This document shows positions 1-64,000 of a stretch of 64,000 nucleotides of DNA, piece by piece; position 1 is the stretch's first letter; every line of letters starts with the position of its first letter. Made by a program: the position numbers and the translations under genes. The stretch covers positions 36,750 through 100,749 of the forward strand of contig JAKQPS010000005.1 of the NCBI GenBank assembly GCA_029564595.1, written 5' to 3'. Source of the stretch: a bacterium (lineage in GTDB: Bacteria; UBP15; UBA6099). The notes under the pieces were generated by a model that ran no database searches, was not told the DNA's origin, and was given only the letters and a program-made list of their open reading frames with translations.

Positions 1-331
1 AGAGTCCCTTCGCCAAATTCCTGCTTGCCGCCAACTTCATAGTCCGCCGGTCATACTTGTGCAGCCAGCCTTTTGCCGAATACTTATCCACGCTGGTGAA
101 AAAAACATGCTCGTCAGTCATGAAAAGCCCTTGAACATGATGTACATCCGTTCCGAACGGCGGAAACACAGACACTAGTTCTATGCTTTCTACATTTTCA
201 TAATCGACAGTATGTGAGCAAAACGCAGGCGAAAAACTCGCAAGAAATAAGCACACAGCCGATATGCAAACAACAGCCGCCTTTCGCGCAAGCGTTTGCG
301 CGAAAATATTCGTGTTTTGAGCGTGTTCCAT
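1..331 (-). CDS. Secreted protein of unknown function, N-terminal part only
   Basis: The reading frame is open from an ATG at 331 to the left edge, giving 110 residues of an incomplete protein. The first 39 residues form a signal peptide: a basic stretch (LARKAA), a hydrophobic core around residues 20-33 and a small-residue exit near SPAFCS. The visible mature part (VFPPFG, HHVQGLFMTDEHVFFTSVDK, WLHKYDR) alternates short hydrophobic strands and turns, as in secreted beta-propeller proteins, but too little is present to name a family. The start lies one base after the stop of the upstream nitroreductase gene, so the two are probably co-transcribed. Confidence 0.7.
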   Translation of the reverse strand, partial: MEHAQNTNIFAQTLARKAAVVCISAVCLFLASFSPAFCSHTVDYENVESIELVSVFPPFGTDVHHVQGLFMTDEHVFFTSVDKYSAKGWLHKYDRRTMKLAASRNLAKGL

Positions 332-332
332 C

Positions 333-1004
333 TTAAAACGGATTGCCATATTTATTCTTGGAAACTACGCTGTCGAAAGTCTTGCGAGGCCTTGCAGGAG
401 GCTGTTCGTCTGGAACGCCAAGCGTCAGCAGCGCTAGAAGATACACTCTTTCGGGGAGAGCCAAGTCTGCGCGCACTTCGTCATACAGTTCCCGGAGGGA
501 GCCGGTCATCTCATTGCCGAAAGCGCCCACAATGCAACAGCCAAGCCCCTGATTTACCGCCTCGACGCACATGAACCCGTATGCGATTCCAAGTTGTTCC
601 ATCGTTCTCGCAAGGATAATCGACGGCCCGTGTTCCGCCACGCAGAAAACCGGGTCTTTCAGAAGAAGATTGTCCACGACTTCCGCCGTGGCTTTCATCG
701 CTCCCGCCTCTATAAGCTCCAGTAGCGCCTCCCTGTTTCGAGGCTTGTCCCAAGCTCCGACATCTCCGCACACCGCGATGACAACAGGAGCGGAGGCGAC
801 GAACTTCTGCCCGCGCGACAGTTTGACCAGTTTCTGCTTCAGGGCTTCATCGACCACCGCGATGAAATGCCACGGTTGAACATTCTCCCACGACGGAGCC
901 TTGCGCCCGGCGTCAAGCACTTTTCTAAGCGCGCCCTCCGGCACAGGTTCCGGCTTGTATCTTCTTATGCTTCTCCATTTTGCAATCGCTTCCGTCGTTT
1001 CCAT
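333..1004 (-). CDS. Nitroreductase family FMN oxidoreductase
   Basis: This 223-residue protein belongs to the FMN-dependent nitroreductase fold, which uses NAD(P)H to reduce nitro compounds, quinones or flavins in the cytoplasm. The typical N-terminal RSIRRY motif (residues 11-16) binds FMN phosphate, followed by APSWENVQPWHF (36-47) in the FMN pocket and a glycine-rich LGCCIVGAFG region near residue 155. Length is normal for the family. A clear ribosome site (aaggagcgg) precedes the ATG by about six bases. The substrate cannot be inferred. It is the first gene of a likely pair with the secreted protein that begins one base after its stop. Confidence 0.9.
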   Translation of the reverse strand: METTEAIAKWRSIRRYKPEPVPEGALRKVLDAGRKAPSWENVQPWHFIAVVDEALKQKLVKLSRGQKFVASAPVVIAVCGDVGAWDKPRNREALLELIEAGAMKATAEVVDNLLLKDPVFCVAEHGPSIILARTMEQLGIAYGFMCVEAVNQGLGCCIVGAFGNEMTGSLRELYDEVRADLALPERVYLLALLTLGVPDEQPPARPRKTFDSVVSKNKYGNPF

Positions 1005-1053
1005 ATTCTCCGCTCCTTTGTAATGTAATTAAGAGCTTTCCCGCCGTATATAT

Positions 1054-1917
1054 TTACTCTTCTTTTCTCAGCCAGACGGCCCTCTGCGGGAAGGGTATTT
1101 CAATTCCCGCTTCGTCAAACCTGTTTTTGAATCTCCTTCGCATCTCCCGCATCACGTCCCATTGTTTGAGCGGAACCGTTTTCACCATAACCCTGATAGT
1201 GACGGCCGAGTCGTCCAGCGATTCCACGCCCGGTATTTCAAAATCCTCAAGCAGCAGAGGAGCGAATTTTTCATCGGCCTTAATCTCGTCGCAAACCTGC
1301 CTTATCGTCTCCATGACCCTGTCCACGTTTTCTTTGTAAGCCACACCCACATGTACGAGAGCGCAGGACCACCCCTTAGTCATGTTGCTCACCATATTTA
1401 TCTGCCCGTTAGGGATGTAGTGGACTACTCCTTGAATGTCCCTGAGAGTCGTCACACGGAGATTTATGCCCTCGACCAACCCTCCCGTGTCCCCTATCTT
1501 AATCACATCGCCGACAGAATATTGTCCTTCGACTATAAGGAAAAAACCTGTGACGATATCCTTAACAAGACTCTGCGCGCCGAAGCCGAAGGCAAGCCCG
1601 ATGAAGCCCACGCTCGCGAGTATCGGAGCGATTTTTATGCCAAGCTCCTGAAGAATCATCATTCCCGCGGCGACTGCGACGACAATCTTTATCGTATTAT
1701 GCATTATTCCGCCGACCGTCCGCGCTCGCTGCCTGCGTTCGGCCAGAATCAACTCATCGTCTTCCTTGATGGCTTTTTCCATGCGCGAAGTAAAAAGTTT
1801 CGAAAAGTGAACAGCGGCAAAACTTAAAACCGCTATCAGAAATATCTTCGGAGCCTGTGTAATAAATGATTTAATGAATCCATTAAGGAGTTCCTTATAA
1901 TTGAAAATCTGTTCCAT
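1054..1917 (-). CDS. MscS family small-conductance mechanosensitive channel
   Basis: A 287-residue inner-membrane protein with an N-terminal helix, two more hydrophobic segments and the MscS pore-helix signature: a Gly/Ala-rich stretch VGFIGLAFGFGAQSLVKD followed by the beta-domain start FLIVEGQYSVGDVIKIGD. The C terminus is the mixed alpha/beta vestibule (IEIPFPQRAVW), which is characteristic. It opens on membrane tension during osmotic downshock to release solutes. The ATG at 1917 is chosen because ggagg sits five bases upstream; an in-frame GTG at 1923 overlaps that ribosome site and is less likely. The gene is monocistronic as far as can be seen. Confidence 0.92.
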   Translation of the reverse strand: MEQIFNYKELLNGFIKSFITQAPKIFLIAVLSFAAVHFSKLFTSRMEKAIKEDDELILAERRQRARTVGGIMHNTIKIVVAVAAGMMILQELGIKIAPILASVGFIGLAFGFGAQSLVKDIVTGFFLIVEGQYSVGDVIKIGDTGGLVEGINLRVTTLRDIQGVVHYIPNGQINMVSNMTKGWSCALVHVGVAYKENVDRVMETIRQVCDEIKADEKFAPLLLEDFEIPGVESLDDSAVTIRVMVKTVPLKQWDVMREMRRRFKNRFDEAGIEIPFPQRAVWLRKEE

Positions 1918-2048
1918 AAACACCTCCAGCAGATTAATGCGACAAACTTATGACATAAAGATTATATAGATTTTCTCCGCTCGGCGCTAACTATCCCCGC
2001 ATTGACAAATCCATACGCCGGACGTACTTTACTTTGATGCCGGTTCGG

Positions 2049-2066
2049 CGCTGGCTTTCGCCAGCG
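2049..2066 (+). repeat. Inverted repeat in the leader of the MFS gene
   Basis: A perfect 7-bp stem (cgctggc/gccagcg) with a four-base tttc loop ends 25 bases before the MFS start. No T-run follows, so it is not a standard terminator. It may be a short REP-like palindrome or leader hairpin. Confidence 0.4.
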
Positions 2067-2091
2067 GCCGCCGTTTGTGACGGAGATTTGA

Positions 2092-3282
2092 TTGAACGGA
2101 AAAAAGAAAACATCTTCTCTGATTCTGGTCGCGTGTGTTCATGCGGTGAACCACGCGCTGTTCAACATGCTCACCCCTCTCGCCATCACGCTGATGAAAT
2201 CGTTCGGGTATAATAATGTCGCGCCCATCGCGCTCGGATTCACCCTCTACCTTGCATTCTACGGTTTTGCGCAGATTCCGCTAGGTTTTCTATCCGACCG
2301 CATGTCGCGAAGAACCATGCTCGGAGCCGGACTCATTCTCAATGGATTGGCAATAGCGATGGCGGGCGTTTCAACAGAATACACGCATTTTCTTATCGCG
2401 ATGGCCGCCGCCGGGCTGGGTGGCGCGACATATCATCCTGTCGGAGCCGCATATCTGAGCGAGTTGTACGCCGACAGAAAAGGGAGCGCGCTTGGCATAA
2501 GCGGCATAGGCGCCACAATCGGCCTGACATTCGGGCCGATAATCGGCGGTCGCCTCAATATGGCTTTCGGCTGGAGACCTACGTTCATTTTCTTCGCCGC
2601 GCTGGCCGTGGTTCTCGGAGCCGCTTTCATAAAGTTTGCCGCCGAGCCGCCCCGCGAAGAATTCAAAGACGGCTCCCGCGCGTCAAGTTTGTGGAACCCG
2701 GCGCTTGCGGTCGTTCTGATAATTGCCGCCGCCGTCTTCACTTTCAGGGAGTTCGCAGGCTGGGGAGTGTATTTCCTCGTGCCGGTTTTTACGGAGATGA
2801 TATACGGATTCAACACAGTGAGGTCCGGCCTCGCGGGCGGCCTAATATCCGCTCTCGGTTTCATATCTCAACCGCTCGGCGGATGGCTTTCAGACAGGTT
2901 CGGAAGAAAACATCTCATGGCGGGCTTTCTTTTTCTTACAGCCATTTTCCTTGTCGCCATCCCTTACTCCGGCGAGAAATTCTTGTTCCCGGCGATTCTT
3001 CTTTACGGATTCACATACTCGGCCACAGTTCCGATTATCGACGCCCTCATCGCAGACCGCACTCCAAGCCGCATCAGGGGCGGAGTGCTCGGCATCTTCA
3101 TGGCATCAGGCATCGGCATAAGCGCCTTTTCTCCGCGCGTCATGGGAAATATCATCGACACCCACAACGCGGCTTTCTCCGGTTTTTCTCTCTCATTCAC
3201 AATTCTTGCCGGTTGCGTGCTCGTATCGATGATAATCATGCTGCTGTTCAAAAACGCCGACGCCCCTCGCTCTAATAAATAA
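2092..3282 (+). CDS. Major facilitator superfamily transporter
   Basis: A 396-residue, 12-helix MFS permease. Motif A occurs in the loop after helix 2 (GFLSDRMSRRTMLG) and again at the equivalent place in the second half (GGWLSDRFGRKHLMAG), which is the expected internal duplication. Such proteins exchange small molecules against protons or export drugs and metabolites; the substrate is unknown here. The start is a TTG at 2092, preceded by cggagat at a short spacing, and no ATG lies near. It stands alone, followed by a short gap and the convergent M48 protease gene. Confidence 0.9.
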   Translation: MNGKKKTSSLILVACVHAVNHALFNMLTPLAITLMKSFGYNNVAPIALGFTLYLAFYGFAQIPLGFLSDRMSRRTMLGAGLILNGLAIAMAGVSTEYTHFLIAMAAAGLGGATYHPVGAAYLSELYADRKGSALGISGIGATIGLTFGPIIGGRLNMAFGWRPTFIFFAALAVVLGAAFIKFAAEPPREEFKDGSRASSLWNPALAVVLIIAAAVFTFREFAGWGVYFLVPVFTEMIYGFNTVRSGLAGGLISALGFISQPLGGWLSDRFGRKHLMAGFLFLTAIFLVAIPYSGEKFLFPAILLYGFTYSATVPIIDALIADRTPSRIRGGVLGIFMASGIGISAFSPRVMGNIIDTHNAAFSGFSLSFTILAGCVLVSMIIMLLFKNADAPRSNK

Positions 3283-3377
3283 TTCCCTCAATGTGGCGAC
3301 ATAGCAAATTATTCATCGATTTGTATTTGCCAGATGTTTTCGGTTTTTATCTGAATTCTAAATTTAAGATATTGCCC

Positions 3378-4214
3378 TTATTTACAATCCGGATTTTTGA
3401 GCGCAGCCGGCGCTGGCGTCTTTTCTATCTGGGGTGTTTTTTCATCGGTTATCCGTTTTTTTATCCTGTCCGCCCTCTTTTTTGAAGCGGGATGAGTTCT
3501 GAAAAATAAAACCAGAGGGTTTTTCGAATCTTTCGACGACGCTCTTTCGAAGAAATCCGACGTCCCCGCGGAGCCTCCATATAGTTTTGAAACAAGCTCG
3601 AAACCGTAATCGTCGGCGGCATATTCCTGTTTCTGCGAAAACCGCATCTCCGCGCCAGCAGTCATCGACCCCAGATACTCGGTGACGGAACTGCTCGACC
3701 CCGTGACTATCGCAGAGAGAGCAAACAGCGCCAGAATCCTCCCCAGCCCTCTGAGATGATCCCGGTTGGAAAAATGGCCCAGCTCGTGCGCTAGGACCAA
3801 AGCTATTTCGTTCTCAGATTCAGCCTGCTTAAGAAGCCCTTCATAAACAATGATGTTGCCGCCCGGCAATGCCGCCGCGTTCACCTCGTCGCCGCATATC
3901 AATATCGCGTTGTATTCCTCATATCTCTTCTGCGGTATAAGCGACGTAAGCCTGTCGAGCAGTTTTTGCAATTCTATTTGAGAAGCGTTAGGCTTTTTTT
4001 CGGATATCAAGAATTTTTCATCAAAGAAGCCGAAGAGGCGCTCCTCGGTCGATACGGGCAGCCTTGCCGCGACAAACCCGGCGGCCATGCCGAGCGCCAT
4101 ATATAAGACTACCAACGCGCCTATCACGCCGAATAGAAGCAGAAAAAACTCGCGGAGCGGCGATGTCTTCTCCACGTTCACATTCTCTTCAAAATGTTTC
4201 GGCGTGTATTTCAA
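3378..4214 (-). CDS. M48 family membrane-associated zinc metalloprotease
   Basis: The protein has 278 residues: a hydrophobic anchor at 22-50, then an M48 peptidase domain. HELGH at residues 143-147 supplies two zinc ligands and the catalytic glutamate, and the downstream QEYAADDYG (about 196-204) supplies the third ligand and the conserved E-AD pattern of the family. M48 proteins such as HtpX and BepA degrade damaged membrane or envelope proteins. The domain sits after a single anchor, so it may face the periplasm. It is the third gene of an apparent operon behind two YbjQ-like genes, five bases after the preceding stop. Confidence 0.88.
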   Translation of the reverse strand: MKYTPKHFEENVNVEKTSPLREFFLLLFGVIGALVVLYMALGMAAGFVAARLPVSTEERLFGFFDEKFLISEKKPNASQIELQKLLDRLTSLIPQKRYEEYNAILICGDEVNAAALPGGNIIVYEGLLKQAESENEIALVLAHELGHFSNRDHLRGLGRILALFALSAIVTGSSSSVTEYLGSMTAGAEMRFSQKQEYAADDYGFELVSKLYGGSAGTSDFFERASSKDSKNPLVLFFRTHPASKKRADRIKKRITDEKTPQIEKTPAPAALKNPDCK

Positions 4215-4219
4215 TCCTG

Positions 4220-4678
4220 TTATTTTTTGTAAATGACGGCGGTTCCGTAGGCAAGAACCTCGACCGCGCCGACAGCGTTCTTCCCTCCGGCGTTCTGTCC
4301 GATGGAAGACGTCTCATACCTTGTATTCAGGACAATGTCCGCCCCGGCCGCCTGCTTCTTCATTCTCAACGTTGCTTCCCGTCTTGCCCTGTCCACCAGC
4401 GTTTCATAGGCTCCGACCCGACCGCCGAATATTTTCCTGAGATTCGCCAGAACCATCTTAAAATAGTCCAGTCCGACGCAAACGCTGCCCGACACCAGCC
4501 ATGCGCTTTCCACCATTTCTTCGTCTTCCACATGCCTTATTGTGACAGCCGGCAGATTGAGCGTTTCCTTTTCCCTCGCGATTATCGAAGCGTAATGCTT
4601 CTTCTCAGCCGCATGTCCGGCCAGATATCCTAGCGCCAGCAAAAAAACGAATACGCCAAGGTTTATCAGAGATTCCAT
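4220..4678 (-). CDS. YbjQ-like (heavy-metal-binding domain) protein with membrane anchor
   Basis: A 152-residue protein with one hydrophobic N-terminal helix (residues 5-24, ending GYLAGHAAEKK) followed by a YbjQ/UPF0145-like domain. It shares with its upstream neighbour the pattern LVSGSV...KMV.ANL..IFGGRVGAYETLV..AR.EA..RM...A..GAD.V.N.R..TSSI, ending in YGTAV. YbjQ proteins form pentamers of unclear function, and the heavy-metal-binding name is historical. Gene order YbjQ, anchored YbjQ, M48 protease on one strand with 3-5 base gaps suggests one transcript and a shared envelope role, which is inference. Confidence 0.82.
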   Translation of the reverse strand: MESLINLGVFVFLLALGYLAGHAAEKKHYASIIAREKETLNLPAVTIRHVEDEEMVESAWLVSGSVCVGLDYFKMVLANLRKIFGGRVGAYETLVDRARREATLRMKKQAAGADIVLNTRYETSSIGQNAGGKNAVGAVEVLAYGTAVIYKK

Positions 4679-4681
4679 GGC

Positions 4682-4996
4682 TCACTCCACTCTGACGGCG
4701 GTTCCGTAGATGAACAACTCGGAAGCGCCCTGCGTGACGGACGATGTGGCAAACCTGATATTAACAACCGCGTTAGCCCCCATCCGCTCAGCCTCTTTCA
4801 TCATCCTTCCGACCGACTCGTGCCTTGCCTCTTGCAACAACTCCGTGTATCCCCGGAGTTCGCCTCCTACTATGTTCTTCAATCCGGCGGCGATATCCTT
4901 GCCTATGTGTTTCGCCCTCACAGTGCTGCCGCTCACCAGTCCGAAGTGCTCAACCGTTTTTTTGCCGGGCACGTTTTCAAGGTTGGTCAGTATCAT
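4682..4996 (-). CDS. YbjQ family protein (UPF0145)
   Basis: A 104-residue soluble protein of typical YbjQ length. The family signature is plain: VSGSTV near residue 22, DIAAGLKNIVGGELRGYTEL (about 34-53), ARHESVGRMMKEAERMGANAVVNIRF and a closing IYGTAVRVE. Function of the family is not established; it often lies beside membrane or stress genes. A strong ribosome site (aaaggagcgg) precedes the ATG. It is the first gene of the set with the anchored paralogue and the M48 protease, and the pair looks like a tandem duplication in which one copy gained a membrane helix. Confidence 0.9.
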   Translation of the reverse strand: MILTNLENVPGKKTVEHFGLVSGSTVRAKHIGKDIAAGLKNIVGGELRGYTELLQEARHESVGRMMKEAERMGANAVVNIRFATSSVTQGASELFIYGTAVRVE

Positions 4997-5124
4997 GCAG
5001 TCCGCTCCTTTTTTGAATGAACTTTTGTCTACCGGAATATATCAGCATCAAAGTCCTTGTGTCAATGAACAATAATCAACCCACAAAAATCCAACTTGTC
5101 AAATCCATGCTGCGCGCATGACAA

Positions 5125-5292
5125 TCAGGCTTGTGCCGTTTTGTTCTCCGCAAGATGCTTCTGGTATGCTTTCCATCCCGGACACCAGCCGGTATGCCAT
5201 TTCCAGAGCCTTGCCATCAGCGACTTCGGATTCTTCTCCGCCTTCCGCCTGAACGGACAATTCTCACATTTAATCTCGCTCTCTCCGCTCAT
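5125..5292 (-). CDS. Small CxxC protein, 55 residues
   Basis: An ATG at 5292 with an excellent ribosome site (aaggaggcggag) opens a 55-residue frame that stops at 5125. It contains CENC at residues 9-12, a conserved-looking middle NPKSLMARLWKWHTGWCPGW (21-40) and a short charged tail. The Trp-rich segment with a further Cys at 37 recalls short proteins seen in many deltaproteobacteria, but I cannot name a domain. Two Cys near the N terminus plus one later could bind a metal. It lies between the YbjQ genes and the TraB-like gene and follows neither closely. The ribosome site and the biased composition make it a real gene in my view. Confidence 0.7.
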   Translation of the reverse strand: MSGESEIKCENCPFRRKAEKNPKSLMARLWKWHTGWCPGWKAYQKHLAENKTAQA

Positions 5293-5340
5293 CTCCGCCT
5301 CCTTTTCTTTTGATGCGCTCGCTATCTCTTTGCCTCGACA

Positions 5341-7179
5341 CTAGAAAATATATTTTTCAGCGATTCTTCGTATACGCTTGTCCCCCAGAACGTGAAAACG
5401 CTGGAGCTTGGACACGCTTTCCGGGTTCAATGTCGATATGGGAATAAAAACTATGTGGACGCCTTTCGATTGAGCGATGTTTTTCAGAATGGATGATGGC
5501 GGATACTTCGCCACATAAGCGACGAACCTTTCTTGGGAGTTCATAATAGCGGCGTACAGAAGCAGGTCGGCCTCGTTGCGCGCAAAACCTTTTTCCCGGA
5601 GCGCGTCATACACAGCCCAGTAGTTCGCCATGCCTCGCGGAGGATAGACGCTTGTAAAACCGCCGAAACGGCATTGCGATATCCCCGGCCCGACCAGCGT
5701 TTCTCCGGGCGGAGTCGTCATCATCAGCAGGTCCGATTCGTAAGAGAATTCGCTGTGCCAAACGGCGCGCCACGGATATTTGTCAAGATTATCCTGATCG
5801 AAAATCACCGTGACAGGCCCGACGCTGCCTCGCGCGGACGGCGTTTCTTTTACGTATATCTTGCCTGTCGCCGCGTTGCGCAGCGTCTCCCTCATGTCTA
5901 TGCCGTCAAGGATGCTTGTCGTAAATTCTACTACCCGCGTTCTGTCTTCGGTCATAGACATAATAGCCCTGTCGCGGATAAAGGAGTTGTAATCTTCAAG
6001 CCTTATGTCTTCCGGGGTATGCGACACGTGCATCGACGAAAGGTCCCAAACATCCCGCCATTCCCCTTCGTAAAGCTCAGGCGGTCGTCTTCTCAGAGTC
6101 ACCCGTTTCATGTTGCGTTTCCATGTCGTATTTCTGCGCCTGTTCAGTTTTACCGTTTTTCTGCCAATCATTCCCTCGTCGCTTTGTTCAAACCTTCTGA
6201 CAATGTATATATCGGGCAGCGACGGGTCAGGCTCGCAATGCGGATATCTCGTCGCGATCTCCATCAGCGCATGCGCAAACTCGTCTCCGCACACGCATTT
6301 AGCGGCGGTCAGAAGGTCCACCAAATCAGGCGTGAATTGAAGCGACGTCGCGCAAAGCTTTCTCAAATACCTGTGCAGAGCTGTTTTTGCGGAAGTCGAT
6401 ATCCTTCCCGCTTCGTCTTCAGCCTGCTCGATGAGCTTGGCGACTTCCTCGTTTCTGTCCATTTCTCCGATAATTCGCGCTGATTCGAATCTTCCAGCCA
6501 CCGCCGGTATCTCTTCCAGAACCTCCTTCGCCGATTCAGGATGAAGATTCGCAAGGAAGGAAAGCGCGTCAGGCTCTTCGAGATCAAAATATTCAAACCC
6601 TCCGCCGGACTCGAGCATTTCTCTTATCCGCTCCCAATGAATCATCCCGCAGACGAAGAGAACCCGCCGTTCAAAACAGTTGAGACGGCGCAGGCTCGCC
6701 GCCATGTGCTGCTCCCGCATGTAGTCGAGCGAGCCTATCTCGCTTAACGGCACGCGCTCCATCGTTTTCTCGTAATAAGCGGCGGCCCCGATTCTCGGCA
6801 GCGCCCAGTCATCCGGCGTATGCCTCAGTTCAGGCCCCGCAAGGTCGAATCTGTTAAGATCGATGAAATGAACCGGGATACGTCTTTCCAGTCCGATCCT
6901 GACTGAATGGACGATGGCGTCGCAAGGATCTATTGGGATGTAGGAATAGTCCTCTCCGTCCTGCGAAGCGCACGCCACAGTCAAGTTCGGGAGCCTCTTC
7001 ACTCCTTGAATAATCAGACGCTTCAACGCCTGCGGGAACTCCACCGCGATTATTTCGGGTTTAAATTCCTCTATAAGACGCTGCGCGCGCAACGCGAAGT
7101 AATACCTTGAATGAACGACAGGCGCGCAAAGTATATTGCCATGCCGGAAGACGTTGTCGTCGATTTCGTCGAACATCAT
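5341..7179 (-). CDS. TraB/DUF5682-like protein paired with AAA+ ATPase
   Basis: A 612-residue cytoplasmic protein. The first about 190 residues resemble the TraB/PrgY/TIKI (erythromycin-esterase-like) fold: VVHSRYYFALRA with His23, a helix, then EIIAVEFPQ with Glu47, later REQHMAASL (155-163) and VLFVCGMIHW (173-182). These match the His/Glu and R-x-x-H positions of that hydrolase-like fold and the start of DUF5682 proteins. A very basic linker (NRRRNTTWKRNMKRVTLRRR) follows, then a C-terminal domain of about 230 residues that I do not recognise. It lies 26 bases behind the AAA+ gene. DUF5682 proteins are known partners of MoxR ATPases, so joint action is likely. The substrate is unknown. Confidence 0.65.
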   Translation of the reverse strand: MMFDEIDDNVFRHGNILCAPVVHSRYYFALRAQRLIEEFKPEIIAVEFPQALKRLIIQGVKRLPNLTVACASQDGEDYSYIPIDPCDAIVHSVRIGLERRIPVHFIDLNRFDLAGPELRHTPDDWALPRIGAAAYYEKTMERVPLSEIGSLDYMREQHMAASLRRLNCFERRVLFVCGMIHWERIREMLESGGGFEYFDLEEPDALSFLANLHPESAKEVLEEIPAVAGRFESARIIGEMDRNEEVAKLIEQAEDEAGRISTSAKTALHRYLRKLCATSLQFTPDLVDLLTAAKCVCGDEFAHALMEIATRYPHCEPDPSLPDIYIVRRFEQSDEGMIGRKTVKLNRRRNTTWKRNMKRVTLRRRPPELYEGEWRDVWDLSSMHVSHTPEDIRLEDYNSFIRDRAIMSMTEDRTRVVEFTTSILDGIDMRETLRNAATGKIYVKETPSARGSVGPVTVIFDQDNLDKYPWRAVWHSEFSYESDLLMMTTPPGETLVGPGISQCRFGGFTSVYPPRGMANYWAVYDALREKGFARNEADLLLYAAIMNSQERFVAYVAKYPPSSILKNIAQSKGVHIVFIPISTLNPESVSKLQRFHVLGDKRIRRIAEKYIF

Positions 7180-7205
7180 TGAGCCTCGGATAAACGGCCC
7201 TTCGC

Positions 7206-8111
7206 TCAGTTCTCGTCAAAATCCAAGTTGTCGATGGGAAACTCTCCCTCGATGAATAATTCCCGGTCGGGAAGCTCGTCTTCAAGAGAAGGATTTAGAT
7301 AACGCAACGCGTCCTGTCCGAGAACGCTGTTTATCGAGAACGCCAGCCGGTCGGACTGAGAGCTTTGTTCCGCCTCCGCCAGCTTCACCGCGAACCTTAG
7401 TATGTTGATTCCGTCCCTAACGGTGTAAGGCTCGCCGAACATGTGCGCCCGCTGCAGAAAATCAACCACCGTCTCGAGCACGTTGTCTTCCGCCGGCGCG
7501 CAGTTCCTTCTTAATATCTCAAGCTCTTCCTCTCGTTCGGGAAAAAACATCTCAATCGAAGGTTGCAGCCTTGAATGGATATACTCAGGTATTTCGTACG
7601 CGCTGGAATCGTCGTTCATCGTCACGCACAAGATGAAATCCGGGTGGGCATGAATCTTTATGCCTGCGACGACGCTTTCAACATACCTGCGGTTGTCAAG
7701 CAGAGGAGCGAGGGAAGCCCAGCTCTTTTCGCTCATCCTGTTGCCTTCGTCAAGCACGCACGCCTGCCCTTTTACCATAGCCGTCACAAGGCTCGAAGCG
7801 TGATATTTTATCTTTCCCTCCGACGATATCACGGGGGTGATAATCAGGTCTTCCGGCCGGGTGTCCATCGTGCACTGGAATATGTACACGTCCCTGTTCA
7901 TCTTCATCTTCGCGGCCGCGTACGCCAGCGACGTCTTGCCCACTCCGGGTTTGCCTATGAGACGAGGGCTCATCGGCAAATCATTCTCGTCGATTTTTAG
8001 CCACGCCGCGCTCAACTGCCTCAACAGGTCTTCCCCGCCGACCCAGTCAATCTTTATCTCATCAGGGTGCGAAAGCGAAAGCTCGACCCCGTCTATCACG
8101 ATCGTTTTCAT
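7206..8111 (-). CDS. MoxR-type AAA+ ATPase
   Basis: A 301-residue ATPase of the MoxR/AAA_5 type. Walker A is GKPGVGKT at 53-60, Walker B ACVLDEGNR at 117-125, sensor 1 is the Asn in LCVTMND (about 166), and HSRLQP around 179-184 gives the arginine finger. Such ATPases act as chaperones that remodel or load partner proteins, usually a von Willebrand A protein. None is visible here; instead the downstream partner is the TraB-like protein, 26 bases away on the same strand. The acidic C terminus (ELPDRELFIEGEFPIDNLDFDEN) is unusual and may be a contact tail. Upstream, 142 bases separate it from the GH4 gene. Confidence 0.87.
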   Translation of the reverse strand: MKTIVIDGVELSLSHPDEIKIDWVGGEDLLRQLSAAWLKIDENDLPMSPRLIGKPGVGKTSLAYAAAKMKMNRDVYIFQCTMDTRPEDLIITPVISSEGKIKYHASSLVTAMVKGQACVLDEGNRMSEKSWASLAPLLDNRRYVESVVAGIKIHAHPDFILCVTMNDDSSAYEIPEYIHSRLQPSIEMFFPEREEELEILRRNCAPAEDNVLETVVDFLQRAHMFGEPYTVRDGINILRFAVKLAEAEQSSQSDRLAFSINSVLGQDALRYLNPSLEDELPDRELFIEGEFPIDNLDFDEN

Positions 8112-8253
8112 TTCGAGATACCGTCTTTCACAAAGTTATCCAATATATTAACGAGCAATCCTGATTTGTCGATACCGGGCGCGCCGCCGCAACGACGCTC
8201 TAGCTAGTCGCAGGACCGCAATCCGAAAATACCGCTGAAATTCCCTCTCCCGC

Positions 8254-9540
8254 TCAGAACGGCAACTGCTCCCTCTGCAGGCTCGCCATCTCGTCGAACA
8301 TTCGCCTGCAACTCTTCTCGTCCGGAGGAGACAACGGGTCGGCGACCAGCGCCTCAAACGCAAGTTCCGGGTCTCCATTAATAGCTGAATCCACGATTTT
8401 GTCCTGAAGGCCGACTTGAAGCCTCATAATTTCCGCTAAAGGCTCATGGATCGGAGGAACAGTTTCAGGCAGCAGATTCCTGCTGTCGCATCTCGACGGA
8501 ACCTCGACTATGCAGCCTTCGGGCAGATTGGGAACATATCCTTTATTCGGCACATTGACGGCGTTGAAACGAGCGGTCGTGTCTCCGGTGGCCATTGCCT
8601 GAATAATCGGAACCTGTTCTTCAGGAGACATCGGAAGCATCTTTACGGGCAGCCAGAAAAGCCCGTTCGCGTACTGCTCGCTGAGCCATCCCCTCGCCTT
8701 CCAGTCGAAGTGATAAAACTTGTGCGGGTTGTACATCGGCCCGGCTTCCTCGGACACGAACGGCAGATATTCCCCTATATGGCTGTCCGAACTGGTCGGA
8801 TACAACCCGAACTCCCTGAAACACCTGCGCACAAGCGGCTGATGCAGAAACGGCAGCAGCTTGGCGTGCGTCCTCAACTTCGGATACAGGTCTTCTCCCG
8901 TTTCGGCGTTCTCAATTTCGTAGAACCACGTGAAATGGTTAATGCCAGAAGCGTTCGCTCGAATCTTGGCCGGAGGAAGCAGCAACATGGAAACGAGCCG
9001 CGCTAATCCTCCGCCGAACTCATGGCACATGCCGACCGCGCGCAGTTTCGTCGCTCTGCTTATCGCCAGCGTCACCCTGCTCATCGGATTCGTCAGGTTC
9101 AGAAGAAAAGCGTCCGGAGCCGTTCTTTCGATTTGGCGGCAGATTTCAAGAATGAGTTTTATCGACCTCAGCGAATGGAACACGCCGCCGGGACCGCCGT
9201 TTTCCCCCATCACTTGAGTCGAGCCGTGCTTCTTGGGAATCTCCAGATCTTCCTTCCATCGCTCCCATCGTCCGACCTCGACGGACGTCATGATATACTC
9301 CGCTCCCGCGACGCCCCTTTCGGTGTCCTGCTCTCTCTCGATGATTATCGGATTGCCGCACGCCTCGTTTATCCGGCTGGCTATCGCCCATGCGACATCC
9401 AGTTTTTTCTCGTCCGTGTCCACGAGCACAAGCGTCGAACCTTTGAGTTTCTCCGACCTTATCACGTCATATGTCATGATAGGCCCGAACGACATCCCGC
9501 CCGCTCCTACCAAAGCAATCCTTACCTGCGCGCTGTCCAT
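8254..9540 (-). CDS. Glycoside hydrolase family 4 (alpha-glucosidase/galacturonidase type)
   Basis: A 428-residue enzyme of family GH4, which cleaves glycosides by a redox mechanism needing NAD and a divalent metal. The dinucleotide motif VGAGGMSFG starts at residue 11, and VLVDTDEKKL follows at the expected distance. NLTNPMS (148-154) and the metal-binding Cys-His pair in MCHEFGG (171-177) are present, followed by GINHFTW (199-205). These features fit the AglA/LplD group rather than 6-phospho-beta-glucosidases, but the substrate cannot be read from sequence. A sodium symporter on the same strand upstream, beyond a plus-strand tRNA, could import the substrate; this link is inference. Confidence 0.88.
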   Translation of the reverse strand: MDSAQVRIALVGAGGMSFGPIMTYDVIRSEKLKGSTLVLVDTDEKKLDVAWAIASRINEACGNPIIIEREQDTERGVAGAEYIMTSVEVGRWERWKEDLEIPKKHGSTQVMGENGGPGGVFHSLRSIKLILEICRQIERTAPDAFLLNLTNPMSRVTLAISRATKLRAVGMCHEFGGGLARLVSMLLLPPAKIRANASGINHFTWFYEIENAETGEDLYPKLRTHAKLLPFLHQPLVRRCFREFGLYPTSSDSHIGEYLPFVSEEAGPMYNPHKFYHFDWKARGWLSEQYANGLFWLPVKMLPMSPEEQVPIIQAMATGDTTARFNAVNVPNKGYVPNLPEGCIVEVPSRCDSRNLLPETVPPIHEPLAEIMRLQVGLQDKIVDSAINGDPELAFEALVADPLSPPDEKSCRRMFDEMASLQREQLPF

Positions 9541-10060
9541 GACATTTCCCCCCCAATAAGTTTATGCCAAAAAAACCGGCGCATAAATTATATCACCATC
9601 AGGCAATATATAAATAGGGACAAGGGTTTCACTACCTTCAATCCGCCCCTGCCTGAAAATCGTTCGGGAATTATGCGGAAAGCTTTTCTCATCCCTGCGC
9701 CAGCATCAATTTGCGCAGACACTCGACGCCTCTAGGCGCTGCGCTCAACTCTTCCTCTTTCCCCTCGCGCTTCGCAGATTGCGTCCGCAAAAAGAAATCG
9801 CCTCTCACCTCGCTTGAAGAAGGGCGCAAGGACACCGCTCTTATGACTCAGATTATCAGAAAATTCAAAGCGGCAAAATTATAAGAATTTCAGGAGCGCA
9901 ACAGGTTGCAAGGCATGTTGAGGCATGGCGGCTTCGATAGCCGATTCCGGAAAGACGCCAATCGCAACAATCGTTTCTTTGCCTCGCGCGGTTGCCAATT
10001 TTAAGCAAAGCAGTGAAAATATCTTTGGCCTATCGGACGAATCGAAAAGGCATCATATCC
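9541..10060. other. Intergenic region before tRNA-Arg
   Basis: About 520 bases without a supportable gene. It includes a T-rich stretch just upstream of the GH4 start and a possible weak promoter for the tRNA (ttgcca near 9990, an A/T-rich -10 about 18 bases on). I see no clear repeat, terminator or RNA structure. Confidence 0.4.
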
Positions 10061-10133
10061 GCGCCCGTAGCTCAACGGATAGAGCATCAGACTTCGAATC
10101 TGAGGGTTGGGAGTTCGAATCTCTCCGGGCGCA
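10061..10133 (+). tRNA. tRNA-Arg (anticodon TCG)
   Basis: A complete 73-base cloverleaf. The acceptor stem is gcgcccg/cgggcgc, the D arm carries tagctcaacggataga, the anticodon arm is cagacttcgaatctg with TCG in the loop, and the T arm has the gttcgaatc loop. The discriminator is A and no CCA is encoded. It reads codon CGA and related CGN codons. It lies on the plus strand between two minus-strand genes. Confidence 0.97.
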
Positions 10134-10221
10134 TTGGATTCTTAAACCTATAGCTTAGGGTTTCTCTATCAAGTTAAACCCGCATTATTCGCTAATGCCG
10201 GCGGAATCCTGTCCTGTTCGC

Positions 10222-11994
10222 TCACTCGCTCCCATAACCTTGCCAGTTTTGAGACGAGATGTATTTCCACAAAACCCCGCCCAACACAATAGCTATTCCG
10301 ATTAGTATTAATCCTCTTGAGGCCGGACCAAGAAGCAGTTTCCCGATTCCGAACAATGCGCAATAAACTGCCGCAATGGACACCACGTAAGCAAACACGG
10401 ATTGAGCAGGGCCTGGGTCCTTGTCGGCTCCGGGGATATCCTTGCTTATCAACCGCCATCCGGGGCCTCCCGGCCTTACTTTCCTGTAGAACGCGGTCAG
10501 CTTCTCTTTTGAAACCGGCTTCGTTAAGAATGTCGCCGCAAATGCGACCGTCAATGCCACAGGCACAATATAAATCAGAGCAAGAGGGTATGGAACTTTA
10601 AAAATCCCTCTGACGACATACGTCATGGACAAAGCCGCCGTCATCGCTCCTATTTCGCTCCATGCGTTTATCCTCCACCAGAACCATCGAAGGATATATA
10701 CTATCGCCAATCCTCCGTATATCGCCGACACCACATACCATGCGTCAGCGATCGAGTCCATCATCATCGTAACCCCTGCTCCGCACACGGCGATAAGAAC
10801 AGTCGCCACCCAAGACGCCACAATATAATGACGATCCGACGCTTCCTTCTTTATGAATCTTTTATAAATATCATTCACCATATAAGACGCGCCCCAGTTC
10901 AAGTGGGTGTCTATCGTGCTCATGTACGCCGCGAAAAATGAAGCCAGCACCAGTCCGAGCATCCCGACAGGAAGATATTTCAACATCACCTTCACATATC
11001 CAAGCTCCGGGTCGGGATACACCCCAGCCGCGTCCGGAATGTAGGGAAACAGAATTGCCGCGCAAAGCCCCACCATAATCCATGGCCACGGCCTCAGACA
11101 GTAATGCGCGATATTGAACCACAACATGCCGAGGAACGAATGTTTCTCGTCTTTCGCCGACAACATTCTCTGCGCCAGATATCCGCCGCTGTCAGAGTTC
11201 GAGGCGGTCCACCATTGGAAGAAAATGAATATCATAACCGGCCAGAACATTCCCACCGAATATTGAGAAGAGTACGCCGGGAACAACGACGATATCTCGG
11301 CAGCTTTGTTCGCGCCGTACGTGGTTATCAAACCGTCGTGTATCGCGCCAAGTCCTCCTATGTCGATTATCGCCACAGTCGCCAGATAAATCGCGCCGAA
11401 CATCGCTATGGCGAATTGCATTAGGTCAGTCGCCATAACTCCCGTAAGGCCCGATAAAAGCGTGTAGACCAAAGCAAAGGACATGCAAATCCAAAGAGCC
11501 TGATTCTTGTCGAATTCCAACGTCAAACCCAGAATCTTCACCATCGCAAGGTTTACCCAGCCTATGACAATACAGTTGTAGATGATTGCGAAATAAATGC
11601 CTCTGAAACCCCTTAAAAAAGCGGCGCTTCCACCCTCGTACCTCAACTCGATAAGCTCATTGTCCGTCAGAACTCCGCTCCGCCGCCACAGGCGCGAAAA
11701 GAAAAACACGCCCATCAGAGTGGCCATCGCCAATCCCCACCAATACCAGTTCCATGCGATTCCGTTCCTGACCACCATGCCGCTGACCGCAAGCGGCGTG
11801 TCCGCCGCGAACGTCGTCGCCACCATGGAAGTCCCTAGCAGCCACCACGAAGCTTTGCGACCGGACACAAAATAATCATCCATCCCTTTATTGGAGCGCC
11901 GGCTGTGATATATCGCCAAACCGAACACAAATACGAAATAGATGGCAATAATCGACCAGTCTAAAACTGTCAGGTGCTTTGTCAATCCCTGCAT
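10222..11994 (-). CDS. Sodium:solute symporter family transporter
   Basis: A 590-residue permease with about 13-14 membrane helices and the SSF family hallmarks. The N-terminal helix is followed by a short loop ending DDYFVSGRKASWWLLGTSMVA, and the sodium-site regions TTFAADTPLAVSGM and DLMQFAIAMFG are present. The family imports sugars, amino acids, carboxylates or urea with sodium. The branch with a long C-terminal loop and extra helices often carries sugars, which would suit the nearby GH4 glycosidase, but specificity is not readable. An aaggagg ribosome site precedes the ATG. Confidence 0.9.
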   Translation of the reverse strand: MQGLTKHLTVLDWSIIAIYFVFVFGLAIYHSRRSNKGMDDYFVSGRKASWWLLGTSMVATTFAADTPLAVSGMVVRNGIAWNWYWWGLAMATLMGVFFFSRLWRRSGVLTDNELIELRYEGGSAAFLRGFRGIYFAIIYNCIVIGWVNLAMVKILGLTLEFDKNQALWICMSFALVYTLLSGLTGVMATDLMQFAIAMFGAIYLATVAIIDIGGLGAIHDGLITTYGANKAAEISSLFPAYSSQYSVGMFWPVMIFIFFQWWTASNSDSGGYLAQRMLSAKDEKHSFLGMLWFNIAHYCLRPWPWIMVGLCAAILFPYIPDAAGVYPDPELGYVKVMLKYLPVGMLGLVLASFFAAYMSTIDTHLNWGASYMVNDIYKRFIKKEASDRHYIVASWVATVLIAVCGAGVTMMMDSIADAWYVVSAIYGGLAIVYILRWFWWRINAWSEIGAMTAALSMTYVVRGIFKVPYPLALIYIVPVALTVAFAATFLTKPVSKEKLTAFYRKVRPGGPGWRLISKDIPGADKDPGPAQSVFAYVVSIAAVYCALFGIGKLLLGPASRGLILIGIAIVLGGVLWKYISSQNWQGYGSE

Positions 11995-12363
11995 TCCGGC
12001 CTCCTTAGGGCTGTCGGCCCTTGCGGGGTATTATACCCGACACGCGTTGCATCCCGCCAGTCGTATTTCGTCTAACTTTCTGCCGCATTCTACGGCTTCA
12101 TCCGCTTGCTCGATCAATTATTCCGGCTCTGTCAAATAGCCGGAACCGCTTTGGCGGTGTCAAGGATATGAGAAATGCCGTAAAAATCATCCTCCCTCGT
12201 CAGTGGCGTTCTTAAGGGTTTCACATTCTCCTGACTACGTATAGAATATGTTTATGATTCGAATGGAGCGCAAACATGACTTTGCCGCATATCGCAGTTT
12301 TATAATTTTGCCGTTTCGTGCGCGTTGTGATGACAACATCTTAATTAGTCGCGGAGAAATAGA
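11995..12363. promoter_or_regulatory. Divergent intergenic region with candidate promoters
   Basis: This 370-base gap separates the minus-strand symporter from the plus-strand polysaccharide genes. A perfect TATAAT at 12301-12306 with a weak TGACTT 18 bases upstream could drive the methyltransferase gene. On the minus strand a TATAAT (12030-12035) lies inside a small palindrome 36 bases before the symporter start but has no good -35 box. No gene is supported. Confidence 0.35.
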
Positions 12364-13146
12364 ATGAGATCTTTGTTGTTGTTCTTCCTAATCTTCGTTT
12401 ATTCCGCAGTAGCATGTTTATATATGTTCACAATTGGGATATTCGCTCCCAAACACAGAGCTTTCATCAGGCGGATCAGCGATTATTTCGGTTTCAGGCC
12501 GGGAGCGCCCGATCTTTCAATTCCGTCCGCAAGTTTGAGTTCTATTGCGCGCGACGATATAAGTTTCCGAATTCTCGAATCCGAATCCGTCGACGGAAAT
12601 GTGACCTTGTTCGAGTTGATGGCTCTCGTCAAACTGTCGATCGCAAACGCGTCTCAGGCTATATTCGAAATCGGAACATTCGATGGGCGCACTACTCTGA
12701 ATTTGGCCGCAAACGCCCCGTCCGACGGAGAAGTTTTCACGCTCGACCTGCCTCGCGAAAACATGGGCAACGCGCAGGGAACCATATCAAGAGCAGACAG
12801 ACCATACATAAATAAGAAAACGTCAGGGGCGCGGTTTGTCGGCACGGAATACGAACACATAATAACTCAACTGTACGGCGATTCAGCCGTCTTCGATTTC
12901 TCAAACTATTTCAACAATATCGATTTTGTTTTTGTCGATGGAGCGCATACATACGATTATTTGATGAGCGACACTGATAGGGCCATTAAAATGTTGCGCT
13001 CTGGAAAAGGCGTTATCGCATGGCATGATTACGGCAGGGACAACGGAGCCACTCGCGCTCTGAACGATCTTTTCAATAACGACGCTAGATTCAAAAATAT
13101 TAAAAGAATAAATGGGACTTCTCTCGTAGTGGGCTTTTTTTCGTGA
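12364..13146 (+). CDS. Class I SAM-dependent methyltransferase with N-terminal membrane helix
   Basis: A 260-residue protein with one hydrophobic N-terminal segment (residues 3-28) and a Methyltransf_24-like domain. Motif I is IFEIGTFDGRTTLNLA, the acidic residue binding the ribose is in VFTLDLPRE, and the later IDFVFVDGAHTYDYLMSD and VIAWHDYG are typical of this class, which methylates sugars in surface polysaccharides and natural products. The membrane helix would place it at the inner face of the membrane with the glycosyltransferases that follow. It starts a plus-strand run of three genes with small gaps (30 bases, then a 4-base overlap). Confidence 0.82.
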   Translation: MRSLLLFFLIFVYSAVACLYMFTIGIFAPKHRAFIRRISDYFGFRPGAPDLSIPSASLSSIARDDISFRILESESVDGNVTLFELMALVKLSIANASQAIFEIGTFDGRTTLNLAANAPSDGEVFTLDLPRENMGNAQGTISRADRPYINKKTSGARFVGTEYEHIITQLYGDSAVFDFSNYFNNIDFVFVDGAHTYDYLMSDTDRAIKMLRSGKGVIAWHDYGRDNGATRALNDLFNNDARFKNIKRINGTSLVVGFFS

Positions 13147-13176
13147 ACCGATATTCTTTTATGACGGGTATGCCTT

Positions 13177-14190
13177 ATGAACCCTCAAGTTTCCATCGTT
13201 ATTCCCAACTATAACGGGAAACATCTGTTGGAGAAGAATCTTCTGTCCGTCCTTGCGGCTGCTGGCGGCTTCGGTTCCGCTGAAGTGATTGTCGTGGACG
13301 ACGCGAGTTCTGACGGGAGCGTCGAATGGCTGAATTCCGTAAATTGCGCAAACCTCAGGATCTGCCGACTTGAGCGCAACTGCGGCTTTGCCGGAGCATG
13401 TCGCGCCGGAGCCTCTGAAGCTAATGGAGAAATAATTTATTTCCTCAATACCGACATTAGAACGGATGCGGATTTTCTTTCTCATCTAGTTTCTCATTTC
13501 AATGATCCTAATATATTTGCCGTCGCAAGCATGGCATACGACGGGTCCGGAGAAAATATTGTTTCCTCCCGATCCGGAATCAAATGGAAGTGGGGAATGC
13601 CGGATGTGGACAGGGCCGCTCGTTTTGACGCCCCCGCCGCGTCTTCGTCCATTACCCTTTTTGCGTCAGGCGGTCACTCCGCATATAGAAAATCAATGTT
13701 TTTCGACATGGGTTGTTTCGACTCTCTTTACAGCCCTTTTTATTGGGAAGATGTGGATCTCGGATACAGGGCATGGAAAAGAGGCTGGAAAATCGTTTTC
13801 GAGCCTAAAAGCGTCGTTTATCATGACCATCAGGGAACCATCGGAAAAATATACAGACCGAGAGTTCTCTCAATTATGAGAAGAAACCGTTTTTTGTTCA
13901 CATGGAAAAACATCTCGGATCCCACCCTGTTAATTCGACATGTTTTAGCATTGCCGTTTTTTTTGGTTATCGCAACTTTGGCAGGTCGCAGGGGAGTCTT
14001 ATCAGGCTTTTTTATGGCCCTATCTTCTCTGCCAGATGTGATTTCCGCCAGAAGAAAACGCGAGCGGGAGCCTCTCGTTCTGAAAGACCGCGATATCTTC
14101 GTTCTGTTCGATGATGCCGGATACGTTTCTTGTCCGCCTCGCTCAGACGAGGCCATTTATCATCAAAAAGAGAAGGAAACCAATAATTGA
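13177..14190 (+). CDS. Glycosyltransferase family 2 (rhamnosyltransferase type)
   Basis: A 337-residue GT-A fold enzyme. It begins VSIVIPNYNGKHLLEKNL and has the nucleotide-binding VDDASSDGS (about 42-50), the DXD-region NTDIRTDADF near 90, and the acceptor-side motif PFYWEDVDLGYRAWKRGW (about 187-204). The last group is the ED-Y pattern of WcaA/RfbF-like rhamnosyl and mannosyl transferases. A hydrophobic stretch near 250-275 may touch the membrane. It transfers a sugar from a nucleotide donor during surface polysaccharide assembly; donor and acceptor are unknown. It overlaps the next gene by four bases. Confidence 0.9.
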   Translation: MNPQVSIVIPNYNGKHLLEKNLLSVLAAAGGFGSAEVIVVDDASSDGSVEWLNSVNCANLRICRLERNCGFAGACRAGASEANGEIIYFLNTDIRTDADFLSHLVSHFNDPNIFAVASMAYDGSGENIVSSRSGIKWKWGMPDVDRAARFDAPAASSSITLFASGGHSAYRKSMFFDMGCFDSLYSPFYWEDVDLGYRAWKRGWKIVFEPKSVVYHDHQGTIGKIYRPRVLSIMRRNRFLFTWKNISDPTLLIRHVLALPFFLVIATLAGRRGVLSGFFMALSSLPDVISARRKREREPLVLKDRDIFVLFDDAGYVSCPPRSDEAIYHQKEKETNN

Positions 14191-15935
14191 ACTCAAAAGC
14201 GTATACGACGCTTTCCCGAGCGATGCCCGTAATCGCTATTCTTTTCATAGCAGCCGGGTTCATAAGACTCCGTTTCGGCGTATCTTTCAGCGATGAAGGA
14301 TATTGGTTTTCCGCTCCATACAGATACCTTCACGGGGATATGCCATTTAAGGATGAATGGCTCTCCGCTCCGAGATGGTTCGACATCATTATCTGGCAGA
14401 TAATGCGGCTGCTCCCCGACGGCGGCTCCGTTCTTGTTATCAGACATATTAACTTCGCGTTTCACTCTATCGCGTTAGGCCTCTTTTGTTTCTCGCTCAG
14501 AAAGCTTCTGCCGGCTTCCATTCTCATATCTTGTTTTACCGCTTCAATTTTCGCCGACGTGAGGTCTTTCTGGAGCCCAAGTTACAACTCGCTGTTCCTA
14601 GATTTCACTCTCTTGAGCGCGGCTTTCTTTTTTTTGAGTTTGTTCTCTAATAAACCATTGTCGAGGGCGCTGTGCGGATTGATATCTGGCTTCGTTTTCT
14701 TCCTCGCCGGGATATCATATTTTCCATCGTTCGCATTAACCGTCATTCCGATTTTTTTAGTTGCATTTTCTTTGTCGAGAAAATCGGAATTTATGCTTAA
14801 CGCTCAAACCGTCGCTTTTTTTATCGCAGGCGTCGCGGCTTCCTGCGCGGCGACGTATGTGTTATTGCAAAACAATGGCTTGCTCGTTCACTTCTTCAGC
14901 GCATTTTCAATGCTGTTGAACGATGCCTACGGCGAAACGCTTTCTATGGGAGAAAGGCTCTTTAATATATCGGCAGTTGTGTCAAAAACGCTGCCCATAA
15001 TGCTGCTGTTTCTTATCGGAACGTATTTGTTCAAAACCGCAATCGCTTCAAAAAGGTCCTTCCTCATTCTTGCTTCAATAATCTTTCCTCCGCTTGTTTT
15101 CGCTCTGGCAAGTCTCCCTTCGGCTATCATCGCCTTCGTGGTTTCGGTATCGATTATTTATCTGTTTAGCAGAGCCAAACTGATGGCGAACGGCCGTAGA
15201 AAAGAGCAAGCTGTTTTCATGCTTGTGGCTTGGGGATGCTCATGGTTCGCCGTTTCCGGGATTGCTTCAAACAATGTCAATCTTTGGACTCCCACGCTGA
15301 TATTTCCTTTCTTTATAATATCCGCGGCAATAATCGCTCATACTGCCATATCCAATGCGCTAGATGAGCGCGCAGACGCCGGTTCTTTCAAGAAAGCCTC
15401 GTCGTTCATCGTCGCTTCGCTTTTGCTGATTTCAATCGTCGTCACGGGAAAAACCTTCAGGAGCGCGCCGACAGAAGGCTCCGTATTTAACCTTAGAACC
15501 AAGTTCGCCTACGGAAAACTGTCCTGTATATATTCATCAGAGAAGAGGGTGGAATATCTTGAAGAGTTGCTTGATTATCTGGACGGCCGCGTCGGCAAAG
15601 GCGACAGGCTTCTGGCGTTCAAAAGATTTTCCATGCTCAACTATATCACAGACACAATTTCGCCACTTAACACAAGCTATATCGCCGAAGACATTCCAGT
15701 GGAAATGTACGACAAAACAATCAAGATAATGATAAAAGAAAGAAGAGAGCCTGAATATGCCGTCAGGGTTTTGAACTTTCCGAACTATCTAGGCGGCGAA
15801 AAAAATCCGGAATTGCTCCCCTACTCTACTGACCCCGCGATAGATCCTTTGTTTTCTTATGTCCATCAGAATTATACGCTTGAGAAAACGATAGGGCCTT
15901 ATGAGGTTTGGAGAAAAAATCAGTTCATTCGATAA
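14187..15935 (+). CDS. Multi-pass membrane protein, probable GT39/PMT-like glycosyltransferase
   Basis: A 582-residue integral membrane protein with about 11-12 helices and a hydrophilic C-terminal domain of about 120 residues. The early extracytoplasmic loop FSDEGYWFSAPYRYLHGDMPFKDEW carries the acidic DE pair after the first helix that PMT/ArnT-type transferases use in catalysis. Such enzymes move sugars from polyprenyl phosphate carriers. It begins with a TTG that overlaps the stop of the GT2 gene (TTGA), so translation is probably coupled. The exact reaction is unknown and the family call rests on topology and the first loop. Confidence 0.65.
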   Translation: MNSKAYTTLSRAMPVIAILFIAAGFIRLRFGVSFSDEGYWFSAPYRYLHGDMPFKDEWLSAPRWFDIIIWQIMRLLPDGGSVLVIRHINFAFHSIALGLFCFSLRKLLPASILISCFTASIFADVRSFWSPSYNSLFLDFTLLSAAFFFLSLFSNKPLSRALCGLISGFVFFLAGISYFPSFALTVIPIFLVAFSLSRKSEFMLNAQTVAFFIAGVAASCAATYVLLQNNGLLVHFFSAFSMLLNDAYGETLSMGERLFNISAVVSKTLPIMLLFLIGTYLFKTAIASKRSFLILASIIFPPLVFALASLPSAIIAFVVSVSIIYLFSRAKLMANGRRKEQAVFMLVAWGCSWFAVSGIASNNVNLWTPTLIFPFFIISAAIIAHTAISNALDERADAGSFKKASSFIVASLLLISIVVTGKTFRSAPTEGSVFNLRTKFAYGKLSCIYSSEKRVEYLEELLDYLDGRVGKGDRLLAFKRFSMLNYITDTISPLNTSYIAEDIPVEMYDKTIKIMIKERREPEYAVRVLNFPNYLGGEKNPELLPYSTDPAIDPLFSYVHQNYTLEKTIGPYEVWRKNQFIR

Positions 15936-15964
15936 AGATATGCGGCATCCGAACCAGCAAATTA

Positions 15965-17098
15965 TTATTTGTGTTTTTTTCGAGCGTCCAAGAGTATTTC
16001 GCAAATATCCTTTATGTCGGTCTCTGTCAACTCGCCGTAGAGCGGCAGGCAGAGTATTTCTTTGGAGGCGGCCTCCGCGACCGGCAGATTAGCCGGAGAT
16101 GATGACGGCAGATATTTGTAACACTGGTAATTGCTGCATAAAGGATAGAAATATTTTCTTGGAAAAACATTATGTTCCCTCAGATGAGCGTGCGCCTCGT
16201 CGCGGGAACAGCCGAACGACTCTTCGTTGATTCTGACGGTGAAGTATTGATGATTCTTTTTCGCTCCCGAGGCGTCCGCGTTGACGCGAAGTCCTTCCAC
16301 TCCGTCAAGCGCGCTCTTATACACTTCCGTAAGAACCTTTCTCTTTGACATCTCGCTCTCGACAATATCAAGAACGAGAAGACCGAGCGCGGCTTGAATC
16401 TCGTTCATTTTTCCGTTTATGCCCGGCATAACAACTTCTTCTTCATTTTTTATACCGAAGTTTTTAAGGTAATCTATCCTCTGCTTCATGTTCGGGTCTT
16501 TGCACGAAAGAGCGCCGCCTTCGGCTGTGTGAAAAAGCTTCGTGCCGTGAAAGCTGAACATTGAGATATCGCCGTATTCGCCAATCCCGACGCCGTCAAT
16601 CTCCACTCCGAAAGCGTGCGCGGCGTCATACACCACCCTAAGCCCGTATCTGTCCGCTATGCGCTGAATTTCAAGGACATCGCATGGCGTTCCGAAAACA
16701 TGCACCCCCAAGATCGCCGTCGTGTTGGGGGTTATCATAGACTCGATTTTTGCCGCGTCGATATTAAGCGTGACCGGGTCGATATCGCAGAATATGGGTT
16801 TCACATTATTCCACGTGAGCACGTGGGGCGTGGCGGGAAAGGTGAAAGGAGTCGTTATCACTTCGCCTGTGAGCCTGAGCGCGCGACATGCGGTTATGAG
16901 CGCTATCGTTCCATTGTTGAATAAAGATAAATATGGAACTTTAAGATATTCGACAAGCCTATTCTCTAAAAGCTTATGCTGATCTCCAACGTTCGTGACC
17001 CATTTGGAGTCCCAAATATCCTGTATCTTCCGCGTCATATCAGAAATATCTGGGAGCGCGGGTCTAGATATATATACTGGACTTGGAAAACGTTTCAT
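15965..17098 (-). CDS. DegT/DnrJ/EryC1/StrS sugar aminotransferase
   Basis: A 377-residue PLP enzyme of the DegT family that installs amino groups on nucleotide-linked ketosugars. The order of motifs is complete: LSLFNNGTIALITACRAL (cofactor phosphate), AILGVHVFGTPCDV, the aspartate of VVYDAAHAFG, SMFSFHGTKLFHTAEGGAL with the Schiff-base lysine, and GINGKMNEIQAALGL. The substrate site cannot be assigned further. It follows a hexapeptide acyltransferase by 24 bases. That pair fits making an N-acylated amino sugar for a surface glycan, although the expected ketoisomerase is not in the window. Confidence 0.93.
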   Translation of the reverse strand: MKRFPSPVYISRPALPDISDMTRKIQDIWDSKWVTNVGDQHKLLENRLVEYLKVPYLSLFNNGTIALITACRALRLTGEVITTPFTFPATPHVLTWNNVKPIFCDIDPVTLNIDAAKIESMITPNTTAILGVHVFGTPCDVLEIQRIADRYGLRVVYDAAHAFGVEIDGVGIGEYGDISMFSFHGTKLFHTAEGGALSCKDPNMKQRIDYLKNFGIKNEEEVVMPGINGKMNEIQAALGLLVLDIVESEMSKRKVLTEVYKSALDGVEGLRVNADASGAKKNHQYFTVRINEESFGCSRDEAHAHLREHNVFPRKYFYPLCSNYQCYKYLPSSSPANLPVAEAASKEILCLPLYGELTETDIKDICEILLDARKKHK

Positions 17099-17122
17099 TC
17101 GCTTTTCTCGCCAATGTGGAAT

Positions 17123-17752
17123 TCAGGTTGTGAATTCCTTTTGATCCTTTCTTAAACTTTTAGGAATGTAATTGCCATTAACATCGAAACAGATTTGGCG
17201 GTATTCGTTTTCAAGTTGAAGGATTCTGTCTTTGGGTCTGCGTCCGATTATTCTCGCTGGAGTTCCCGCGTATATGGTCCACGGCTCGCAATCTTTTTTG
17301 ACGAGCGAATTGGCTCCAATCGCCACTCCGTCGCCGATTTCCACTCCGGGCATTATAACCGAGTTCGCCCCGACTATAACGTGTTTTCCGATCCTAACAA
17401 AAGACCTAGTCGGTTTCCTGAAAGGATAATCCACCGCAGGATTGCATAAGCTTTCGCCCTTGGAGTAATCTTCATCGCCGGTAAAAACTCTCACTCCGGA
17501 CGAAAAACCGGCAAAATCATTCATAATAAACTCGCCTCCGCCGGCTATGGATGAAAAAGAAGCGATATGAACAAAATTCCCTATTTCGATGTTTTTTCCT
17601 CCCATGATGAACACGAAATCATCGATTATCACTGAATTGCCAATGGAGATATTTTCCTGAGATGTGATTTTTGCGAGCGGCCATATTGTCACATCATCGC
17701 CGATTTTTCTGAAACTGTTTATCATTCGTGTATCGCCCATCGCGGCGCTCAT
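17123..17752 (-). CDS. Left-handed beta-helix (hexapeptide) acyltransferase
   Basis: A 209-residue acyltransferase with repeated hexapeptide units ([LIV]-G-x4) from about residue 20 to 165. They include ISIGNSVIIDDFVFI, IEIGNFVHIAS, VRIGKHVIVGANSVIMPGVEIGDGVAIGANSLV and the closing YAGTPARIIGRRP motif that marks the NeuD/WbbJ-type sugar O- or N-acetyltransferases. The inserted loop RVFTGDEDYSKGESL probably forms part of the acceptor site. Acetyl-CoA is the usual donor. It stands directly upstream of the DegT aminotransferase, which supports acylation of the amino sugar made by that enzyme. It is divergent from the GT2 gene at 17829. Confidence 0.9.
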   Translation of the reverse strand: MSAAMGDTRMINSFRKIGDDVTIWPLAKITSQENISIGNSVIIDDFVFIMGGKNIEIGNFVHIASFSSIAGGGEFIMNDFAGFSSGVRVFTGDEDYSKGESLCNPAVDYPFRKPTRSFVRIGKHVIVGANSVIMPGVEIGDGVAIGANSLVKKDCEPWTIYAGTPARIIGRRPKDRILQLENEYRQICFDVNGNYIPKSLRKDQKEFTT

Positions 17753-17828
17753 GTTGATTTTTTACGCATTATAAATAGTATATTTAGTGTAATTTAAATA
17801 GCAACAAACGACGGATAATTGTGACCGG

Positions 17829-18845
17829 ATGATGGAACCGTTGAAAAAAACAGAACCCGACAACAAAGAAATATTTCATATTCCTTCAACTAGCCCGCGC
17901 CCGGAGATAAGCGCTGTCATCACTTGCTACTTCGAGGAATCAAGCATAAACGAGTTTTATTCAAGGCTATCATCGACGTTAAAATCCACCGGACGATCGT
18001 ATGAAATAATTTTCGTTAACGATGGAAGCAGCGACGGCACGTTCAGGATTCTAAAAGAGATTTACGATGCGGACGGCTCAGTCGCGGCCGTTATCGACCT
18101 TTTCCGCAATTCCGGCCAAGCCGCCGCAATCACCTCCGGGCTGGAATACGCTAGAGGCGATATCGTTTTGCTTATGGACAGCGATCTTCAGCTTTCTCCG
18201 GAAGATTTGCCTCTTCTTTTAGCGGAATATGACAAAGGCAACGACATTGTCGCCGGATACCGGGAAAACAGAAAAGATCATATTCGACGAATCATTCCAT
18301 CTAAAATCGCCAACATAATCATGAGAAAAGTGGCAAAACACAACTTGCGCGATTTCGGTTGCACATTCAAGCTTATCAATTCCAAACTCGTTAAAGCTTT
18401 CGACTTCGGACCATGCAACCCGATTCAGATTTCCTGTGTGATATCCAAAGCCGCGCTTGTGTCGGAGGTCCCGGTAAACCATCATCCGAGGAAATACGGC
18501 AAATCAGGATGGACTTTCTGGAAACTCTATTCATACAATATCGACAATTTTGTGCGCTTTTCGGAAATACCATTTCAGATTATGGGCGTGGCGTGTTTTG
18601 CTGTTGCGGTGGCGTTTCTGATAAGGTTGGCGACGGTGTATCTGTTCCCGTTCAACATTCTTAAGGTAGTCACCACCGGGCTAATTCTTAACGTTCTTGT
18701 CTTCTGTTTTCTCGTGACGCTTGTAATGCTGGTTGCGATAGGAGAGTTCACTATCCGCAATTTCATAATGCTGAGCAGACAGCCTTCATACGTGGTCAAG
18801 ACTGTCTTCCACAGACTATCCGAACAGAACGACAATAGGGTTTGA
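17829..18845 (+). CDS. Glycosyltransferase family 2, DPM1/GtrB type with two C-terminal helices
   Basis: A 338-residue polyprenyl-phosphate sugar transferase. The GT-A core starts ISAVITCYFEE and has VNDGSSDGT (about 60-68), the AAAITSGLEYARGD region and the metal-binding MDSDLQLSPED. DXD and the HHPRKYGKSGWTFWKLY segment are as in GtrB/ArnC. Two membrane helices follow (about 242-275 and 280-305). These enzymes load a sugar onto undecaprenyl phosphate for transfer across the membrane, so a PMT-type transferase such as the one at 14187 could use the product. The gene is divergent from the acyltransferase with a 76-base gap. Confidence 0.9.
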   Translation: MMEPLKKTEPDNKEIFHIPSTSPRPEISAVITCYFEESSINEFYSRLSSTLKSTGRSYEIIFVNDGSSDGTFRILKEIYDADGSVAAVIDLFRNSGQAAAITSGLEYARGDIVLLMDSDLQLSPEDLPLLLAEYDKGNDIVAGYRENRKDHIRRIIPSKIANIIMRKVAKHNLRDFGCTFKLINSKLVKAFDFGPCNPIQISCVISKAALVSEVPVNHHPRKYGKSGWTFWKLYSYNIDNFVRFSEIPFQIMGVACFAVAVAFLIRLATVYLFPFNILKVVTTGLILNVLVFCFLVTLVMLVAIGEFTIRNFIMLSRQPSYVVKTVFHRLSEQNDNRV

Positions 18846-18889
18846 TTATCTTGAGAGACGCAAGAAACAGCGCTTGTGTGGAAAATGGG

Positions 18890-18953
18890 TTCCCGCTTTC
18901 GCGGGAATGACGGCAGAAAAGAATAAGGAATGACGGCGCGTAAAGCGCGTTCC
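18890..18953. repeat. Two adjacent palindromes (REP-like)
   Basis: A 7-bp stem ttcccgc/gcgggaa with a tttc loop (18890-18907) is followed by aatgacgg and then a second palindrome built on ggaa...gcgcg/taaa/gcgcgttcc to 18953. The core, followed by aatgacgg, resembles widespread extragenic REP-type repeats. It lies in the convergent gap between GT2 and the transaldolase-like gene. A related core occurs at 57683. Confidence 0.55.
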
Positions 18954-19002
18954 GCTCCTTACAGCAAACGCAATATTTTCTGCTCTGCGCAGTAAATCCG
19001 GG

Positions 19003-21132
19003 TTAAGCCTTTTCGAACTCTTTGAGCATTCTCGCGCTGAAAGCGTCGTATGCGGCTTTGAATTCGGCGAGAGTCTTTTTGACCGAGCCGAATTCCGGCC
19101 ATTGCGCCGGGGTATGCCCCTTCACTCCGAAATCGCCTTGGATGCCCGCCAAGCCCAGAATCTTTTTTAGTTCAGCATTCAGCTCATACCCGGCGACAAA
19201 ATCAGGAATGCGGCTTAACCTGTCGACAACGTCGGCGCCGAAATCGTCTCTTATGGATTCGACATAGTCGTTAAGTTTGAAATCGTTTTGAAGAGACATT
19301 TTTCTGACATTTTCCTGATGGTTGCCGAATTCGGTGTGAACCATATTGTTTGCGGCTAGAGTCCAGTATGTGTCTTCGGGTTTTCTCTTCGAGGCGGGCA
19401 GATAGTTTATCCTGTCCATAATGAAGCGCGCCTGATCCATGCCGAGATCGTATGTGTCGCAGATGTATTCCGACCATTTTTCGTAGTTGCGCTCTGAAAA
19501 GAAAATATGCCAAACTCTGCGGGCGACGAGAGTTCCGGATTTCTCTATATCGCTTTCAATCTGCTCAAGCTCAGTCTTGGAAACGATGTCCTTGAGGGCA
19601 GCGGCGACATTTGCGTCGATGGTTTTCTGCGCGCCGAAACGAGTCGCGGCGACGACCGCCGCCTCATAATTGGAAGCTGATTTAGCGGCTTTCTCTGAAC
19701 CATTCGCTTTCGCCAGCGCCAGAACTTTTTTCAAAGCTTTCTCCGCGCCGATTTTCTTTTTCAGCGAAGCGAAAAGAGACTCGAGTTTGACTTCCCTCAA
19801 GTGGCTTTCAAATCTTCCTCCCATATTGGTCATGTAGAGTTGGGTCGGAAGAATGCCCATGTTCATGGCCGAAGCCATTCCGGCGATTTCCTCAAGAATC
19901 ATCGTGACCTGCTGCGCCACAGTGTAAACCACGGTGACGTTCGAGCCGAGTCCGAACGAGTTGATGGAGCGCGCAATATTTCTGGCGGCAGGATGGCAGG
20001 CCGCCACTTTTATCACAAGATTTGCGCGCCCTTTTTCCGCGGGAGATTCATATCCGGCGAGCAGATAGGAATCATAAACGCGCAGGTTCTCTTCGGCGAG
20101 TTTCAGAGCGTTGAGGGCGTCGGCTATGCTTTCATCAGCTTTATGCGCGATATTCGGGTTCAACTGAAAGCTTACGACGCCGCCGCCGGATTCATCGCGA
20201 AGATTGTGAAAGACAGGCCTGAAAACATGAAGGTTGTCCCAAAGAGCTAGCAAAGTGGCAAAAAGAGCTATCTCGTCCGAATGCTTGGAAGGATTCGCCC
20301 GCCATATCTCTCGCATAGGATGGCCGGCGGCGGCTGATATGAATTTCTCAGTTAATGCCGGATCGTCGTCATACGCTTTGGCTGCCAGAACTGGATTGGT
20401 TGAAACCTGTTCGAAACCCAGATGTCGAAGCCATCTTAATCCGAGAGCGTAGTCGTTCCCGAATTTGCAAACGCCTTCGGCTGACATTTTGAAATAAATA
20501 TTGTTAAATATTTCATCGGCGGCGGCGTCAAGGAAGTCGAGAGTGACCGGGCCGTCGCCGGCGACGGCGCCGCGAATCCTTTTGCCTGTAAGGGATGTCA
20601 TGCTTGCGCCTCCCTGCACAAGTTCCATCCCTTTGAGAATCTTGTCCACTGCCGCAAAAGCTATAACGGGAACTCCGTTTTCTTCAATTTCCATCGACTC
20701 CCACTTCAACAGAACTTCTTCGATGTTCGAAACGCTCAGTTCCGTTTCCCATTCATCGAGCCAGCCGCTTTCCAGCCCAAAGAAATTCAGAGCCAGTTCA
20801 AGAGCGAACTCATACGCGTTTATTCTGAACTGGATTTTTTTAGTTCGCGCTTCCTTTGAGTCGCTCGCCTTCAAAGCTGACAAGGCGAACCTGTAGCTGA
20901 GGCTTCGAAAAGCGTTTGACACTGTTTCTGTCAACCGACCATTGAGGTCCGGGAACAAAAAATGATCGGCAGCCAGCCGAGGCCATCCCCATTCGACTAG
21001 TTGAGCCGCGTTAGAAGCGGGGTCGCCGATTATCGGCGATTTCCCATGAGATGTTAGACTTTCAGCAGACATGCTGTTCGCCGCTTCGCGAACCTCATTC
21101 TGAATCTCGGAAGCTCTTGTTTTCTTTGCCAT
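19003..21132 (-). CDS. Large transaldolase-family protein with N- and C-terminal extensions
   Basis: A 709-residue protein with a recognisable transaldolase TIM-barrel core at about 215-450. Matching elements are LRHLGFEQVSTNPVLAAKA (235-253, the STNP strand), GGGVVSFQLNPNIAHKADESI (316-336, equivalent to the VSVEVDP strand), LVIKVAACHPA with Lys375 at the Schiff-base position, and SNVTVVYTVAQ (397-407). Ordinary transaldolases are 215-380 residues. Here about 210 residues precede the core and 250 follow it, without a recognised domain. The family transfers dihydroxyacetone units between sugar phosphates. Whether this one keeps that reaction is unknown. An SIS-domain sugar-phosphate isomerase lies 4 kb away on the same strand. 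Confidence 0.7.
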   Translation of the reverse strand: MAKKTRASEIQNEVREAANSMSAESLTSHGKSPIIGDPASNAAQLVEWGWPRLAADHFLFPDLNGRLTETVSNAFRSLSYRFALSALKASDSKEARTKKIQFRINAYEFALELALNFFGLESGWLDEWETELSVSNIEEVLLKWESMEIEENGVPVIAFAAVDKILKGMELVQGGASMTSLTGKRIRGAVAGDGPVTLDFLDAAADEIFNNIYFKMSAEGVCKFGNDYALGLRWLRHLGFEQVSTNPVLAAKAYDDDPALTEKFISAAAGHPMREIWRANPSKHSDEIALFATLLALWDNLHVFRPVFHNLRDESGGGVVSFQLNPNIAHKADESIADALNALKLAEENLRVYDSYLLAGYESPAEKGRANLVIKVAACHPAARNIARSINSFGLGSNVTVVYTVAQQVTMILEEIAGMASAMNMGILPTQLYMTNMGGRFESHLREVKLESLFASLKKKIGAEKALKKVLALAKANGSEKAAKSASNYEAAVVAATRFGAQKTIDANVAAALKDIVSKTELEQIESDIEKSGTLVARRVWHIFFSERNYEKWSEYICDTYDLGMDQARFIMDRINYLPASKRKPEDTYWTLAANNMVHTEFGNHQENVRKMSLQNDFKLNDYVESIRDDFGADVVDRLSRIPDFVAGYELNAELKKILGLAGIQGDFGVKGHTPAQWPEFGSVKKTLAEFKAAYDAFSARMLKEFEKA

Positions 21133-21236
21133 GACGACGCCTCTTTTCGTTGAGAATATATTGCGCGAAACACATCATGTAAATTATATTGCATACACGC
21201 CGCGTTCGCAAAAGCAAGACTGATATTTCGGGGTCG

Positions 21237-22538
21237 TTATTTGCGGTTTCTAATGAATTCGATATTTCTGCGCGCCATCCCGGCTCCCTCTTCATCTCCT
21301 ATTCGAGCATAAATATCCATGGCTTCTTTGAAGCTGGAAATCGCGCCTTCGGAGTCGCCGCTCGCGTACAATGCCGATGCCAGATGTTGCAGGATATCCG
21401 CAAGAGACCTATCATCGTCGTTTTCTCTGTGGAATCGCGCGCATTTTTCGAATAATGCTATTGCGCTCTCAACATCTCCGATAGCCATTTGGGAGCTTCC
21501 CAATCCGAAGAAAGCGTCGTTTTTAAGAGCGTCATCGCCTGAGTCTTCATAGACTTCCACACTTTTCCTGAAATATTCAATCGCATTTTCATGGTTATTG
21601 GTCGATGAATAAATGTTGGCGATTTCGCATAAGCAGTTTCCCACTGATGTCGCGTCGGGAAAAGAGGAATATTTTTCCATCGCCGACTGTATGGATTCTA
21701 TTCCCTCAAGAACTCTTTGATTCGCGCATAGAGCCATGCCGCGCGAAAACATCGCGTCGGCTTCTCCTCTTTCGTCATTCAGCGTGGTAAACAAACGGAC
21801 CGCATTGTCGCAGCACATCAGAGCTTCTTCCGCCATGCCTTCCGCTAGATATGAGGATGACAGCGAGTCAAGACAAGCGGCGACTCCGGCGTCATTATTT
21901 GCGTCCTCGAAAAAAGACCTAGCTCCGTCATATTTCTCGATCGCTTCCTTGTTCCGGCCAAGAAAGCGGAGAATATTGCCGACCACTGCGGTGTTAAGCG
22001 CGGCGCGATCCATCATTCCCGCTTCTAGGTTCGCTTCGACGGCTTGTTCTCTGCATCTCAAAGCCTCTTCAAAATCCCCTTTATCGGCGGCCGTATCGCC
22101 AAGAGCATCAAGACAAGCGTCGAGAGCTTCAAAATCATCGATATCGTCAGCGATTTCCAATGCGGAAAGATAAGAAGCTGAAGCGGATTCATAATCGCTT
22201 TCGAACCGTCTTATGACTCCCAAATTAAACAAACTGACATATTCGCCCTGCCGGTTGCCTGTCAACTTGAATATTTCGACTGCCTCGAAAAAGCAATCGG
22301 CAGAGGCATCAATCCTTCCTTTTTGAAAATGAACGAATCCGAGCAGCAACTTCGCCGACGCCAAAGCGTCATCCTCAAGTCCTGCGGATATCGACGATAC
22401 AATAAATTTTTCGGCTTCGTCGACATTGTTTTTCGACAACTCGACCATACCGAGTCTGGCCGCATTAACCGCTTCTCCCGCCCCTTGTTCCAACGGTTCG
22501 GTATAATGGTACAAATAAACTTCTTCTTGTTTCTTCAA
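21237..22538 (-). CDS. Tetratricopeptide repeat protein
   Basis: A 433-residue protein made almost wholly of TPR helical pairs. I count about ten units with the W/L-G-Y-A-P spacing, such as EYVSLFNLGVIRRFESDYES, ACLDALGDTAADKGDFEEAL and LADILQHLASALYASGDSEG. There is no signal peptide or membrane helix, so it is probably cytoplasmic and serves as a protein-binding scaffold. The next gene downstream in position, a PMT-like membrane protein, also ends in TPRs. Partner and role are unknown. Confidence 0.85.
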   Translation of the reverse strand: MKKQEEVYLYHYTEPLEQGAGEAVNAARLGMVELSKNNVDEAEKFIVSSISAGLEDDALASAKLLLGFVHFQKGRIDASADCFFEAVEIFKLTGNRQGEYVSLFNLGVIRRFESDYESASASYLSALEIADDIDDFEALDACLDALGDTAADKGDFEEALRCREQAVEANLEAGMMDRAALNTAVVGNILRFLGRNKEAIEKYDGARSFFEDANNDAGVAACLDSLSSSYLAEGMAEEALMCCDNAVRLFTTLNDERGEADAMFSRGMALCANQRVLEGIESIQSAMEKYSSFPDATSVGNCLCEIANIYSSTNNHENAIEYFRKSVEVYEDSGDDALKNDAFFGLGSSQMAIGDVESAIALFEKCARFHRENDDDRSLADILQHLASALYASGDSEGAISSFKEAMDIYARIGDEEGAGMARRNIEFIRNRK

Positions 22539-22577
22539 AGCAGTTTACCGCCTTTGCGCAATAATTTTGTAAAACAT

Positions 22578-24434
22578 CTATTGTCGCCTATTTTTTTTCA
22601 ATGCGTCTTTCATTCGGATAGCGTGTTCGAGATTTGCAGACGCCGCTTGATTGTTAGGGTCTATCTGCAAAACTTTCCTGAAGAACGAAATCGCTGTATC
22701 GAAATCTCCGGCCTGCAAATATGTTACGCCTGACATCCCTAAAGCGTTTGCGTGCGAAGGCTCGCTTTCCAAAACATGTTCGTACCTTCGACGCGCGCCC
22801 TCAATGTCTCCTAAGTACAACAACGTGTTGCCCATAAGATAAACGGCGGCGTTCCAGTCCGGCTGCGTGATGAGGATTTCTTCTATCATCGGTTTTGCCT
22901 GCGCGGGTCTGCCGAGACTGTTCAATAGCAAAGCAATGTTGTAACGAACATCGTTAGTGGGATGAAAAGCATAGGCTGAATAATAAGTTTTCAAAGCCTC
23001 GTCATGGCGGCCAGCGCGCCAATAAGCCGTTCCAAGCGCTAAATACGCCTCATAATGTCGAGGGTCCAGCCTGACTGCGGCTTCCAGATTCGTTATCGCC
23101 TCTTTCAAATTCGAAGGGGTCGCCCCTATCTCGACGAGCCTTCGTCCGTAACCGGTTCGCGCTTTGGAACTGTCCGGGCATACATCAACGGCGCTTTTCC
23201 ATAGATACAACTCGTCGCGCCAATCGCGGTTTCTTTCAATTGTTTTCGCTCCGAAGAAAAATGCCACGCACAGCCCTATAAGGAAGCTCAACATCATTAT
23301 TTTTGGCTTTGCGGATTCCAGTTTCAGTCCGGAATTCATAAAAGCCCCTGCAAGCATAATAGACAATCCCATTGAGGGCATGTAAAAATATCTTTCAGCT
23401 ATAACTTCCCCGATAGGCGCGATATTTGAAATGGGAATCATGTTTATCAGAAAGAAGAAAGCGCCAAAGCTCAGATATTTTTCGGACTTCACGAATGCCA
23501 ACCCGGCGATAAAAATCAGAGCGTAAAACAGCATCGCAAGTATCGGTTTGATAGTCATCAAGGTATCAGGATTAGAGACGCAATGAACCAAACTGAACCC
23601 GGACGAAAAAAAGAACATCTGCAAGTATTTCAAAAAGGCGGATAAAATCAGAGGCGCGCTTTCAACGAAACTGCCGGCGGGATACACTGGCAAAGCGCCC
23701 GATTCGCTATTGGCCATTAGAACAAATCTTATCAGGGCGAATATTACGAATACTGTTATGTAGCAAAAATAAGCCGTTCGACTTTGCCAAATTTCATTGA
23801 AGCCGCTTTTTCTGCGCGACACCCATTCGTATACGAGAACGACAGCCGGAAACACCGCCGCGTTCTCTTTAGAAAACATCGCAAACAAATAGAAAAGCGA
23901 AGCAAGCGCAAGTCGAGGAATAGAAAAACCTCCCGATTCACGCTTTGCTCCGATATGAGCAAATAAAGCCGCCAATAGAAAAAACGCGGCCAAAGGGTCT
24001 TCGACGAATGAAGCGGCGTTAACAGCTTCGCTTTGTATCGGGTGCAACGCGAATATTAAAGAGGCGAGGAAGGCTGTGGCTCTCGCGTTTGCGAACGATG
24101 ACAATATTAAAAACAGAAGAATGGCGTTGGCGGCGTGCAACAGTATGCTTGTAATATGAAACGCGGGCGGGTTCTTTCCGCCGACAAGAGTTTGAATAAA
24201 AAAAAGCGCGGTGGCAACCGGTCTGTAACTCCGTTCGCCGCTGATATTAAAGTAGTCGTGATTGAAAAGTTTTTTCAGATTGCCGATATCGTTCAGATTG
24301 ACGTTCTCTGCGATAATCACGCGGTCGTCATAAACGAACGGGTTATCGATTGAGCCGAAATATATCGACACAACCGCGACAAGCAACGCGAGCATATAAA
24401 CAGGCTTTTTTATTTTATCGGGGTGCATATCCAA
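22578..24434 (-). CDS. Membrane protein with C-terminal TPRs, PMT/TMTC-like
   Basis: A 618-residue protein with about 10-11 membrane helices (residues 12-400) followed by about five TPRs (430-600). The first loop FVYDDRVIIAENVNLNDIG has the acidic pair seen after helix 1 in PMT-type mannosyltransferases, and the layout matches the bacterial relatives of TMTC proteins (DUF1736-like). The TPRs would lie on the side opposite the catalytic loop. It may glycosylate exported proteins, but this is inference from architecture. It is followed 12 bases upstream on the same strand by a pseudopilin-like gene. Confidence 0.75.
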   Translation of the reverse strand: MDMHPDKIKKPVYMLALLVAVVSIYFGSIDNPFVYDDRVIIAENVNLNDIGNLKKLFNHDYFNISGERSYRPVATALFFIQTLVGGKNPPAFHITSILLHAANAILLFLILSSFANARATAFLASLIFALHPIQSEAVNAASFVEDPLAAFFLLAALFAHIGAKRESGGFSIPRLALASLFYLFAMFSKENAAVFPAVVLVYEWVSRRKSGFNEIWQSRTAYFCYITVFVIFALIRFVLMANSESGALPVYPAGSFVESAPLILSAFLKYLQMFFFSSGFSLVHCVSNPDTLMTIKPILAMLFYALIFIAGLAFVKSEKYLSFGAFFFLINMIPISNIAPIGEVIAERYFYMPSMGLSIMLAGAFMNSGLKLESAKPKIMMLSFLIGLCVAFFFGAKTIERNRDWRDELYLWKSAVDVCPDSSKARTGYGRRLVEIGATPSNLKEAITNLEAAVRLDPRHYEAYLALGTAYWRAGRHDEALKTYYSAYAFHPTNDVRYNIALLLNSLGRPAQAKPMIEEILITQPDWNAAVYLMGNTLLYLGDIEGARRRYEHVLESEPSHANALGMSGVTYLQAGDFDTAISFFRKVLQIDPNNQAASANLEHAIRMKDALKKNRRQ

Positions 24435-24446
24435 GCGCTCATCGCG

Positions 24447-24869
24447 TCAATCTATATAACTTTCCTCGAACACTACTCCGTCCGCTCCGAAACCGATAAG
24501 ACGATACTCAAAACCCTTATCTTCGTTTCTCTCATAAAAAAAGTCGCCGGGACTCATTGAATCACTGCCTGCTGTTTTAATCGGCAGGCCATTTGACGAA
24601 AAAGGATTCGGAGGATATTTTTTCAGCATTCCGGGGCCGATAAGAGAATCCGGGACTGAACCGCCAGCTACTTCGCCGCTCTGGGGAAAAACGCCTCCGT
24701 GTTTCTCGGCGTAGATATTCAGGGCTATGCTCAATCCTTTAATATTCATCGCGGCGAGCCTGTCATTTCTTTTGTTTCTGGATGTTAAACCGCCGAAAAT
24801 AGAAATAATGAGACATAAAGCAACCGTTGCGCTCGCGTAAATCACATTTGCCGCGACATTCTTTTTCAT
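24447..24869 (-). CDS. Pseudopilin-like small membrane-anchored protein
   Basis: A 140-residue protein with one N-terminal hydrophobic helix (about 7-28) and a small extracytoplasmic domain. The sequence RLAAMNIKGLSIALNIYAEKHGGVFPQSG and then PPNPFSSNG, GDFFYER and FGADGVVFEE recall the helix and Ca-binding-loop region of type II secretion GspG pseudopilins. However, no G-F-T-L-x-E prepilin cleavage site is present, so it may be a relative that is not processed. It lies 12 bases before the TPR membrane protein and probably shares its transcript. No secretion ATPase is in the window. Confidence 0.55.
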   Translation of the reverse strand: MKKNVAANVIYASATVALCLIISIFGGLTSRNKRNDRLAAMNIKGLSIALNIYAEKHGGVFPQSGEVAGGSVPDSLIGPGMLKKYPPNPFSSNGLPIKTAGSDSMSPGDFFYERNEDKGFEYRLIGFGADGVVFEESYID

Positions 24870-24900
24870 AGGATGACGACCTGCGACACAAACCGAGCCG

Positions 24901-25965
24901 CTATTTACGCGCGGCAGTTTTTTTCTTCTTTTTGCCGGCGGTATTTGCGGCGGCTTTTTTCTGTTCGGGCGACGCTTTCGGCGCGGCGACTGACGGGTTC
25001 ATTTTCAGAAGACCGAGTTGGACAAGATCATGAAGGTGTATCATTCCGACAGGTTCCAACTTTGCGCCGACGACCGGCAAAACGGTAATCGAATTGTCTT
25101 CCATGATTTTCAAAGCCTCAAACATCGTGCTTTCCCGCCGGACGTGTTTGGGAGATTTCGTCATGACGGATTTGACGCTTGTGAGGAACAGATTGGCGAG
25201 AGAGCCTTGAGACTTCTGAAGGAGTCGCCTGACATCCCCATCCGTGACGATGCCGGTCAAAGCGCCGTCTGCGCCGACAATGCTGATGGCGCCCAAACCT
25301 TTTGAGGTAATCTCAAGCAACGCGTCTCGGAAAATCATGTCGCCTGCGGCGACGGGATTTCCGGGTCTGGTGGCCAGAAGGTCTTCCACTGTGTAAATCG
25401 CCTCGCCGCCTGCGGCTTGCGAGCGTGAAGTTCTGCCGCTTTCGATGTCCTGCTCATAAAGCAAAGCCATAGCAAGCAGGTCCCCCAGAGCCAAAGCGCT
25501 CACACAAGTCGAGTAGGAAGCGAAATTGTCCGTTGCGTCCAGAGGCAGGGAAGTTTTCAGGAGGATATCGGCGGCGCGGGCAAGGCTGCTTCTGCCGCTC
25601 GGAGTTAGAGCTATGATTTTTGCTTTCTTCTTTTTGAGCCAAGGGAGAACCCTTATGATTTCGTCCGATTCGCCGCTGCTGGAAATAGCTATTGCCACGT
25701 CTTCATGAGATATCGAAGCGGCTTCGCCATAGAAAGCGGCTATGGGATCGAGAAGAAAAGCCCTGCGGCCGGCCGCTCTGAGGGTTGAAGCCAATTTGGC
25801 GCCGACAGCGCCTGATTTTCCGAAACCGAAAATCACGATCGAGCCTTTGCATGATTTCAGAACAGATAAAGCTTTGTCGAAAGGCTGACCTAGCTCGCCG
25901 CCCATTCTTTCAAGCTCTAAACCCTGTCTTTGAAGCAGTTCTTTCATCTTCTTTGCGGCTGTCAT
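24901..25965 (-). CDS. SIS-CBS sugar-phosphate isomerase (arabinose-5-phosphate isomerase-like)
   Basis: A 354-residue protein of KpsF/GutQ type. The SIS domain spans about 30-175, with GSIVIFGFGKSGAVGAKLAST, VAIAISSSGESDEIIRVLPWLKK and a conserved His-free phosphate loop. Two CBS modules follow (about 205-260 and 270-325: ISIVGADGALTGIVTDGDVRR, LPVVGAKLEPVGMIHLHDLVQLG). In LPS biosynthesis such enzymes turn ribulose-5-phosphate into arabinose-5-phosphate for Kdo. The C terminus is an unusual Lys/Ala-rich tail of about 25 residues. No other Kdo genes are in the window, so the exact pathway is inferred from family only. Confidence 0.88.
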   Translation of the reverse strand: MTAAKKMKELLQRQGLELERMGGELGQPFDKALSVLKSCKGSIVIFGFGKSGAVGAKLASTLRAAGRRAFLLDPIAAFYGEAASISHEDVAIAISSSGESDEIIRVLPWLKKKKAKIIALTPSGRSSLARAADILLKTSLPLDATDNFASYSTCVSALALGDLLAMALLYEQDIESGRTSRSQAAGGEAIYTVEDLLATRPGNPVAAGDMIFRDALLEITSKGLGAISIVGADGALTGIVTDGDVRRLLQKSQGSLANLFLTSVKSVMTKSPKHVRRESTMFEALKIMEDNSITVLPVVGAKLEPVGMIHLHDLVQLGLLKMNPSVAAPKASPEQKKAAANTAGKKKKKTAARK

Positions 25966-26017
25966 AAACGGCCTCCGCTTTCCCGCTCCGGATTACGGTC
26001 TCTCGATTCCGGGCGAT

Positions 26018-26797
26018 TTATTCTATCATTTCCGGTCTTGGCCGAGGTTCCCTTGCCCAATCTTCCATTCTTCTTGAGAAGAACGCTTGAAACACCAGAT
26101 ACATGGTTGTCGACCACACTCCCAGCGATATCATAATGTGGAACATCGTTGTCATTACAATTCTTTTCTCCATGTCGACGCTGTGAGTCAACGGGGAAAC
26201 GAATCTATTGTTAATAAACGGAGCCGACGCCGCGGTTGCGAATATCAACAATCCGGCAAGAAGTCCTATTCCCGAGTAGTAGAATTTCAGCCCGCGCATT
26301 GCTTTTATTCCGACGAATATCTCGAAACAAAAGGCTCGAAGGTCCCAAGCGACAGCGAACAAAGATTCGTGCTTGCGCACATTAATGCTGTTTTTCCATG
26401 CGGAATACACGCCATATAAGAAAGAAGCGGCGATAATCGGCCAAGTCAACGGCAACATATATGGATGAGGATAGAAGTAAACCATTAAAGAGAGAGAAAG
26501 CATAAATGGAAAATACGTCAATCCGAAAATATACAACATCGAAAGATGTAGATGTTTTGAGGCTTTGTTTCTAAGGGCGATCTTTTTTCCTCTCGGACTC
26601 TCTTCCACCAGCCAAATCCAGTTATCCTCTGGCAGAATGAAAAACACAGGCGCTGAAACTATCATAAGCTTCAGCATAAAAACGAACATGCCGGACAACT
26701 CAGAGGGGGGCGCAAATCTTCCGAAAATAAAAACAGCAATCCAGAGGATCGCCTCAATGGCCAGAAAAACAAGCGCTTTAAATAATCTGACGTCCAA
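26018..26797 (-). CDS. Integral membrane protein of unknown function
   Basis: A 259-residue protein with six or seven predicted hydrophobic segments and short charged loops; I recognise no family. A small cytoplasmic-looking loop (RKHESLFAVAWDLRAFCFE) lies in the middle, and the C terminus is short and polar (RRMEDWAREPRPRPEMIE). It follows the DUF3084 gene with one base between them, so the two are co-transcribed and may act together at the inner membrane. No signal peptide or catalytic motif is visible. Confidence 0.7.
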   Translation of the reverse strand: MDVRLFKALVFLAIEAILWIAVFIFGRFAPPSELSGMFVFMLKLMIVSAPVFFILPEDNWIWLVEESPRGKKIALRNKASKHLHLSMLYIFGLTYFPFMLSLSLMVYFYPHPYMLPLTWPIIAASFLYGVYSAWKNSINVRKHESLFAVAWDLRAFCFEIFVGIKAMRGLKFYYSGIGLLAGLLIFATAASAPFINNRFVSPLTHSVDMEKRIVMTTMFHIMISLGVWSTTMYLVFQAFFSRRMEDWAREPRPRPEMIE

Positions 26798-26798
26798 T

Positions 26799-28004
26799 TC
26801 AGTATAACGTGAATGCGATATCGAGTCTGTCGGACGCTCTCACATCCTTTGCGGCAACCGCCCTTAGCAAAGCGTCATTGTCTCTGTTTCGCATCAGCCT
26901 TTCAATGATATCCAAATAGTCCTTGGCCGGAACCGCGCCGATTCTTTTTGTTTCTGCGTCAGGCAACATTCCTCTTTTCAAAGCTTCCGCCGAGACTCTT
27001 TGCAACGCGGAAGAAACAAACTGCTCAGCCTCGATGCGAGTCATCTCGCCGCTGACGCGTTGTTCTACGATAATCTCTCCAGTTGAAAAAATCCGCCTGT
27101 TTACAGTCGGCCTCATTTTTATATACATCTGCTGGCCTTTAAATACATTATTGGCCGCCAGCGCGTCAATAATGACATCGTCTTTAGAAGCCTTCATCAC
27201 GTCCATTAAACCTTTGAACTGCTCATTAAAAATCAGGCCTGTGTCTTTGTCCACGATAACGCCGCGCTCAACCGCTTCCGCCAACAGAGAGTTTATCATC
27301 GCCATCAATTGTGTTTTAAGATCCGATTCTTTTATGCTTTTTGATATCACGACTCGCGCCAGCAACTGGTCCCTGTGGTAAACGATGTCTCCGTACAGAG
27401 TTTCCACGCTTAACTGGCTGATTCTGTCTATCGAAATTTTAATCTCTCCTTCAAGCTCATTTTTGCGCTCCGTCAGTTCCGCCGTTTCCTTTTTGAGTTT
27501 GGCGAAATCAACGGACATCATGTCGTGAGATTCCTGAAGCTCGTTCAACTCAATGGATTTGATATTGATGTTGCCGAGTATTTCATCCAATCTCTCAACG
27601 TTTTCTTTGTAGTCTTCCCTATTTCGTTCAATTTCCGCTCTAAGCTCCTCTTCCTGTCTTTTATACTCGAAAGTCGAACGCTCCAACTCTTTTTGTTTTT
27701 TTTCAAACAAAGCAGTCGATTCCTGAAGCTGGACTTTGCGAGTTTCAAGTTCGTCCACAATTCTTTTTAGCCCGAAAAAAGAAGTGCGGGCGTATTGAGA
27801 AAATGCGAACAGCAGTATCAAAGTGACGGAAACAATCACAGCCCCGGTGATGATGGTCACTATAATGGAGGTATACTTCGGACGAAGATTAAACAGACTG
27901 ATTCTTTTTTTGCCGACTTTCCTGCCTACGTAGTCGCCGATATAAGCTATCAGTCCGCTGATGAAGACCAACAATACTACAAGAGCTATTCCTCTCAGAT
28001 CCAT
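26799..28004 (-). CDS. DUF3084 family membrane/coiled-coil protein
   Basis: A 401-residue protein with two N-terminal membrane helices (about 6-25 and 46-68) separated by the diagnostic loop YIGDYVGRKVGKKRISLFNLRPK. A coiled coil of about 130 residues (75-205) and a C-terminal domain complete it. This is the DUF3084 architecture known mainly from cyanobacteria and scattered other phyla; function is not established. The C-terminal part contains KGQQMYIKMRPTVNRRIFSTGEIIVE. It is the upstream gene of a pair with the membrane protein at 26018 and is divergent from the HD-GYP gene. Confidence 0.87.
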   Translation of the reverse strand: MDLRGIALVVLLVFISGLIAYIGDYVGRKVGKKRISLFNLRPKYTSIIVTIITGAVIVSVTLILLFAFSQYARTSFFGLKRIVDELETRKVQLQESTALFEKKQKELERSTFEYKRQEEELRAEIERNREDYKENVERLDEILGNINIKSIELNELQESHDMMSVDFAKLKKETAELTERKNELEGEIKISIDRISQLSVETLYGDIVYHRDQLLARVVISKSIKESDLKTQLMAMINSLLAEAVERGVIVDKDTGLIFNEQFKGLMDVMKASKDDVIIDALAANNVFKGQQMYIKMRPTVNRRIFSTGEIIVEQRVSGEMTRIEAEQFVSSALQRVSAEALKRGMLPDAETKRIGAVPAKDYLDIIERLMRNRDNDALLRAVAAKDVRASDRLDIAFTLY

Positions 28005-28234
28005 CTAATGGTCATGTCCTTCACATAAATAGCGGCATAAACCGCTTGTTAGCCAATATATATTAACACACAATACTCACAATAGATATCTTAACAGTCC
28101 GCAATTCGGGTACTGAAAGTATTTGTATAAAGCTTGTCTATTTCAAAATATGTTTATAAAATACGCGTACATTGAATGTTTTTTTGGGAAAACAAAAGGT
28201 TAAATGTGATGTTTTCGCATGACAAGGGTGTCGC

Positions 28235-28819
28235 ATGACAGGAAATCAAGGCAAAGAACTCTGGCAGACGCTTACAGCGGTTTCTACGGTAATCGGATGC
28301 CATGATCTGTTCGACGAATCCTATCCGGTAAGGATGGCGGGATATGCGCGAGCCCTCGGAGCAGCTTCCGGCATGGAGCAAGAGGAAGTCGAGCAGTTAG
28401 AGTACGCCGCGTTGCTTCATGACATAGGACAAATAAAAACTCGCGAAACGATTTTGAAGAAACCCGGAAGGCTGACCCGTCAGGAATATCTCGAAGTCCA
28501 AGCCCACCCGATTGAGAGCGAAAAGATAATTGAGATGATGCCGAATCTAGGTTGGGCGGCGCAATGGGCGCGCTGGAGACATGAATGGTGGGACGGATCC
28601 GGCTATCCGGATAGAATCGCGGGAGAGGCTATTCCACTGCCATCTCGAATCCTCGCTGTCGTCGATTCTTTCGGAGCAATGCTCAGCGAGCGCCCGTATA
28701 GGCAGGCTCTTGAAAAGACTGAAGCGCTTGCCGAATTAAAACTAATGGCGGGTATTCAATTCGATCCTGCTGTTGTGGAAACATTCATCAGGATAATGTC
28801 GGCGGAGACGGAATGCTGA
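28235..28819 (+). CDS. HD-GYP domain phosphodiesterase-like protein
   Basis: A 194-residue protein that is essentially a lone HD-GYP domain. The metal-binding HD is in YAALLHDIGQIKTRE, followed by HPIESEKII, the RHEWWDGSGYPDRIAGEAIP block containing the GYP motif, and the RILAVVDSFGAMLSERPYR block. Intact enzymes hydrolyse cyclic di-GMP. All key His/Asp positions I can check are present, so activity is plausible. There is no receiver or sensor domain. The stop overlaps the start of the next gene by seven bases, so coupling with the methyltransferase-like protein is strong. A ten-base direct repeat (tcgcatgaca) flanks the start site. Confidence 0.88.
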   Translation: MTGNQGKELWQTLTAVSTVIGCHDLFDESYPVRMAGYARALGAASGMEQEEVEQLEYAALLHDIGQIKTRETILKKPGRLTRQEYLEVQAHPIESEKIIEMMPNLGWAAQWARWRHEWWDGSGYPDRIAGEAIPLPSRILAVVDSFGAMLSERPYRQALEKTEALAELKLMAGIQFDPAVVETFIRIMSAETEC

Positions 28820-29769
28820 AAACATCCACTTATAACGGTCTGCCAACAGCGCGTCTTACAGGGTGGCTCTGGAGCGCGACAAAAGATATTCAATTTGATT
28901 CGGTCATCTGCCCGTTCTGCGGCTCAGGCGCTGCCGCCCGCCTTTTCAAAGAGCAAGGCTGTGAAGTGACCGCCACGGCCGTTTTCACTTCGTTCGCAAG
29001 GCAAGCGAGAGCTCTCATAGAGAATGACTCGACTACATTGGACCAGTTTGAGGCGGAGGCGGTAATCGGGCCTTCAGCAGACACGACTCAACTGATGGAA
29101 GGAATAGCCCCCGCTTACGGCCTTCCTCATTCGTTCGGCGCATGGCTCGACCGGTGTCGCGCAAACATAGAACGCATGGATCATGAGTATAAAAAATCTC
29201 TCGCATACACCGCCGTGTCGAAAGTAATCGCTCAGGTTTTTTCATTGGGCGAACAATCTGTGGCGCAATCCGGCGAAGAAGATTGGAATCAGGTGTTCAG
29301 GTTCTATGTGGCCGCGCTCAACGACATGGTTTTTTCAAACGGCAGGCTATGCTTAGCTTATGAAGGCAACCCGGAACGATATGTAATGGAATCGAACGCG
29401 GACGCGCTATGCCTATATCTGCCCAGAGAGAGCATTTCCAAACTGACCGAAGCTGAAAGATTTTCTGAACTATTCAACCGTTTCTGTCATGAAAAACAAA
29501 TGATGTCGGAACTGTCAGCCGCCGAGAATGAAACGCTCGGAACAGCGTTGATCGACACTTCAAAGTATGCGGATTTGGTTTCAAATTTCCTCGAACGCGC
29601 TAAACATATCAAACTATGGTTTATATGCGCAAGCAGCGACGCGCCTGTCGCAACGGACGAAATTTATAGAATTCTTGCCGGATTAAAAAACAAAGTGACA
29701 GTTATGCAAAAAGAAATGGTTTATTCTAAAAACATTTCAAGAAAAGAATACATTTACATCTGCGAATAA
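28813..29769 (+). CDS. Degenerate DNA-methyltransferase-like protein
   Basis: A 318-residue protein whose N-terminal part carries a SAM-site-like motif, VICPFCGSGAAARLFKEQGCEVTATA (residues 33-58), close to the DPFCGSG motif of N6-adenine and N4-cytosine DNA methyltransferases. The catalytic (N/D)PP(Y/W/F) motif is absent. The middle has AYGLPHSFGAWLDRCRANIERM and the end FICASSDAPVATDEIYRILA. It may therefore be a non-catalytic relative or use the fold for something else. It is translationally coupled to the HD-GYP gene (7-base overlap). The fold call is fairly weak; pairing is strong. Confidence 0.55.
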   Translation: MLKTSTYNGLPTARLTGWLWSATKDIQFDSVICPFCGSGAAARLFKEQGCEVTATAVFTSFARQARALIENDSTTLDQFEAEAVIGPSADTTQLMEGIAPAYGLPHSFGAWLDRCRANIERMDHEYKKSLAYTAVSKVIAQVFSLGEQSVAQSGEEDWNQVFRFYVAALNDMVFSNGRLCLAYEGNPERYVMESNADALCLYLPRESISKLTEAERFSELFNRFCHEKQMMSELSAAENETLGTALIDTSKYADLVSNFLERAKHIKLWFICASSDAPVATDEIYRILAGLKNKVTVMQKEMVYSKNISRKEYIYICE

Positions 29770-29830
29770 CAAAGCGGGCCGACCCGGATTCGTGGACAGC
29801 GCCGGCGCAAATGAAGAATTCCGGTCGATA

Positions 29831-30586
29831 TTACGAGCGTTCAATTCCGGCGATAAAATCCTTGAGTTCCTTAAAATACCTTTCTCCGCCTTCGATATAT
29901 GCGTCGTTATGGTCGGCTCCGTGGACGATGTATATTCGCTTGGGTTCGGAAGCCTTTTCAAAAAGCCTCCTGCAATGACTGACAGGAATTAGAGAATCAG
30001 AGTCTCCGTGAATAAATAATTTCGGAACAGAAACGGCTTCGATTTTATTCAGAGAATCGAATTTTGTTTTGATAAGAGATCTAGGCGCGATGGGGATCAA
30101 AGCCGCGGCCACATCCGAAATGCTTGTGAAAGTTGATTCGACAATCAAAGCGTCGCATTCCATTTTTGAAGCCGCGTCGATCGCCACAGCCCCTCCTAAA
30201 GACCTGCCGAAAAGTATCGTCTTAATCTTTTTTGGTCTGCAACGCTCGATGAGCCAGTTGAGAGCGGCCGCGCCATCTCGACAAAGGCCGGCCTCGTCAG
30301 GTTTGCCATTGCTACTTCCATACCCTCTGTAATCAAAAATAAAAATTTCTGCCCCGACCTGATGATGGAGTTTGATGATATTGTCCAGCCTGTCTGAGAT
30401 GTTGCCGGCGTTTCCGTGAAAAAAAAGAAGGGCTGATTGCGCTTTCTCTTTAGGAATGAACCATCCGTGAAGCCTGACGCCGTCAGACGCTTCAAACCGG
30501 ACGTTCTCGAAATCAAGCCCGAACTCGTCAGGTTCAGCCCAGAAATCCCGCGTCGGGTAATATATAAAACGATTCTCAAAAATCAT
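29831..30586 (-). CDS. Alpha/beta hydrolase (BAAT/serine hydrolase type)
   Basis: A 251-residue enzyme of the alpha/beta hydrolase fold. The oxyanion region ALLFFHGNAGNISDRL is followed by the nucleophile elbow ILFGRSLGGAVAID (G-x-S-x-G with Ser about 136), an acidic residue in LFIHGDSDSLIPV and a terminal His in VHGADHNDAYIE. It is probably a cytoplasmic esterase or acyltransferase of the YqkD/Fam108-like group; the substrate is unknown. It lies 26 bases behind the DUF5665 gene on the same strand, with no obvious functional link. Confidence 0.87.
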   Translation of the reverse strand: MIFENRFIYYPTRDFWAEPDEFGLDFENVRFEASDGVRLHGWFIPKEKAQSALLFFHGNAGNISDRLDNIIKLHHQVGAEIFIFDYRGYGSSNGKPDEAGLCRDGAAALNWLIERCRPKKIKTILFGRSLGGAVAIDAASKMECDALIVESTFTSISDVAAALIPIAPRSLIKTKFDSLNKIEAVSVPKLFIHGDSDSLIPVSHCRRLFEKASEPKRIYIVHGADHNDAYIEGGERYFKELKDFIAGIERS

Positions 30587-30612
30587 ATTTCCAAATCGAA
30601 CCGCATTTTTCG

Positions 30613-30996
30613 TTAATGTTTACTTCCGCTTGAAGTTCCGGCATATTCGTTTACGATATCAACTATCTCAGCTATGTATCTGCCAATCAACGGTAAATCA
30701 ATCATTTTTCCCAGCAACAACACTAAAAAACCGAAAATCATCGTCATGCCTATGACTAAACCAAGCCCACGAGCAATGCCGATAGCAAAGCTTAGGGCAA
30801 TGATTCTTTTAGGCTTAGTCATATTGGTCAAGTAGTCGGCCAGATTCATTCTTTCAAAAATGTCCGCCAGCTTGTTTATGTTCATTATTGTCTCAGGCTC
30901 GAGTCTTACCGACGCTCCGGGATCGGGAAGGGAAAATGTCTTATTTTCAGAAGCGGCATCGCCGCTCTCGTTCCCAGTGTCGGTGTTCTCAGGCAT
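30613..30996 (-). CDS. DUF5665 domain membrane protein
   Basis: A 127-residue protein with an acidic, disordered N terminus and the DUF5665 pattern: INKLADIFERMNLADYLTNMTKPKRIIALSFAIGIARGLGLVIG, one or two hydrophobic helices, then LIGRYIAEIVDIVNEY. The family occurs in many bacteria as small membrane proteins of unknown function. It sits between the sensor gene and the hydrolase, with about 58 bases to the sensor stop. Confidence 0.85.
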   Translation of the reverse strand: MPENTDTGNESGDAASENKTFSLPDPGASVRLEPETIMNINKLADIFERMNLADYLTNMTKPKRIIALSFAIGIARGLGLVIGMTMIFGFLVLLLGKMIDLPLIGRYIAEIVDIVNEYAGTSSGSKH

Positions 30997-31054
30997 TATC
31001 CGCCTCCTTTTTCCAGATTACATCTCTCCACTTTGAATATCCCGCAGTCATTGT

Positions 31055-32332
31055 TCAACTTTGAGATTCGTCGTCTTGTCGGAGAGCGCGCGTTAATGAA
31101 CGCAACTCTCTCATTTTTTCACGATGTTCTTTCGAGCCTTTCTTGTGCGAAGAAAATATTTGTTCAAGGGCGTTTTCAAGCTTGTCCAGAAGTTCGTTCT
31201 TGTTTTTCTTCTCGTCCTCGCTATCCGCGATTATTTCCTCTTGTTTTCTGCGTTCTTCGTTAAGCTCGCTGTTTACAGTCAGCAACATGTTGTTGACGGC
31301 CGCAACATCGCCCAGCCTGCGCTCCCTGTTTTCATGCTCGATCTCCCTGTATCTGGCCCTGAGGCCCGCCGCCGTCAACACGGCTATCACAGCGCCCCAG
31401 AAAAGGGCCAAGACAAGGTGCTTTTTTGAGAGATAAGATTTGAAGCTTATATCCTTTTCCCGTTCGGAAACAAGAGCCGCCCACTGCCTGCCCCCGAATC
31501 TGTCGGAGACATAAGCGCCAAGCCATTTCTCCTCGATAGACGACTCTTCGTCGCCCGCTAAGGCGAACTTTCCTTTGCCGCAATTGCCTTCTATCATATC
31601 CGCCGCCATGACATTCAATTGATCATGTCGGTCCAGAGCCATCGCTTCCTTTATTCCTGCTCCTATGTATTCAGGCTCAGGATGAGCAAGTATCCTTCCC
31701 GACGAATCCACGATTGTGATGTTTCTTCCCGATATATTTCGAGAAGATTGCTGTATTCTCTCGCTGAGCGCCGACGGGTTGACGGCGACGACGACAGCGC
31801 GCCTGTTTTCATTAAAAACCTTGGGATTGCCTGACGGCCCGCCGGGAACGTACACCAAAAGCCAAACGCCTGATTCGCTGCCTGCAACGTCTCTTATGAA
31901 CACGTTTGACACGAGGACTCCGGATTCAGAAACCGCCCCGGATGAGGAGACAAAAAACATCTCTAGATCGTCCACCCCGCCCTTTTCAAAAAAAGCTCCG
32001 GCAGAAGATTCTATCCGGCCCTCGATATATACCGCTATTGATGCCACGCCGTCTGCGGACAATCTTTTTAGTATGTCTTCTATAGGTTCAACTCCTTTAG
32101 CGGCATGTTTTGCGGACCTTGCTATCCAAGCCAGATAATCGTTAGCGTAAGAAGTCGCGTCCCAAGCTGCGGATGTTAATTTTTCAAACTGTATCTCTTC
32201 AAATCTGCGGCTTTCTTCGATGAAAGACCATCTAAGGCATAACGAGCCGACAATAAAAAGCGCAAACGCCGCTCCAATCCATCTTAAAGCCAATTTTATC
32301 GCCGGATTGTCGTCTCCGTGAACCGGTATCAT
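31055..32332 (-). CDS. Cache-type sensor protein with coiled-coil C terminus
   Basis: A 425-residue protein with a membrane helix at about 13-30, a large extracytoplasmic region (about 31-285), a second helix (about 300-325) and a long coiled coil to the end. The periplasmic part has the features of a double Cache sensor: RNITIVDSSGRILAHPEPEYIG and an AYVSDRFGGRQWAALVSE closing strand. No HAMP, kinase, GGDEF or methyl-accepting module follows, only Lys/Glu-rich coiled coil (RRLGDVAAVNNMLLTVNSE...). It must signal through a partner. It overlaps the CCA-enzyme stop by four bases. Confidence 0.75.
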   Translation of the reverse strand: MIPVHGDDNPAIKLALRWIGAAFALFIVGSLCLRWSFIEESRRFEEIQFEKLTSAAWDATSYANDYLAWIARSAKHAAKGVEPIEDILKRLSADGVASIAVYIEGRIESSAGAFFEKGGVDDLEMFFVSSSGAVSESGVLVSNVFIRDVAGSESGVWLLVYVPGGPSGNPKVFNENRRAVVVAVNPSALSERIQQSSRNISGRNITIVDSSGRILAHPEPEYIGAGIKEAMALDRHDQLNVMAADMIEGNCGKGKFALAGDEESSIEEKWLGAYVSDRFGGRQWAALVSEREKDISFKSYLSKKHLVLALFWGAVIAVLTAAGLRARYREIEHENRERRLGDVAAVNNMLLTVNSELNEERRKQEEIIADSEDEKKNKNELLDKLENALEQIFSSHKKGSKEHREKMRELRSLTRALRQDDESQS

Positions 32333-33810
32333 GATATCATGTCGCCTTTCGCGAATCTTCGAACCAACGCAACTGCTCCTTCGGCGTCTTCAGGATCAAG
32401 TTCGCCGTCGATAATTTTTTCCTTGAGCATGCTGACAATCTCTCCTACGCGCCGCCCCGGCCCTATTCCCAATATCTTCATTATATCTCCGCCGTCAATC
32501 GGAGGCTTGGGATTCAAATAACGTTCCGCGTCCAATTGCGCCGCGCGCGTCATAAAATGGTCCACCCTGTCTTGTCTTGCAGCCTTCAATTCGGCGTCGC
32601 CGGTTGTGATGTCCGACTTCGTAAGCGCGGCGATATCTTCAAAATATTCGCCCAAATCATTTACGGCCCGCCTTACCGCCGAGTCGGTCCAAGCGTCGTC
32701 GTATGCGCTCAACCTATGGTGTTTAGACACCAGAGAAGAAATATAATCAATGTCTTCGTTGCTGAATCTTAGCCTTCGGCAGATTTCAGCGGCAAACTCG
32801 CCTCCCGCGCGGTCGTGGTTGAGGAACGAGTACGCCCCGTCCGTCAAAGTCCTCACAGCCGGTTTTCCCACATCGTGAAGCAGCGCGGCCATCCTGAACC
32901 TCGGCGTTTTAGGGCCGAACTCTGCGGCCCTGTCCAAAACCTCCATTGTGTGTCCGACCAAATCCTTATGATGGGTTTCCGGCTCCGGTTCAAGCTCCAT
33001 CAAAGCGGCCAATTCCGGAATCCAACGCTCTACCAGACCCCATTCGAACATTATTCTTACGCCTCTGGACGGCTGCGGCAACATCAACAGCTTTTCAATT
33101 TCCATTTTAACACGTTCCGGGGCTATGCCGCTCAACAAATCAGTATCTCTAACCGTGTATTTGATCGCGGAAAGAAGATTCTCGTCAGGTCTCAAATCGT
33201 AACCGACCGAAAACCTAATAGCTCTGAGAACTCTGAGGGGATCGTCATTGATGGTTTCAACCGGGTCTCTAGGCGTTCTGAGAACTCCTTTGCTCAGGTC
33301 TTCCAAGCCTGAGGAAGGATCAATTAGCAGCCCGAATCCATCAGGCGACAAATCCGCCGCGACCGCGTTCACGGTGAAGTCCCTTGAGACAAGGTCTTCT
33401 TCTAATGCCGGTTTTTCGTTCCTTGCCGAACCATCATTATCAGCGCATCCGACAATCCGAAACGGAGTTATCTCCACCTCCATTCCATCTGAGAAGATGA
33501 CCCCCTGAGTGCCGTGCCCTTTCGCCCGCGACACGTCATAAATGCTTCGCGAAGCTTTCCTCATAATCCTTTTAATGCCGGCAGCGTCCGCAGAAGTGAC
33601 AAAATCCAAATCGGCAGTCTCGGCTCCTAGAACAATATCCCTGACCGCTCCGCCGACAAGATATATGTTTTCTCCCTCGTTTTGGAATATTTTTCCTATT
33701 AGAATAAGCCTTTTATTGATTTCGAATGGAAAAACCAACCGGGGTTTTCCGGTTTGTGGGGTTGTGAGGCTCCTGATTACTGTGCTCTCGTCAGATGCCA
33801 ATAGCGCCAT
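32329..33810 (-). CDS. cca: CCA-adding enzyme / tRNA nucleotidyltransferase with HD domain
   Basis: A 493-residue class II nucleotidyltransferase. The catalytic head has YLVGGAVRDIVLGAETADLDFV (G-G-x-R-D and D-x-D), the R-rich DLVSRDFTVNAVA block and the DPLRVLRAIRFSV motif. An HD domain follows (AALLHDVGKPAV with downstream NHDRAGGEFA), as in bacterial CCA enzymes with phosphohydrolase activity. It matures tRNA 3' ends, and the three tRNAs seen here lack encoded CCA. The stop overlaps the start of the Cache sensor by four bases (ATGA), an unlikely functional partner. Confidence 0.93.
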   Translation of the reverse strand: MALLASDESTVIRSLTTPQTGKPRLVFPFEINKRLILIGKIFQNEGENIYLVGGAVRDIVLGAETADLDFVTSADAAGIKRIMRKASRSIYDVSRAKGHGTQGVIFSDGMEVEITPFRIVGCADNDGSARNEKPALEEDLVSRDFTVNAVAADLSPDGFGLLIDPSSGLEDLSKGVLRTPRDPVETINDDPLRVLRAIRFSVGYDLRPDENLLSAIKYTVRDTDLLSGIAPERVKMEIEKLLMLPQPSRGVRIMFEWGLVERWIPELAALMELEPEPETHHKDLVGHTMEVLDRAAEFGPKTPRFRMAALLHDVGKPAVRTLTDGAYSFLNHDRAGGEFAAEICRRLRFSNEDIDYISSLVSKHHRLSAYDDAWTDSAVRRAVNDLGEYFEDIAALTKSDITTGDAELKAARQDRVDHFMTRAAQLDAERYLNPKPPIDGGDIMKILGIGPGRRVGEIVSMLKEKIIDGELDPEDAEGAVALVRRFAKGDMIS

Positions 33811-33991
33811 TCTCCAGTCTTTTGCGCTGACACAAGAAACGACTTCCCGGTCATCTCTTGTATGATTATCAATAAAATATAATCCATTTATTGCAAAAAT
33901 TCCTTATAAATGTGATAATTATCTTGGTTTTAACGAAAAAGCGGCTGGTCGCGCAGGAATAACCTAGTCGCCATTATTTTTAATAAATTGT

Positions 33992-34017
33992 TAAGGTTTG
34001 CCGACAATAGACGATAA
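33992..34017 (+). promoter_or_regulatory. Sigma-28 (FliA)-like promoter of flgM
   Basis: TAAGGTTT at 33992-33999 and GACGATAA at 34010-34017, ten bases apart, differ by one base each from the flagellar sigma-28 consensus (TAAAGTTT, GCCGATAA, spacer 11). They lie about 36 bases upstream of the flgM start, a normal distance. FlgM genes are classic sigma-28 targets, so context supports the call. Confidence 0.55.
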
Positions 34018-34052
34018 TAGTAGCGAGGAGAAAATAGACAGGGGCGAAAAAT

Positions 34053-34361
34053 ATGGAAATGCCATTTGTTCCAACATCAATGAGCGGCAAAGCGGATGCC
34101 GCGAAAACCAGCGCCGTCAACTCTGCCAAGGCGTACAAAAACGCCGGCCCCAAAAAGGCCGCCGCGCAATCGGATGCGGTCGAGATATCCTCAAAATCAA
34201 GACTGATGGCCAAGCTGAAAGCGTCTTACTCCGAACTTGAGAAGGCCGACGCCGAGAAAACCAAGCAGATTAAAGAAAAACTCGACTTGAACACTTTGGA
34301 GCTTTCTTCCGAGGAAATCGTGACTCACATACTCAAGGGAACTCTGTTCGATTCAATTTGA
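34053..34361 (+). CDS. flgM: Anti-sigma-28 factor FlgM-like
   Basis: A 102-residue, low-complexity protein of FlgM type. The Lys/Ala/Ser-rich first half is disordered. The C-terminal half DAVEISSKSRLMAKLKASYSELEKAD, then KTKQIKEKLDLNTLELSSEEIVTHIL, follows the FlgM pattern of a V-x-[IL]-S motif, two helices and a DxEE-I ending. FlgM holds FliA inactive until the hook is complete and is then exported. No other flagellar gene is in the window. A FliA-like promoter lies upstream and a strong terminator follows 24 bases after the stop, so it is a single-gene unit. Confidence 0.8.
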   Translation: MEMPFVPTSMSGKADAAKTSAVNSAKAYKNAGPKKAAAQSDAVEISSKSRLMAKLKASYSELEKADAEKTKQIKEKLDLNTLELSSEEIVTHILKGTLFDSI

Positions 34362-34385
34362 TAGCCTGTCCGACACTGAAAACAA

Positions 34386-34416
34386 ACCCTCCGGCAACGG
34401 AGGGTTTTCATTTTGT
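34386..34416. terminator. Bidirectional intrinsic terminator
   Basis: A perfect 9-bp stem (aaccctccg/cggagggtt) with a GCAA loop, followed on the plus strand by ttcatttt and on the minus strand by tgttt. It closes flgM from the left and the ECF-FmdE operon from the right, whose last stop is at 34408 inside the hairpin's end. Confidence 0.85.
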
Positions 34417-35112
34417 CGTGGAAAGCGATGTTCTTTCTTTATCGGTCGTCCGCCTATTACATGGAACATCGACTAAATCCAACTCTTTGCTTATGGAGCC
34501 GCCAGCGAACATGCCTTTCAACTCCATCGATATTGCAAGGTCATGGGATTTTCTCATTACAGATATCACAAGCGGGACTGCTAAAGGCAGCCAGTTCGAC
34601 AAGTTCAGCATTCGACGGAATTCAAAGCCTCTCGCCCTCTGCGCCTGATACACGGACATCGCTTCTTCGAACATCACCGGGAAAAACCTCAAGATTATCA
34701 GCATCATGAGGCACAGTTCCTGAGGAACGCGCATTCTTCTCAATGCTGAAGCGATTTCTCTCGGCTCAGTCGTGTAAACAAAGAAAAGATTCGCCAACAC
34801 CACGAAGTAAATCTTCAGGATAAAAAGAATGGAACCGGCAAAGCCGTCCGAGGCTGCGGTAGCCCAATCTTTGGAAACGCCATATTCGGATAATACAAAA
34901 ATTAATACTATAAATGGAAATCCGAAGGCTATTCGCCTGACAATAGTCATTATGCCGCTGAAGGATTCGGATAAAACCAAGCATGTGAAAACCATAGATA
35001 AGTTGAGGATCGCTAGAACGACCGTATCGTTAAAGTACAACGCCGCAATCAGACACAGGAGCAAGAAAAGCATTTTGGGGCCTGCCGGGGCCTTTTCAGC
35101 AAGATTCCTCAA
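34408..35112 (-). CDS. ECF transporter transmembrane component (EcfT)
   Basis: A 234-residue T component of an energy-coupling factor transporter, with five or six helices. The coupling motifs are ASALRRMRVPQEL (A-R-[AG]-like) and YQAQRARGFEF, the two Ala-Arg-Gly segments that contact the ATPases. The start is taken as TTG at 35112 because a good ribosome site (ggaggg) lies nine bases upstream; an upstream in-frame start at 35154 would overlap the ATPase gene by 59 bases. With this start the overlap is 17 bases, and coupling is likely. It completes the ECF set with the S and double-ATPase genes. Confidence 0.87.
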   Translation of the reverse strand: MRNLAEKAPAGPKMLFLLLCLIAALYFNDTVVLAILNLSMVFTCLVLSESFSGIMTIVRRIAFGFPFIVLIFVLSEYGVSKDWATAASDGFAGSILFILKIYFVVLANLFFVYTTEPREIASALRRMRVPQELCLMMLIILRFFPVMFEEAMSVYQAQRARGFEFRRMLNLSNWLPLAVPLVISVMRKSHDLAISMELKGMFAGGSISKELDLVDVPCNRRTTDKERTSLSTTK

Positions 35113-36532
35113 CGTACATTTCCCTCCAGTCGCTCGAAAAAAACTCCCGGACATCGCCGTCGAACACTTTTCGTCCGCTTCTTAGAAAAACCACTCTGGT
35201 CGCGAGCGCGCGCACAAGTCCGATATCGTGAGTGATAAACAACAACGCAGTTTCTTTCCCGCAGGTTTCTTTCAGAAAACTCGCCACCCTACGGGCGCTG
35301 AGCCGGTCAAGCCCGGCAACAGGTTCGTCCAAAGCGACGACTTCCGGAGCGTGGGCGAACGCGCTCGCAAGAGCCACCCTCTTCTTCTCGCCTTGGCTTA
35401 ATGTCAACGGCATCCTGTCCATCAATCGCGATATCCCGAGCGCTTCCGATATCTCGGACAACCTCGATTCCGCATCAGGCCCGTAGATGCCGAAATTCTT
35501 TGACGCGAACAAGCACTCGTCCCTTACGGTGGAGGAAAATAGCTGTCGGTCCGGGTTCTGAAAGGTATATCCTGTTCTTCTGGCAATTTCTTTTCTGGGA
35601 ACGCGCTTCGCGTTTTTTTCGAAAAGAAAAACCTCGCCTTCAGAAGGTTTCATCAAAGCGCATACGCACTTCGCCATGGTGCTCTTGCCTGCTCCGTTCG
35701 GACCAAGAACAGCCAGTCTCTCGCCGCGTCTTAACTTGACATCCATAGGGGCCATCGCCTTTGTCCGCTTTGAGTATGAATGGCCGGCTTTCTTAAATTC
35801 CACCACAGCGCCTGATGCTTCGACGGGAAGATATTGCTCAATTCTTTCCATATCCGATTCGTCGGATTTTTCTGCGATATCTTCGAGCCGCCCGTCATTA
35901 AGCGCATAAAGCTTGTCCGCGAATTCCATCATCATTTTGATGTCGTGCTCCACAATCACCACGGTCGCTCCGAGTTCGCGGTTTATCCTTTTTATTTCGC
36001 CGAGATAGACTTCCCTGCTGACTGGATCAAGACCTGACAGAGGTTCGTCGAGCAATAATATTTCAGGCTTCGGGGCTACTGCGCATGCCAGCGCAAGCTT
36101 CTGTTTCTCTCCCCATGAAAGCGTGTCCGTTTTTCTCGCCGCGAGGTTTCCAATGCCGAACTGATCCAAAACGCGCGCCGCCTCTTTTGTCGCGGCGGTT
36201 TTAGACATCCCTGTTTTTTCCAACTGCGACACTACTTCATCGATGACCCGCAAAGAGAAAAGCTGCGTGTCCGGGTTCTGAAAAACAGGTTCAATGTGCC
36301 GCCTGAATCTCGCAGGGTTCCTCTCGCCTGCGATAGAAATTTCCCCGGTGATTTTTCCTTTAATGAATTCCGGAGCAAGCCCAAGCAGAGCCATCATCAA
36401 TGTGGTTTTTCCGCAACCGGATTCACCTGTCAGAGCCGTAACGCTTCCTTTTTCCACTTTCAGGTTCAAGCCTTTCAGCGTGGGCTGGTCGCTGAACGCA
36501 TGAGTGAAATATAGGTTCTCAACCTGTATCAC
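35096..36532 (-). CDS. Fused double ECF ATPase (EcfA-EcfA')
   Basis: A 478-residue protein with two complete ABC ATPase domains. Domain 1 has Walker A GESGCGKTT, signature LSWGEKQKLALA and LLLDEPLSGLD; domain 2 has GPNGAGKST, LSQGEKKRVALA and VALDEPVAGLD. It powers the ECF transporter formed with the T and S components. The start chosen is GTG at 36532, which overlaps the preceding S-component stop (GTGA) and begins directly at the first ABC strand VIQVENLYFTH; a longer frame to 36676 would add a 48-residue stretch unrelated to ABC proteins. The fused form replaces the two separate EcfA genes of many genomes. Confidence 0.9.
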   Translation of the reverse strand: MIQVENLYFTHAFSDQPTLKGLNLKVEKGSVTALTGESGCGKTTLMMALLGLAPEFIKGKITGEISIAGERNPARFRRHIEPVFQNPDTQLFSLRVIDEVVSQLEKTGMSKTAATKEAARVLDQFGIGNLAARKTDTLSWGEKQKLALACAVAPKPEILLLDEPLSGLDPVSREVYLGEIKRINRELGATVVIVEHDIKMMMEFADKLYALNDGRLEDIAEKSDESDMERIEQYLPVEASGAVVEFKKAGHSYSKRTKAMAPMDVKLRRGERLAVLGPNGAGKSTMAKCVCALMKPSEGEVFLFEKNAKRVPRKEIARRTGYTFQNPDRQLFSSTVRDECLFASKNFGIYGPDAESRLSEISEALGISRLMDRMPLTLSQGEKKRVALASAFAHAPEVVALDEPVAGLDRLSARRVASFLKETCGKETALLFITHDIGLVRALATRVVFLRSGRKVFDGDVREFFSSDWREMYVEESC

Positions 36533-37119
36533 GACGAATTCCCGGAAATAGTCTTTGCTAGATAAGTGTCTTTGATGGATTGCCAGATTTTCAAACCCAA
36601 CAGAGCGCCGGCCGCATACACAATCATATTCGTGGCCATCTGCAAACCTAAAAGTATTTTCACAACCTTTGACCACGGGAACCCGAAAGCGACCCTCACC
36701 AGCATAAAAGCGGCAGTGGCCGCCGCGCCTCCTGCTACGGAAGCGAACGCGACTCTTACCGCCGGCCGGTTTTTGAACAATTCAAGAAGCGAATCGAGCA
36801 GTAATCCGTTTACTAGGGCGGGGATCAGTTTGACCGGCCCGGGCAGCCCTCCGAAAGATGTAGGCATCGCCAGCGTCGCGACTACTCCCCAGATAAGCTC
36901 ATATATCAATATCGTGCCGAACCGGTCTATCATCAACCGCGTCAATATCATGAACGCTGTAGGAAGTATCAAATCAAGTCGGATTATCTGATCGATTCCC
37001 GTAACGCCGAGCAAAGGCTTCACGACAAATCCCATGCCGACATCGGCCGCAACCATCAACGCTATGAACACAAGCTGAAAACTCGACCACTTGCCAAGCA
37101 TGTTTTTTTTCTGAGTCAA
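36529..37119 (-). CDS. ECF transporter substrate-binding (S) component
   Basis: A 196-residue membrane protein with six hydrophobic segments and an N-terminal FQLVFIALMVAADVGMGFVVK of the type that contacts EcfT. The loops carry LPTAFMILTRLMIDRFG and GGLPGPVKLIPALVNGLL. S components bind the vitamin or metal substrate, and this one does not match a family I can name. A TTG at 37119 overlapping the FmdE stop is used as the start because every junction in this operon overlaps; an ATG at 37101 is the alternative. Neighbouring FmdE genes suggest a metal- or cofactor-related substrate. Confidence 0.8.
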   Translation of the reverse strand: MTQKKNMLGKWSSFQLVFIALMVAADVGMGFVVKPLLGVTGIDQIIRLDLILPTAFMILTRLMIDRFGTILIYELIWGVVATLAMPTSFGGLPGPVKLIPALVNGLLLDSLLELFKNRPAVRVAFASVAGGAAATAAFMLVRVAFGFPWSKVVKILLGLQMATNMIVYAAGALLGLKIWQSIKDTYLAKTISGNSS

Positions 37120-37721
37120 TGTTGGACTTTTCCATCCGCGCAATCGGCGCAATATGCCCCGCCGTCCGCCTTAACCGTTCTCGGCTCCATCACTTTCTCG
37201 CCGCATGACGCGCATGTGAGAGTTTCATAAAGCATCGCCTTGTTCGGCGGCGGCGCGCTGACAGGCTTCATTTCCAGAATTGCTTCATCCGGCGCTTTCA
37301 ATATGTCGTCTATCGCTGATTTGCTCATTTCACGGAAAGATTCTATCTGACTCTTCGTGGCGGTTCCTCCGAAAACTGCTTTTCTCAGGTCGGCCTGTCC
37401 GGGGACTTCCTTTGGACGATAGTTTTCCAGTATTCTCACGCCGGCGCCTGTGTTACGATTATAGAATGTATATCCGCGTTTGCCGATATCTCTGAATTTC
37501 AAATTGCCTTTTCCGAAAGTGCATCCTGTTATCGCCTGTATTGCGTCCACCGCGCATGAGTCGTTCTCGACAACGCACACTATCTCCTCGTCTTCGGACC
37601 TATTGGCTTTCAACCATTCCATAGCCTTCAGAGCCACTCGATATCCCAATGCCGAGCCTATGCATGAGTGCCCGTGAAATTCCACAACATGCTCATAAGC
37701 CTTCGCGTTTTGATCCGCCAT
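37116..37721 (-). CDS. FmdE family protein with C-terminal zinc ribbon
   Basis: A 201-residue protein with an N-terminal FmdE domain (VVEFHGHSCIGSALGYRVAL, then CVVENDSCAVDAIQAITGCT and RDIGKRGYTFY) and a C-terminal zinc finger of four cysteines (CASCGEKVMEPRTVK...CADC). FmdE was named for a gene near molybdenum formylmethanofuran dehydrogenase in methanogens; its function is unsettled, but His/Cys clusters suggest metal or cofactor binding. No signal peptide, so it is cytoplasmic. It overlaps the ECF S gene by four bases and precedes it in the operon. Confidence 0.85.
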   Translation of the reverse strand: MADQNAKAYEHVVEFHGHSCIGSALGYRVALKAMEWLKANRSEDEEIVCVVENDSCAVDAIQAITGCTFGKGNLKFRDIGKRGYTFYNRNTGAGVRILENYRPKEVPGQADLRKAVFGGTATKSQIESFREMSKSAIDDILKAPDEAILEMKPVSAPPPNKAMLYETLTCASCGEKVMEPRTVKADGGAYCADCADGKVQH

Positions 37722-37767
37722 TAGCGCCTCCGATAATGTTACATATATAAATATTATAACAACTGGG

Positions 37768-38817
37768 CTATTTATACAACCCGACTAATTTGAACGGGGC
37801 TCCACCGGGAGCCAAGAGACGCTCGTATTCCTTTTCATCCGCAATCTCAATTTCCTTGATAAGTCTTACAAAATAATCCAATCGGTCGAGCCGCTCGAAT
37901 GCCCACAACGCCAGTTGGAGATTAGACAATTCAGGGTGTTTGTTCTCGCCCGCCCATTCAAAGAATTCGTCTTTATGAAAGTCAAAACCGAGAACAAGGA
38001 CTTTCGCCGACTTAAAAGCCCTGTTTTCTCTTTTTACCTTGATGAAAAAACCCGCGATGTCTCTAGCGACGTCTTCCGGCAAAGCCTTTTTCTGTTCATC
38101 AGTCCAACGCATGGCGAAATACCCGCCTTTTCCGGGCGTCACATCCAAGGCCGACATAAGGCTGTCCTCTTTGCACCAGTGCGGCAAACCTATTATGTTA
38201 TAATTTTCTCCTGCTTCGAGAGGCGCGTTTTTGAGCAGCCACTTGGCGATGATATAACCGCTGGTTACGCCCGGACAAAAATGGTTGTGAAACAGCGCTC
38301 CTTGAGTAAGATGCCACGGAGCTCCCGCGCTCCATGTGTTGGAATACCCGACTGCTGAATACGACATGTTTCCGCACGCTTCTTTGACCGCCGAATAATC
38401 AAGGTTCTTGGATAGTGTCACATCGACCGGCTTCGAAACATCTATCGAGCCGTCATCGCCGACGCTTCCGCATACGGACCGAAGACTTCCATCCTTGCTT
38501 TTCACCGTCACGACGAACCATGGCGACTCCCCCATCGAGGAATGAACATTGTACAGATTTCCGTCGCCTAGAGAACAACCGAACTTGCCGGCAAAAGGTT
38601 TAATTTCCTTTATAGTGTCGGAGCCTTTCCACCCGGCATATCCGGCATTGGTGGCGCATAGCGCGGAATCTCCCGGTTCGTACCCGATTGAAACGGCCGC
38701 CCGCTCCGCGAAACCTGCTCCGAATCCCAAATCTCCGCAGCATGCTGTCCGAGGCGAGAGCGCCAGCGCCGCAAGAATGAATGCTATTGATACTGCCGAC
38801 AAAATATTCGTTTTCAT
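37768..38817 (-). CDS. Secreted FmdE-domain protein
   Basis: A 349-residue protein with a signal peptide (residues 1-28, cut near ACCG) and a periplasmic FmdE-like domain. The diagnostic stretch LFHNHFCPGVTSGYIIAKWL lies about 175-194, followed by GLPHWCKEDSLMSAL with a Cys. A short N-terminal unit with Cys-containing strands precedes it. Two FmdE paralogues on opposite sides of the inner membrane, with a TonB receptor and an ECF transporter between and behind them, suggest a relay for one substrate. It lies 58 bases after the TonB receptor gene. Confidence 0.82.
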   Translation of the reverse strand: MKTNILSAVSIAFILAALALSPRTACCGDLGFGAGFAERAAVSIGYEPGDSALCATNAGYAGWKGSDTIKEIKPFAGKFGCSLGDGNLYNVHSSMGESPWFVVTVKSKDGSLRSVCGSVGDDGSIDVSKPVDVTLSKNLDYSAVKEACGNMSYSAVGYSNTWSAGAPWHLTQGALFHNHFCPGVTSGYIIAKWLLKNAPLEAGENYNIIGLPHWCKEDSLMSALDVTPGKGGYFAMRWTDEQKKALPEDVARDIAGFFIKVKRENRAFKSAKVLVLGFDFHKDEFFEWAGENKHPELSNLQLALWAFERLDRLDYFVRLIKEIEIADEKEYERLLAPGGAPFKLVGLYK

Positions 38818-38875
38818 GAAAACTCCTTTTGCCTGCTAAATAAGTTGCTCGTTCATGTACATCGGCTGCGGCCTG

Positions 38876-40951
38876 TTAAAACTCGTAATCAGCTTTCAGT
38901 TCCCAATTTATGCCGACCGTTCTGGTTGCTGAATTGATATGAACCTTGTTGAAAAGGTTGTTCGCTTCCAAAGTCAATTTCATATCTTCTCGAATATGCT
39001 TAGAAGCTTGAGCGTCCGCCCAGAAATATGCTTTGTTGATCGAAGTGTTGTCTTCGCTCGAATAGCTGTTGCCGACATATCTCAAGTTGAACGAAAAACT
39101 TCTGTCCATCGGATGGTTCATAATGAATCCGATGTTCGATTTGATTTTCGGAGCGTTCGTGAAGTATTTGCCCTGAATGGCGATGAGGTCCGGATCCTCA
39201 GTCGCAAAGTATCCTACTTTTGCGTGATTCATAGTCGTATTGAAATAGACTTTCGTGAAAGCCGTAGTCATATAAGACATTTCATATTCAACCCCGTATA
39301 TTTTCGCTTCGCCGAGGTTTACCCAATCATAGACCGGCCTGCCGCCCATAGTCGCGCCGGAATCAACGCTGTATATGAAATCTTTGCCTATGTTGTAGTA
39401 AAAATTCAGAGCCTTTCCGAATTTGGCGCCGTAGTGGTCTATTCCGACTTCAAAGCTGTGAATCTCTTCAGGTTCCAGTTCGGGATTAAGCTCGTATATC
39501 CTTCCCCTGAAGATTCCCCTCCTCGTGAGCGAGTCCAGAATCGGCGCGTGGAACGCGTTTCCATAGCTCACGCGCAATTTCGTCTTTTCGCTTGTGAAGT
39601 GAACTACCCCCACGGACGGGCTGACATGAGTCCATGACTTGTCATCGGGCGACGCCGTCCCCATGAATCCGGTCTGGTCTTTGTATTCGACGCCGGTCAC
39701 TTCAGCTCTGTCGAACCTCAGCCCGAAATTCATGTCCGTTTTTTCCGTCAAAGCGACAGTGTCGCGAGCATATAAAGCGGCGGTCTTCATATTTCCCATA
39801 TTGGTAACGGACAATGTGGAAGGAGCGTAATTGTAATAATCATAATCGTCCGCGGCTTCAATTGAGGCAATCGAGTAACCAACGCCAGCCGTAACATTAT
39901 GAGCGGCAATATTCCATGTATTATGAGCGTCTATGCCTCTATCCTCGCGTTTGGAATCTACCAGATAACGGTTTCTCAAAGCCGGAAATCCGCCGCTTGT
40001 TCCTGTGGTTTCTCGAAGCCACTTGTAATCTTCTCTGTTATAAAACAAATCCGTCTTGAATGTTCCCGAGGAGTTCGGCTTGCTGTATGAAATCTGATGC
40101 CGGGTTCCATCGTATTCTCTGTATTGGCCGTCCGGATGCGCTTCGGCGTAAATCGACGGGTCCAACGCAGAGCCGAGACCTCTAAAATCATCATATATAC
40201 CGATTGAGTATTCTATCGCCGACCCTGATTCGCCTAACTGGCTTCTCGCTTTTGCAAAAAAGTGTCTTTCCGTTATTTGCGTGTTGTCCGAACCGTATGC
40301 CTCGCGGTTTTCTGGCAGATCGCCGTTGAATCCCTGTGTGAACATATTCGACGTCGAAAACAACAAATCTACCTTCTGAATACCGCCTGTAAGTGTAAGC
40401 TTCTGCTTCAACGTCTCAAATGTTCCACCTGAGAGCGAAAGTGTGCCGCCGAATTCTCTTTCGGGGGTTTTCGTGATTATGTTGATGACACCGCCCATCG
40501 CGTGAGCGCCGTAAAGAGCTGACGCCGGGCCTCTGGCGATCTCAATCCTCTCGATGTTGCCGGGGTCTATAGACCTGAAATTGGCATCTCCTGAGTCGGA
40601 ATTGTTGAGTTGCATTCCATCTAACAGAACCAATGTCCTTGCCATGTCGCTGCTCATCCCTCGCATCGAAACTCCGCCTTTGTGCTCGAACATGCCGCTT
40701 GAAACCGAGACATCGATTCCGGCGAGCATCCCAAGCAAATCGTCAATGTTCTGCAACGGCAACGCTTCCAGTTGTTCTTTACTAATAATCACCACGCTCA
40801 CTGGCGCGCTTTCGATGCTCTGAGCGACTTTCGTCGCCGTGACCGTTATTTCTCCGAGGTCTATCGCTTCGTTTGCGCTTTGAGTGAAAGCATTTGTGCC
40901 GATTAAAACAGCCGCGACTACAGCAACGAACGCTATTGTCACCTTTTTCAT
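38876..40951 (-). CDS. TonB-dependent outer membrane receptor
   Basis: A 691-residue receptor. A signal peptide (about 1-23) leads to a plug domain: IDLGEITVTATKV resembles a TonB box, then VVIISKEQLEALPLQNIDDLLGMLAGIDV and GMQLNNSDSGDANFRSIDPGNIERIEIARGPASALYGAHAMGGVINI. A 22-strand barrel follows and ends in an aromatic YEF. It imports a bulky ligand with TonB energy; the barrel is of the siderophore/cobalamin type. The start is ATG at 40951 with ggagg upstream. An RNA leader with a terminator-like hairpin precedes it, and the FmdE/ECF genes follow. Ligand unknown. Confidence 0.92.
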   Translation of the reverse strand: MKKVTIAFVAVVAAVLIGTNAFTQSANEAIDLGEITVTATKVAQSIESAPVSVVIISKEQLEALPLQNIDDLLGMLAGIDVSVSSGMFEHKGGVSMRGMSSDMARTLVLLDGMQLNNSDSGDANFRSIDPGNIERIEIARGPASALYGAHAMGGVINIITKTPEREFGGTLSLSGGTFETLKQKLTLTGGIQKVDLLFSTSNMFTQGFNGDLPENREAYGSDNTQITERHFFAKARSQLGESGSAIEYSIGIYDDFRGLGSALDPSIYAEAHPDGQYREYDGTRHQISYSKPNSSGTFKTDLFYNREDYKWLRETTGTSGGFPALRNRYLVDSKREDRGIDAHNTWNIAAHNVTAGVGYSIASIEAADDYDYYNYAPSTLSVTNMGNMKTAALYARDTVALTEKTDMNFGLRFDRAEVTGVEYKDQTGFMGTASPDDKSWTHVSPSVGVVHFTSEKTKLRVSYGNAFHAPILDSLTRRGIFRGRIYELNPELEPEEIHSFEVGIDHYGAKFGKALNFYYNIGKDFIYSVDSGATMGGRPVYDWVNLGEAKIYGVEYEMSYMTTAFTKVYFNTTMNHAKVGYFATEDPDLIAIQGKYFTNAPKIKSNIGFIMNHPMDRSFSFNLRYVGNSYSSEDNTSINKAYFWADAQASKHIREDMKLTLEANNLFNKVHINSATRTVGINWELKADYEF

Positions 40952-41210
40952 AATTGTCACAACCTCCATTGTTTATTATTGTTATAACATCTATATCAAA
41001 CCTGGGACCGGCGAGATATAAAAATGACGGGAAGACTTTGATGTCTTCCCGTTTTCCAAGGAGAGGCATTTAAAAGAAAGACGCTTTGGAAACGCCTGTA
41101 TATCATATTCGGGCGAATCTCGTCTCGCATAGCCGTTCTAAACGCTCAACTTTGCCATATCGTTAGTGTTATGTTTGCCACATTCATAACACGCGCATAA
41201 TACGCGAATT
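40952..41210 (-). promoter_or_regulatory. Candidate regulatory RNA leader with attenuator-like terminator
   Basis: Read on the minus strand, this 258-base leader ends in a perfect 10-bp hairpin (acgggaagac/gtcttcccgt, 41027-41052, loop of six) followed by atttttat. It lies 75 bases before the receptor start. Just upstream are mutually exclusive pairings: a 7-bp stem ggcgttt/aaatgcc (41090-41096 with 41065-41071, one G-U) and a 7-bp stem tttccaa/ttggaaa (41086-41092 with 41053-41059). They share three bases. This alternation is typical of riboswitch or attenuator leaders. The family is not certain; a Moco-type element is one option. Confidence 0.5.
41027..41052 (-). terminator. Intrinsic terminator hairpin in the leader
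   Basis: Ten perfect base pairs, six-base loop, followed by a run of five T on the minus strand. It lies between the M50 gene (ending at 41264) and the TonB receptor, so it can either end the M50 transcript or attenuate the receptor operon. Confidence 0.75.
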
Positions 41211-41263
41211 TTAGCAATGTGTCAACAATGGTTTAGAATTATTATTGTTTTGAGCGAGACTTC

Positions 41264-42382
41264 TCAGGTGAACTTTATCGGAACCGGCATGAAGCAGAGA
41301 ACAAAAAGAATCAGTCCTACGGCCGCCCATAGCTTCGAGGATGGAGAGACCGGTTTGCCTTCGTTCATTGTAGGGGGAATACCTCGAACTGTTATCAAGT
41401 ATCCTATCAAAGACCAGACATACCAGCCGTGCCAGAAACGCCCCATGACCGCCATGCCCACTATGAGAATCCAGCATAGGTATCTGAACCGCGTGTCTCC
41501 GAGCAATGCGCGAGCCAGATGGCCGCCGTCGAACTGCCCGACTGGTATAAGATTCAGCCCAGTGACGAATATGCCCACCCAAGCTGCTATAGCCATAGGA
41601 TGAAAAAACAAATGCTGCCCTTCGGGAACTTTAATAAGAAGTCCGCCGATGACCGAGGTGAAAATCGAATTGCCGAACATAATCATGTCGCCTTGTGCCT
41701 CTGGGGCGGAGACAGGTCTGGACAGAAGGACGCCGGCGATGAAAAATGGCACGGCGACAATAAAACCGGCCAAAGGCCCGCTGATGCCTAACCTTACCGC
41801 CGCGTCTTTGTCGGGGATAGGAGACCTGATTCTGATTACCGCTCCCATCGTTCCGATTATTGACGGAAACGGAATAAAATACGGCGGCGACGCGTCTATG
41901 CCGTATCTTAAAGAAGCGAAGTAATGGCCCGATTCATGCGCGCCCAATATCAACAACAAGGAAAGAGAAAAGCTGAAGGCTCCCACCCATATCCCGCGGG
42001 TGTGTCCTGCTTCATACATGGACGTCGAAAAAACCCAGCCCGCAAAAGTTGTCGAAACCAGAGTAGCCGCGAACAGCAATACCGCCTTGATATTTTCTTT
42101 GCGGCGCGTCTCCGCCGTAGGCCCCTTGAAGACTTCCAGAGAGCCTATCCCGCGCCCGTCCTTTCCCATTACTAAAGACAGCTTGAAACCCGTCGCCGCA
42201 AACTCATACGCTGCCGCCCTCCTCGCGCCTGTCATCGCTGAGAACGCGAACTTAATCGCGTCTCCTTTTAATGCGACGTTATCGACCGCGAAATACTTGT
42301 CCATGATTTCGCGCAACCGATAATACTTCTCGGTTTCTATGGGCGTGAAGTTGAGCGGCTGTTCGCCGGAGAAATGTTCCAT
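41264..42382 (-). CDS. M50 family site-2-protease-type membrane metalloprotease
   Basis: A 372-residue intramembrane protease. A soluble N-terminal part (about 1-95) precedes five or six helices. The zinc motif is AHESGHYFASL (HESGH), and the second motif GLNLIPVGQFDGGHLARAL contains the NxxPxxxxDGG aspartate ligand. These enzymes cleave membrane-bound regulators or process signal peptides. A histidine-rich ligand set is intact, so activity is expected. It precedes the leader of the TonB receptor but has its own likely unit; no regulator such as an anti-sigma factor is next to it. Confidence 0.88.
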   Translation of the reverse strand: MEHFSGEQPLNFTPIETEKYYRLREIMDKYFAVDNVALKGDAIKFAFSAMTGARRAAAYEFAATGFKLSLVMGKDGRGIGSLEVFKGPTAETRRKENIKAVLLFAATLVSTTFAGWVFSTSMYEAGHTRGIWVGAFSFSLSLLLILGAHESGHYFASLRYGIDASPPYFIPFPSIIGTMGAVIRIRSPIPDKDAAVRLGISGPLAGFIVAVPFFIAGVLLSRPVSAPEAQGDMIMFGNSIFTSVIGGLLIKVPEGQHLFFHPMAIAAWVGIFVTGLNLIPVGQFDGGHLARALLGDTRFRYLCWILIVGMAVMGRFWHGWYVWSLIGYLITVRGIPPTMNEGKPVSPSSKLWAAVGLILFVLCFMPVPIKFT

Positions 42383-42441
42383 AATTATTCTAATACCAGC
42401 AATACAATTATAAAAAACGAATTGCTTAAGATTTCCTTATA

Positions 42442-42479
42442 GCGTCTGTCGGGGAACGAACATTCCCGTCCATAGACGC
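42442..42479. repeat. Imperfect inverted repeat between M50 and the secreted protein gene
   Basis: Outer arms gcgtct/agacgc (42442-42447, 42474-42479) enclose a second inverted element (ggggaa/ttccc). No T-run follows in either direction. It may end the transcript of the 42532 gene or be an intergenic repeat. Confidence 0.35.
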
Positions 42480-42531
42480 CGCAGTTCATCTCATAGAATA
42501 AAGAAAATACGCTAATTCGCCGACATCAGCG

Positions 42532-44307
42532 TCACATTTTTTCATCGATAAAACCGAAGTATCTCCCCATCCAGTACGGAAGCAGATAATCCTGAGGGGG
42601 CCTCACCAAACGCGGATTGTCTTCACAGTTTCTAAGCGAATATGGATCGCCCCACCAGATAAAGGACTGGGTCATGCACCGCTCAGCCATCGGGCGGGCG
42701 TAGTTGCCCGTCGGCCTTCCGGATTTGTCCTCGCAATAATGAATGCATTTGTCAGGCGGGCAAATCACTTCCCGCTGCGTCTTGCTTGCGGGGAACTGCT
42801 TCATCATCCTTATCGCGTTGTCCACCGCGCCGTAGTCGTGGCCGTCCGAGCCGGGTCCGACTTTTTTCATTGCGGCCCACATGAAATTGAACCACGGGTT
42901 GTTCTGTTTGATTATCGCGCGGGGCTGTCCCTCCGGCCTCATCACGTCCACATCGAAACTCTTCTGATATATTTCCCGCAACTCGGGGTCCTTCTCGTGC
43001 CATATCAAACTGAACATCGCCAGCATGTGCATGGAGACGCTGTCATAGTTGTTGTAACAACCCTCCGGGCCTCTGTAGAGTCCGTTCTTGGGTAGATATT
43101 TGCTGTAGTCGCGCACAGGCTCGTTCTTGCCCTTGATACAAGTCCATTTGCCGCTCCTCTGCAAAAGGCAGTCGTTGTACCACTTGTCAAACCTTTCATC
43201 GTTCGTGGCAGTGTGAAAAACCTTCATGAAAGCGAGCGCGAGCGCGGCGTTAAATCCCGCAAAATCGTCCAACACTCCCGCGCGGATGCGGCCGAACTGG
43301 CAGTTCTTTCCATCCCAGTCCATGAACTCCATTCCGTTCTTTATCATGTGCATGCCGACCTTGGACGCCAGATCGGCCACCTTGGCCTGAACTTCCTCAT
43401 CGTCAACAAGCTTGGACAGCGCGGATAAAATGAATATATGCCCTGAATATTCATCCTTGCTTGCGTTGTCCAGCCAACTCCATCCCGCGAACTCCTCCAG
43501 CCCGCAATGATCCGATTTCACCCACTGCATCGTTTCGGGGCTGACCGTCCACACGCAGCCTTCGTCTCCGATGCGAACCCAGTTGTTGGTCTTCTTGTCC
43601 GGGTCCGACACATACCGGCTCATTTCAGGAGACTCCAAACCGGGGATGCCCGGCGGCACGAACATCCTCGTGAACAGTCCGGGGACTCCCGTTATCTTCA
43701 TCCTCGTCACTTCTCCGTCCAGAAGAAGCTTGATGTTTTGAAGAGTCGCTTCGTCTTTTGTCACCGCATACTTGAACGCCTGAGCGCCAAGATACAGCCC
43801 GCTCCACAGCCCGTCGTTCTCCCCAGAATGCCAACGCTCGACATCCCTCCACGTGGCAGTCTCCTCCGGAGGGTCGGCCTTCGAGCAGTCCAAGCACGGC
43901 GGGGTCTGTCCCGGCGCGCATTCTACTTTAGCGCAGGGCAACTGCACTCCATTCATCCACTTCAATTCAGGATGAATATTCAGCCGGACCGCCTGCTCCT
44001 CCAAACGATTCGCTTTTTCAGCAAGCGACTCGACGGTCGCCCTCGGCTCATCCTCCGCCTTCGGCCACACTGGCGCGCCATACCTCCACGGCTCCACACA
44101 TGCGCCGGCTTCGCACAGTTTCCCTTCCTCTTTCATGCATTCAATTACCTTCCACTCTCCGCCTTCGCACCTCTTAGCTGAATATGCGTCCTCGGAACAT
44201 GCCTTTGCGCCTTCGGCGCATGTCTCGCCAAGAGCCACTCCCGCCAGCGCTGAATACACAAAACAAACACATATCAAAATAAATCCGGTCAACCTTGCTG
44301 TTTTCAT
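42532..44307 (-). CDS. Large secreted protein with N-terminal Cys-rich region
   Basis: A 591-residue protein: signal peptide at 1-28 (FILICVCFVYSALAGVALG), then a Cys-rich region of six to eight cysteines within 45 residues (TCAEGAKACSED, CMKEEGKLCEAGACVEP), then a large helical-rich domain to the end with further Cys pairs (CPPDKCIHYCEDK). The repeated pattern of hydrophobic helices (EYSGHIFILSALSKLV, FAGFNAALALAFMKVF) hints at an alpha/alpha-toroid like those of glycan lyases and hydrolases, but I cannot name the family. The ATG at 44307 follows a strong ribosome site (aaggaggcgg). A longer start at 44367 would place extra residues before the signal peptide. Confidence 0.65.
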   Translation of the reverse strand: MKTARLTGFILICVCFVYSALAGVALGETCAEGAKACSEDAYSAKRCEGGEWKVIECMKEEGKLCEAGACVEPWRYGAPVWPKAEDEPRATVESLAEKANRLEEQAVRLNIHPELKWMNGVQLPCAKVECAPGQTPPCLDCSKADPPEETATWRDVERWHSGENDGLWSGLYLGAQAFKYAVTKDEATLQNIKLLLDGEVTRMKITGVPGLFTRMFVPPGIPGLESPEMSRYVSDPDKKTNNWVRIGDEGCVWTVSPETMQWVKSDHCGLEEFAGWSWLDNASKDEYSGHIFILSALSKLVDDEEVQAKVADLASKVGMHMIKNGMEFMDWDGKNCQFGRIRAGVLDDFAGFNAALALAFMKVFHTATNDERFDKWYNDCLLQRSGKWTCIKGKNEPVRDYSKYLPKNGLYRGPEGCYNNYDSVSMHMLAMFSLIWHEKDPELREIYQKSFDVDVMRPEGQPRAIIKQNNPWFNFMWAAMKKVGPGSDGHDYGAVDNAIRMMKQFPASKTQREVICPPDKCIHYCEDKSGRPTGNYARPMAERCMTQSFIWWGDPYSLRNCEDNPRLVRPPQDYLLPYWMGRYFGFIDEKM

Positions 44308-44542
44308 GATGCCGCCTCCTTGTTCAGTCGCACAACATCTTATATCCGCGCGCCCTATTATATCCAATAATTGTGGAACACGATAAATATTGAATTTTTT
44401 TCATATCGAATCACCTTTAAGACATAGAATTATTGACATGAAAAGATTGTGAATTAGAATCAAATAGAGGACGATAGGCGCAGTGCGCAGCCCTTTGAAA
44501 GAAATGATTGCGCCGTCAGGAGAACCAAACAGTTTATAACAA

Positions 44543-44628
44543 GCCGGAGTGGCGGAATTGGTAGACGCCCGGGACTTAAAATCCCGTGGGAGCTTGCTCC
44601 CGTGTCGGTTCGACCCCGATCTCCGGCA
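44543..44628 (+). tRNA. tRNA-Leu (anticodon TAA)
   Basis: An 86-base class II tRNA. The acceptor stem is gccggag/ctccggc, the anticodon arm gggacttaaaatccc with TAA, and a long variable arm gtgggagcttgctcccg is typical of leucine. The T loop gttcgacc is normal. The discriminator is A; no CCA is encoded. A run of eight T follows directly, so it may end transcription. Confidence 0.97.
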
Positions 44629-44652
44629 TTTTTTTTCAAAAGCCGCCCTTTT

Positions 44653-45099
44653 TTATCTTAGTTTGCCGTTCAACCAACCTATCTTCACGTCTTCTCTGAA
44701 ATCGAATTCGGGAACGAGCGGCTTGATGTCCAACAACGGCGAGCCGTCAAGCATATCTACTTGCGAAACATTCAATATGCCGCCTTGTCTTGATTCCAAT
44801 TTGACGACAGATAGACCTATCGGGTTCGGCCTGCCGGGTTTTCGTATAGAAAAAATCCCCATAGGGTTCTCAGGGTCAAGAAACGGCGCGGCGCTTAACG
44901 AAAATTCTTTTGCCCTATGAAACCAATACAACAGTATTAAATGGCTGAATCCTTCAATGCCATCCAATCCTGACGCATATTCTTCATACACCTCCACCTG
45001 ACCTTTTGAATCAGGTTTAAAGACACCCTGTATCGGCGCGTCTGATGGGTTTTGAAATCCTGTCCGAATGATGCCGATTTGTTTGATATGGTATTGCAT
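44653..45099 (-). CDS. tRNA (adenosine-37 N6-threonylcarbamoyl) methyltransferase TrmO
   Basis: A 148-residue protein of the TrmO/UPF0066 family, which methylates the threonylcarbamoyl group on A37 of ANN-decoding tRNAs. The beta-barrel core shows IGIIRTGFQNPSDAPIQG at the start and the SAM-binding FSHLILLYWF, then the RKPGRPNPIGLSVVKLES block typical of the family. Length is normal. The start ATG at 45099 is used, since the longer frame to 45156 adds a hydrophobic stretch unlike the family; gtaggggg precedes the ATG. Confidence 0.88.
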   Translation of the reverse strand: MQYHIKQIGIIRTGFQNPSDAPIQGVFKPDSKGQVEVYEEYASGLDGIEGFSHLILLYWFHRAKEFSLSAAPFLDPENPMGIFSIRKPGRPNPIGLSVVKLESRQGGILNVSQVDMLDGSPLLDIKPLVPEFDFREDVKIGWLNGKLR

Positions 45100-45165
45100 A
45101 AAAGGCCCCCTACAGCAAAAGACTAAGCAAATAATGCGGAATAATTGAACAAACACAAAAGAGAC

Positions 45166-46728
45166 TCATGTTCTTAAAACAACTGCAGGAAAAGATAACA
45201 CGAAAGCAAAAGAGAAAGCCGCAAATATCCAAGCGAGAGGCGAGACCCATGCGGCGCTTCGCGGAAAGAAAGTCGGCAGGTAATGCCACCACGCGTCAGG
45301 CTGCGCCGCTCTAGCGGAGTTTGCCGGCTTCATCGACGGCGACAAGTTTCTCCACGGGAAATCATCCCTCATCCTATCGCTCAACTCTTCGTCCGTCATT
45401 CCGCGCCGAGCAACCATGTTTTTCAATATCCACCAATGTCCGGCTAGAGGAGAGTATTCGGGGATGTAGTGAACGTTCAGCAAGTCGTCTCTCAACTCAA
45501 CTCCCGCTTCAATGTAAGGAAGCCCGAACGCCGGATGCCGCTTGGTCATCAATATAAACTCATTTTCATTGACGAATACTCCGAGAATATTCACGAACAA
45601 TGAAACGACGAAAACCGTTGCGGCGGCGGCCTTTATTAAAGATGAGTGATTTAGTCTTTCGGCAGCCAACGCCGCTCCGAACATGGCGGCCAGCAACGGA
45701 ACCACCGGCCCCATAAACCTCGGTCCCCATGAATAATCGCCGTGCCACGCATTCCATTTAGCGCACGCTATAGCCGTCGCAATCGAGAGAGCCGCGATAG
45801 TCGCCGCCTCCGCTCCGAAACGTTTCGCCATCGGCCTGTATCCTAGTATTGCCAGAGCCGCGACGGGGGCGTAAAAAACCAATCCTTTGCCGGAACTGAG
45901 CAGCAGCCCGTGAAGCCCGACAAGAAGAGGCGTGTTGAATCCATGCGCTCCATCCCTGTCCGTGCCTCCGAGATATCCGAAATCGAACACATATCCGAAA
46001 CGGATATGGTTGTAATACAAGACCCAAACAACCCATACGGCTAGAAGCCCGAAAAAAGCAAAAACTGCCGGAGCAGATTTTAAAAAGTCTTTTTTGACTC
46101 TTAACCCGTCCGCGAAATAAAGAATCACGGGGGCTGCGGCAACACCCATTATCGGCTTGGTCGCGATTAACAGTCCGAGCAGAAATCCCGCCGCCGCCGC
46201 CCGCGCCGTCCCGCCTCGCGCGCGCCATCCCACCGCAAAGAAGAATCCGCCGGTCAAACAGAGCGCCTGCAACGGCTCGCTGAAAAGCGTTTTCGATTGC
46301 GGCCACAGCATTGTGCCGAAACCCGCAAGCGCAACCACATACAAAGACACTCCGCGCCCGTATCCCAATGCCGAACAAAGAAGAAACACGAACACGCAAA
46401 CGCCTGCGGATATCGCCGCGTTCGTGAACGAAACGATGAAGTATTTCATCAGGGCCGGTTCGACTGTTTTTACGTCTGAAAAAACTGCGTCCGCAAACAA
46501 ATAAGCTGGCAGCTGCGCGAGAGACTGCCCGATTCCGTATTTAGAAACCCAGCTATCCCCCGGTCCCTTTCTTAAAACCACTCTGTCGCTTGGGGCCAGA
46601 AACACGTCGCCGTCTTCCGCTAAGCTGGCCGTTACAAGGTACATCCCCCACGCATCCCCGCCTGTCGGAATTCCTCTCAGCGTCAGAGAGTAAACAGAGA
46701 AAAATAACGCGAAGATAATGGCCGACAC
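45166..46728 (-). CDS. PMT/ArnT-type multi-pass membrane protein
   Basis: A 520-residue protein with about 11-12 membrane helices. The first extracytoplasmic loop contains RGIPTGGDAWGMYLVTASLAEDGDVF, an Asp region after helix 1 as in family 39-like transferases, and later loops carry NHIRFGYVFDFGYLGG and WNAWHGDYSWGPRFMGP. The last motif, GDYSWGPRF, is common in this group of predicted glycosyltransferases. Substrate unknown. It lies 66 bases before trmO. Confidence 0.7.
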   Translation of the reverse strand: MSAIIFALFFSVYSLTLRGIPTGGDAWGMYLVTASLAEDGDVFLAPSDRVVLRKGPGDSWVSKYGIGQSLAQLPAYLFADAVFSDVKTVEPALMKYFIVSFTNAAISAGVCVFVFLLCSALGYGRGVSLYVVALAGFGTMLWPQSKTLFSEPLQALCLTGGFFFAVGWRARGGTARAAAAGFLLGLLIATKPIMGVAAAPVILYFADGLRVKKDFLKSAPAVFAFFGLLAVWVVWVLYYNHIRFGYVFDFGYLGGTDRDGAHGFNTPLLVGLHGLLLSSGKGLVFYAPVAALAILGYRPMAKRFGAEAATIAALSIATAIACAKWNAWHGDYSWGPRFMGPVVPLLAAMFGAALAAERLNHSSLIKAAAATVFVVSLFVNILGVFVNENEFILMTKRHPAFGLPYIEAGVELRDDLLNVHYIPEYSPLAGHWWILKNMVARRGMTDEELSDRMRDDFPWRNLSPSMKPANSARAAQPDAWWHYLPTFFPRSAAWVSPLAWIFAAFSFAFVLSFPAVVLRT

Positions 46729-46812
46729 CGCGATGACGTTTCTTTTTTTTCGGGTTTTGTTTTTAGAATTCTCGATGACAGAGCCTCCGGGCTATTCCAA
46801 CCGGCGATTGAA

Positions 46813-47664
46813 CTAGTTGCTTTCGGCTTTTTTCAACTCGACCAAGAACGGTTCCACATATTCAAGCCAATCGCTGAAAGTTCGGGGCATTGAAGTTGAA
46901 TACTCATATCCGAGCCTGCCTTCTGTCGGCGGTTTGAGGTAGTCATATTCTGGAGCCGCGCGGTAAGGCTCTTCCTTCAACATCTTTCCGGTCATTATCG
47001 TCCTAAGCGGCGACACGATGGAGGCTTGGCTTTCGTACGCGTCCAGCATCGAAGTTTTTGCCTGCGCCATTTTTTTGTCGAGGCGCACTGTCATGGTTTC
47101 GGTGTCGTCGCGAGGAAGAAACTTTGCGTATCTGTAACTGCCTCTGAGCGTGTTATACAGAGGAAACTCATAATGAGGCGGGTTGCCTCCGACTTCTTTA
47201 ACGATTAAAGAAGCAATTAGCGAGGTTAAATCGTGATCGATGTGGCCTCCCTCATAAGCGATTGATGTGATTTCGACGGGAGACAATGTCCTTGCGACTT
47301 TTAAAGCGTCTTCAAAAGCTTCCTTCACATGTTTGTAGCTCGAAGCGTCCGGATAACCCAAGAAAATGAGATTCTCCTGTTTCACTCCAAGCAGTCTCAT
47401 AGCTTCCCGCGACTCCTTCTCCCTTGTCTCGGCGGGAACATGCAAAGCTCCGTCCGTTATCCAGACGACATTCACATTTTTCCCATCCCGGATGTCGGAC
47501 ATGATTTTGCCCGCGCATCCAAGTTCGTCATCCTGATGCGCGAGAACATACAGAACGTTTGCGTTTTCGGAGGCTGTCGCTAACATGCCCGACGCCGCCA
47601 ATAATACGAATGCCGTTAACAAAACAAGCAACGCCTTGCAAATAAATCCTCTGGTTTTTTCCAT
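46813..47664 (-). CDS. Secreted PIG-L family deacetylase
   Basis: A 283-residue protein with a signal peptide (about 1-32) followed by the PIG-L/LmbE fold. The metal motif is LAHQDDELGCAG (42-53, A-H-x-D-D), and HIDHDLTSLIASLIV (about 140) gives the second motif. These enzymes remove acetyl groups from N-acetylglucosamine conjugates. Export to the periplasm is unusual and may point to glycan modification outside the cytoplasm. ATG at 47664 with ggagcgg is the start; a longer frame to 47691 lacks a good site. Confidence 0.85.
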   Translation of the reverse strand: MEKTRGFICKALLVLLTAFVLLAASGMLATASENANVLYVLAHQDDELGCAGKIMSDIRDGKNVNVVWITDGALHVPAETREKESREAMRLLGVKQENLIFLGYPDASSYKHVKEAFEDALKVARTLSPVEITSIAYEGGHIDHDLTSLIASLIVKEVGGNPPHYEFPLYNTLRGSYRYAKFLPRDDTETMTVRLDKKMAQAKTSMLDAYESQASIVSPLRTIMTGKMLKEEPYRAAPEYDYLKPPTEGRLGYEYSTSMPRTFSDWLEYVEPFLVELKKAESN

Positions 47665-47798
47665 GTATGCCGCTCCAAAGCAGTTTATCATGATATGTAT
47701 AATAATTGCTTATCCCTCTTGAGTCTACGTTTCGGTGATTCAGATCACATGCGGATGGGCTTGTTTTTATGTTTGAAACGCCGGTGGCGTGGTATAAT

Positions 47799-47868
47799 AT
47801 AAACGAAGGGAATGGACCTTCTCATAACCTCCTTGGAAAACTCCCTCGTCAGAGGGAGTATTTTTTTT
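47799..47868 (+). ncRNA. Candidate small RNA with anti-Shine-Dalgarno sequence
   Basis: A consensus TATAAT (47793-47798) is followed by about 65 bases ending in a strong intrinsic terminator: 8-bp stem actccctc/gagggagt (47840-47859, loop gtca) and eight T. A hairpin near the 5' end (gaagg/ccttc, 47805-47821) displays ATGGA in its loop. Between the two hairpins is ACCTCCTT (47827-47834), identical to the core of the 16S rRNA 3' end. The -35 region is poor (ttgaaa only 14 bases upstream). No protein gene fits the strand. Confidence 0.45.
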
Positions 47869-48011
47869 GAGTTTTTTTAAAATAAAGATAAAACCGAATC
47901 CATCATTAGAGTTCGGGCTAAAATAATTGCCCTCAATAGATAACTTTTTCAATTAAAAACACGCTGGATATGCCTTAAGAATCAACTGTTTCTGAAAAAA
48001 AACGCGCTCGC

Positions 48012-48578
48012 TCAATTTACCTGCGCGATTTTCGAGGGGTCTGTCTTAATAACATTGAAGTAAACTTTAAACTCGCCATGATCGGTTTCCAGAGGGACGA
48101 CTAAAAACTGCCTGTCTCTAGAGAATTCGATCGGTTTCTGCACGCTTATCTGGGAGAAAACATTGGCCAGATAACCCTTTTTGACCAGTTGACCTCTCGC
48201 CAGTTCGGAAATCCGGAGTGAAAACTCCCTTAGACAATTCTTTGCCATTTCGTCTAATTCAAAAACCGGCAGACCGAACAGGAAAATTGAGATCAGTTTT
48301 TTTGCCACAATCTCGGGAAGCTGCAGAACAACAAGGCCTTTTATTGCTCCATCCACTCTTAGATAGACAAGAGCGTCGCCGTTGATTTTGTCTGATTTTA
48401 CAAGGCTTAAACACCCCTTGCGCGCTGAAGTATGCCCCATCGACTGTAAAGTCTGATGAAGTGCGGCAAGGAAAGGATTCACAAAGTCAGCCTCGACCTC
48501 GCGCAACCTGTCCGCTATTTCATCAAAAGAGCAAGCTCCCACGATTAAATTATAACGCACATTTCTGAAATCAAACAT
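48012..48578 (-). CDS. CheX-like protein (CheC/CheX/FliY superfamily)
   Basis: A 188-residue protein whose middle and C-terminal parts match the CheX pattern: DFVNPFLAALHQTLQSMGH, then GALVYLRVDGAIKGLVVLQLP-like strand pairs, NCLREFSLRISELARGQL, and the closing PLETDHGEFKVYFNV. CheX dephosphorylates CheY-P. The helix that carries the conserved E-x2-N motif is only partly matched (SELARGQL), so catalytic status is unclear. No ribosome site precedes the ATG. It lies 34 bases after the aminotransferase gene; no other chemotaxis gene is in the window. Confidence 0.7.
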   Translation of the reverse strand: MFDFRNVRYNLIVGACSFDEIADRLREVEADFVNPFLAALHQTLQSMGHTSARKGCLSLVKSDKINGDALVYLRVDGAIKGLVVLQLPEIVAKKLISIFLFGLPVFELDEMAKNCLREFSLRISELARGQLVKKGYLANVFSQISVQKPIEFSRDRQFLVVPLETDHGEFKVYFNVIKTDPSKIAQVN

Positions 48579-48612
48579 TAATTATTAATAATGATGAGTG
48601 GAAACATTGTTA

Positions 48613-49947
48613 TTATTTGTCCAATTCGGCCACGATTCTATCGATTGTTTCAGGAATATCCTTGGCCTCGACGCTGCAGAAAGCGACTCTTATGCCGTTG
48701 AAGCCTGTCGATGAATCCGAAAGCGGAATAACGCCGAGTTTTCGATTTTTCAGCAGTTTATCAGCGAAATCCTCCGCAGGGGTTTTCAAGTTGATGAAGC
48801 AGAAAAAACCGGAGTTGAAAGGATCGGCGACTGCGGATTGGGGCAGATTGGACGCCATCGCGCGTTTTATCATTGAATACCGCTCTGCAAGGACGGATAT
48901 AACGCGCGCCCTTTCGGAATCGCATTCGACGCCCGACTCAATAGCGGCCGCAACGGCATGTTGAAAGGCCAGATTCGAGTTTGAAATCGTTCCGCGAATA
49001 AGCGCGCCGACCTTGTTGTCGAACTCCGCGGAGAGCTTTGCCGGCTCTCCCCATGAAGGATGATAAGCAAACGTCACAGAGCCGACTCTCGCCCCGTAAA
49101 GCAGGAACTCCTTTGACGCTCCGTCGCATTTCACCGGCAAAATATTGGGGTGAGCGCCGATGAAATGACCGAAAAGAGATATCTGCGCCGCGTTCTTTTC
49201 ATACACGAAACCATCGTACGCGTCGTCGAACACGAGAATCAGCTTTCTTCCGGAAGCGTCCGCTACTTTCAACAGAGCCTTTCGCAGCGCCAGCCCCTCA
49301 TCGACAGTCGGCATATAGCCGGTCGGGTTGTTCGGAAAATTCAAAATCGCGACGACATCCTGAGTCTTCGCGGTTTCCCGAACCGCGTCTACGAAAGAAT
49401 CCACATCCAGCCCAGCGCCTGCCTCGTTGAAAAGCCGGGCGGCGCGAATTTTCAGGCCGAGCATGTCGGATAGAACAAGATCGTAGTTCTCCCATCTCCT
49501 GTCGTGGCAAACGATTGTGTCTCCGGGCGAGGCGAAGAGGCGCGCGACATACGCAAGGCCGGACGTGACTCCGGGAGACACTATCGGCTGTCCGATCAAA
49601 TCAGAGTCGAACTTATAGAACGGCGACAACTTTCTAATTATCCACTCGCGCCATGCCGCGCGATATCTGGGCAGCCCGCATATCGGGGCGTACGGCGCTA
49701 TTTTTTCCGGGTCCAGAGCCTTTAAATGCTTCACCACGGAAGGAAGATAGAAAGTGCGGACATCGTCTCCGCCGCCTTCGAGGAACTCTGACGATTTCCC
49801 CTGCGCGGAGCCTATGGTCGCGTTGATCTCCGCTTCCTTTTTGGCTCTGCCGCTCCAGTAAAAAATACCTTGAGGGAGAACAAGCTCCCTTCCCTCGGCG
49901 GACATTGCGCCAAGAAGCCCGGCGTCTCTAAGCGTTTCGAACTTCAT
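48613..49947 (-). CDS. PLP-dependent class I/II aminotransferase
   Basis: A 444-residue fold-type I PLP enzyme. Motifs are SPGVTSGLAYVARLF (cofactor loop), ILNFPNNPTGYMPTVDEG, the Asp of LILVFDDAYDGFVYEKN and the Schiff-base lysine in KCDGASKEFLLYGARVGSV. A conserved Arg near the C-terminal end (GIRVAFCSV) binds the substrate carboxylate. It resembles MalY/aspartate-type aminotransferases with an N-terminal extension of about 85 residues (LPQGIFYWSGRAKKEAEINATIG), which fits a group often annotated simply as aminotransferase. Substrate cannot be deduced. It precedes the CheX-like gene on the same strand. Confidence 0.87.
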   Translation of the reverse strand: MKFETLRDAGLLGAMSAEGRELVLPQGIFYWSGRAKKEAEINATIGSAQGKSSEFLEGGGDDVRTFYLPSVVKHLKALDPEKIAPYAPICGLPRYRAAWREWIIRKLSPFYKFDSDLIGQPIVSPGVTSGLAYVARLFASPGDTIVCHDRRWENYDLVLSDMLGLKIRAARLFNEAGAGLDVDSFVDAVRETAKTQDVVAILNFPNNPTGYMPTVDEGLALRKALLKVADASGRKLILVFDDAYDGFVYEKNAAQISLFGHFIGAHPNILPVKCDGASKEFLLYGARVGSVTFAYHPSWGEPAKLSAEFDNKVGALIRGTISNSNLAFQHAVAAAIESGVECDSERARVISVLAERYSMIKRAMASNLPQSAVADPFNSGFFCFINLKTPAEDFADKLLKNRKLGVIPLSDSSTGFNGIRVAFCSVEAKDIPETIDRIVAELDK

Positions 49948-50031
49948 ATTTTTTTCTCCATATAAAATATTTTTCGGCGATAGGGATTTAGTTCCCTGCG
50001 CCTTTAACTGCTTGTTTGCGTATTTGCAGGG

Positions 50032-50445
50032 TCATTTCCTCTTTTTTGAGGAAGGCTTAGGTTTTGCGACAGGCGCGGCGGGGTCCATCTCCACAGGCTT
50101 GCCGTCTCCCCAGATGCTCATCAAGTCATAATATTTCTTCGCGTCCGTAGTGAAGATATGCACGATGAGATCGCCGAAATCCATGATAATCCAACCGGAA
50201 GCAGCCGCGCCGTCCATCCCGTGCGCTCTCGCGCCTGCTTCTTTCGCGCCTTCGAGCAGTCGTTCTTTCAGAGCGTCAAGATGAACCCTGTTCTTTCCCG
50301 ACACGAACAAAAAGTAATTCGTATAGTCACACACTCGCCGCACGTCGATCAGTTCGATGTCGAATCCCATCCTGTCGAACGCGAGAGCGGCCAGTTTTCT
50401 AGCGAGTCTTTTTCCAGCTATCAATGATTTCTCCTTATTGGTCAA
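50032..50445 (-). CDS. rsfS: Ribosome silencing factor RsfS
   Basis: A 137-residue protein. The RsfS core has LARKLAALAFDRMGFDIELIDV, CDYTNYFLFVSGKNRVHLDAL and SGWIIMDFGDLIVHIFTTDAKKYYDLMSIWGDGK. RsfS binds L14 of the large ribosomal subunit and blocks subunit joining in starvation. A basic tail (VAKPKPSSKKRK) is added. It overlaps the LCP gene by 11 bases, and the usual nadD-rsfS association is kept with the LCP gene inserted between. Confidence 0.95.
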   Translation of the reverse strand: MTNKEKSLIAGKRLARKLAALAFDRMGFDIELIDVRRVCDYTNYFLFVSGKNRVHLDALKERLLEGAKEAGARAHGMDGAAASGWIIMDFGDLIVHIFTTDAKKYYDLMSIWGDGKPVEMDPAAPVAKPKPSSKKRK

Positions 50446-51658
50446 GTTTATCTCTGCCGAGAATCACTTCGAGATCAGCCAGCGAATCCTGATCGTAATC
50501 GTTCACCACTTCGGCGCCCAGCAGTCTCGCCACCGAATTTGTGAAAGGCGTTTTATGTTTGACGACGACAAGCGTTCTATCGTGGTCGAAGTTCCTTGCG
50601 TTATCTGTTTTTATAACGTTAAAACCGTAATATTCAAGCCGGGTTCTGTAAATCTGGGCTATCATCGGCGAGCCGCAACCGTTTTCCACGCTTATCCTGA
50701 CAAGCCTGTTGCGGGGATGAAAACCGCCTTTCAACAGCCCGCCGGCAAGATACGGCAATTCCTTTTCATGCGGTGTCACATAGCTGATTCCGCCGATAGT
50801 TTCGGGAGTTCCGGGCATGGTGAAGAACATGGTGTTGCGGCGCATCTGATCATCATATATTCTGGATAAAATTACTCCATCATTGAAAGACAAATTCGTC
50901 ACTATCAGGTCGTTCTTCATGAGCTCCATGGCGAGTCTTGGAAGATGTTTTATTATCTCGTATGAGGCCGCTTTCTTAGAGAGCGCGTCTATAAGTTTCT
51001 GCTGTCTCTCTATTCGGCCCAAGTCCCCATGCGCGTCGTGCCTGAAGCGCGCGTATTCGGTGGCCGTCTTGCCGTCGAGATGCTGTCTTCCTTTGGGAAC
51101 ATTGATATACAGTCCTTGAGCGCGGTCAGTGTAACGCAGGCTTTTTTCCACATCTATATCAACGCCGCCCATAGCGTCGATCATAGCGGCGGCGGCTTTT
51201 ATTTGAAAAACGCAATAGAAGTCTATCTGGGCGCCGAGGAAGTTCTCTAGCGTTCTTACAAGCAGCTCGGCTCCTCCACGCTGATAAGCGCTGTTTATTT
51301 TGTCCATCCGCGACACTCCGGGAATGTTTACCCGCGTGTCCCTCGGTATCGACACCACATTGGCATATTTATCGGTCAGAGATATATTCATTATCATGAT
51401 GGTGTCGGTGCGTTTCGCTCCGCCGTACTCGTCCAGTCCGGCCACCAGAATATTGAATTCGGTCAGCCCGTCGAGCCTTCCTCCGCCCTGCCCCCATATC
51501 ACAGACGTGACAATGCTGGGATTCACTTTCCAGATATACAAAACCACCCCTGTGGTGAGGAGGCAGAAAGATATCAGGAACCATAGCGCGATGACATACC
51601 AAGGTCTGCGTTTAACGCTCTTGAAAGACTGCTTTGCTATTCGTGTTCTGTCTGGCAT
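50435..51658 (-). CDS. LytR-CpsA-Psr (LCP) family protein with LytR_C domain
   Basis: A 407-residue protein with one N-terminal membrane helix (about 20-45), an LCP domain (about 68-260) and a C-terminal LytR_C domain (about 310-400). The pyrophosphate-site motifs are GGAKRTDTIMI, SIPRDTRVNIPGV and ATEYARFRHDAHGDLGRIERQQKLI. LCP enzymes ligate glycopolymers from lipid carriers to peptidoglycan. Genes of this type are placed between nadD and rsfS in several diderms. It lies nine bases after nadD. Confidence 0.92.
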   Translation of the reverse strand: MPDRTRIAKQSFKSVKRRPWYVIALWFLISFCLLTTGVVLYIWKVNPSIVTSVIWGQGGGRLDGLTEFNILVAGLDEYGGAKRTDTIMIMNISLTDKYANVVSIPRDTRVNIPGVSRMDKINSAYQRGGAELLVRTLENFLGAQIDFYCVFQIKAAAAMIDAMGGVDIDVEKSLRYTDRAQGLYINVPKGRQHLDGKTATEYARFRHDAHGDLGRIERQQKLIDALSKKAASYEIIKHLPRLAMELMKNDLIVTNLSFNDGVILSRIYDDQMRRNTMFFTMPGTPETIGGISYVTPHEKELPYLAGGLLKGGFHPRNRLVRISVENGCGSPMIAQIYRTRLEYYGFNVIKTDNARNFDHDRTLVVVKHKTPFTNSVARLLGAEVVNDYDQDSLADLEVILGRDKLDQ

Positions 51659-51667
51659 GGATGTTAT

Positions 51668-52354
51668 TTAGCCTCGCTTGGCCGCTTCGCCGTAGATGCC
51701 GTGATTTAATATGTACTGCTCCACCGATTCCGGCAGCAGATATTTGATGGGCTGTCCGGCTGCGGTTCTTTCTCTTATGTCCGTCGATGAAATCGCCAGC
51801 GCGGACGCTTTCAGTATCTTGATTTTCCTAAAAACTCTCTCTCCGAGACATTCCCTCGCGCGTTCAGTGTCATATCCGGGTCTTGTCGCGGCGATTACCA
51901 CGCACTTTTCCAATATCTCCGGAGCGCGGCTCCACGTCATGATTTCCATGACCGCATCCAATCCAGATATGAAGTATATCGAAGGATTCAGGCCCGCATA
52001 TTTCTCAAGAAAATGGTTTATCGTGTCTATGGAGTACGACGGCCCTTTCCTGTCAATCTCTACTCTAGAAACTCTGAAATACGGATTCGTGGAAGTGGCA
52101 AGCACAGTCATCAGATACCTATGCTCGCTCGGAGCCACGACGTTGCTGTCTTTGTGGGGAGGGTCCCCGGTGGGAACAAAAATGACGCGGTCCAGCTTGA
52201 ATTTGCATCTAGCCTGTTCAGCCGCCAGAAGATGTCCGTAATGAATTGGATTGAAAGTTCCGCCCATCACGCCCACACGGAACGTTTTTCTTGCTGTCGA
52301 TTTTTCTGATGGCGCGAGTTTCGGCGCGCCCGGAGCCGATTCTTTTTTATTCAT
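51668..52354 (-). CDS. nadD: Nicotinate-nucleotide adenylyltransferase NadD
   Basis: A 228-residue NAD biosynthesis enzyme that adds AMP to nicotinate mononucleotide. The nucleotidyltransferase motif is GGTFNPIHYGHLLAAEQA and the second SSTDIRERTAAGQPIKYLLP. A stretch of about 25 residues precedes the core (KESAPGAPKLAPSEKSTARK), longer than normal, so the true start might be a later GTG. First gene of the nadD-LCP-rsfS transcription unit. Confidence 0.93.
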   Translation of the reverse strand: MNKKESAPGAPKLAPSEKSTARKTFRVGVMGGTFNPIHYGHLLAAEQARCKFKLDRVIFVPTGDPPHKDSNVVAPSEHRYLMTVLATSTNPYFRVSRVEIDRKGPSYSIDTINHFLEKYAGLNPSIYFISGLDAVMEIMTWSRAPEILEKCVVIAATRPGYDTERARECLGERVFRKIKILKASALAISSTDIRERTAAGQPIKYLLPESVEQYILNHGIYGEAAKRG

Positions 52355-52402
52355 CCGCTGCTATTGGAAAACCCGGCGCGAAGGCGCTTAAACCGCCCCC
52401 GC

Positions 52403-53239
52403 TCAGCCGCGCTTCAGCCATGTCCGCCATCCTGTCCCCTGACGCGGAGACTCCGCAGGCTGTTCTGTCCTCTCCGCGCTCATCTGCCTTAATTTCGTCC
52501 TCAGCACTTCGATCTCGCGAAGCGCCACCTGATACTTGGTCTGGAACGCCCCGTTATCCGATTGCGTCTTTTCCATTTTGCTTCTGAACTCTTCAAGCGC
52601 TCCGGCAAACGCGTCCATGCTGTCCAGCCCGTTTTTTTTGATTTCTCCCATTTCGTGTCTGAGCGTGGACATAGTCGCGTTCAACCGTCCGAACTCCGCC
52701 CTGAAAGTTTCCGCAAGATCGACGACGAACTTTTTATTGCCGGAATCGTTTTTCAACATTTCGCCGAGAGCCAGATCGATTTTCCTTTCCGCCCTCGCCA
52801 CCGATTTCGCCATTACTGCGGCTTCCGCTTCGGCCTTTTCGCTGCGCTTCATAAACATCTCAAGCCGCTCGTTCATCTTTATCATCTGGCCGCCCAGAAT
52901 GGCGACCATGTGCTCAAGTCTTTCTATCTTTTCCACGCTCGCCGCAGTTTGGGGAACAAGGGCTTTCTGCGGCTCGGCGGACGCTTCGGGCTGCTTGGGT
53001 TTCGGCGCTCCGAATCTTTCTATCAGCGTTTGATTTATTTCGGGCCAGTCCAGCTTGCTTTCTTCTCTCAGTTCCCGTATAGCTTTTAATACTTCCAATG
53101 CGCCCGAATCAAGCTTCTTTCTCTTGCCGTCGCCTGACAATGTGAAAAAATCCGGGTACAAGTCCTTGTACTTGACGACAGTGCTCTTGGGGATGCCGAG
53201 TTCCAGCGAGATTTCTCTTAGCGAAAATTGTTTTTTCAT
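52403..53239 (-). CDS. MerR-type HTH protein with long coiled coil
   Basis: A 278-residue protein. The N-terminal 70 residues form a winged HTH of MerR type (FSLREISLELGIPKSTVVKYK, DSGALEVLKAIRELREE). A Pro/Ala linker follows, then about 140 residues of coiled coil (IERLEHMVAILGGQMIKMNE, then ALREIEVLRTKLRQMSAE), ending in a short basic Trp tail. The layout recalls RacA-type chromosome-binding proteins rather than ligand-sensing MerR regulators, for which no effector domain is present. It lies 37 bases after a second HTH/coiled-coil gene and 48 bases before nadD. Confidence 0.8.
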   Translation of the reverse strand: MKKQFSLREISLELGIPKSTVVKYKDLYPDFFTLSGDGKRKKLDSGALEVLKAIRELREESKLDWPEINQTLIERFGAPKPKQPEASAEPQKALVPQTAASVEKIERLEHMVAILGGQMIKMNERLEMFMKRSEKAEAEAAVMAKSVARAERKIDLALGEMLKNDSGNKKFVVDLAETFRAEFGRLNATMSTLRHEMGEIKKNGLDSMDAFAGALEEFRSKMEKTQSDNGAFQTKYQVALREIEVLRTKLRQMSAERTEQPAESPRQGTGWRTWLKRG

Positions 53240-53276
53240 TCAGGTTGTCCGACGCCGATATCCGGCGCTCCTCGAC

Positions 53277-54068
53277 TTAGTCCGCAACGGGCCAAAGCCC
53301 TGTTTTTTTCGCGGTTCTCGCCGCAAGTTCGCTCTCCATGCTTCTGAGCCGTTCTCTCATCTCCGCTATCTGCGCGTCTCTTTCCTTTACCGCCGCGACG
53401 CCGCGCTCCACGTCTTCCCTCAAAAGCGCCAAGCCTCTTTCGTTTGACGCAATAACCGCGCGCATGGATTCCAGTTCTTCCTGTTTGCTTTTTAACGCCT
53501 GAGTGTCTTTAGGTCCAGCCGCTTTTGTGTCGGAGAGTTCCGCCCTGAGGCGGGATGTCTCGTCGTTGAGCTTCCTGACCTCGGACTTGAGTTCTTCTAT
53601 CTCCTGTTCCTTCTCCAAAAGATCCGGCCTGACGATTCCTTGTTCCCTCTCCCGCGAAAGAAGGTACAACCGTTTCCCGATTTCCTCGTTCTGGCGCTTG
53701 ATCGTCGCCAGCGTCTCACGGATTTCAGCGAAAACCGCTTCTTTTTGCTCGGTTTGTTTGGATGGAACCGCTGCAGAGTCCACCCCCGGGGTCTTCTCGC
53801 GCCGGATAGTCTCCAGCGTTGTCTTTATCTCTTCAAGAAGCCCTGCTTCAGCGACAGCGGACTTCCCGCTTTCGTTCGCGTCTTCCGCCTCGGAAGCCAG
53901 TATTTTATCCAACTCCGCGCGCGGACAGTACCATACATTCCTGACCTTTCGCGCGCGTATCCTTCCCGCCTTGATATACCTGCGAACCGTCTTGTCGCTT
54001 TTCGACAGATATTCCGCGGCTCGGCTGATATCCAGCAGTTCGTCGCCGGGATATTTGTCATCGCCCAT
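53277..54068 (-). CDS. Excisionase-type HTH protein with coiled coil
   Basis: A 263-residue protein. Residues 9-53 are an excisionase/HTH_17 domain (LLDISRAAEYLSKSDKTVRRYIK, ARKVRNVWYCPRAELDKIL). The rest is an Ala/Glu/Lys-rich coiled coil in two parts, about 80-180 and 190-255. It is the first gene of the pair with the MerR-type protein downstream. Both share HTH plus coiled-coil design but belong to different HTH families. Ligand pocket absent, so DNA organisation or scaffolding is more likely than classical regulation. This is inference. Confidence 0.8.
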   Translation of the reverse strand: MGDDKYPGDELLDISRAAEYLSKSDKTVRRYIKAGRIRARKVRNVWYCPRAELDKILASEAEDANESGKSAVAEAGLLEEIKTTLETIRREKTPGVDSAAVPSKQTEQKEAVFAEIRETLATIKRQNEEIGKRLYLLSREREQGIVRPDLLEKEQEIEELKSEVRKLNDETSRLRAELSDTKAAGPKDTQALKSKQEELESMRAVIASNERGLALLREDVERGVAAVKERDAQIAEMRERLRSMESELAARTAKKTGLWPVAD

Positions 54069-54338
54069 GCTTCAGTCTCCGCGTGCGCGACGCCCTTCCG
54101 CGCAATAACATGCCTCTTCCGATATATAATATAGACCGGAATTATATAGCATCATAACAAAATTCAAATTAGCAATCAACAGGTGAATGTTAAAAGTGTT
54201 TTTCTGCGCCGTTTGCGCCGACAGGCGAGAAAAATCCGCCTTTGCGCGCGGAACGACAGTGTTCTGATTGCCCTGCGCCGGGTCAGAGTGTATCATTATC
54301 ATGAATTCTTGCGCTGTAGCGCGCTGCCTTGCTGGTTG

Positions 54339-55538
54339 ATGATGACATACAAATCTGACTTTAAAATGCCGGACATGGTTGTGGTTGCCCGCGACGTATG
54401 GGGAACCATGAAGCGAAGACGCCATTTCCTTTCCCTCGAATGGGCGCGCGACAGACGTATACTGTTCGTTGAGCCTCCTGTTTCTCTACCTCGCTTGATT
54501 TCCGGAAGGCCGGATTCTTTGAGCCGGTTCGGCGACATCCTTAAGCCCCCCGTTGAAGTGGAGAAAAACATTTTTTCCTTCACTCCTCTCAGACCTCTTC
54601 CTGAGTCTGTCCCTTACGCGCCTCTCGCCAACGCGTCCGCTTTCAACAGGCAAGTGACTTCGGCGATAAAAAAAATAGGCTTCATCCGCCCCGTCTTATG
54701 GATAACTCCGGAATATGGCGTTTCGCTCCTCTCGTCCGTCGCTCATTCCGTCTCCGTGTATGACATCACTGACGATTGGACAACCGCAGGCATAACGCCC
54801 TCGCACCGCGACCGAATAGTCAGAGACGACGCTCTCATGCTGCGCCGGGCGGACATCGTTTTCGCTGTTTCTGAATCTTTGCGGGACTCGAAACGACACC
54901 TCCGACAGGATGTCCGCCTGATGCCTAACGGAGCCAGAATCGATCTTTACGAGGACCCTCCGCCCCCGCCTCCGCCTCCGCTGAATTCCATTAAACGGCC
55001 TATCGTGGGTTACGCCGGAACCGTTCATCCCGATAGGGTCGATGTCTCCCTCATAAAAAAAATCGCTCGGCTGGCTTCAGGCGAATTTTCTCTTGTCTTC
55101 ATTGGCCCTTGCCTTCTGCCACGCGCGGATATCTCGACCCTCGAATCTTTTAACAACATCCATTTTATACCCGCTCAATCAATGGAAATCCTTCCAGCAT
55201 TCATTTCCAACTTCGATGTCTGCGCGATACCGCACCTGCTTACCCCCTTCACGCACAGCCTCGATCCGATAAAAGTTTACGAATACCTCGCGGCAGGACG
55301 GCCCATTGTCTCAACCCCAGTCAAAGGTATAATGGGATTGAGAGAATTCATCGACATCGCTGAAGACGCCGAAGGTTTTTATTCTATTATCAAAAAAGCT
55401 CTGGCGGGAGAAGGAATATCAGACGCCGCATCCCGCCGCGCTGAAGCTCAAAAACACACATGGAGCCGACGCGCGGAGAGCATCGACTCGATCATCCGCT
55501 CACATCTCGAAAATCATCCGGGACAAAAAACTGTCTGA
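54339..55538 (+). CDS. Glycosyltransferase family 1 (TuaH-like)
   Basis: A GT-B fold glycosyltransferase of about 400 residues. The start region DMVVVARDVWGTMKRRRHFL and ILFVEPP are typical of TuaH-like enzymes. The second Rossmann domain has RPIVGYAGTVHPDRVDV and IHFIPAQSMEILPAF, then the donor-site KVYEYLAAGRPIVSTP. A run of eight prolines (LYEDPPPPPPPPLNS, near residue 205) lies in the linker between the two domains. ATG at 54339 is the probable start; a longer frame from 54183 begins with a basic stretch that does not resemble the family. Product likely a surface glycan, acceptor unknown. Confidence 0.83.
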   Translation: MMTYKSDFKMPDMVVVARDVWGTMKRRRHFLSLEWARDRRILFVEPPVSLPRLISGRPDSLSRFGDILKPPVEVEKNIFSFTPLRPLPESVPYAPLANASAFNRQVTSAIKKIGFIRPVLWITPEYGVSLLSSVAHSVSVYDITDDWTTAGITPSHRDRIVRDDALMLRRADIVFAVSESLRDSKRHLRQDVRLMPNGARIDLYEDPPPPPPPPLNSIKRPIVGYAGTVHPDRVDVSLIKKIARLASGEFSLVFIGPCLLPRADISTLESFNNIHFIPAQSMEILPAFISNFDVCAIPHLLTPFTHSLDPIKVYEYLAAGRPIVSTPVKGIMGLREFIDIAEDAEGFYSIIKKALAGEGISDAASRRAEAQKHTWSRRAESIDSIIRSHLENHPGQKTV

Positions 55539-55688
55539 ACATCGCTACGGAACTGTCGCCGCTACGAAAGCGCGCCGTTTCCTCGCCGACTCCACCCGGC
55601 GCTGATTAACGCCGCGCTCTTTATTTTCCCTGATTTTTTTTCTATGATGAACAATCGGGCGGAGACGCTCCGACGGGGAGAGACGACT

Positions 55689-56798
55689 ATGTCAAGCAAA
55701 GTTTACTTCACTGACGCCAGAGCGCGTTCCGGAAATAATATGCGGGATAAACTTACGGCTCTTTTCGACGCGGTGGGCGCGGCGGACGTGGTGACGAAAA
55801 AAGATTTGGTCGCCATCAAAATCCACTGGGGCGAGCGCGGCAATCTCGCTTACCTTCCCCCTCCCATAACCGCCGCAATCGCGGATAAAGTCCGCGACGC
55901 GGGCGGCGTCCCTTTCATTACGGACACCACCACCCTTTACGCAGGCTCCCGCAGAAACGCTCCCGATAACTTGATGACCGCTTACTCGAACGGGTTTTCG
56001 CCGTCCACCATCGGCGCGCCGGCGATTATCGCAGACGGCCTTTTCGGCGACGACTACGTGAAAGTCGATATCGACGGCTGCCATTTCAAGGAATGCAAAA
56101 TCGCGTCGGGCATCTATCGCGCGCAAGCCCTCATCTCGCTGGCGCACTTCAAAGGCCACGGCGGAACTGGGTTCGGCGGCACGATTAAAAACATCGGCAT
56201 GGGTTGCTCGGCGGCGTCCGGCAAACAAAACCAGCACTCGGACGTCAAACCGAAAATCAGCCTCAAAAAATGCGTCGGCTGCGGCTCTTGCATGAAGAAA
56301 TGCCCCACCGACGCCATATCTTTCAACGAAGACCACAAAGCGGTCATCGACCGCGCTCTTTGCATCGGATGCGCCGAATGCACCGTCACCTGCAGATTTG
56401 AAGCAATCGCCGTCTCTTGGAAATCCGACCTGAAACTGATGATGGAGAAAATGGCGGAATACGCGACAGCCGCACTCAAAAACAAAGCCGGGAAATGCGT
56501 ATTCTTCAACGCAATCATCAAAGTCAGCCCGGACTGCGACTGCTTCGATTTCAACGATATCCCCATTGTGCCGGACATCGGAATCGTGGCCTCCAAAGAC
56601 CCGGTGGCGGTGGATCAGGCGGCTGTCGACCTTGTGAACTCCGCCCCCGGCATCGCAGCGTCCGCTCTTGGCGACAATTATTCTTCGGACGACAAATTCC
56701 GCGCGCTCCACAAAGTTGACTGGCGGCATCAACTCGACCACGCCGTCAAACTCGGAGCCGGTTCCAGAGATTACGAACTTATCAACATCGACAAATGA
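55689..56798 (+). CDS. DUF362 domain ferredoxin-type protein
   Basis: A 369-residue iron-sulfur protein. DUF362 spans most of the chain (KIHWGERGNLAYLPPPITAA, ISLAHFKGHGGTGFGGTIKN, AVDQAAVDLVN), and two [4Fe-4S] ferredoxin motifs lie in the middle: CVGCGSCMKKCP and CIGCAECTVTC, about residues 195-240. DUF362 proteins are common in anaerobes, but their reaction is not established. ATG at 55689 follows ggggagag. It is 55 bases upstream of the enoyl-CoA hydratase and probably co-transcribed. Confidence 0.9.
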   Translation: MSSKVYFTDARARSGNNMRDKLTALFDAVGAADVVTKKDLVAIKIHWGERGNLAYLPPPITAAIADKVRDAGGVPFITDTTTLYAGSRRNAPDNLMTAYSNGFSPSTIGAPAIIADGLFGDDYVKVDIDGCHFKECKIASGIYRAQALISLAHFKGHGGTGFGGTIKNIGMGCSAASGKQNQHSDVKPKISLKKCVGCGSCMKKCPTDAISFNEDHKAVIDRALCIGCAECTVTCRFEAIAVSWKSDLKLMMEKMAEYATAALKNKAGKCVFFNAIIKVSPDCDCFDFNDIPIVPDIGIVASKDPVAVDQAAVDLVNSAPGIAASALGDNYSSDDKFRALHKVDWRHQLDHAVKLGAGSRDYELINIDK

Positions 56799-56853
56799 AC
56801 GAGGCCGCCGAAAAGCGCGCCTTCATCGGCGCATGCCAAAAGGAGAAAACACA

Positions 56854-57642
56854 ATGTCTGAAACCCTGATCAAAACAAAACGCGAAGGAGCGGCATTCGT
56901 CATCACCCTCAACCGCCCCGACAAAAGAAACGCCATGACCAACGATATGATGAACCAGCTCGAACAAGCTGTCATATCAGCCGCATACGACAGAGAAGCC
57001 CGCGCCGTCGTCATCCACGGCGAAGGAAAATGCTTCTGCTCCGGAATCGACTTCAACGTCCTCGCAGGCATAGGAAACCACACGCCCCCGGAATTCAGAT
57101 TTTTCCTCGCCGGGTTTCAGGGCATTTTCAACAGGCTCGAAGCAATGGAAAAACCCGTCATCGCCGCAATACACGGGTATTGCTTCGGGATGGGCACAGA
57201 GCTGGCTCTCGCTGCGGATTTCAGGATAGCGTCTGAAGACTCCGCAATCTCGATACAGGAAGTCGAGTTGGGCCTGATACCGGATGTCGGCGGAACAACA
57301 CGGCTGACAAGAACAATCGGGGCATCGCGAGCCAAAGAGATGATAATGCTTGCGCGCAAAATCGACGCCCGGCGCGCATACGAAATAGGACTCGTCAACG
57401 AAGTGACTGCGGAAGGAGCCGCGCTCGACGCCGCCCTAGACTGGGCCGAACAGCTTAAGAACTGCGCCCCCCTCGCCGTCGGCATGGCAAAACGCGTCAT
57501 CGACAGAGGCTCGCATCTGGACAAAATGACATTCATGGAACTCGAAGGCATCGCCCAATCCACCCTGCTAAACACCGCAGACGTCAAGGAAGGCGTCATG
57601 GCGCGCATCCAGAAAAGGAACCCCGATTTCAAAGGGAAATAG
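56854..57642 (+). CDS. Enoyl-CoA hydratase/isomerase family protein
   Basis: A 262-residue crotonase-fold enzyme. N-terminal LNRPDKRNAMTNDMM is typical, the oxyanion-hole strand is GKCFCSGIDFNVLAGIG, and the second is IAAIHGYCFGMGTELALAADFRIAS. The acid/base positions in QEVELGLIPDVGGTTRLTRTIG include Glu and Pro-Asp of active hydratases. It hydrates or isomerises an acyl-CoA in fatty-acid or aromatic degradation. The start at 56854 has aaggag upstream; earlier in-frame codons fall inside the previous gene. Confidence 0.93.
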   Translation: MSETLIKTKREGAAFVITLNRPDKRNAMTNDMMNQLEQAVISAAYDREARAVVIHGEGKCFCSGIDFNVLAGIGNHTPPEFRFFLAGFQGIFNRLEAMEKPVIAAIHGYCFGMGTELALAADFRIASEDSAISIQEVELGLIPDVGGTTRLTRTIGASRAKEMIMLARKIDARRAYEIGLVNEVTAEGAALDAALDWAEQLKNCAPLAVGMAKRVIDRGSHLDKMTFMELEGIAQSTLLNTADVKEGVMARIQKRNPDFKGK

Positions 57643-57682
57643 GAATTCTTACTGAGAGTGGAATATGCTTCTCCTATGTGAG

Positions 57683-57699
57683 TCCCGCGCGTAGCGGGA
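57683..57699. repeat. Small palindrome, REP-core-like
   Basis: Stem tcccgc/gcggga with a gcgta loop, followed by atccttttc. It lies 40 bases after the enoyl-CoA hydratase stop and may end its transcript. The core matches the palindrome at 18890. Confidence 0.5.
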
Positions 57700-57706
57700 A
57701 TCCTTT

Positions 57707-59941
57707 TCAGCAATTGAAGCGCTTCTTGCTCTCTTCACCGACTTGTGTAGCCATAGCAGTCGATTGACTAAAAAGAAGATACGAATTATCCTTTTTGAAG
57801 CAGTTTGGAGAGGTGGCTGAGCGGTTGATAGCGCCGGTCTTGAAAACCGGAGTGGCGGCAACGTCATCGGGGGTTCGAATCCCTCCCTCTCCGTTTTTCC
57901 CATAGCTTGAAAGATGTGATGCTGATTGCTGATCAGCTATTGCAGAAATCGGCTTGGTTTCTTGCGGATTTTTGGATTTCGCGTTTTTGGGCGTTGTCGC
58001 CGCCTCGCCGCTGTTTTTCCTTGATTTTCTGTATGCGCTTAACCGGGGCGCGCTGTCGTCATGTCCGAAAAAATCAGATACAGAATTTTGACCGGGGTTT
58101 TTATCCGACTCGCCGCTCTCACAGGTAAGAATTTTGTAAGATTCTGAAAATGCGGGCAACAGAGCGGTTTTTTTGCCATTTGCCGCGCCGAGGTTGCGAC
58201 TGACGCCATTGCCGTTTCTGTTTCCGCTTGCGCCATCCCAGCCTCCATCAAGGATGCGACCAGTTGCATTGCCTCCCGCGCGAATATCGCTTCCTCCAGC
58301 CTTTCTGCGTTTTCCGCCATCGTCACCGCCGTCCCCCTCGAACAGCAGATGTTCTACGCCCAAGCCGGACGGCAGGACGTAGTGGATTTCAAACCATTCC
58401 GGGTCGATGACAACCTTTTCAATAAATGTTTTCAGGAATTCCTTCTGCCGCTCAAACGGCAACGCATCGTACATACTCTTGAGCCTATTGAAATCAACGT
58501 TCAGAAGCGTCTCAATACCGCTGTCTTTCCGCATCCGGCAGATAGCGATTTCGTTCTGGATGTTCCTAATCTCCAGATCGATTTCCTCGACCCGGCCCTT
58601 GTGCCGTTTCAGCCGCGCTTTCAGTTCCTCCGGCGTCAGTGACCCGCTCTCGAATGCCTCATAGTATTTCTGAAGCGCGATCTCTATGTTTTTCTTTTTC
58701 TTCTTCAGCTCTTCGAGGCGCTCATTCCTTTCGGCGACTGCTTGCTCAATCTCTGCCGCTTCGTTATGAATACGCTCTTTGATGTTCGCTTCCGTAAGAA
58801 TCCGTCCGAGCAACCTGTTCACGACCAAACCGTCAAACCAATCGCGCTTCAGGTTCACATTGTCGCGTTTGTCATTAAACCTTTCCTTGCCGGAACAGAC
58901 ATACTGAGAGTATGTGTACACCTTGTCGCCGCACTTCTTTTTCGGAGTCCGTCCAAGATATGCGTTGCCGCAGATACCGCATTTCAGAAGTCCGCTCAGG
59001 AGGTACTGTGAATTCTTCGTCATGGAATCGGAGACGTTGTTTCCGAGAAGTTTCAGTTGCACCCGGTCGAAAAGTTCGCGCGGGACAATCGCTTCTATAA
59101 CGCCATCGCAACGTATCCATTCATCCTGCGGTCTTTGTTCCAGCGACCCGCCGCTGCCGCATACGCGCCGCTTTACCTCCTTGTTGTAAACCACATTTCC
59201 GATGTAAATCTCGTTGCGAAGCATGCGGGAAAAAGAAGCCGCCTGCCATTTGTTGCCTCGAATGGTGGAAACTCCTTGGTTATTCAGCCATTTACAAATT
59301 GCCTTGTAGCCATGTCCGTCGGCGTACATCTGGAATATTTCCCGCGCGATGGGAGCCGTCGCCGGGTCCGGCGCCCAGCGAACATGGCGCTTGCCGTTTT
59401 CGATCATATCCAGCCGCCGGAGTCCGAAAGGCGGCGGCCCGCCTGTGGAATAGCCGTTTTTCGCTAGATGCGTTTTGCTGCGCTCTACATCCTTCACATA
59501 CTCAAGACGCGAGAACTCGGCCACAGCGCGCAGAATCTGTATGACCATGTTGCCGACGGGGTCTTGGTCGTTGAACGGCTCCTTATAGTAGAAAATAGAA
59601 ACACCGCGCTCCCGCAATTTCTCCGTTGCGATGTAGGATTCCATCGTGTTGCGCCCGAAACGCGATATGGACCACGTCAGAATCATATCGAATGGTGGCG
59701 GCTTGCGCTGGGAATCCTTGAGCATCCGCTGGAACTCCGGCCTGTTCGCCTGACTGCCGCCGGATGCCGCGTCGTAGTAAACGTCGAAGACAGGCTTTCC
59801 GCGCCGTTCGGCTTCCTGCTTCAAAGACTCAATTTGCGACTCAATGGACAGTCCGGTCTCCGCCTGCATCTGCGTGCTGACGCGCACGTAAATGGCGCAG
59901 GGTTTCAGTTCCCGCGATTTTGCATGTTCATCCTTTTTCAT
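57707..59941 (-). CDS. Large serine recombinase (integrase/resolvase)
   Basis: A 744-residue site-specific recombinase. The resolvase domain starts CAIYVRVSTQMQAETGLS, with the catalytic Ser in RVST, and continues to FGRNTMESYIATEK and ILRAVAEFSRLEY. The Recombinase domain (PFGLRRL, GHGYKAICKWLNNQGVSTIRG) follows. The zinc ribbon LSGLLKCGICGNAYLG...CSG and a coiled coil (about 400-470) complete a normal large serine recombinase near residue 560. The remaining 180 residues are low-complexity and then translate the antisense strand of tRNA-Ser (GGIRTPDDVAATPVFKTGA), so the end is probably a read-through of a frame formed or kept by integration. Ribosome site gaggagg precedes the ATG. Confidence 0.9.
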   Translation of the reverse strand: MKKDEHAKSRELKPCAIYVRVSTQMQAETGLSIESQIESLKQEAERRGKPVFDVYYDAASGGSQANRPEFQRMLKDSQRKPPPFDMILTWSISRFGRNTMESYIATEKLRERGVSIFYYKEPFNDQDPVGNMVIQILRAVAEFSRLEYVKDVERSKTHLAKNGYSTGGPPPFGLRRLDMIENGKRHVRWAPDPATAPIAREIFQMYADGHGYKAICKWLNNQGVSTIRGNKWQAASFSRMLRNEIYIGNVVYNKEVKRRVCGSGGSLEQRPQDEWIRCDGVIEAIVPRELFDRVQLKLLGNNVSDSMTKNSQYLLSGLLKCGICGNAYLGRTPKKKCGDKVYTYSQYVCSGKERFNDKRDNVNLKRDWFDGLVVNRLLGRILTEANIKERIHNEAAEIEQAVAERNERLEELKKKKKNIEIALQKYYEAFESGSLTPEELKARLKRHKGRVEEIDLEIRNIQNEIAICRMRKDSGIETLLNVDFNRLKSMYDALPFERQKEFLKTFIEKVVIDPEWFEIHYVLPSGLGVEHLLFEGDGGDDGGKRRKAGGSDIRAGGNATGRILDGGWDGASGNRNGNGVSRNLGAANGKKTALLPAFSESYKILTCESGESDKNPGQNSVSDFFGHDDSAPRLSAYRKSRKNSGEAATTPKNAKSKNPQETKPISAIADQQSASHLSSYGKNGEGGIRTPDDVAATPVFKTGAINRSATSPNCFKKDNSYLLFSQSTAMATQVGEESKKRFNC
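57807..57893 (+). tRNA. tRNA-Ser (anticodon TGA)
   Basis: An 87-base class II tRNA. Acceptor stem ggagagg/cctctcc, anticodon arm ggtcttgaaaacc with TGA, and a long variable arm gagtggcggcaacgtcatc. The T arm is gggttcgaatccc. The discriminator is G; no CCA is encoded. It is the probable integration target of the recombinase element to its right. The recombinase reading frame crosses it in antisense. Confidence 0.97.
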
Positions 59942-60351
59942 AAAAACGCCTCCTCTCAGGGCCTGACATGCTACCTCTTAATGAAAGTAAAATTAAGCGG
60001 TTTTCTGCTTATTTTCGTTCTCGATCCTCTCTTTTTCTTCAGTTTGTTTTTCGACTGCGGATATCACGAATTTGGCGCTGAAAAAACTTTCCAAAGCTTC
60101 TCGGATGAAATTAGAATGCTGTTTTTCCACGCTGCGTTGCTCCCTTGCAATGATGTGAAGAGGTCCAGAGTATAATTTTCGTAAGTTTGATTGAGTGTGC
60201 CCAAAGGAATCGGGGCGATATCGATAATGTCAGGTCTTAATGAAAACGAATAAATCCGTTGCCTTCCATTAATATACGGAAAGAAGGAAGCTTGTTTTTC
60301 GGAAGTTTCAAAATAATTTCCGACGATTCTGTCACACCCATCAAGTAGAAT
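59942..60351. other. Divergent intergenic region in the element
   Basis: About 410 bases between the recombinase and the 649-residue gene. A minus-strand frame continues from about 60354 to 60064 with a protein-like composition (PYINGRQRIYSFSLRPDIIDI) but no acceptable start, so it could be a gene remnant. A plus-strand frame at 59981 (64 residues) has no ribosome site. The region probably holds the divergent promoters and perhaps the attachment-site arm. Confidence 0.35.
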
Positions 60352-62301
60352 ATGGCGGATATGTATAATGATTATAGGAGACATAAAAGAATGGACAGAG
60401 AGCCGGACGGCACAATCGTGGTGGAACCAAAACGGAAAGGTTCTCCTTATAAATCCATAGAGCTTCAGGTTTTTAACTATGAAACAACCGTTGAAGATGA
60501 AAACGGCGTCCCGCAGACATTCAAATTCCGGCTTCTGACTCCGCACAAAGTGGATGAAAAACACTATTTCTCCAAAAATCTGTTATTCCGCTTAGAAAAT
60601 ATGGCCCGGAAAGGCCCGAAAGAACGAAGGTATTTCTATTCCTTTACGCTTTCGATGATTGATGTATTCAAGCACAGCCAGCCGGGAATATTCCGGAGAG
60701 ATAAGAAATTTGATATTCGAACGATGGATAACGAAGACCCTTTTGAGGATTTGTTGAAACTGGTCGAAAAAGCAGACCCGGACGCTATGGATCTGCTTGA
60801 GAGGCTCGGTAAAAGCGATTTTGGAATAGATGAACTTATGGATTACGCATTATTCAAAAACGACATATTCGTAACAAGCATGTGGGATCAGGGATATCGA
60901 ACATTCAGAGATATCGTTCTTGGAAATCTTGAAGAGGCAAAAAGGCACATCGAGCGCCTTAAATCCGAATTGCTGGACACCGCTAGGGAGATATTTGAGA
61001 CATCTGATGAAGTTGATGAAGCAAAAAGGGCCGAGATGCTTGCGCTTGTGGAAAAAGCAAAAAGTGAGAATCCGAAGGAAATGCGCAGAGTCACCTTCAG
61101 CGCGCTAAGACGGATATTTGTTGACTGCTATCTGAAGGAAAAGGAACGAACGGAGGAAACAACCCCTATTGGAGAGAAGGCATACAGGTTAATAGCAGAT
61201 GGTGTGAGCGGCATTGACCTGTCGGGGCCGGAGGAAGATGTGGAAAAGGCGTTGGCGGAAAATTTTAATGAGTTGGAATTTAACAAAATACTCTCGGAAA
61301 TGATGTGTTGGTTTGAGGAAAAACGTGGAATCATCCCCATAAGGATTGACAGCATAGAGAAAGCGGAGGAAACGCTGAAAAAATTTGATGAGCTTGCTCC
61401 CGACGCCGAGAGCGTTCCGGCATACTACGATTATCTTGGATGCTTTCAGGCATTGTTTGCAAAACATATCATTGATAAATATAAAACTCTCGCATGGATA
61501 GCGGAGGGATTTCTGAATCGGACATATTATCTGGATCGCCTGTACCGAGAATCGGAACGGGTATATTTGGGCATTCTTGAATCGGGATATAGACAGGTTT
61601 ACGAAGACATCAAGCATATTATGACGAGAGAGGAAAAACGCGCGTACAAGCTGGCGCATTTCCCACAACCCTACTTCGACGGCAGAATCGCTATCGAGGA
61701 GCCGCGGATAATGGAATTCGCCCATATAGAGCATAAGAATACGAGAGACCACTGGGTTCTCAGGCTTGTTTTTGACATTGAAAAATTCGGAAAATACGAG
61801 AAGATGGGTGAAACGCTAAAGAGCCGGTGGAGAAGCTACCTGCGAGTTTATCCGACATGGGTGGAACTCGTCAGGAGCGAAGACCGTGATAAAAAGAGAG
61901 AAAAAAAGCGCCGGAAGATGACAGTTTCATCGTCCACAATCCTACGCCGCAAGGATGAGTCCGGAAATGATGTTTTTCTTGAGGACATTCTAAAAGGATC
62001 GGCGCGTTTTGAACCTGACAGAATTATCAGCAGGCTGCTGAAGGAGCCTCATGACCCGGAACTTCACAGATGGGTTGTCACCTATTGCACGCCCGCGCAG
62101 AAGAAAACCATAGAAACCATGTTTTTTCAAGGATATTTTCTAGGCATTGACAGGACGGCGGCGCTTCTGAGCCTAGACGAAAAGACCGTTTATGACCATG
62201 TGAAGGACGGGCGCGACAGAATTGTCTCCGGGCTAATCAGAGACGCCCTATTCCCTGAAAGCAAGTTTCCCAGAAAGCCGCCAAGACTTGATTTGAAATG
62301 A
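60352..62301 (+). CDS. Element protein of unknown function with sigma-region-4-like C terminus
   Basis: A 649-residue protein with no recognised catalytic motif. It is rich in charged helices; residues 180-300 look coiled or helical (EEAKRHIERLKSELLDTAREI). The C terminus, about 583-635 (TPAQKKTIETMFFQGYFLGIDRTAALLSLDEKTVYDHVKDGRDRI), resembles sigma-70 region 4 / LuxR-type HTH, with the P-x-Q-K/R start and the T-V-x-x-H recognition helix. That suggests DNA binding or transcription control in the element. The first ATG may not be the true start: an ATG at 60391 has a better ribosome site (aggag, ten bases). Confidence 0.65.
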   Translation: MADMYNDYRRHKRMDREPDGTIVVEPKRKGSPYKSIELQVFNYETTVEDENGVPQTFKFRLLTPHKVDEKHYFSKNLLFRLENMARKGPKERRYFYSFTLSMIDVFKHSQPGIFRRDKKFDIRTMDNEDPFEDLLKLVEKADPDAMDLLERLGKSDFGIDELMDYALFKNDIFVTSMWDQGYRTFRDIVLGNLEEAKRHIERLKSELLDTAREIFETSDEVDEAKRAEMLALVEKAKSENPKEMRRVTFSALRRIFVDCYLKEKERTEETTPIGEKAYRLIADGVSGIDLSGPEEDVEKALAENFNELEFNKILSEMMCWFEEKRGIIPIRIDSIEKAEETLKKFDELAPDAESVPAYYDYLGCFQALFAKHIIDKYKTLAWIAEGFLNRTYYLDRLYRESERVYLGILESGYRQVYEDIKHIMTREEKRAYKLAHFPQPYFDGRIAIEEPRIMEFAHIEHKNTRDHWVLRLVFDIEKFGKYEKMGETLKSRWRSYLRVYPTWVELVRSEDRDKKREKKRRKMTVSSSTILRRKDESGNDVFLEDILKGSARFEPDRIISRLLKEPHDPELHRWVVTYCTPAQKKTIETMFFQGYFLGIDRTAALLSLDEKTVYDHVKDGRDRIVSGLIRDALFPESKFPRKPPRLDLK

Positions 62302-62437
62302 GCGCCACTCCCAATTTCAGACATTAAGGCACACTATTAATAATCCTTCTGTATAACTTTTTCTATCCCCAGAATAATTATTAAAAACTTCCGAAAAGCA
62401 GGGGCGCATCTTTCCGTATGGTAGTAGGAGGTGAAAT

Positions 62438-62704
62438 ATGAAAAATGCAAGTTGTCGAGAAAAACTGGCCGGCGAGATAGAAATGATCTTTACACTCCAG
62501 TTGGCAAAAGCTCTGATGCCCCTGAATGGTATTCTTCTAAGAAAAGGCGCAGACGAAGTCTTCAATGTTATCGAAACCACGGTCTCCTGCGCCCGCGAGC
62601 TTGTTGAGCGCATCCTTGAGAGATACGACGTCCGCATAAGCGACGACTGGCTGATCGAGGGCCTCGCTGAACTCGACGGGATTCCCGATTTAGACCTGAT
62701 TTAA
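62438..62704 (+). CDS. Small element protein, 88 residues
   Basis: A short protein with a strong ribosome site (aggaggtgaaat) and an acidic, helical sequence (RELVERILERYDVRI, AELDGIPDLDLI). It has two Cys but no known motif. It begins a run of same-strand genes leading to the polymerase, 50 bases before the SpoVG-like gene. I do not recognise the family. Confidence 0.7.
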   Translation: MKNASCREKLAGEIEMIFTLQLAKALMPLNGILLRKGADEVFNVIETTVSCARELVERILERYDVRISDDWLIEGLAELDGIPDLDLI

Positions 62705-62754
62705 TCTCGAATTTTATTTAAGTATCACCAATAAAAACGCCAAGGAGGAAGTAT

Positions 62755-63042
62755 ATGCAAGTAAGGCTTACCGATGTCAGCGTGAAGTTTGTCGATCAGG
62801 TGGAGGAAGATGGCGTTGTGGCGTGGGTGTCCTGCGTGCTGGGCGAAGGGTTGTATCTGAACAACATAGCGGTGCGCAGGCGCAATGACGGAAGACACAT
62901 ACTGTCGTTTCCCGCGAAGAAAAACTGCGGGAACGGCCTGTACTTTTACTTCAGGCCGGTCACGAAGGAAATGCACGACGCATTCGAACGGGCAATACTG
63001 AAAAACCTCGGTTTAAGACACTCATCCATCTCAAACAACTAA
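62755..63042 (+). CDS. SpoVG-like protein
   Basis: A 95-residue protein with the SpoVG pattern: MQVRLTDVSVKFV strand, the central LNNIAVRRRNDGRHILSFPAKK matching the V-x-x-I-R-V-x-x-G...F-V-x-x-P-S/A-[KR] core, and a C-terminal helix FRPVTKEMHDAFERAILKNLG. SpoVG proteins bind DNA or RNA and act in sporulation and septation in Firmicutes; homologues in mobile elements of other phyla are known. A strong ribosome site (aaggaggaag) precedes it. It sits between the small gene and the polymerase. Confidence 0.8.
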   Translation: MQVRLTDVSVKFVDQVEEDGVVAWVSCVLGEGLYLNNIAVRRRNDGRHILSFPAKKNCGNGLYFYFRPVTKEMHDAFERAILKNLGLRHSSISNN

Positions 63043-63119
63043 ATAGTCTCGCAAAACAACTGAATATTTTCACAAATTGAGCGGACAGATTGAAACCGCG
63101 CCCGCCGGAGAGCGACGCA

Positions 63120-63275
63120 ATGATGCCGGTCGGTAAAATCCGGAGGCCGCCAGTATTGTCTCCGGGTGTCCAGTCGTTTGAAAGGTTGCGCAAGAATTTG
63201 AGTTTCACGATGAATATCAATTCAAGGTTTTGGATAAGAAAGGACTGTAAGCATGGTGAAAGCCGTTGCGGCTGA
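63120..63275 (+). CDS. Possible small ORF before the polymerase
   Basis: A 51-residue frame starting with ATG-ATG at 63120, with ggagag eight bases upstream. It overlaps the polymerase start by 23 bases. The composition is basic (GKIRRPPVL, WIRKDCKHGESRCG). Evidence is limited to the ribosome site and the position, so it may not be expressed. Confidence 0.3.
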   Translation: MMPVGKIRRPPVLSPGVQSFERLRKNLSFTMNINSRFWIRKDCKHGESRCG

Positions 63276-64000
63276 TTTGACCATAAAACCGGACACGATT
63301 GAAACACTCTTGTATGGAAAAAACCCGATGCGGGGCGTCGTCAGTGTGGAAGTCGAAGGCGACGGCAGAGTTGTCATGTCCCGTCGAGAGGCTGACGGCA
63401 TGCGTCGATTGGTGGCGCGCGCCATGTTCAGACATTTTTTCCTTCTCTCGGACGACCGACTTCTTCCCGAAAATGATGTTGCCGCCGACATCAAGCGCCT
63501 TTCCGGCGAAGAACATTTCCGGTACGCCTGCCGCTACCCTTCCCGCCGCGCAATGTGGCAGGCGGTGAAAGATGTCGCCGAAAAATACAACAACGCCAAC
63601 GGCGCAAAGCATTTCCAGACGGACTGGAGGCGGATTCCGGACATGCTTCTCATTCCCGACTCAGAAGCGCAATTTCTGATATCTTCGGGCATCGGGCAGT
63701 TCCGGGGCATGGAGTTTTCCGATCTTCGCAGGATGCAAATAGCCATCGGAGCCGATACGCCGTTCGAGCCGGAACACACCTCTCCTGCGGATAAAAGAAT
63801 CGCGCTGAAGCAGATCGCGCTCGCAGACAGCGCGGGATGGAGCCATGTCATTGATTCGCGCGCCATGTCGGAAGAGGAAATGCTGCGACAGTTGATAGAG
63901 ATGATCCGCGAGCGCGACCCGGATGTGATCGAGGGGCATAACCTTTTCGGAATGATATTGCCTGTCCTTAACAAGAAATTCGTCAGGCATGGCATTTCAT
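63253..64000 (+). CDS. Family B DNA polymerase (PolB2-like), N-terminal part, exonuclease motifs degraded
   Basis: An ATG at 63253 opens a frame that runs off the right edge (249 residues seen). The sequence shows the family B N-terminal/exonuclease region: FSDLRRMQIAIGADTPF lies where active enzymes have the Exo I motif with D-I-E, and MIRERDPDVIEGHNLFGMILPVL where they have Exo II (GHN-x3-FD-x-P). The acidic residues of both motifs are replaced (A, G and I). Loss of these motifs is a known feature of the archaeal PolB2 group and its bacterial relatives. The polymerase domain is outside the window, so activity cannot be judged. No ribosome site is obvious at this start. Confidence 0.75.
   Translation, partial: MVKAVAADLTIKPDTIETLLYGKNPMRGVVSVEVEGDGRVVMSRREADGMRRLVARAMFRHFFLLSDDRLLPENDVAADIKRLSGEEHFRYACRYPSRRAMWQAVKDVAEKYNNANGAKHFQTDWRRIPDMLLIPDSEAQFLISSGIGQFRGMEFSDLRRMQIAIGADTPFEPEHTSPADKRIALKQIALADSAGWSHVIDSRAMSEEEMLRQLIEMIRERDPDVIEGHNLFGMILPVLNKKFVRHGIS

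Follow-up and report, generated by a model that had tools for sequence, protein, structure and literature searches.

What does an operon that combines a TonB-dependent outer-membrane receptor, two FmdE proteins, and an ECF transporter carry into the cell, and what controls it? The operon lies on the minus strand of the window, the whole 64,000-nucleotide stretch of DNA analyzed here, which belongs to the 4.4-Mb genome G000. It is bounded by the gene of an M50-type protease (42382–41264) and a two-sided terminator with a 10-bp stem behind the last gene (34407–34384, from a hairpin scan). The six genes encode the receptor, a secreted FmdE (FmdEs), a cytoplasmic FmdE (FmdEc), an S component (EcfS), a fused ATPase (EcfA-A), and a T component (EcfT), in the order that the initial annotation had given, with the terminator it had placed after them. 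We regard it as probable that the operon is a nickel-acquisition system repressed by NikR, in which a nickel chelate would be taken up by TonB-dependent transport and FmdE would serve as a binder of nickel, or of a nickel complex, in both the periplasm and the cytoplasm.

The receptor gene (38876–40951) starts with an ATG at 40951, about 8 nt downstream of a GGAGG, and its product matches the Pfam Plug (PF07715; E 5e-28) and beta-barrel (PF00593; E 4e-41) models. After a gap of 58 bp comes FmdEs (37768–38817), with a signal-peptide-like N-terminus and two tandem FmdE-like domains (Pfam FmdE; E 1.4e-10), and after another 46 bp comes FmdEc (37116–37721), which carries a C4 zinc finger at its C-terminus (Pfam FmdE, 2e-42; zf-dskA_traR, 1e-7). 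EcfS (36529–37119) starts at TTG 37119 or ATG 37101 and stops at 36529; it matches no Pfam or NCBIfam family, and it is assigned as the S component from its position in the operon and its conservation in a second genome. EcfA-A (35096–36532) has two ABC_tran domains, each of which retains intact Walker A and signature motifs. EcfT (34408–35112) belongs to the CbiQ family (Pfam CbiQ, 6.7e-32) and has the ARG and LKG coupling motifs; its longest open reading frame begins at 35154, and its most likely start is TTG 35112. Given the starts TTG 37119 and TTG 35112, the overlaps FmdEc/EcfS, EcfS/EcfA-A, and EcfA-A/EcfT are 4, 4, and 17 bp, respectively, the range noted at the outset for the last four genes.

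The best promoter in the scanned region, TTGACA-17-TATTAT (41197–41225, minus strand), is of the sigma-70 type and matches the consensus at 11 of 12 positions. Four nucleotides behind its −10 hexamer begins a 27-bp palindrome, GTGTTATGAATGTGGCAAACATAACAC (41192–41166, minus strand), which covers the expected transcription start and reads GTGTTAT-N13-ATAACAC, with no mismatch to GTGTTAY-N12-14-RTAACAC. The initial annotation does not mention it. The NikR operator of delta-proteobacteria, as described by Rodionov and co-workers, is GTGTTAC-N13/14-GTAACAC, with GTGTTAt variants at nikMQO (PMC545781). The palindrome fits this published operator and would be expected to bind NikR. Nickel uptake is the most likely function of the operon because a near-perfect NikR site heads it.

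In a whole-genome scan, the exact pattern occurs at a single locus of G000, ahead of the operon, and at none in six relatives of G000 that do not have the operon. The reversed pattern, used as a control, has no match in any genome scanned. From base composition, we estimate that chance alone would give ~0.3 exact matches in a genome and 2e-5 in a 300-bp leader.

NikR is encoded in G000 (G000:C131:235847-236074; PF08753, 95 bits), as well as in all six relatives and in G386, an Armatimonadota genome discussed below. An everted NikR motif, GTAACAC-N13-GTGTTAC, has also been documented (PMC545781). Scanned as GTAACAC-N13-GTRTTAC, it occurs at one locus of G000, ~70 bp ahead of a CbiM-type transporter gene. 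It also stands ahead of the CbiM gene in G001, G002, G003, and G005, and this site is the sole match in four of these five genomes. The conserved everted pair at CbiM supports the half-site proposed for the NikR of this lineage. One point against reading the operon as a nickel system is that a CbiM-type transporter under NikR control is already present in this lineage. A nickel enzyme, the Ni-CO dehydrogenase CooS, is present in G000 (667 bits; cut-off, 478). NiFe hydrogenase is absent from that genome, which rules it out as the nickel user there.

Between the operator and the receptor gene, a terminator-like hairpin with a 10-bp stem and a T-run (41027–41052, minus strand) is a candidate attenuator or insulating terminator. 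The initial annotation described the leader as attenuator-like. The hairpin is there, and the leader folds better than shuffled sequences (z −3.3), but when the 3′ arm of the hairpin was blocked in folding, no strong alternative antiterminator formed (−30.5 versus −45.3 kcal/mol), and we therefore make no claim of attenuation. One possible role of the hairpin is to insulate the operon from the gene upstream. An Rfam scan of the window and the leader found tRNAs only and no riboswitch; the best match in the leader lies on the opposite strand and falls short of the cut-off.

A search of genome contigs with the FmdEc family returned 80 loci. One of them, L041 in the Armatimonadota genome G386, encodes ExbD, a TonB protein, a TonB receptor, FmdE, EcfS, EcfA-A, and EcfT, with the shared genes in the order of the window. 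The identities between the window and L041 are 30% for the receptor (over 670 residues), 53% for FmdE, 39% for the S component, 37% for the fused ATPase, and 42% for the T component (over 146 residues). G386 has one exact NikR operator only, which heads this operon behind a TTGACA box; no hairpin comparable to that of the window lies between the operator and the first gene. Gene order and operator thus agree between two unrelated genomes. The recurrence, together with ExbD and TonB, supports the earlier proposal that one transcript spans the whole envelope. In a tree of FmdEc, the window groups with G001 and G005 and not with L041, which does not support a recent transfer of the whole cassette between the two lineages.

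Exact NikR sites number four in the FmdE loci retrieved and zero in each of five shuffles, and all four head FmdE operons (L041, L047, L066, and L055). When two mismatches are allowed, 34 sites are observed against 35–64 in shuffles, which is at or below chance; we therefore use the exact sites and a one-mismatch site ahead of nikR in L054. The other FmdE loci contain no everted NikR site. In the Nitrospirota loci L047, L054, and L066, NikR, a CbiM-type NikM, and NikO are encoded with FmdE, with exact or one-mismatch NikR sites ahead of them; in L047 the order behind the exact site is NikR-NikM-Q-O-FmdE. FmdE and ECF genes therefore do co-occur elsewhere, with NikM-Q-O as well as in L041. The Syntrophomonadaceae locus L055 has an exact site 48 bp ahead of FmdE-SBP5-DppB, the latter two being NikA-like and NikB-like genes. 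The Desulfobacula locus L077 has a TonB receptor and a NikABCDE-like importer behind FmdE.

Secreted two-domain FmdE is also encoded with a TonB receptor in three Sporomusa-type clusters (L086, L133, and L134; one gene lies between them in L134), and a cytoplasmic FmdE and a methyltransferase gene are nearby in L086 and L133. These clusters resemble the operon in their receptor, secreted FmdE, and nearby ABC importer, and this combination, with a cytoplasmic FmdE and/or an ABC importer close by, again favors a route across the whole envelope. They differ in that the importer resembles FecBCD or NikABCDE and is not an ECF transporter, and in that L086 and L133 add the methyltransferase; the Sporomusa acidovorans genome has no NikR. 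Since FmdE is kept beside varied importers, it appears that the importer changes and FmdE stays. A recognized importer lies within 4 kb in 20 of the 68 FmdE loci with enough flanking sequence, and the majority of the sampled FmdE orthologues adjoin no recognized nickel system, which speaks against the nickel assignment. A tentative extension, which we hold to be possible but less likely than not, is that FmdE proteins are general carriers of nickel or nickel chelates for any importer, with FmdEs passing the intact chelate from the TonB receptor to the new EcfS family and FmdEc stripping or storing the metal. If so, a metal chelate would have in this operon a complete path of its own across the envelope that runs through an ECF transporter.

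Could the cargo instead be cobalt, a corrinoid, or another tetrapyrrole, with NikR merely coordinating the uptake of nickel and cobalt? The receptor is distantly similar to BtuB and to receptors for heme, the T component resembles CbiQ, and cobalamin riboswitches occur in the FmdE neighborhoods of L106 and L133. However, the receptor similarity is at the superfamily level only, neither the window nor the leader has a riboswitch, and the operator is that of the nickel repressor. We consider such a cargo unlikely for the operon. For FmdE systems that neighbor cobalamin riboswitches or FecBCD importers, the latter adjoining FmdE in methanogens, other metals or corrinoids are possible cargoes.

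In FmdEc, H16, H18, C20, and C56 (FHGHxC and a second Cys), which correspond to the four metal ligands of family members with solved structures, are invariant. Relatives of known structure are 2glz, 3d00, and 2gvi. The site of 2glz, formed by the same four residues, has a mixed zinc/nickel occupancy, and Axelrod and co-workers reported in 2010 that most FmdE genes adjoin genes of metal-ion transporters (PMC2954224). A nickel role of FmdE does not follow from the crystal occupancy alone. In the second domain of FmdEs, H177, H179, C181, and C215 (HxHxC and Cys) are invariant in four members. The N-terminal half aligns with the profile of the family (FmdE; hhalign, probability 85%, E 7e-6), and FmdEs therefore looks like a tandem pair of FmdE-like domains, the first of which would have lost its metal site. 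The best Foldseek match of a low-confidence AlphaFold model of FmdEs (pLDDT 60) is 2glz (probability 1.00, E 5e-3). The FmdE family (PF02663; 2glz, 2gvi, and 3d00) shares with the operon the FHGHxC motif and second Cys, the zinc finger of FmdEc, and the neighborhood of metal-ion transporters (PMC2954224). The operon differs from the family in that FmdEs is exported and has two tandem domains, the first without the His/Cys site, and in its link to NikR sites and an outer-membrane receptor, which was not found in the open-access papers searched. No paper in that literature was found to tie FmdE to TonB, to ECF transporters, or functionally to nickel uptake.

The zinc finger raises the question of whether FmdEc is a nickel-dependent transcription factor, or regulates the operon in another way, rather than receiving the metal. 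A regulatory role was raised by Axelrod and co-workers (PMC2954224), and FmdEc is kept alone in the sister genome G001. Against this, the gene lies inside the operon, between those of FmdEs and EcfS, regulation is already explained by NikR, and a secreted two-domain relative without a zinc finger cannot be a DNA-binding regulator. We therefore think it improbable that FmdEc acts in this way. Least likely of all, and not supported, is the substrate suggested in the initial annotation, a compound of molybdenum or tungsten or a precursor of their cofactor. In its favor, FmdE is named after the operon of a molybdenum formylmethanofuran dehydrogenase (PMC2954224), and some FmdE proteins elsewhere carry a fused MoeA-like domain or are encoded beside a ModE-like regulator (L024, L026, and L025). 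Against it, no molybdenum or tungsten regulator or site is seen at the operon, and the ModE-linked FmdE of L025 is a weak match (95 bits versus 341 for G001). The operator, which is of the NikR type and unique in the genome, the presence of NikR, and the orthologues of the window's FmdE subfamily, which sit with NikR and NikM-Q-O, point to nickel.

EcfS has no relative in Pfam, NCBIfam, or the PDB and matches no S-component model up to E 10, and thus does not match a vitamin family. Nor does it belong to the CbiM/NikM family, which has an N-terminal MHI motif: PF01891 gives no match, and hhalign against a NikM set gives a probability of 0.2%. It has several hydrophobic segments, and its AlphaFold model shows six helices at low confidence (pLDDT 50; few relatives). 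EcfS lacks both His and Cys; the L041 protein has one of each, and neither has a counterpart in EcfS. Ligation of bare nickel of the NikM type is therefore unlikely. Together with the TonB receptor, this composition suggests a chelate as the cargo. Single-protein searches of 386 genomes with EcfS and FmdEs found only weak matches elsewhere, the best for EcfS being spurious on inspection, and among 251 genomes of the L041 phylum the EcfS profile finds G386 only. Neither protein was found on plasmids, nor FmdEs on viral contigs.

The sister genome G001 has 91–95% DNA identity to the window in the flanks. Between the protease and the FlgM-side genes it has FmdEc alone (74% identical); the receptor, FmdEs, and the ECF genes are missing from the locus, another point against the nickel assignment. 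Because the FmdEc proteins of the window, G001, and G005 group together, loss in G001 is at least as likely as gain in the lineage of the window.

If the operon serves nickel acquisition, NikR would leave the palindrome over the transcription start when nickel is scarce, and the operon would be transcribed. The receptor would pass a nickel chelate through the outer membrane, FmdEs would bind the nickel or the nickel complex in the periplasm through HxHxC and Cys, and EcfS, EcfA-A, and EcfT would take either the complex or the metal through the inner membrane. FmdEc, as a putative chaperone, would take over the nickel and deliver it to CO dehydrogenase or other nickel enzymes.

Helicobacter pylori is already known to take up nickel by a TonB-dependent route controlled by NikR; there, to our knowledge, the inner-membrane step is not carried out by an ECF transporter. 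What is new here is the pair of FmdE proteins, the use of an ECF transporter, and the family of the S component. In H. pylori, uptake through FrpB4, FecA3, and ExbB-ExbD-TonB is nickel-repressed and NikR-controlled, including TonB/ExbBD (PMC5385501). The operon resembles that system in its TonB receptor, predicted to be nickel-repressed, and differs from it in that receptor, FmdE pair, and importer stand in one operon, whereas no FmdE is described in H. pylori. NikMNQO and NikMQO of delta-proteobacteria are likewise ECF transporters headed by a NikR site that follows the same consensus, and in Nitrospirota an FmdE gene comes after NikR-NikM-Q-O. In the operon, by contrast, the S component is not CbiM/NikM, the A subunits are fused, and there are genes for an outer-membrane receptor and for a secreted FmdE as well.

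FmdE (PF02663) has had structures since 2006–2010 and no agreed function; the NikR operators point to a role in nickel acquisition for the FmdE of the window. The operon predicts that nickel import can involve an ECF S component other than NikM and that an ECF importer can come with an outer-membrane gate of its own. In anaerobic settings, the source of many of the related genomes, the supply of nickel is important for CO dehydrogenase, hydrogenase, and methanogenesis.

In the sister genome G001, only the gene for the cytoplasmic, zinc-finger FmdE is retained (L020:3447-4119, compared with 34408-41264 of the window), at the same site between the M50 protease and FlgM genes, whereas the receptor, secreted FmdE, and ECF genes are missing. 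The flanks of the site are 91-95% identical between the two genomes. The difference is a natural deletion or insertion.

In the window, a strong terminator-like hairpin (41027-41052) lies downstream of the promoter that NikR is predicted to control and ahead of the start codon of the first gene. The hairpin has no counterpart in the Armatimonadota locus with the same gene order (L041), and no clear antiterminator was found for it in the leader.

Elsewhere in the genome that contains the window, an everted NikR motif (G000:C143:104699-104725) is positioned upstream of a CbiM-type transporter. The motif is conserved within the genus and in the further relative G005. Therefore, the CbiM system probably transports nickel. 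Predicted NikR-controlled NikM operons of Nitrospirota encode exported proteins (L066:235-1020; L054:5743-6513) with a conserved MHP motif after the signal region, which are possibly outer-membrane components.

FmdE genes also occur in other neighbourhoods. In Methanomicrobiales (L042, L049, L058, L060, L062, and L070), the arrangement is FecB-FecCD-ATPase-FmdE plus a TsaA/UPF0066 gene. In Sporomusa-type genomes, cobalamin riboswitches (L106:5980-7624; L133:4059-4240) are located amid FmdE, TonB, and NikA-like genes, hinting at cobalt or corrinoid versions of the system; the L106 neighbourhood also contains CbiK and CbiZ genes. Members of a separate FmdE subfamily (L024:7088-8938, L026:8869-10494, and L025:8040-8984) are fused to MoeA-like domains or adjoin a ModE-like regulator. 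Therefore, different FmdE subfamilies probably serve different metals.
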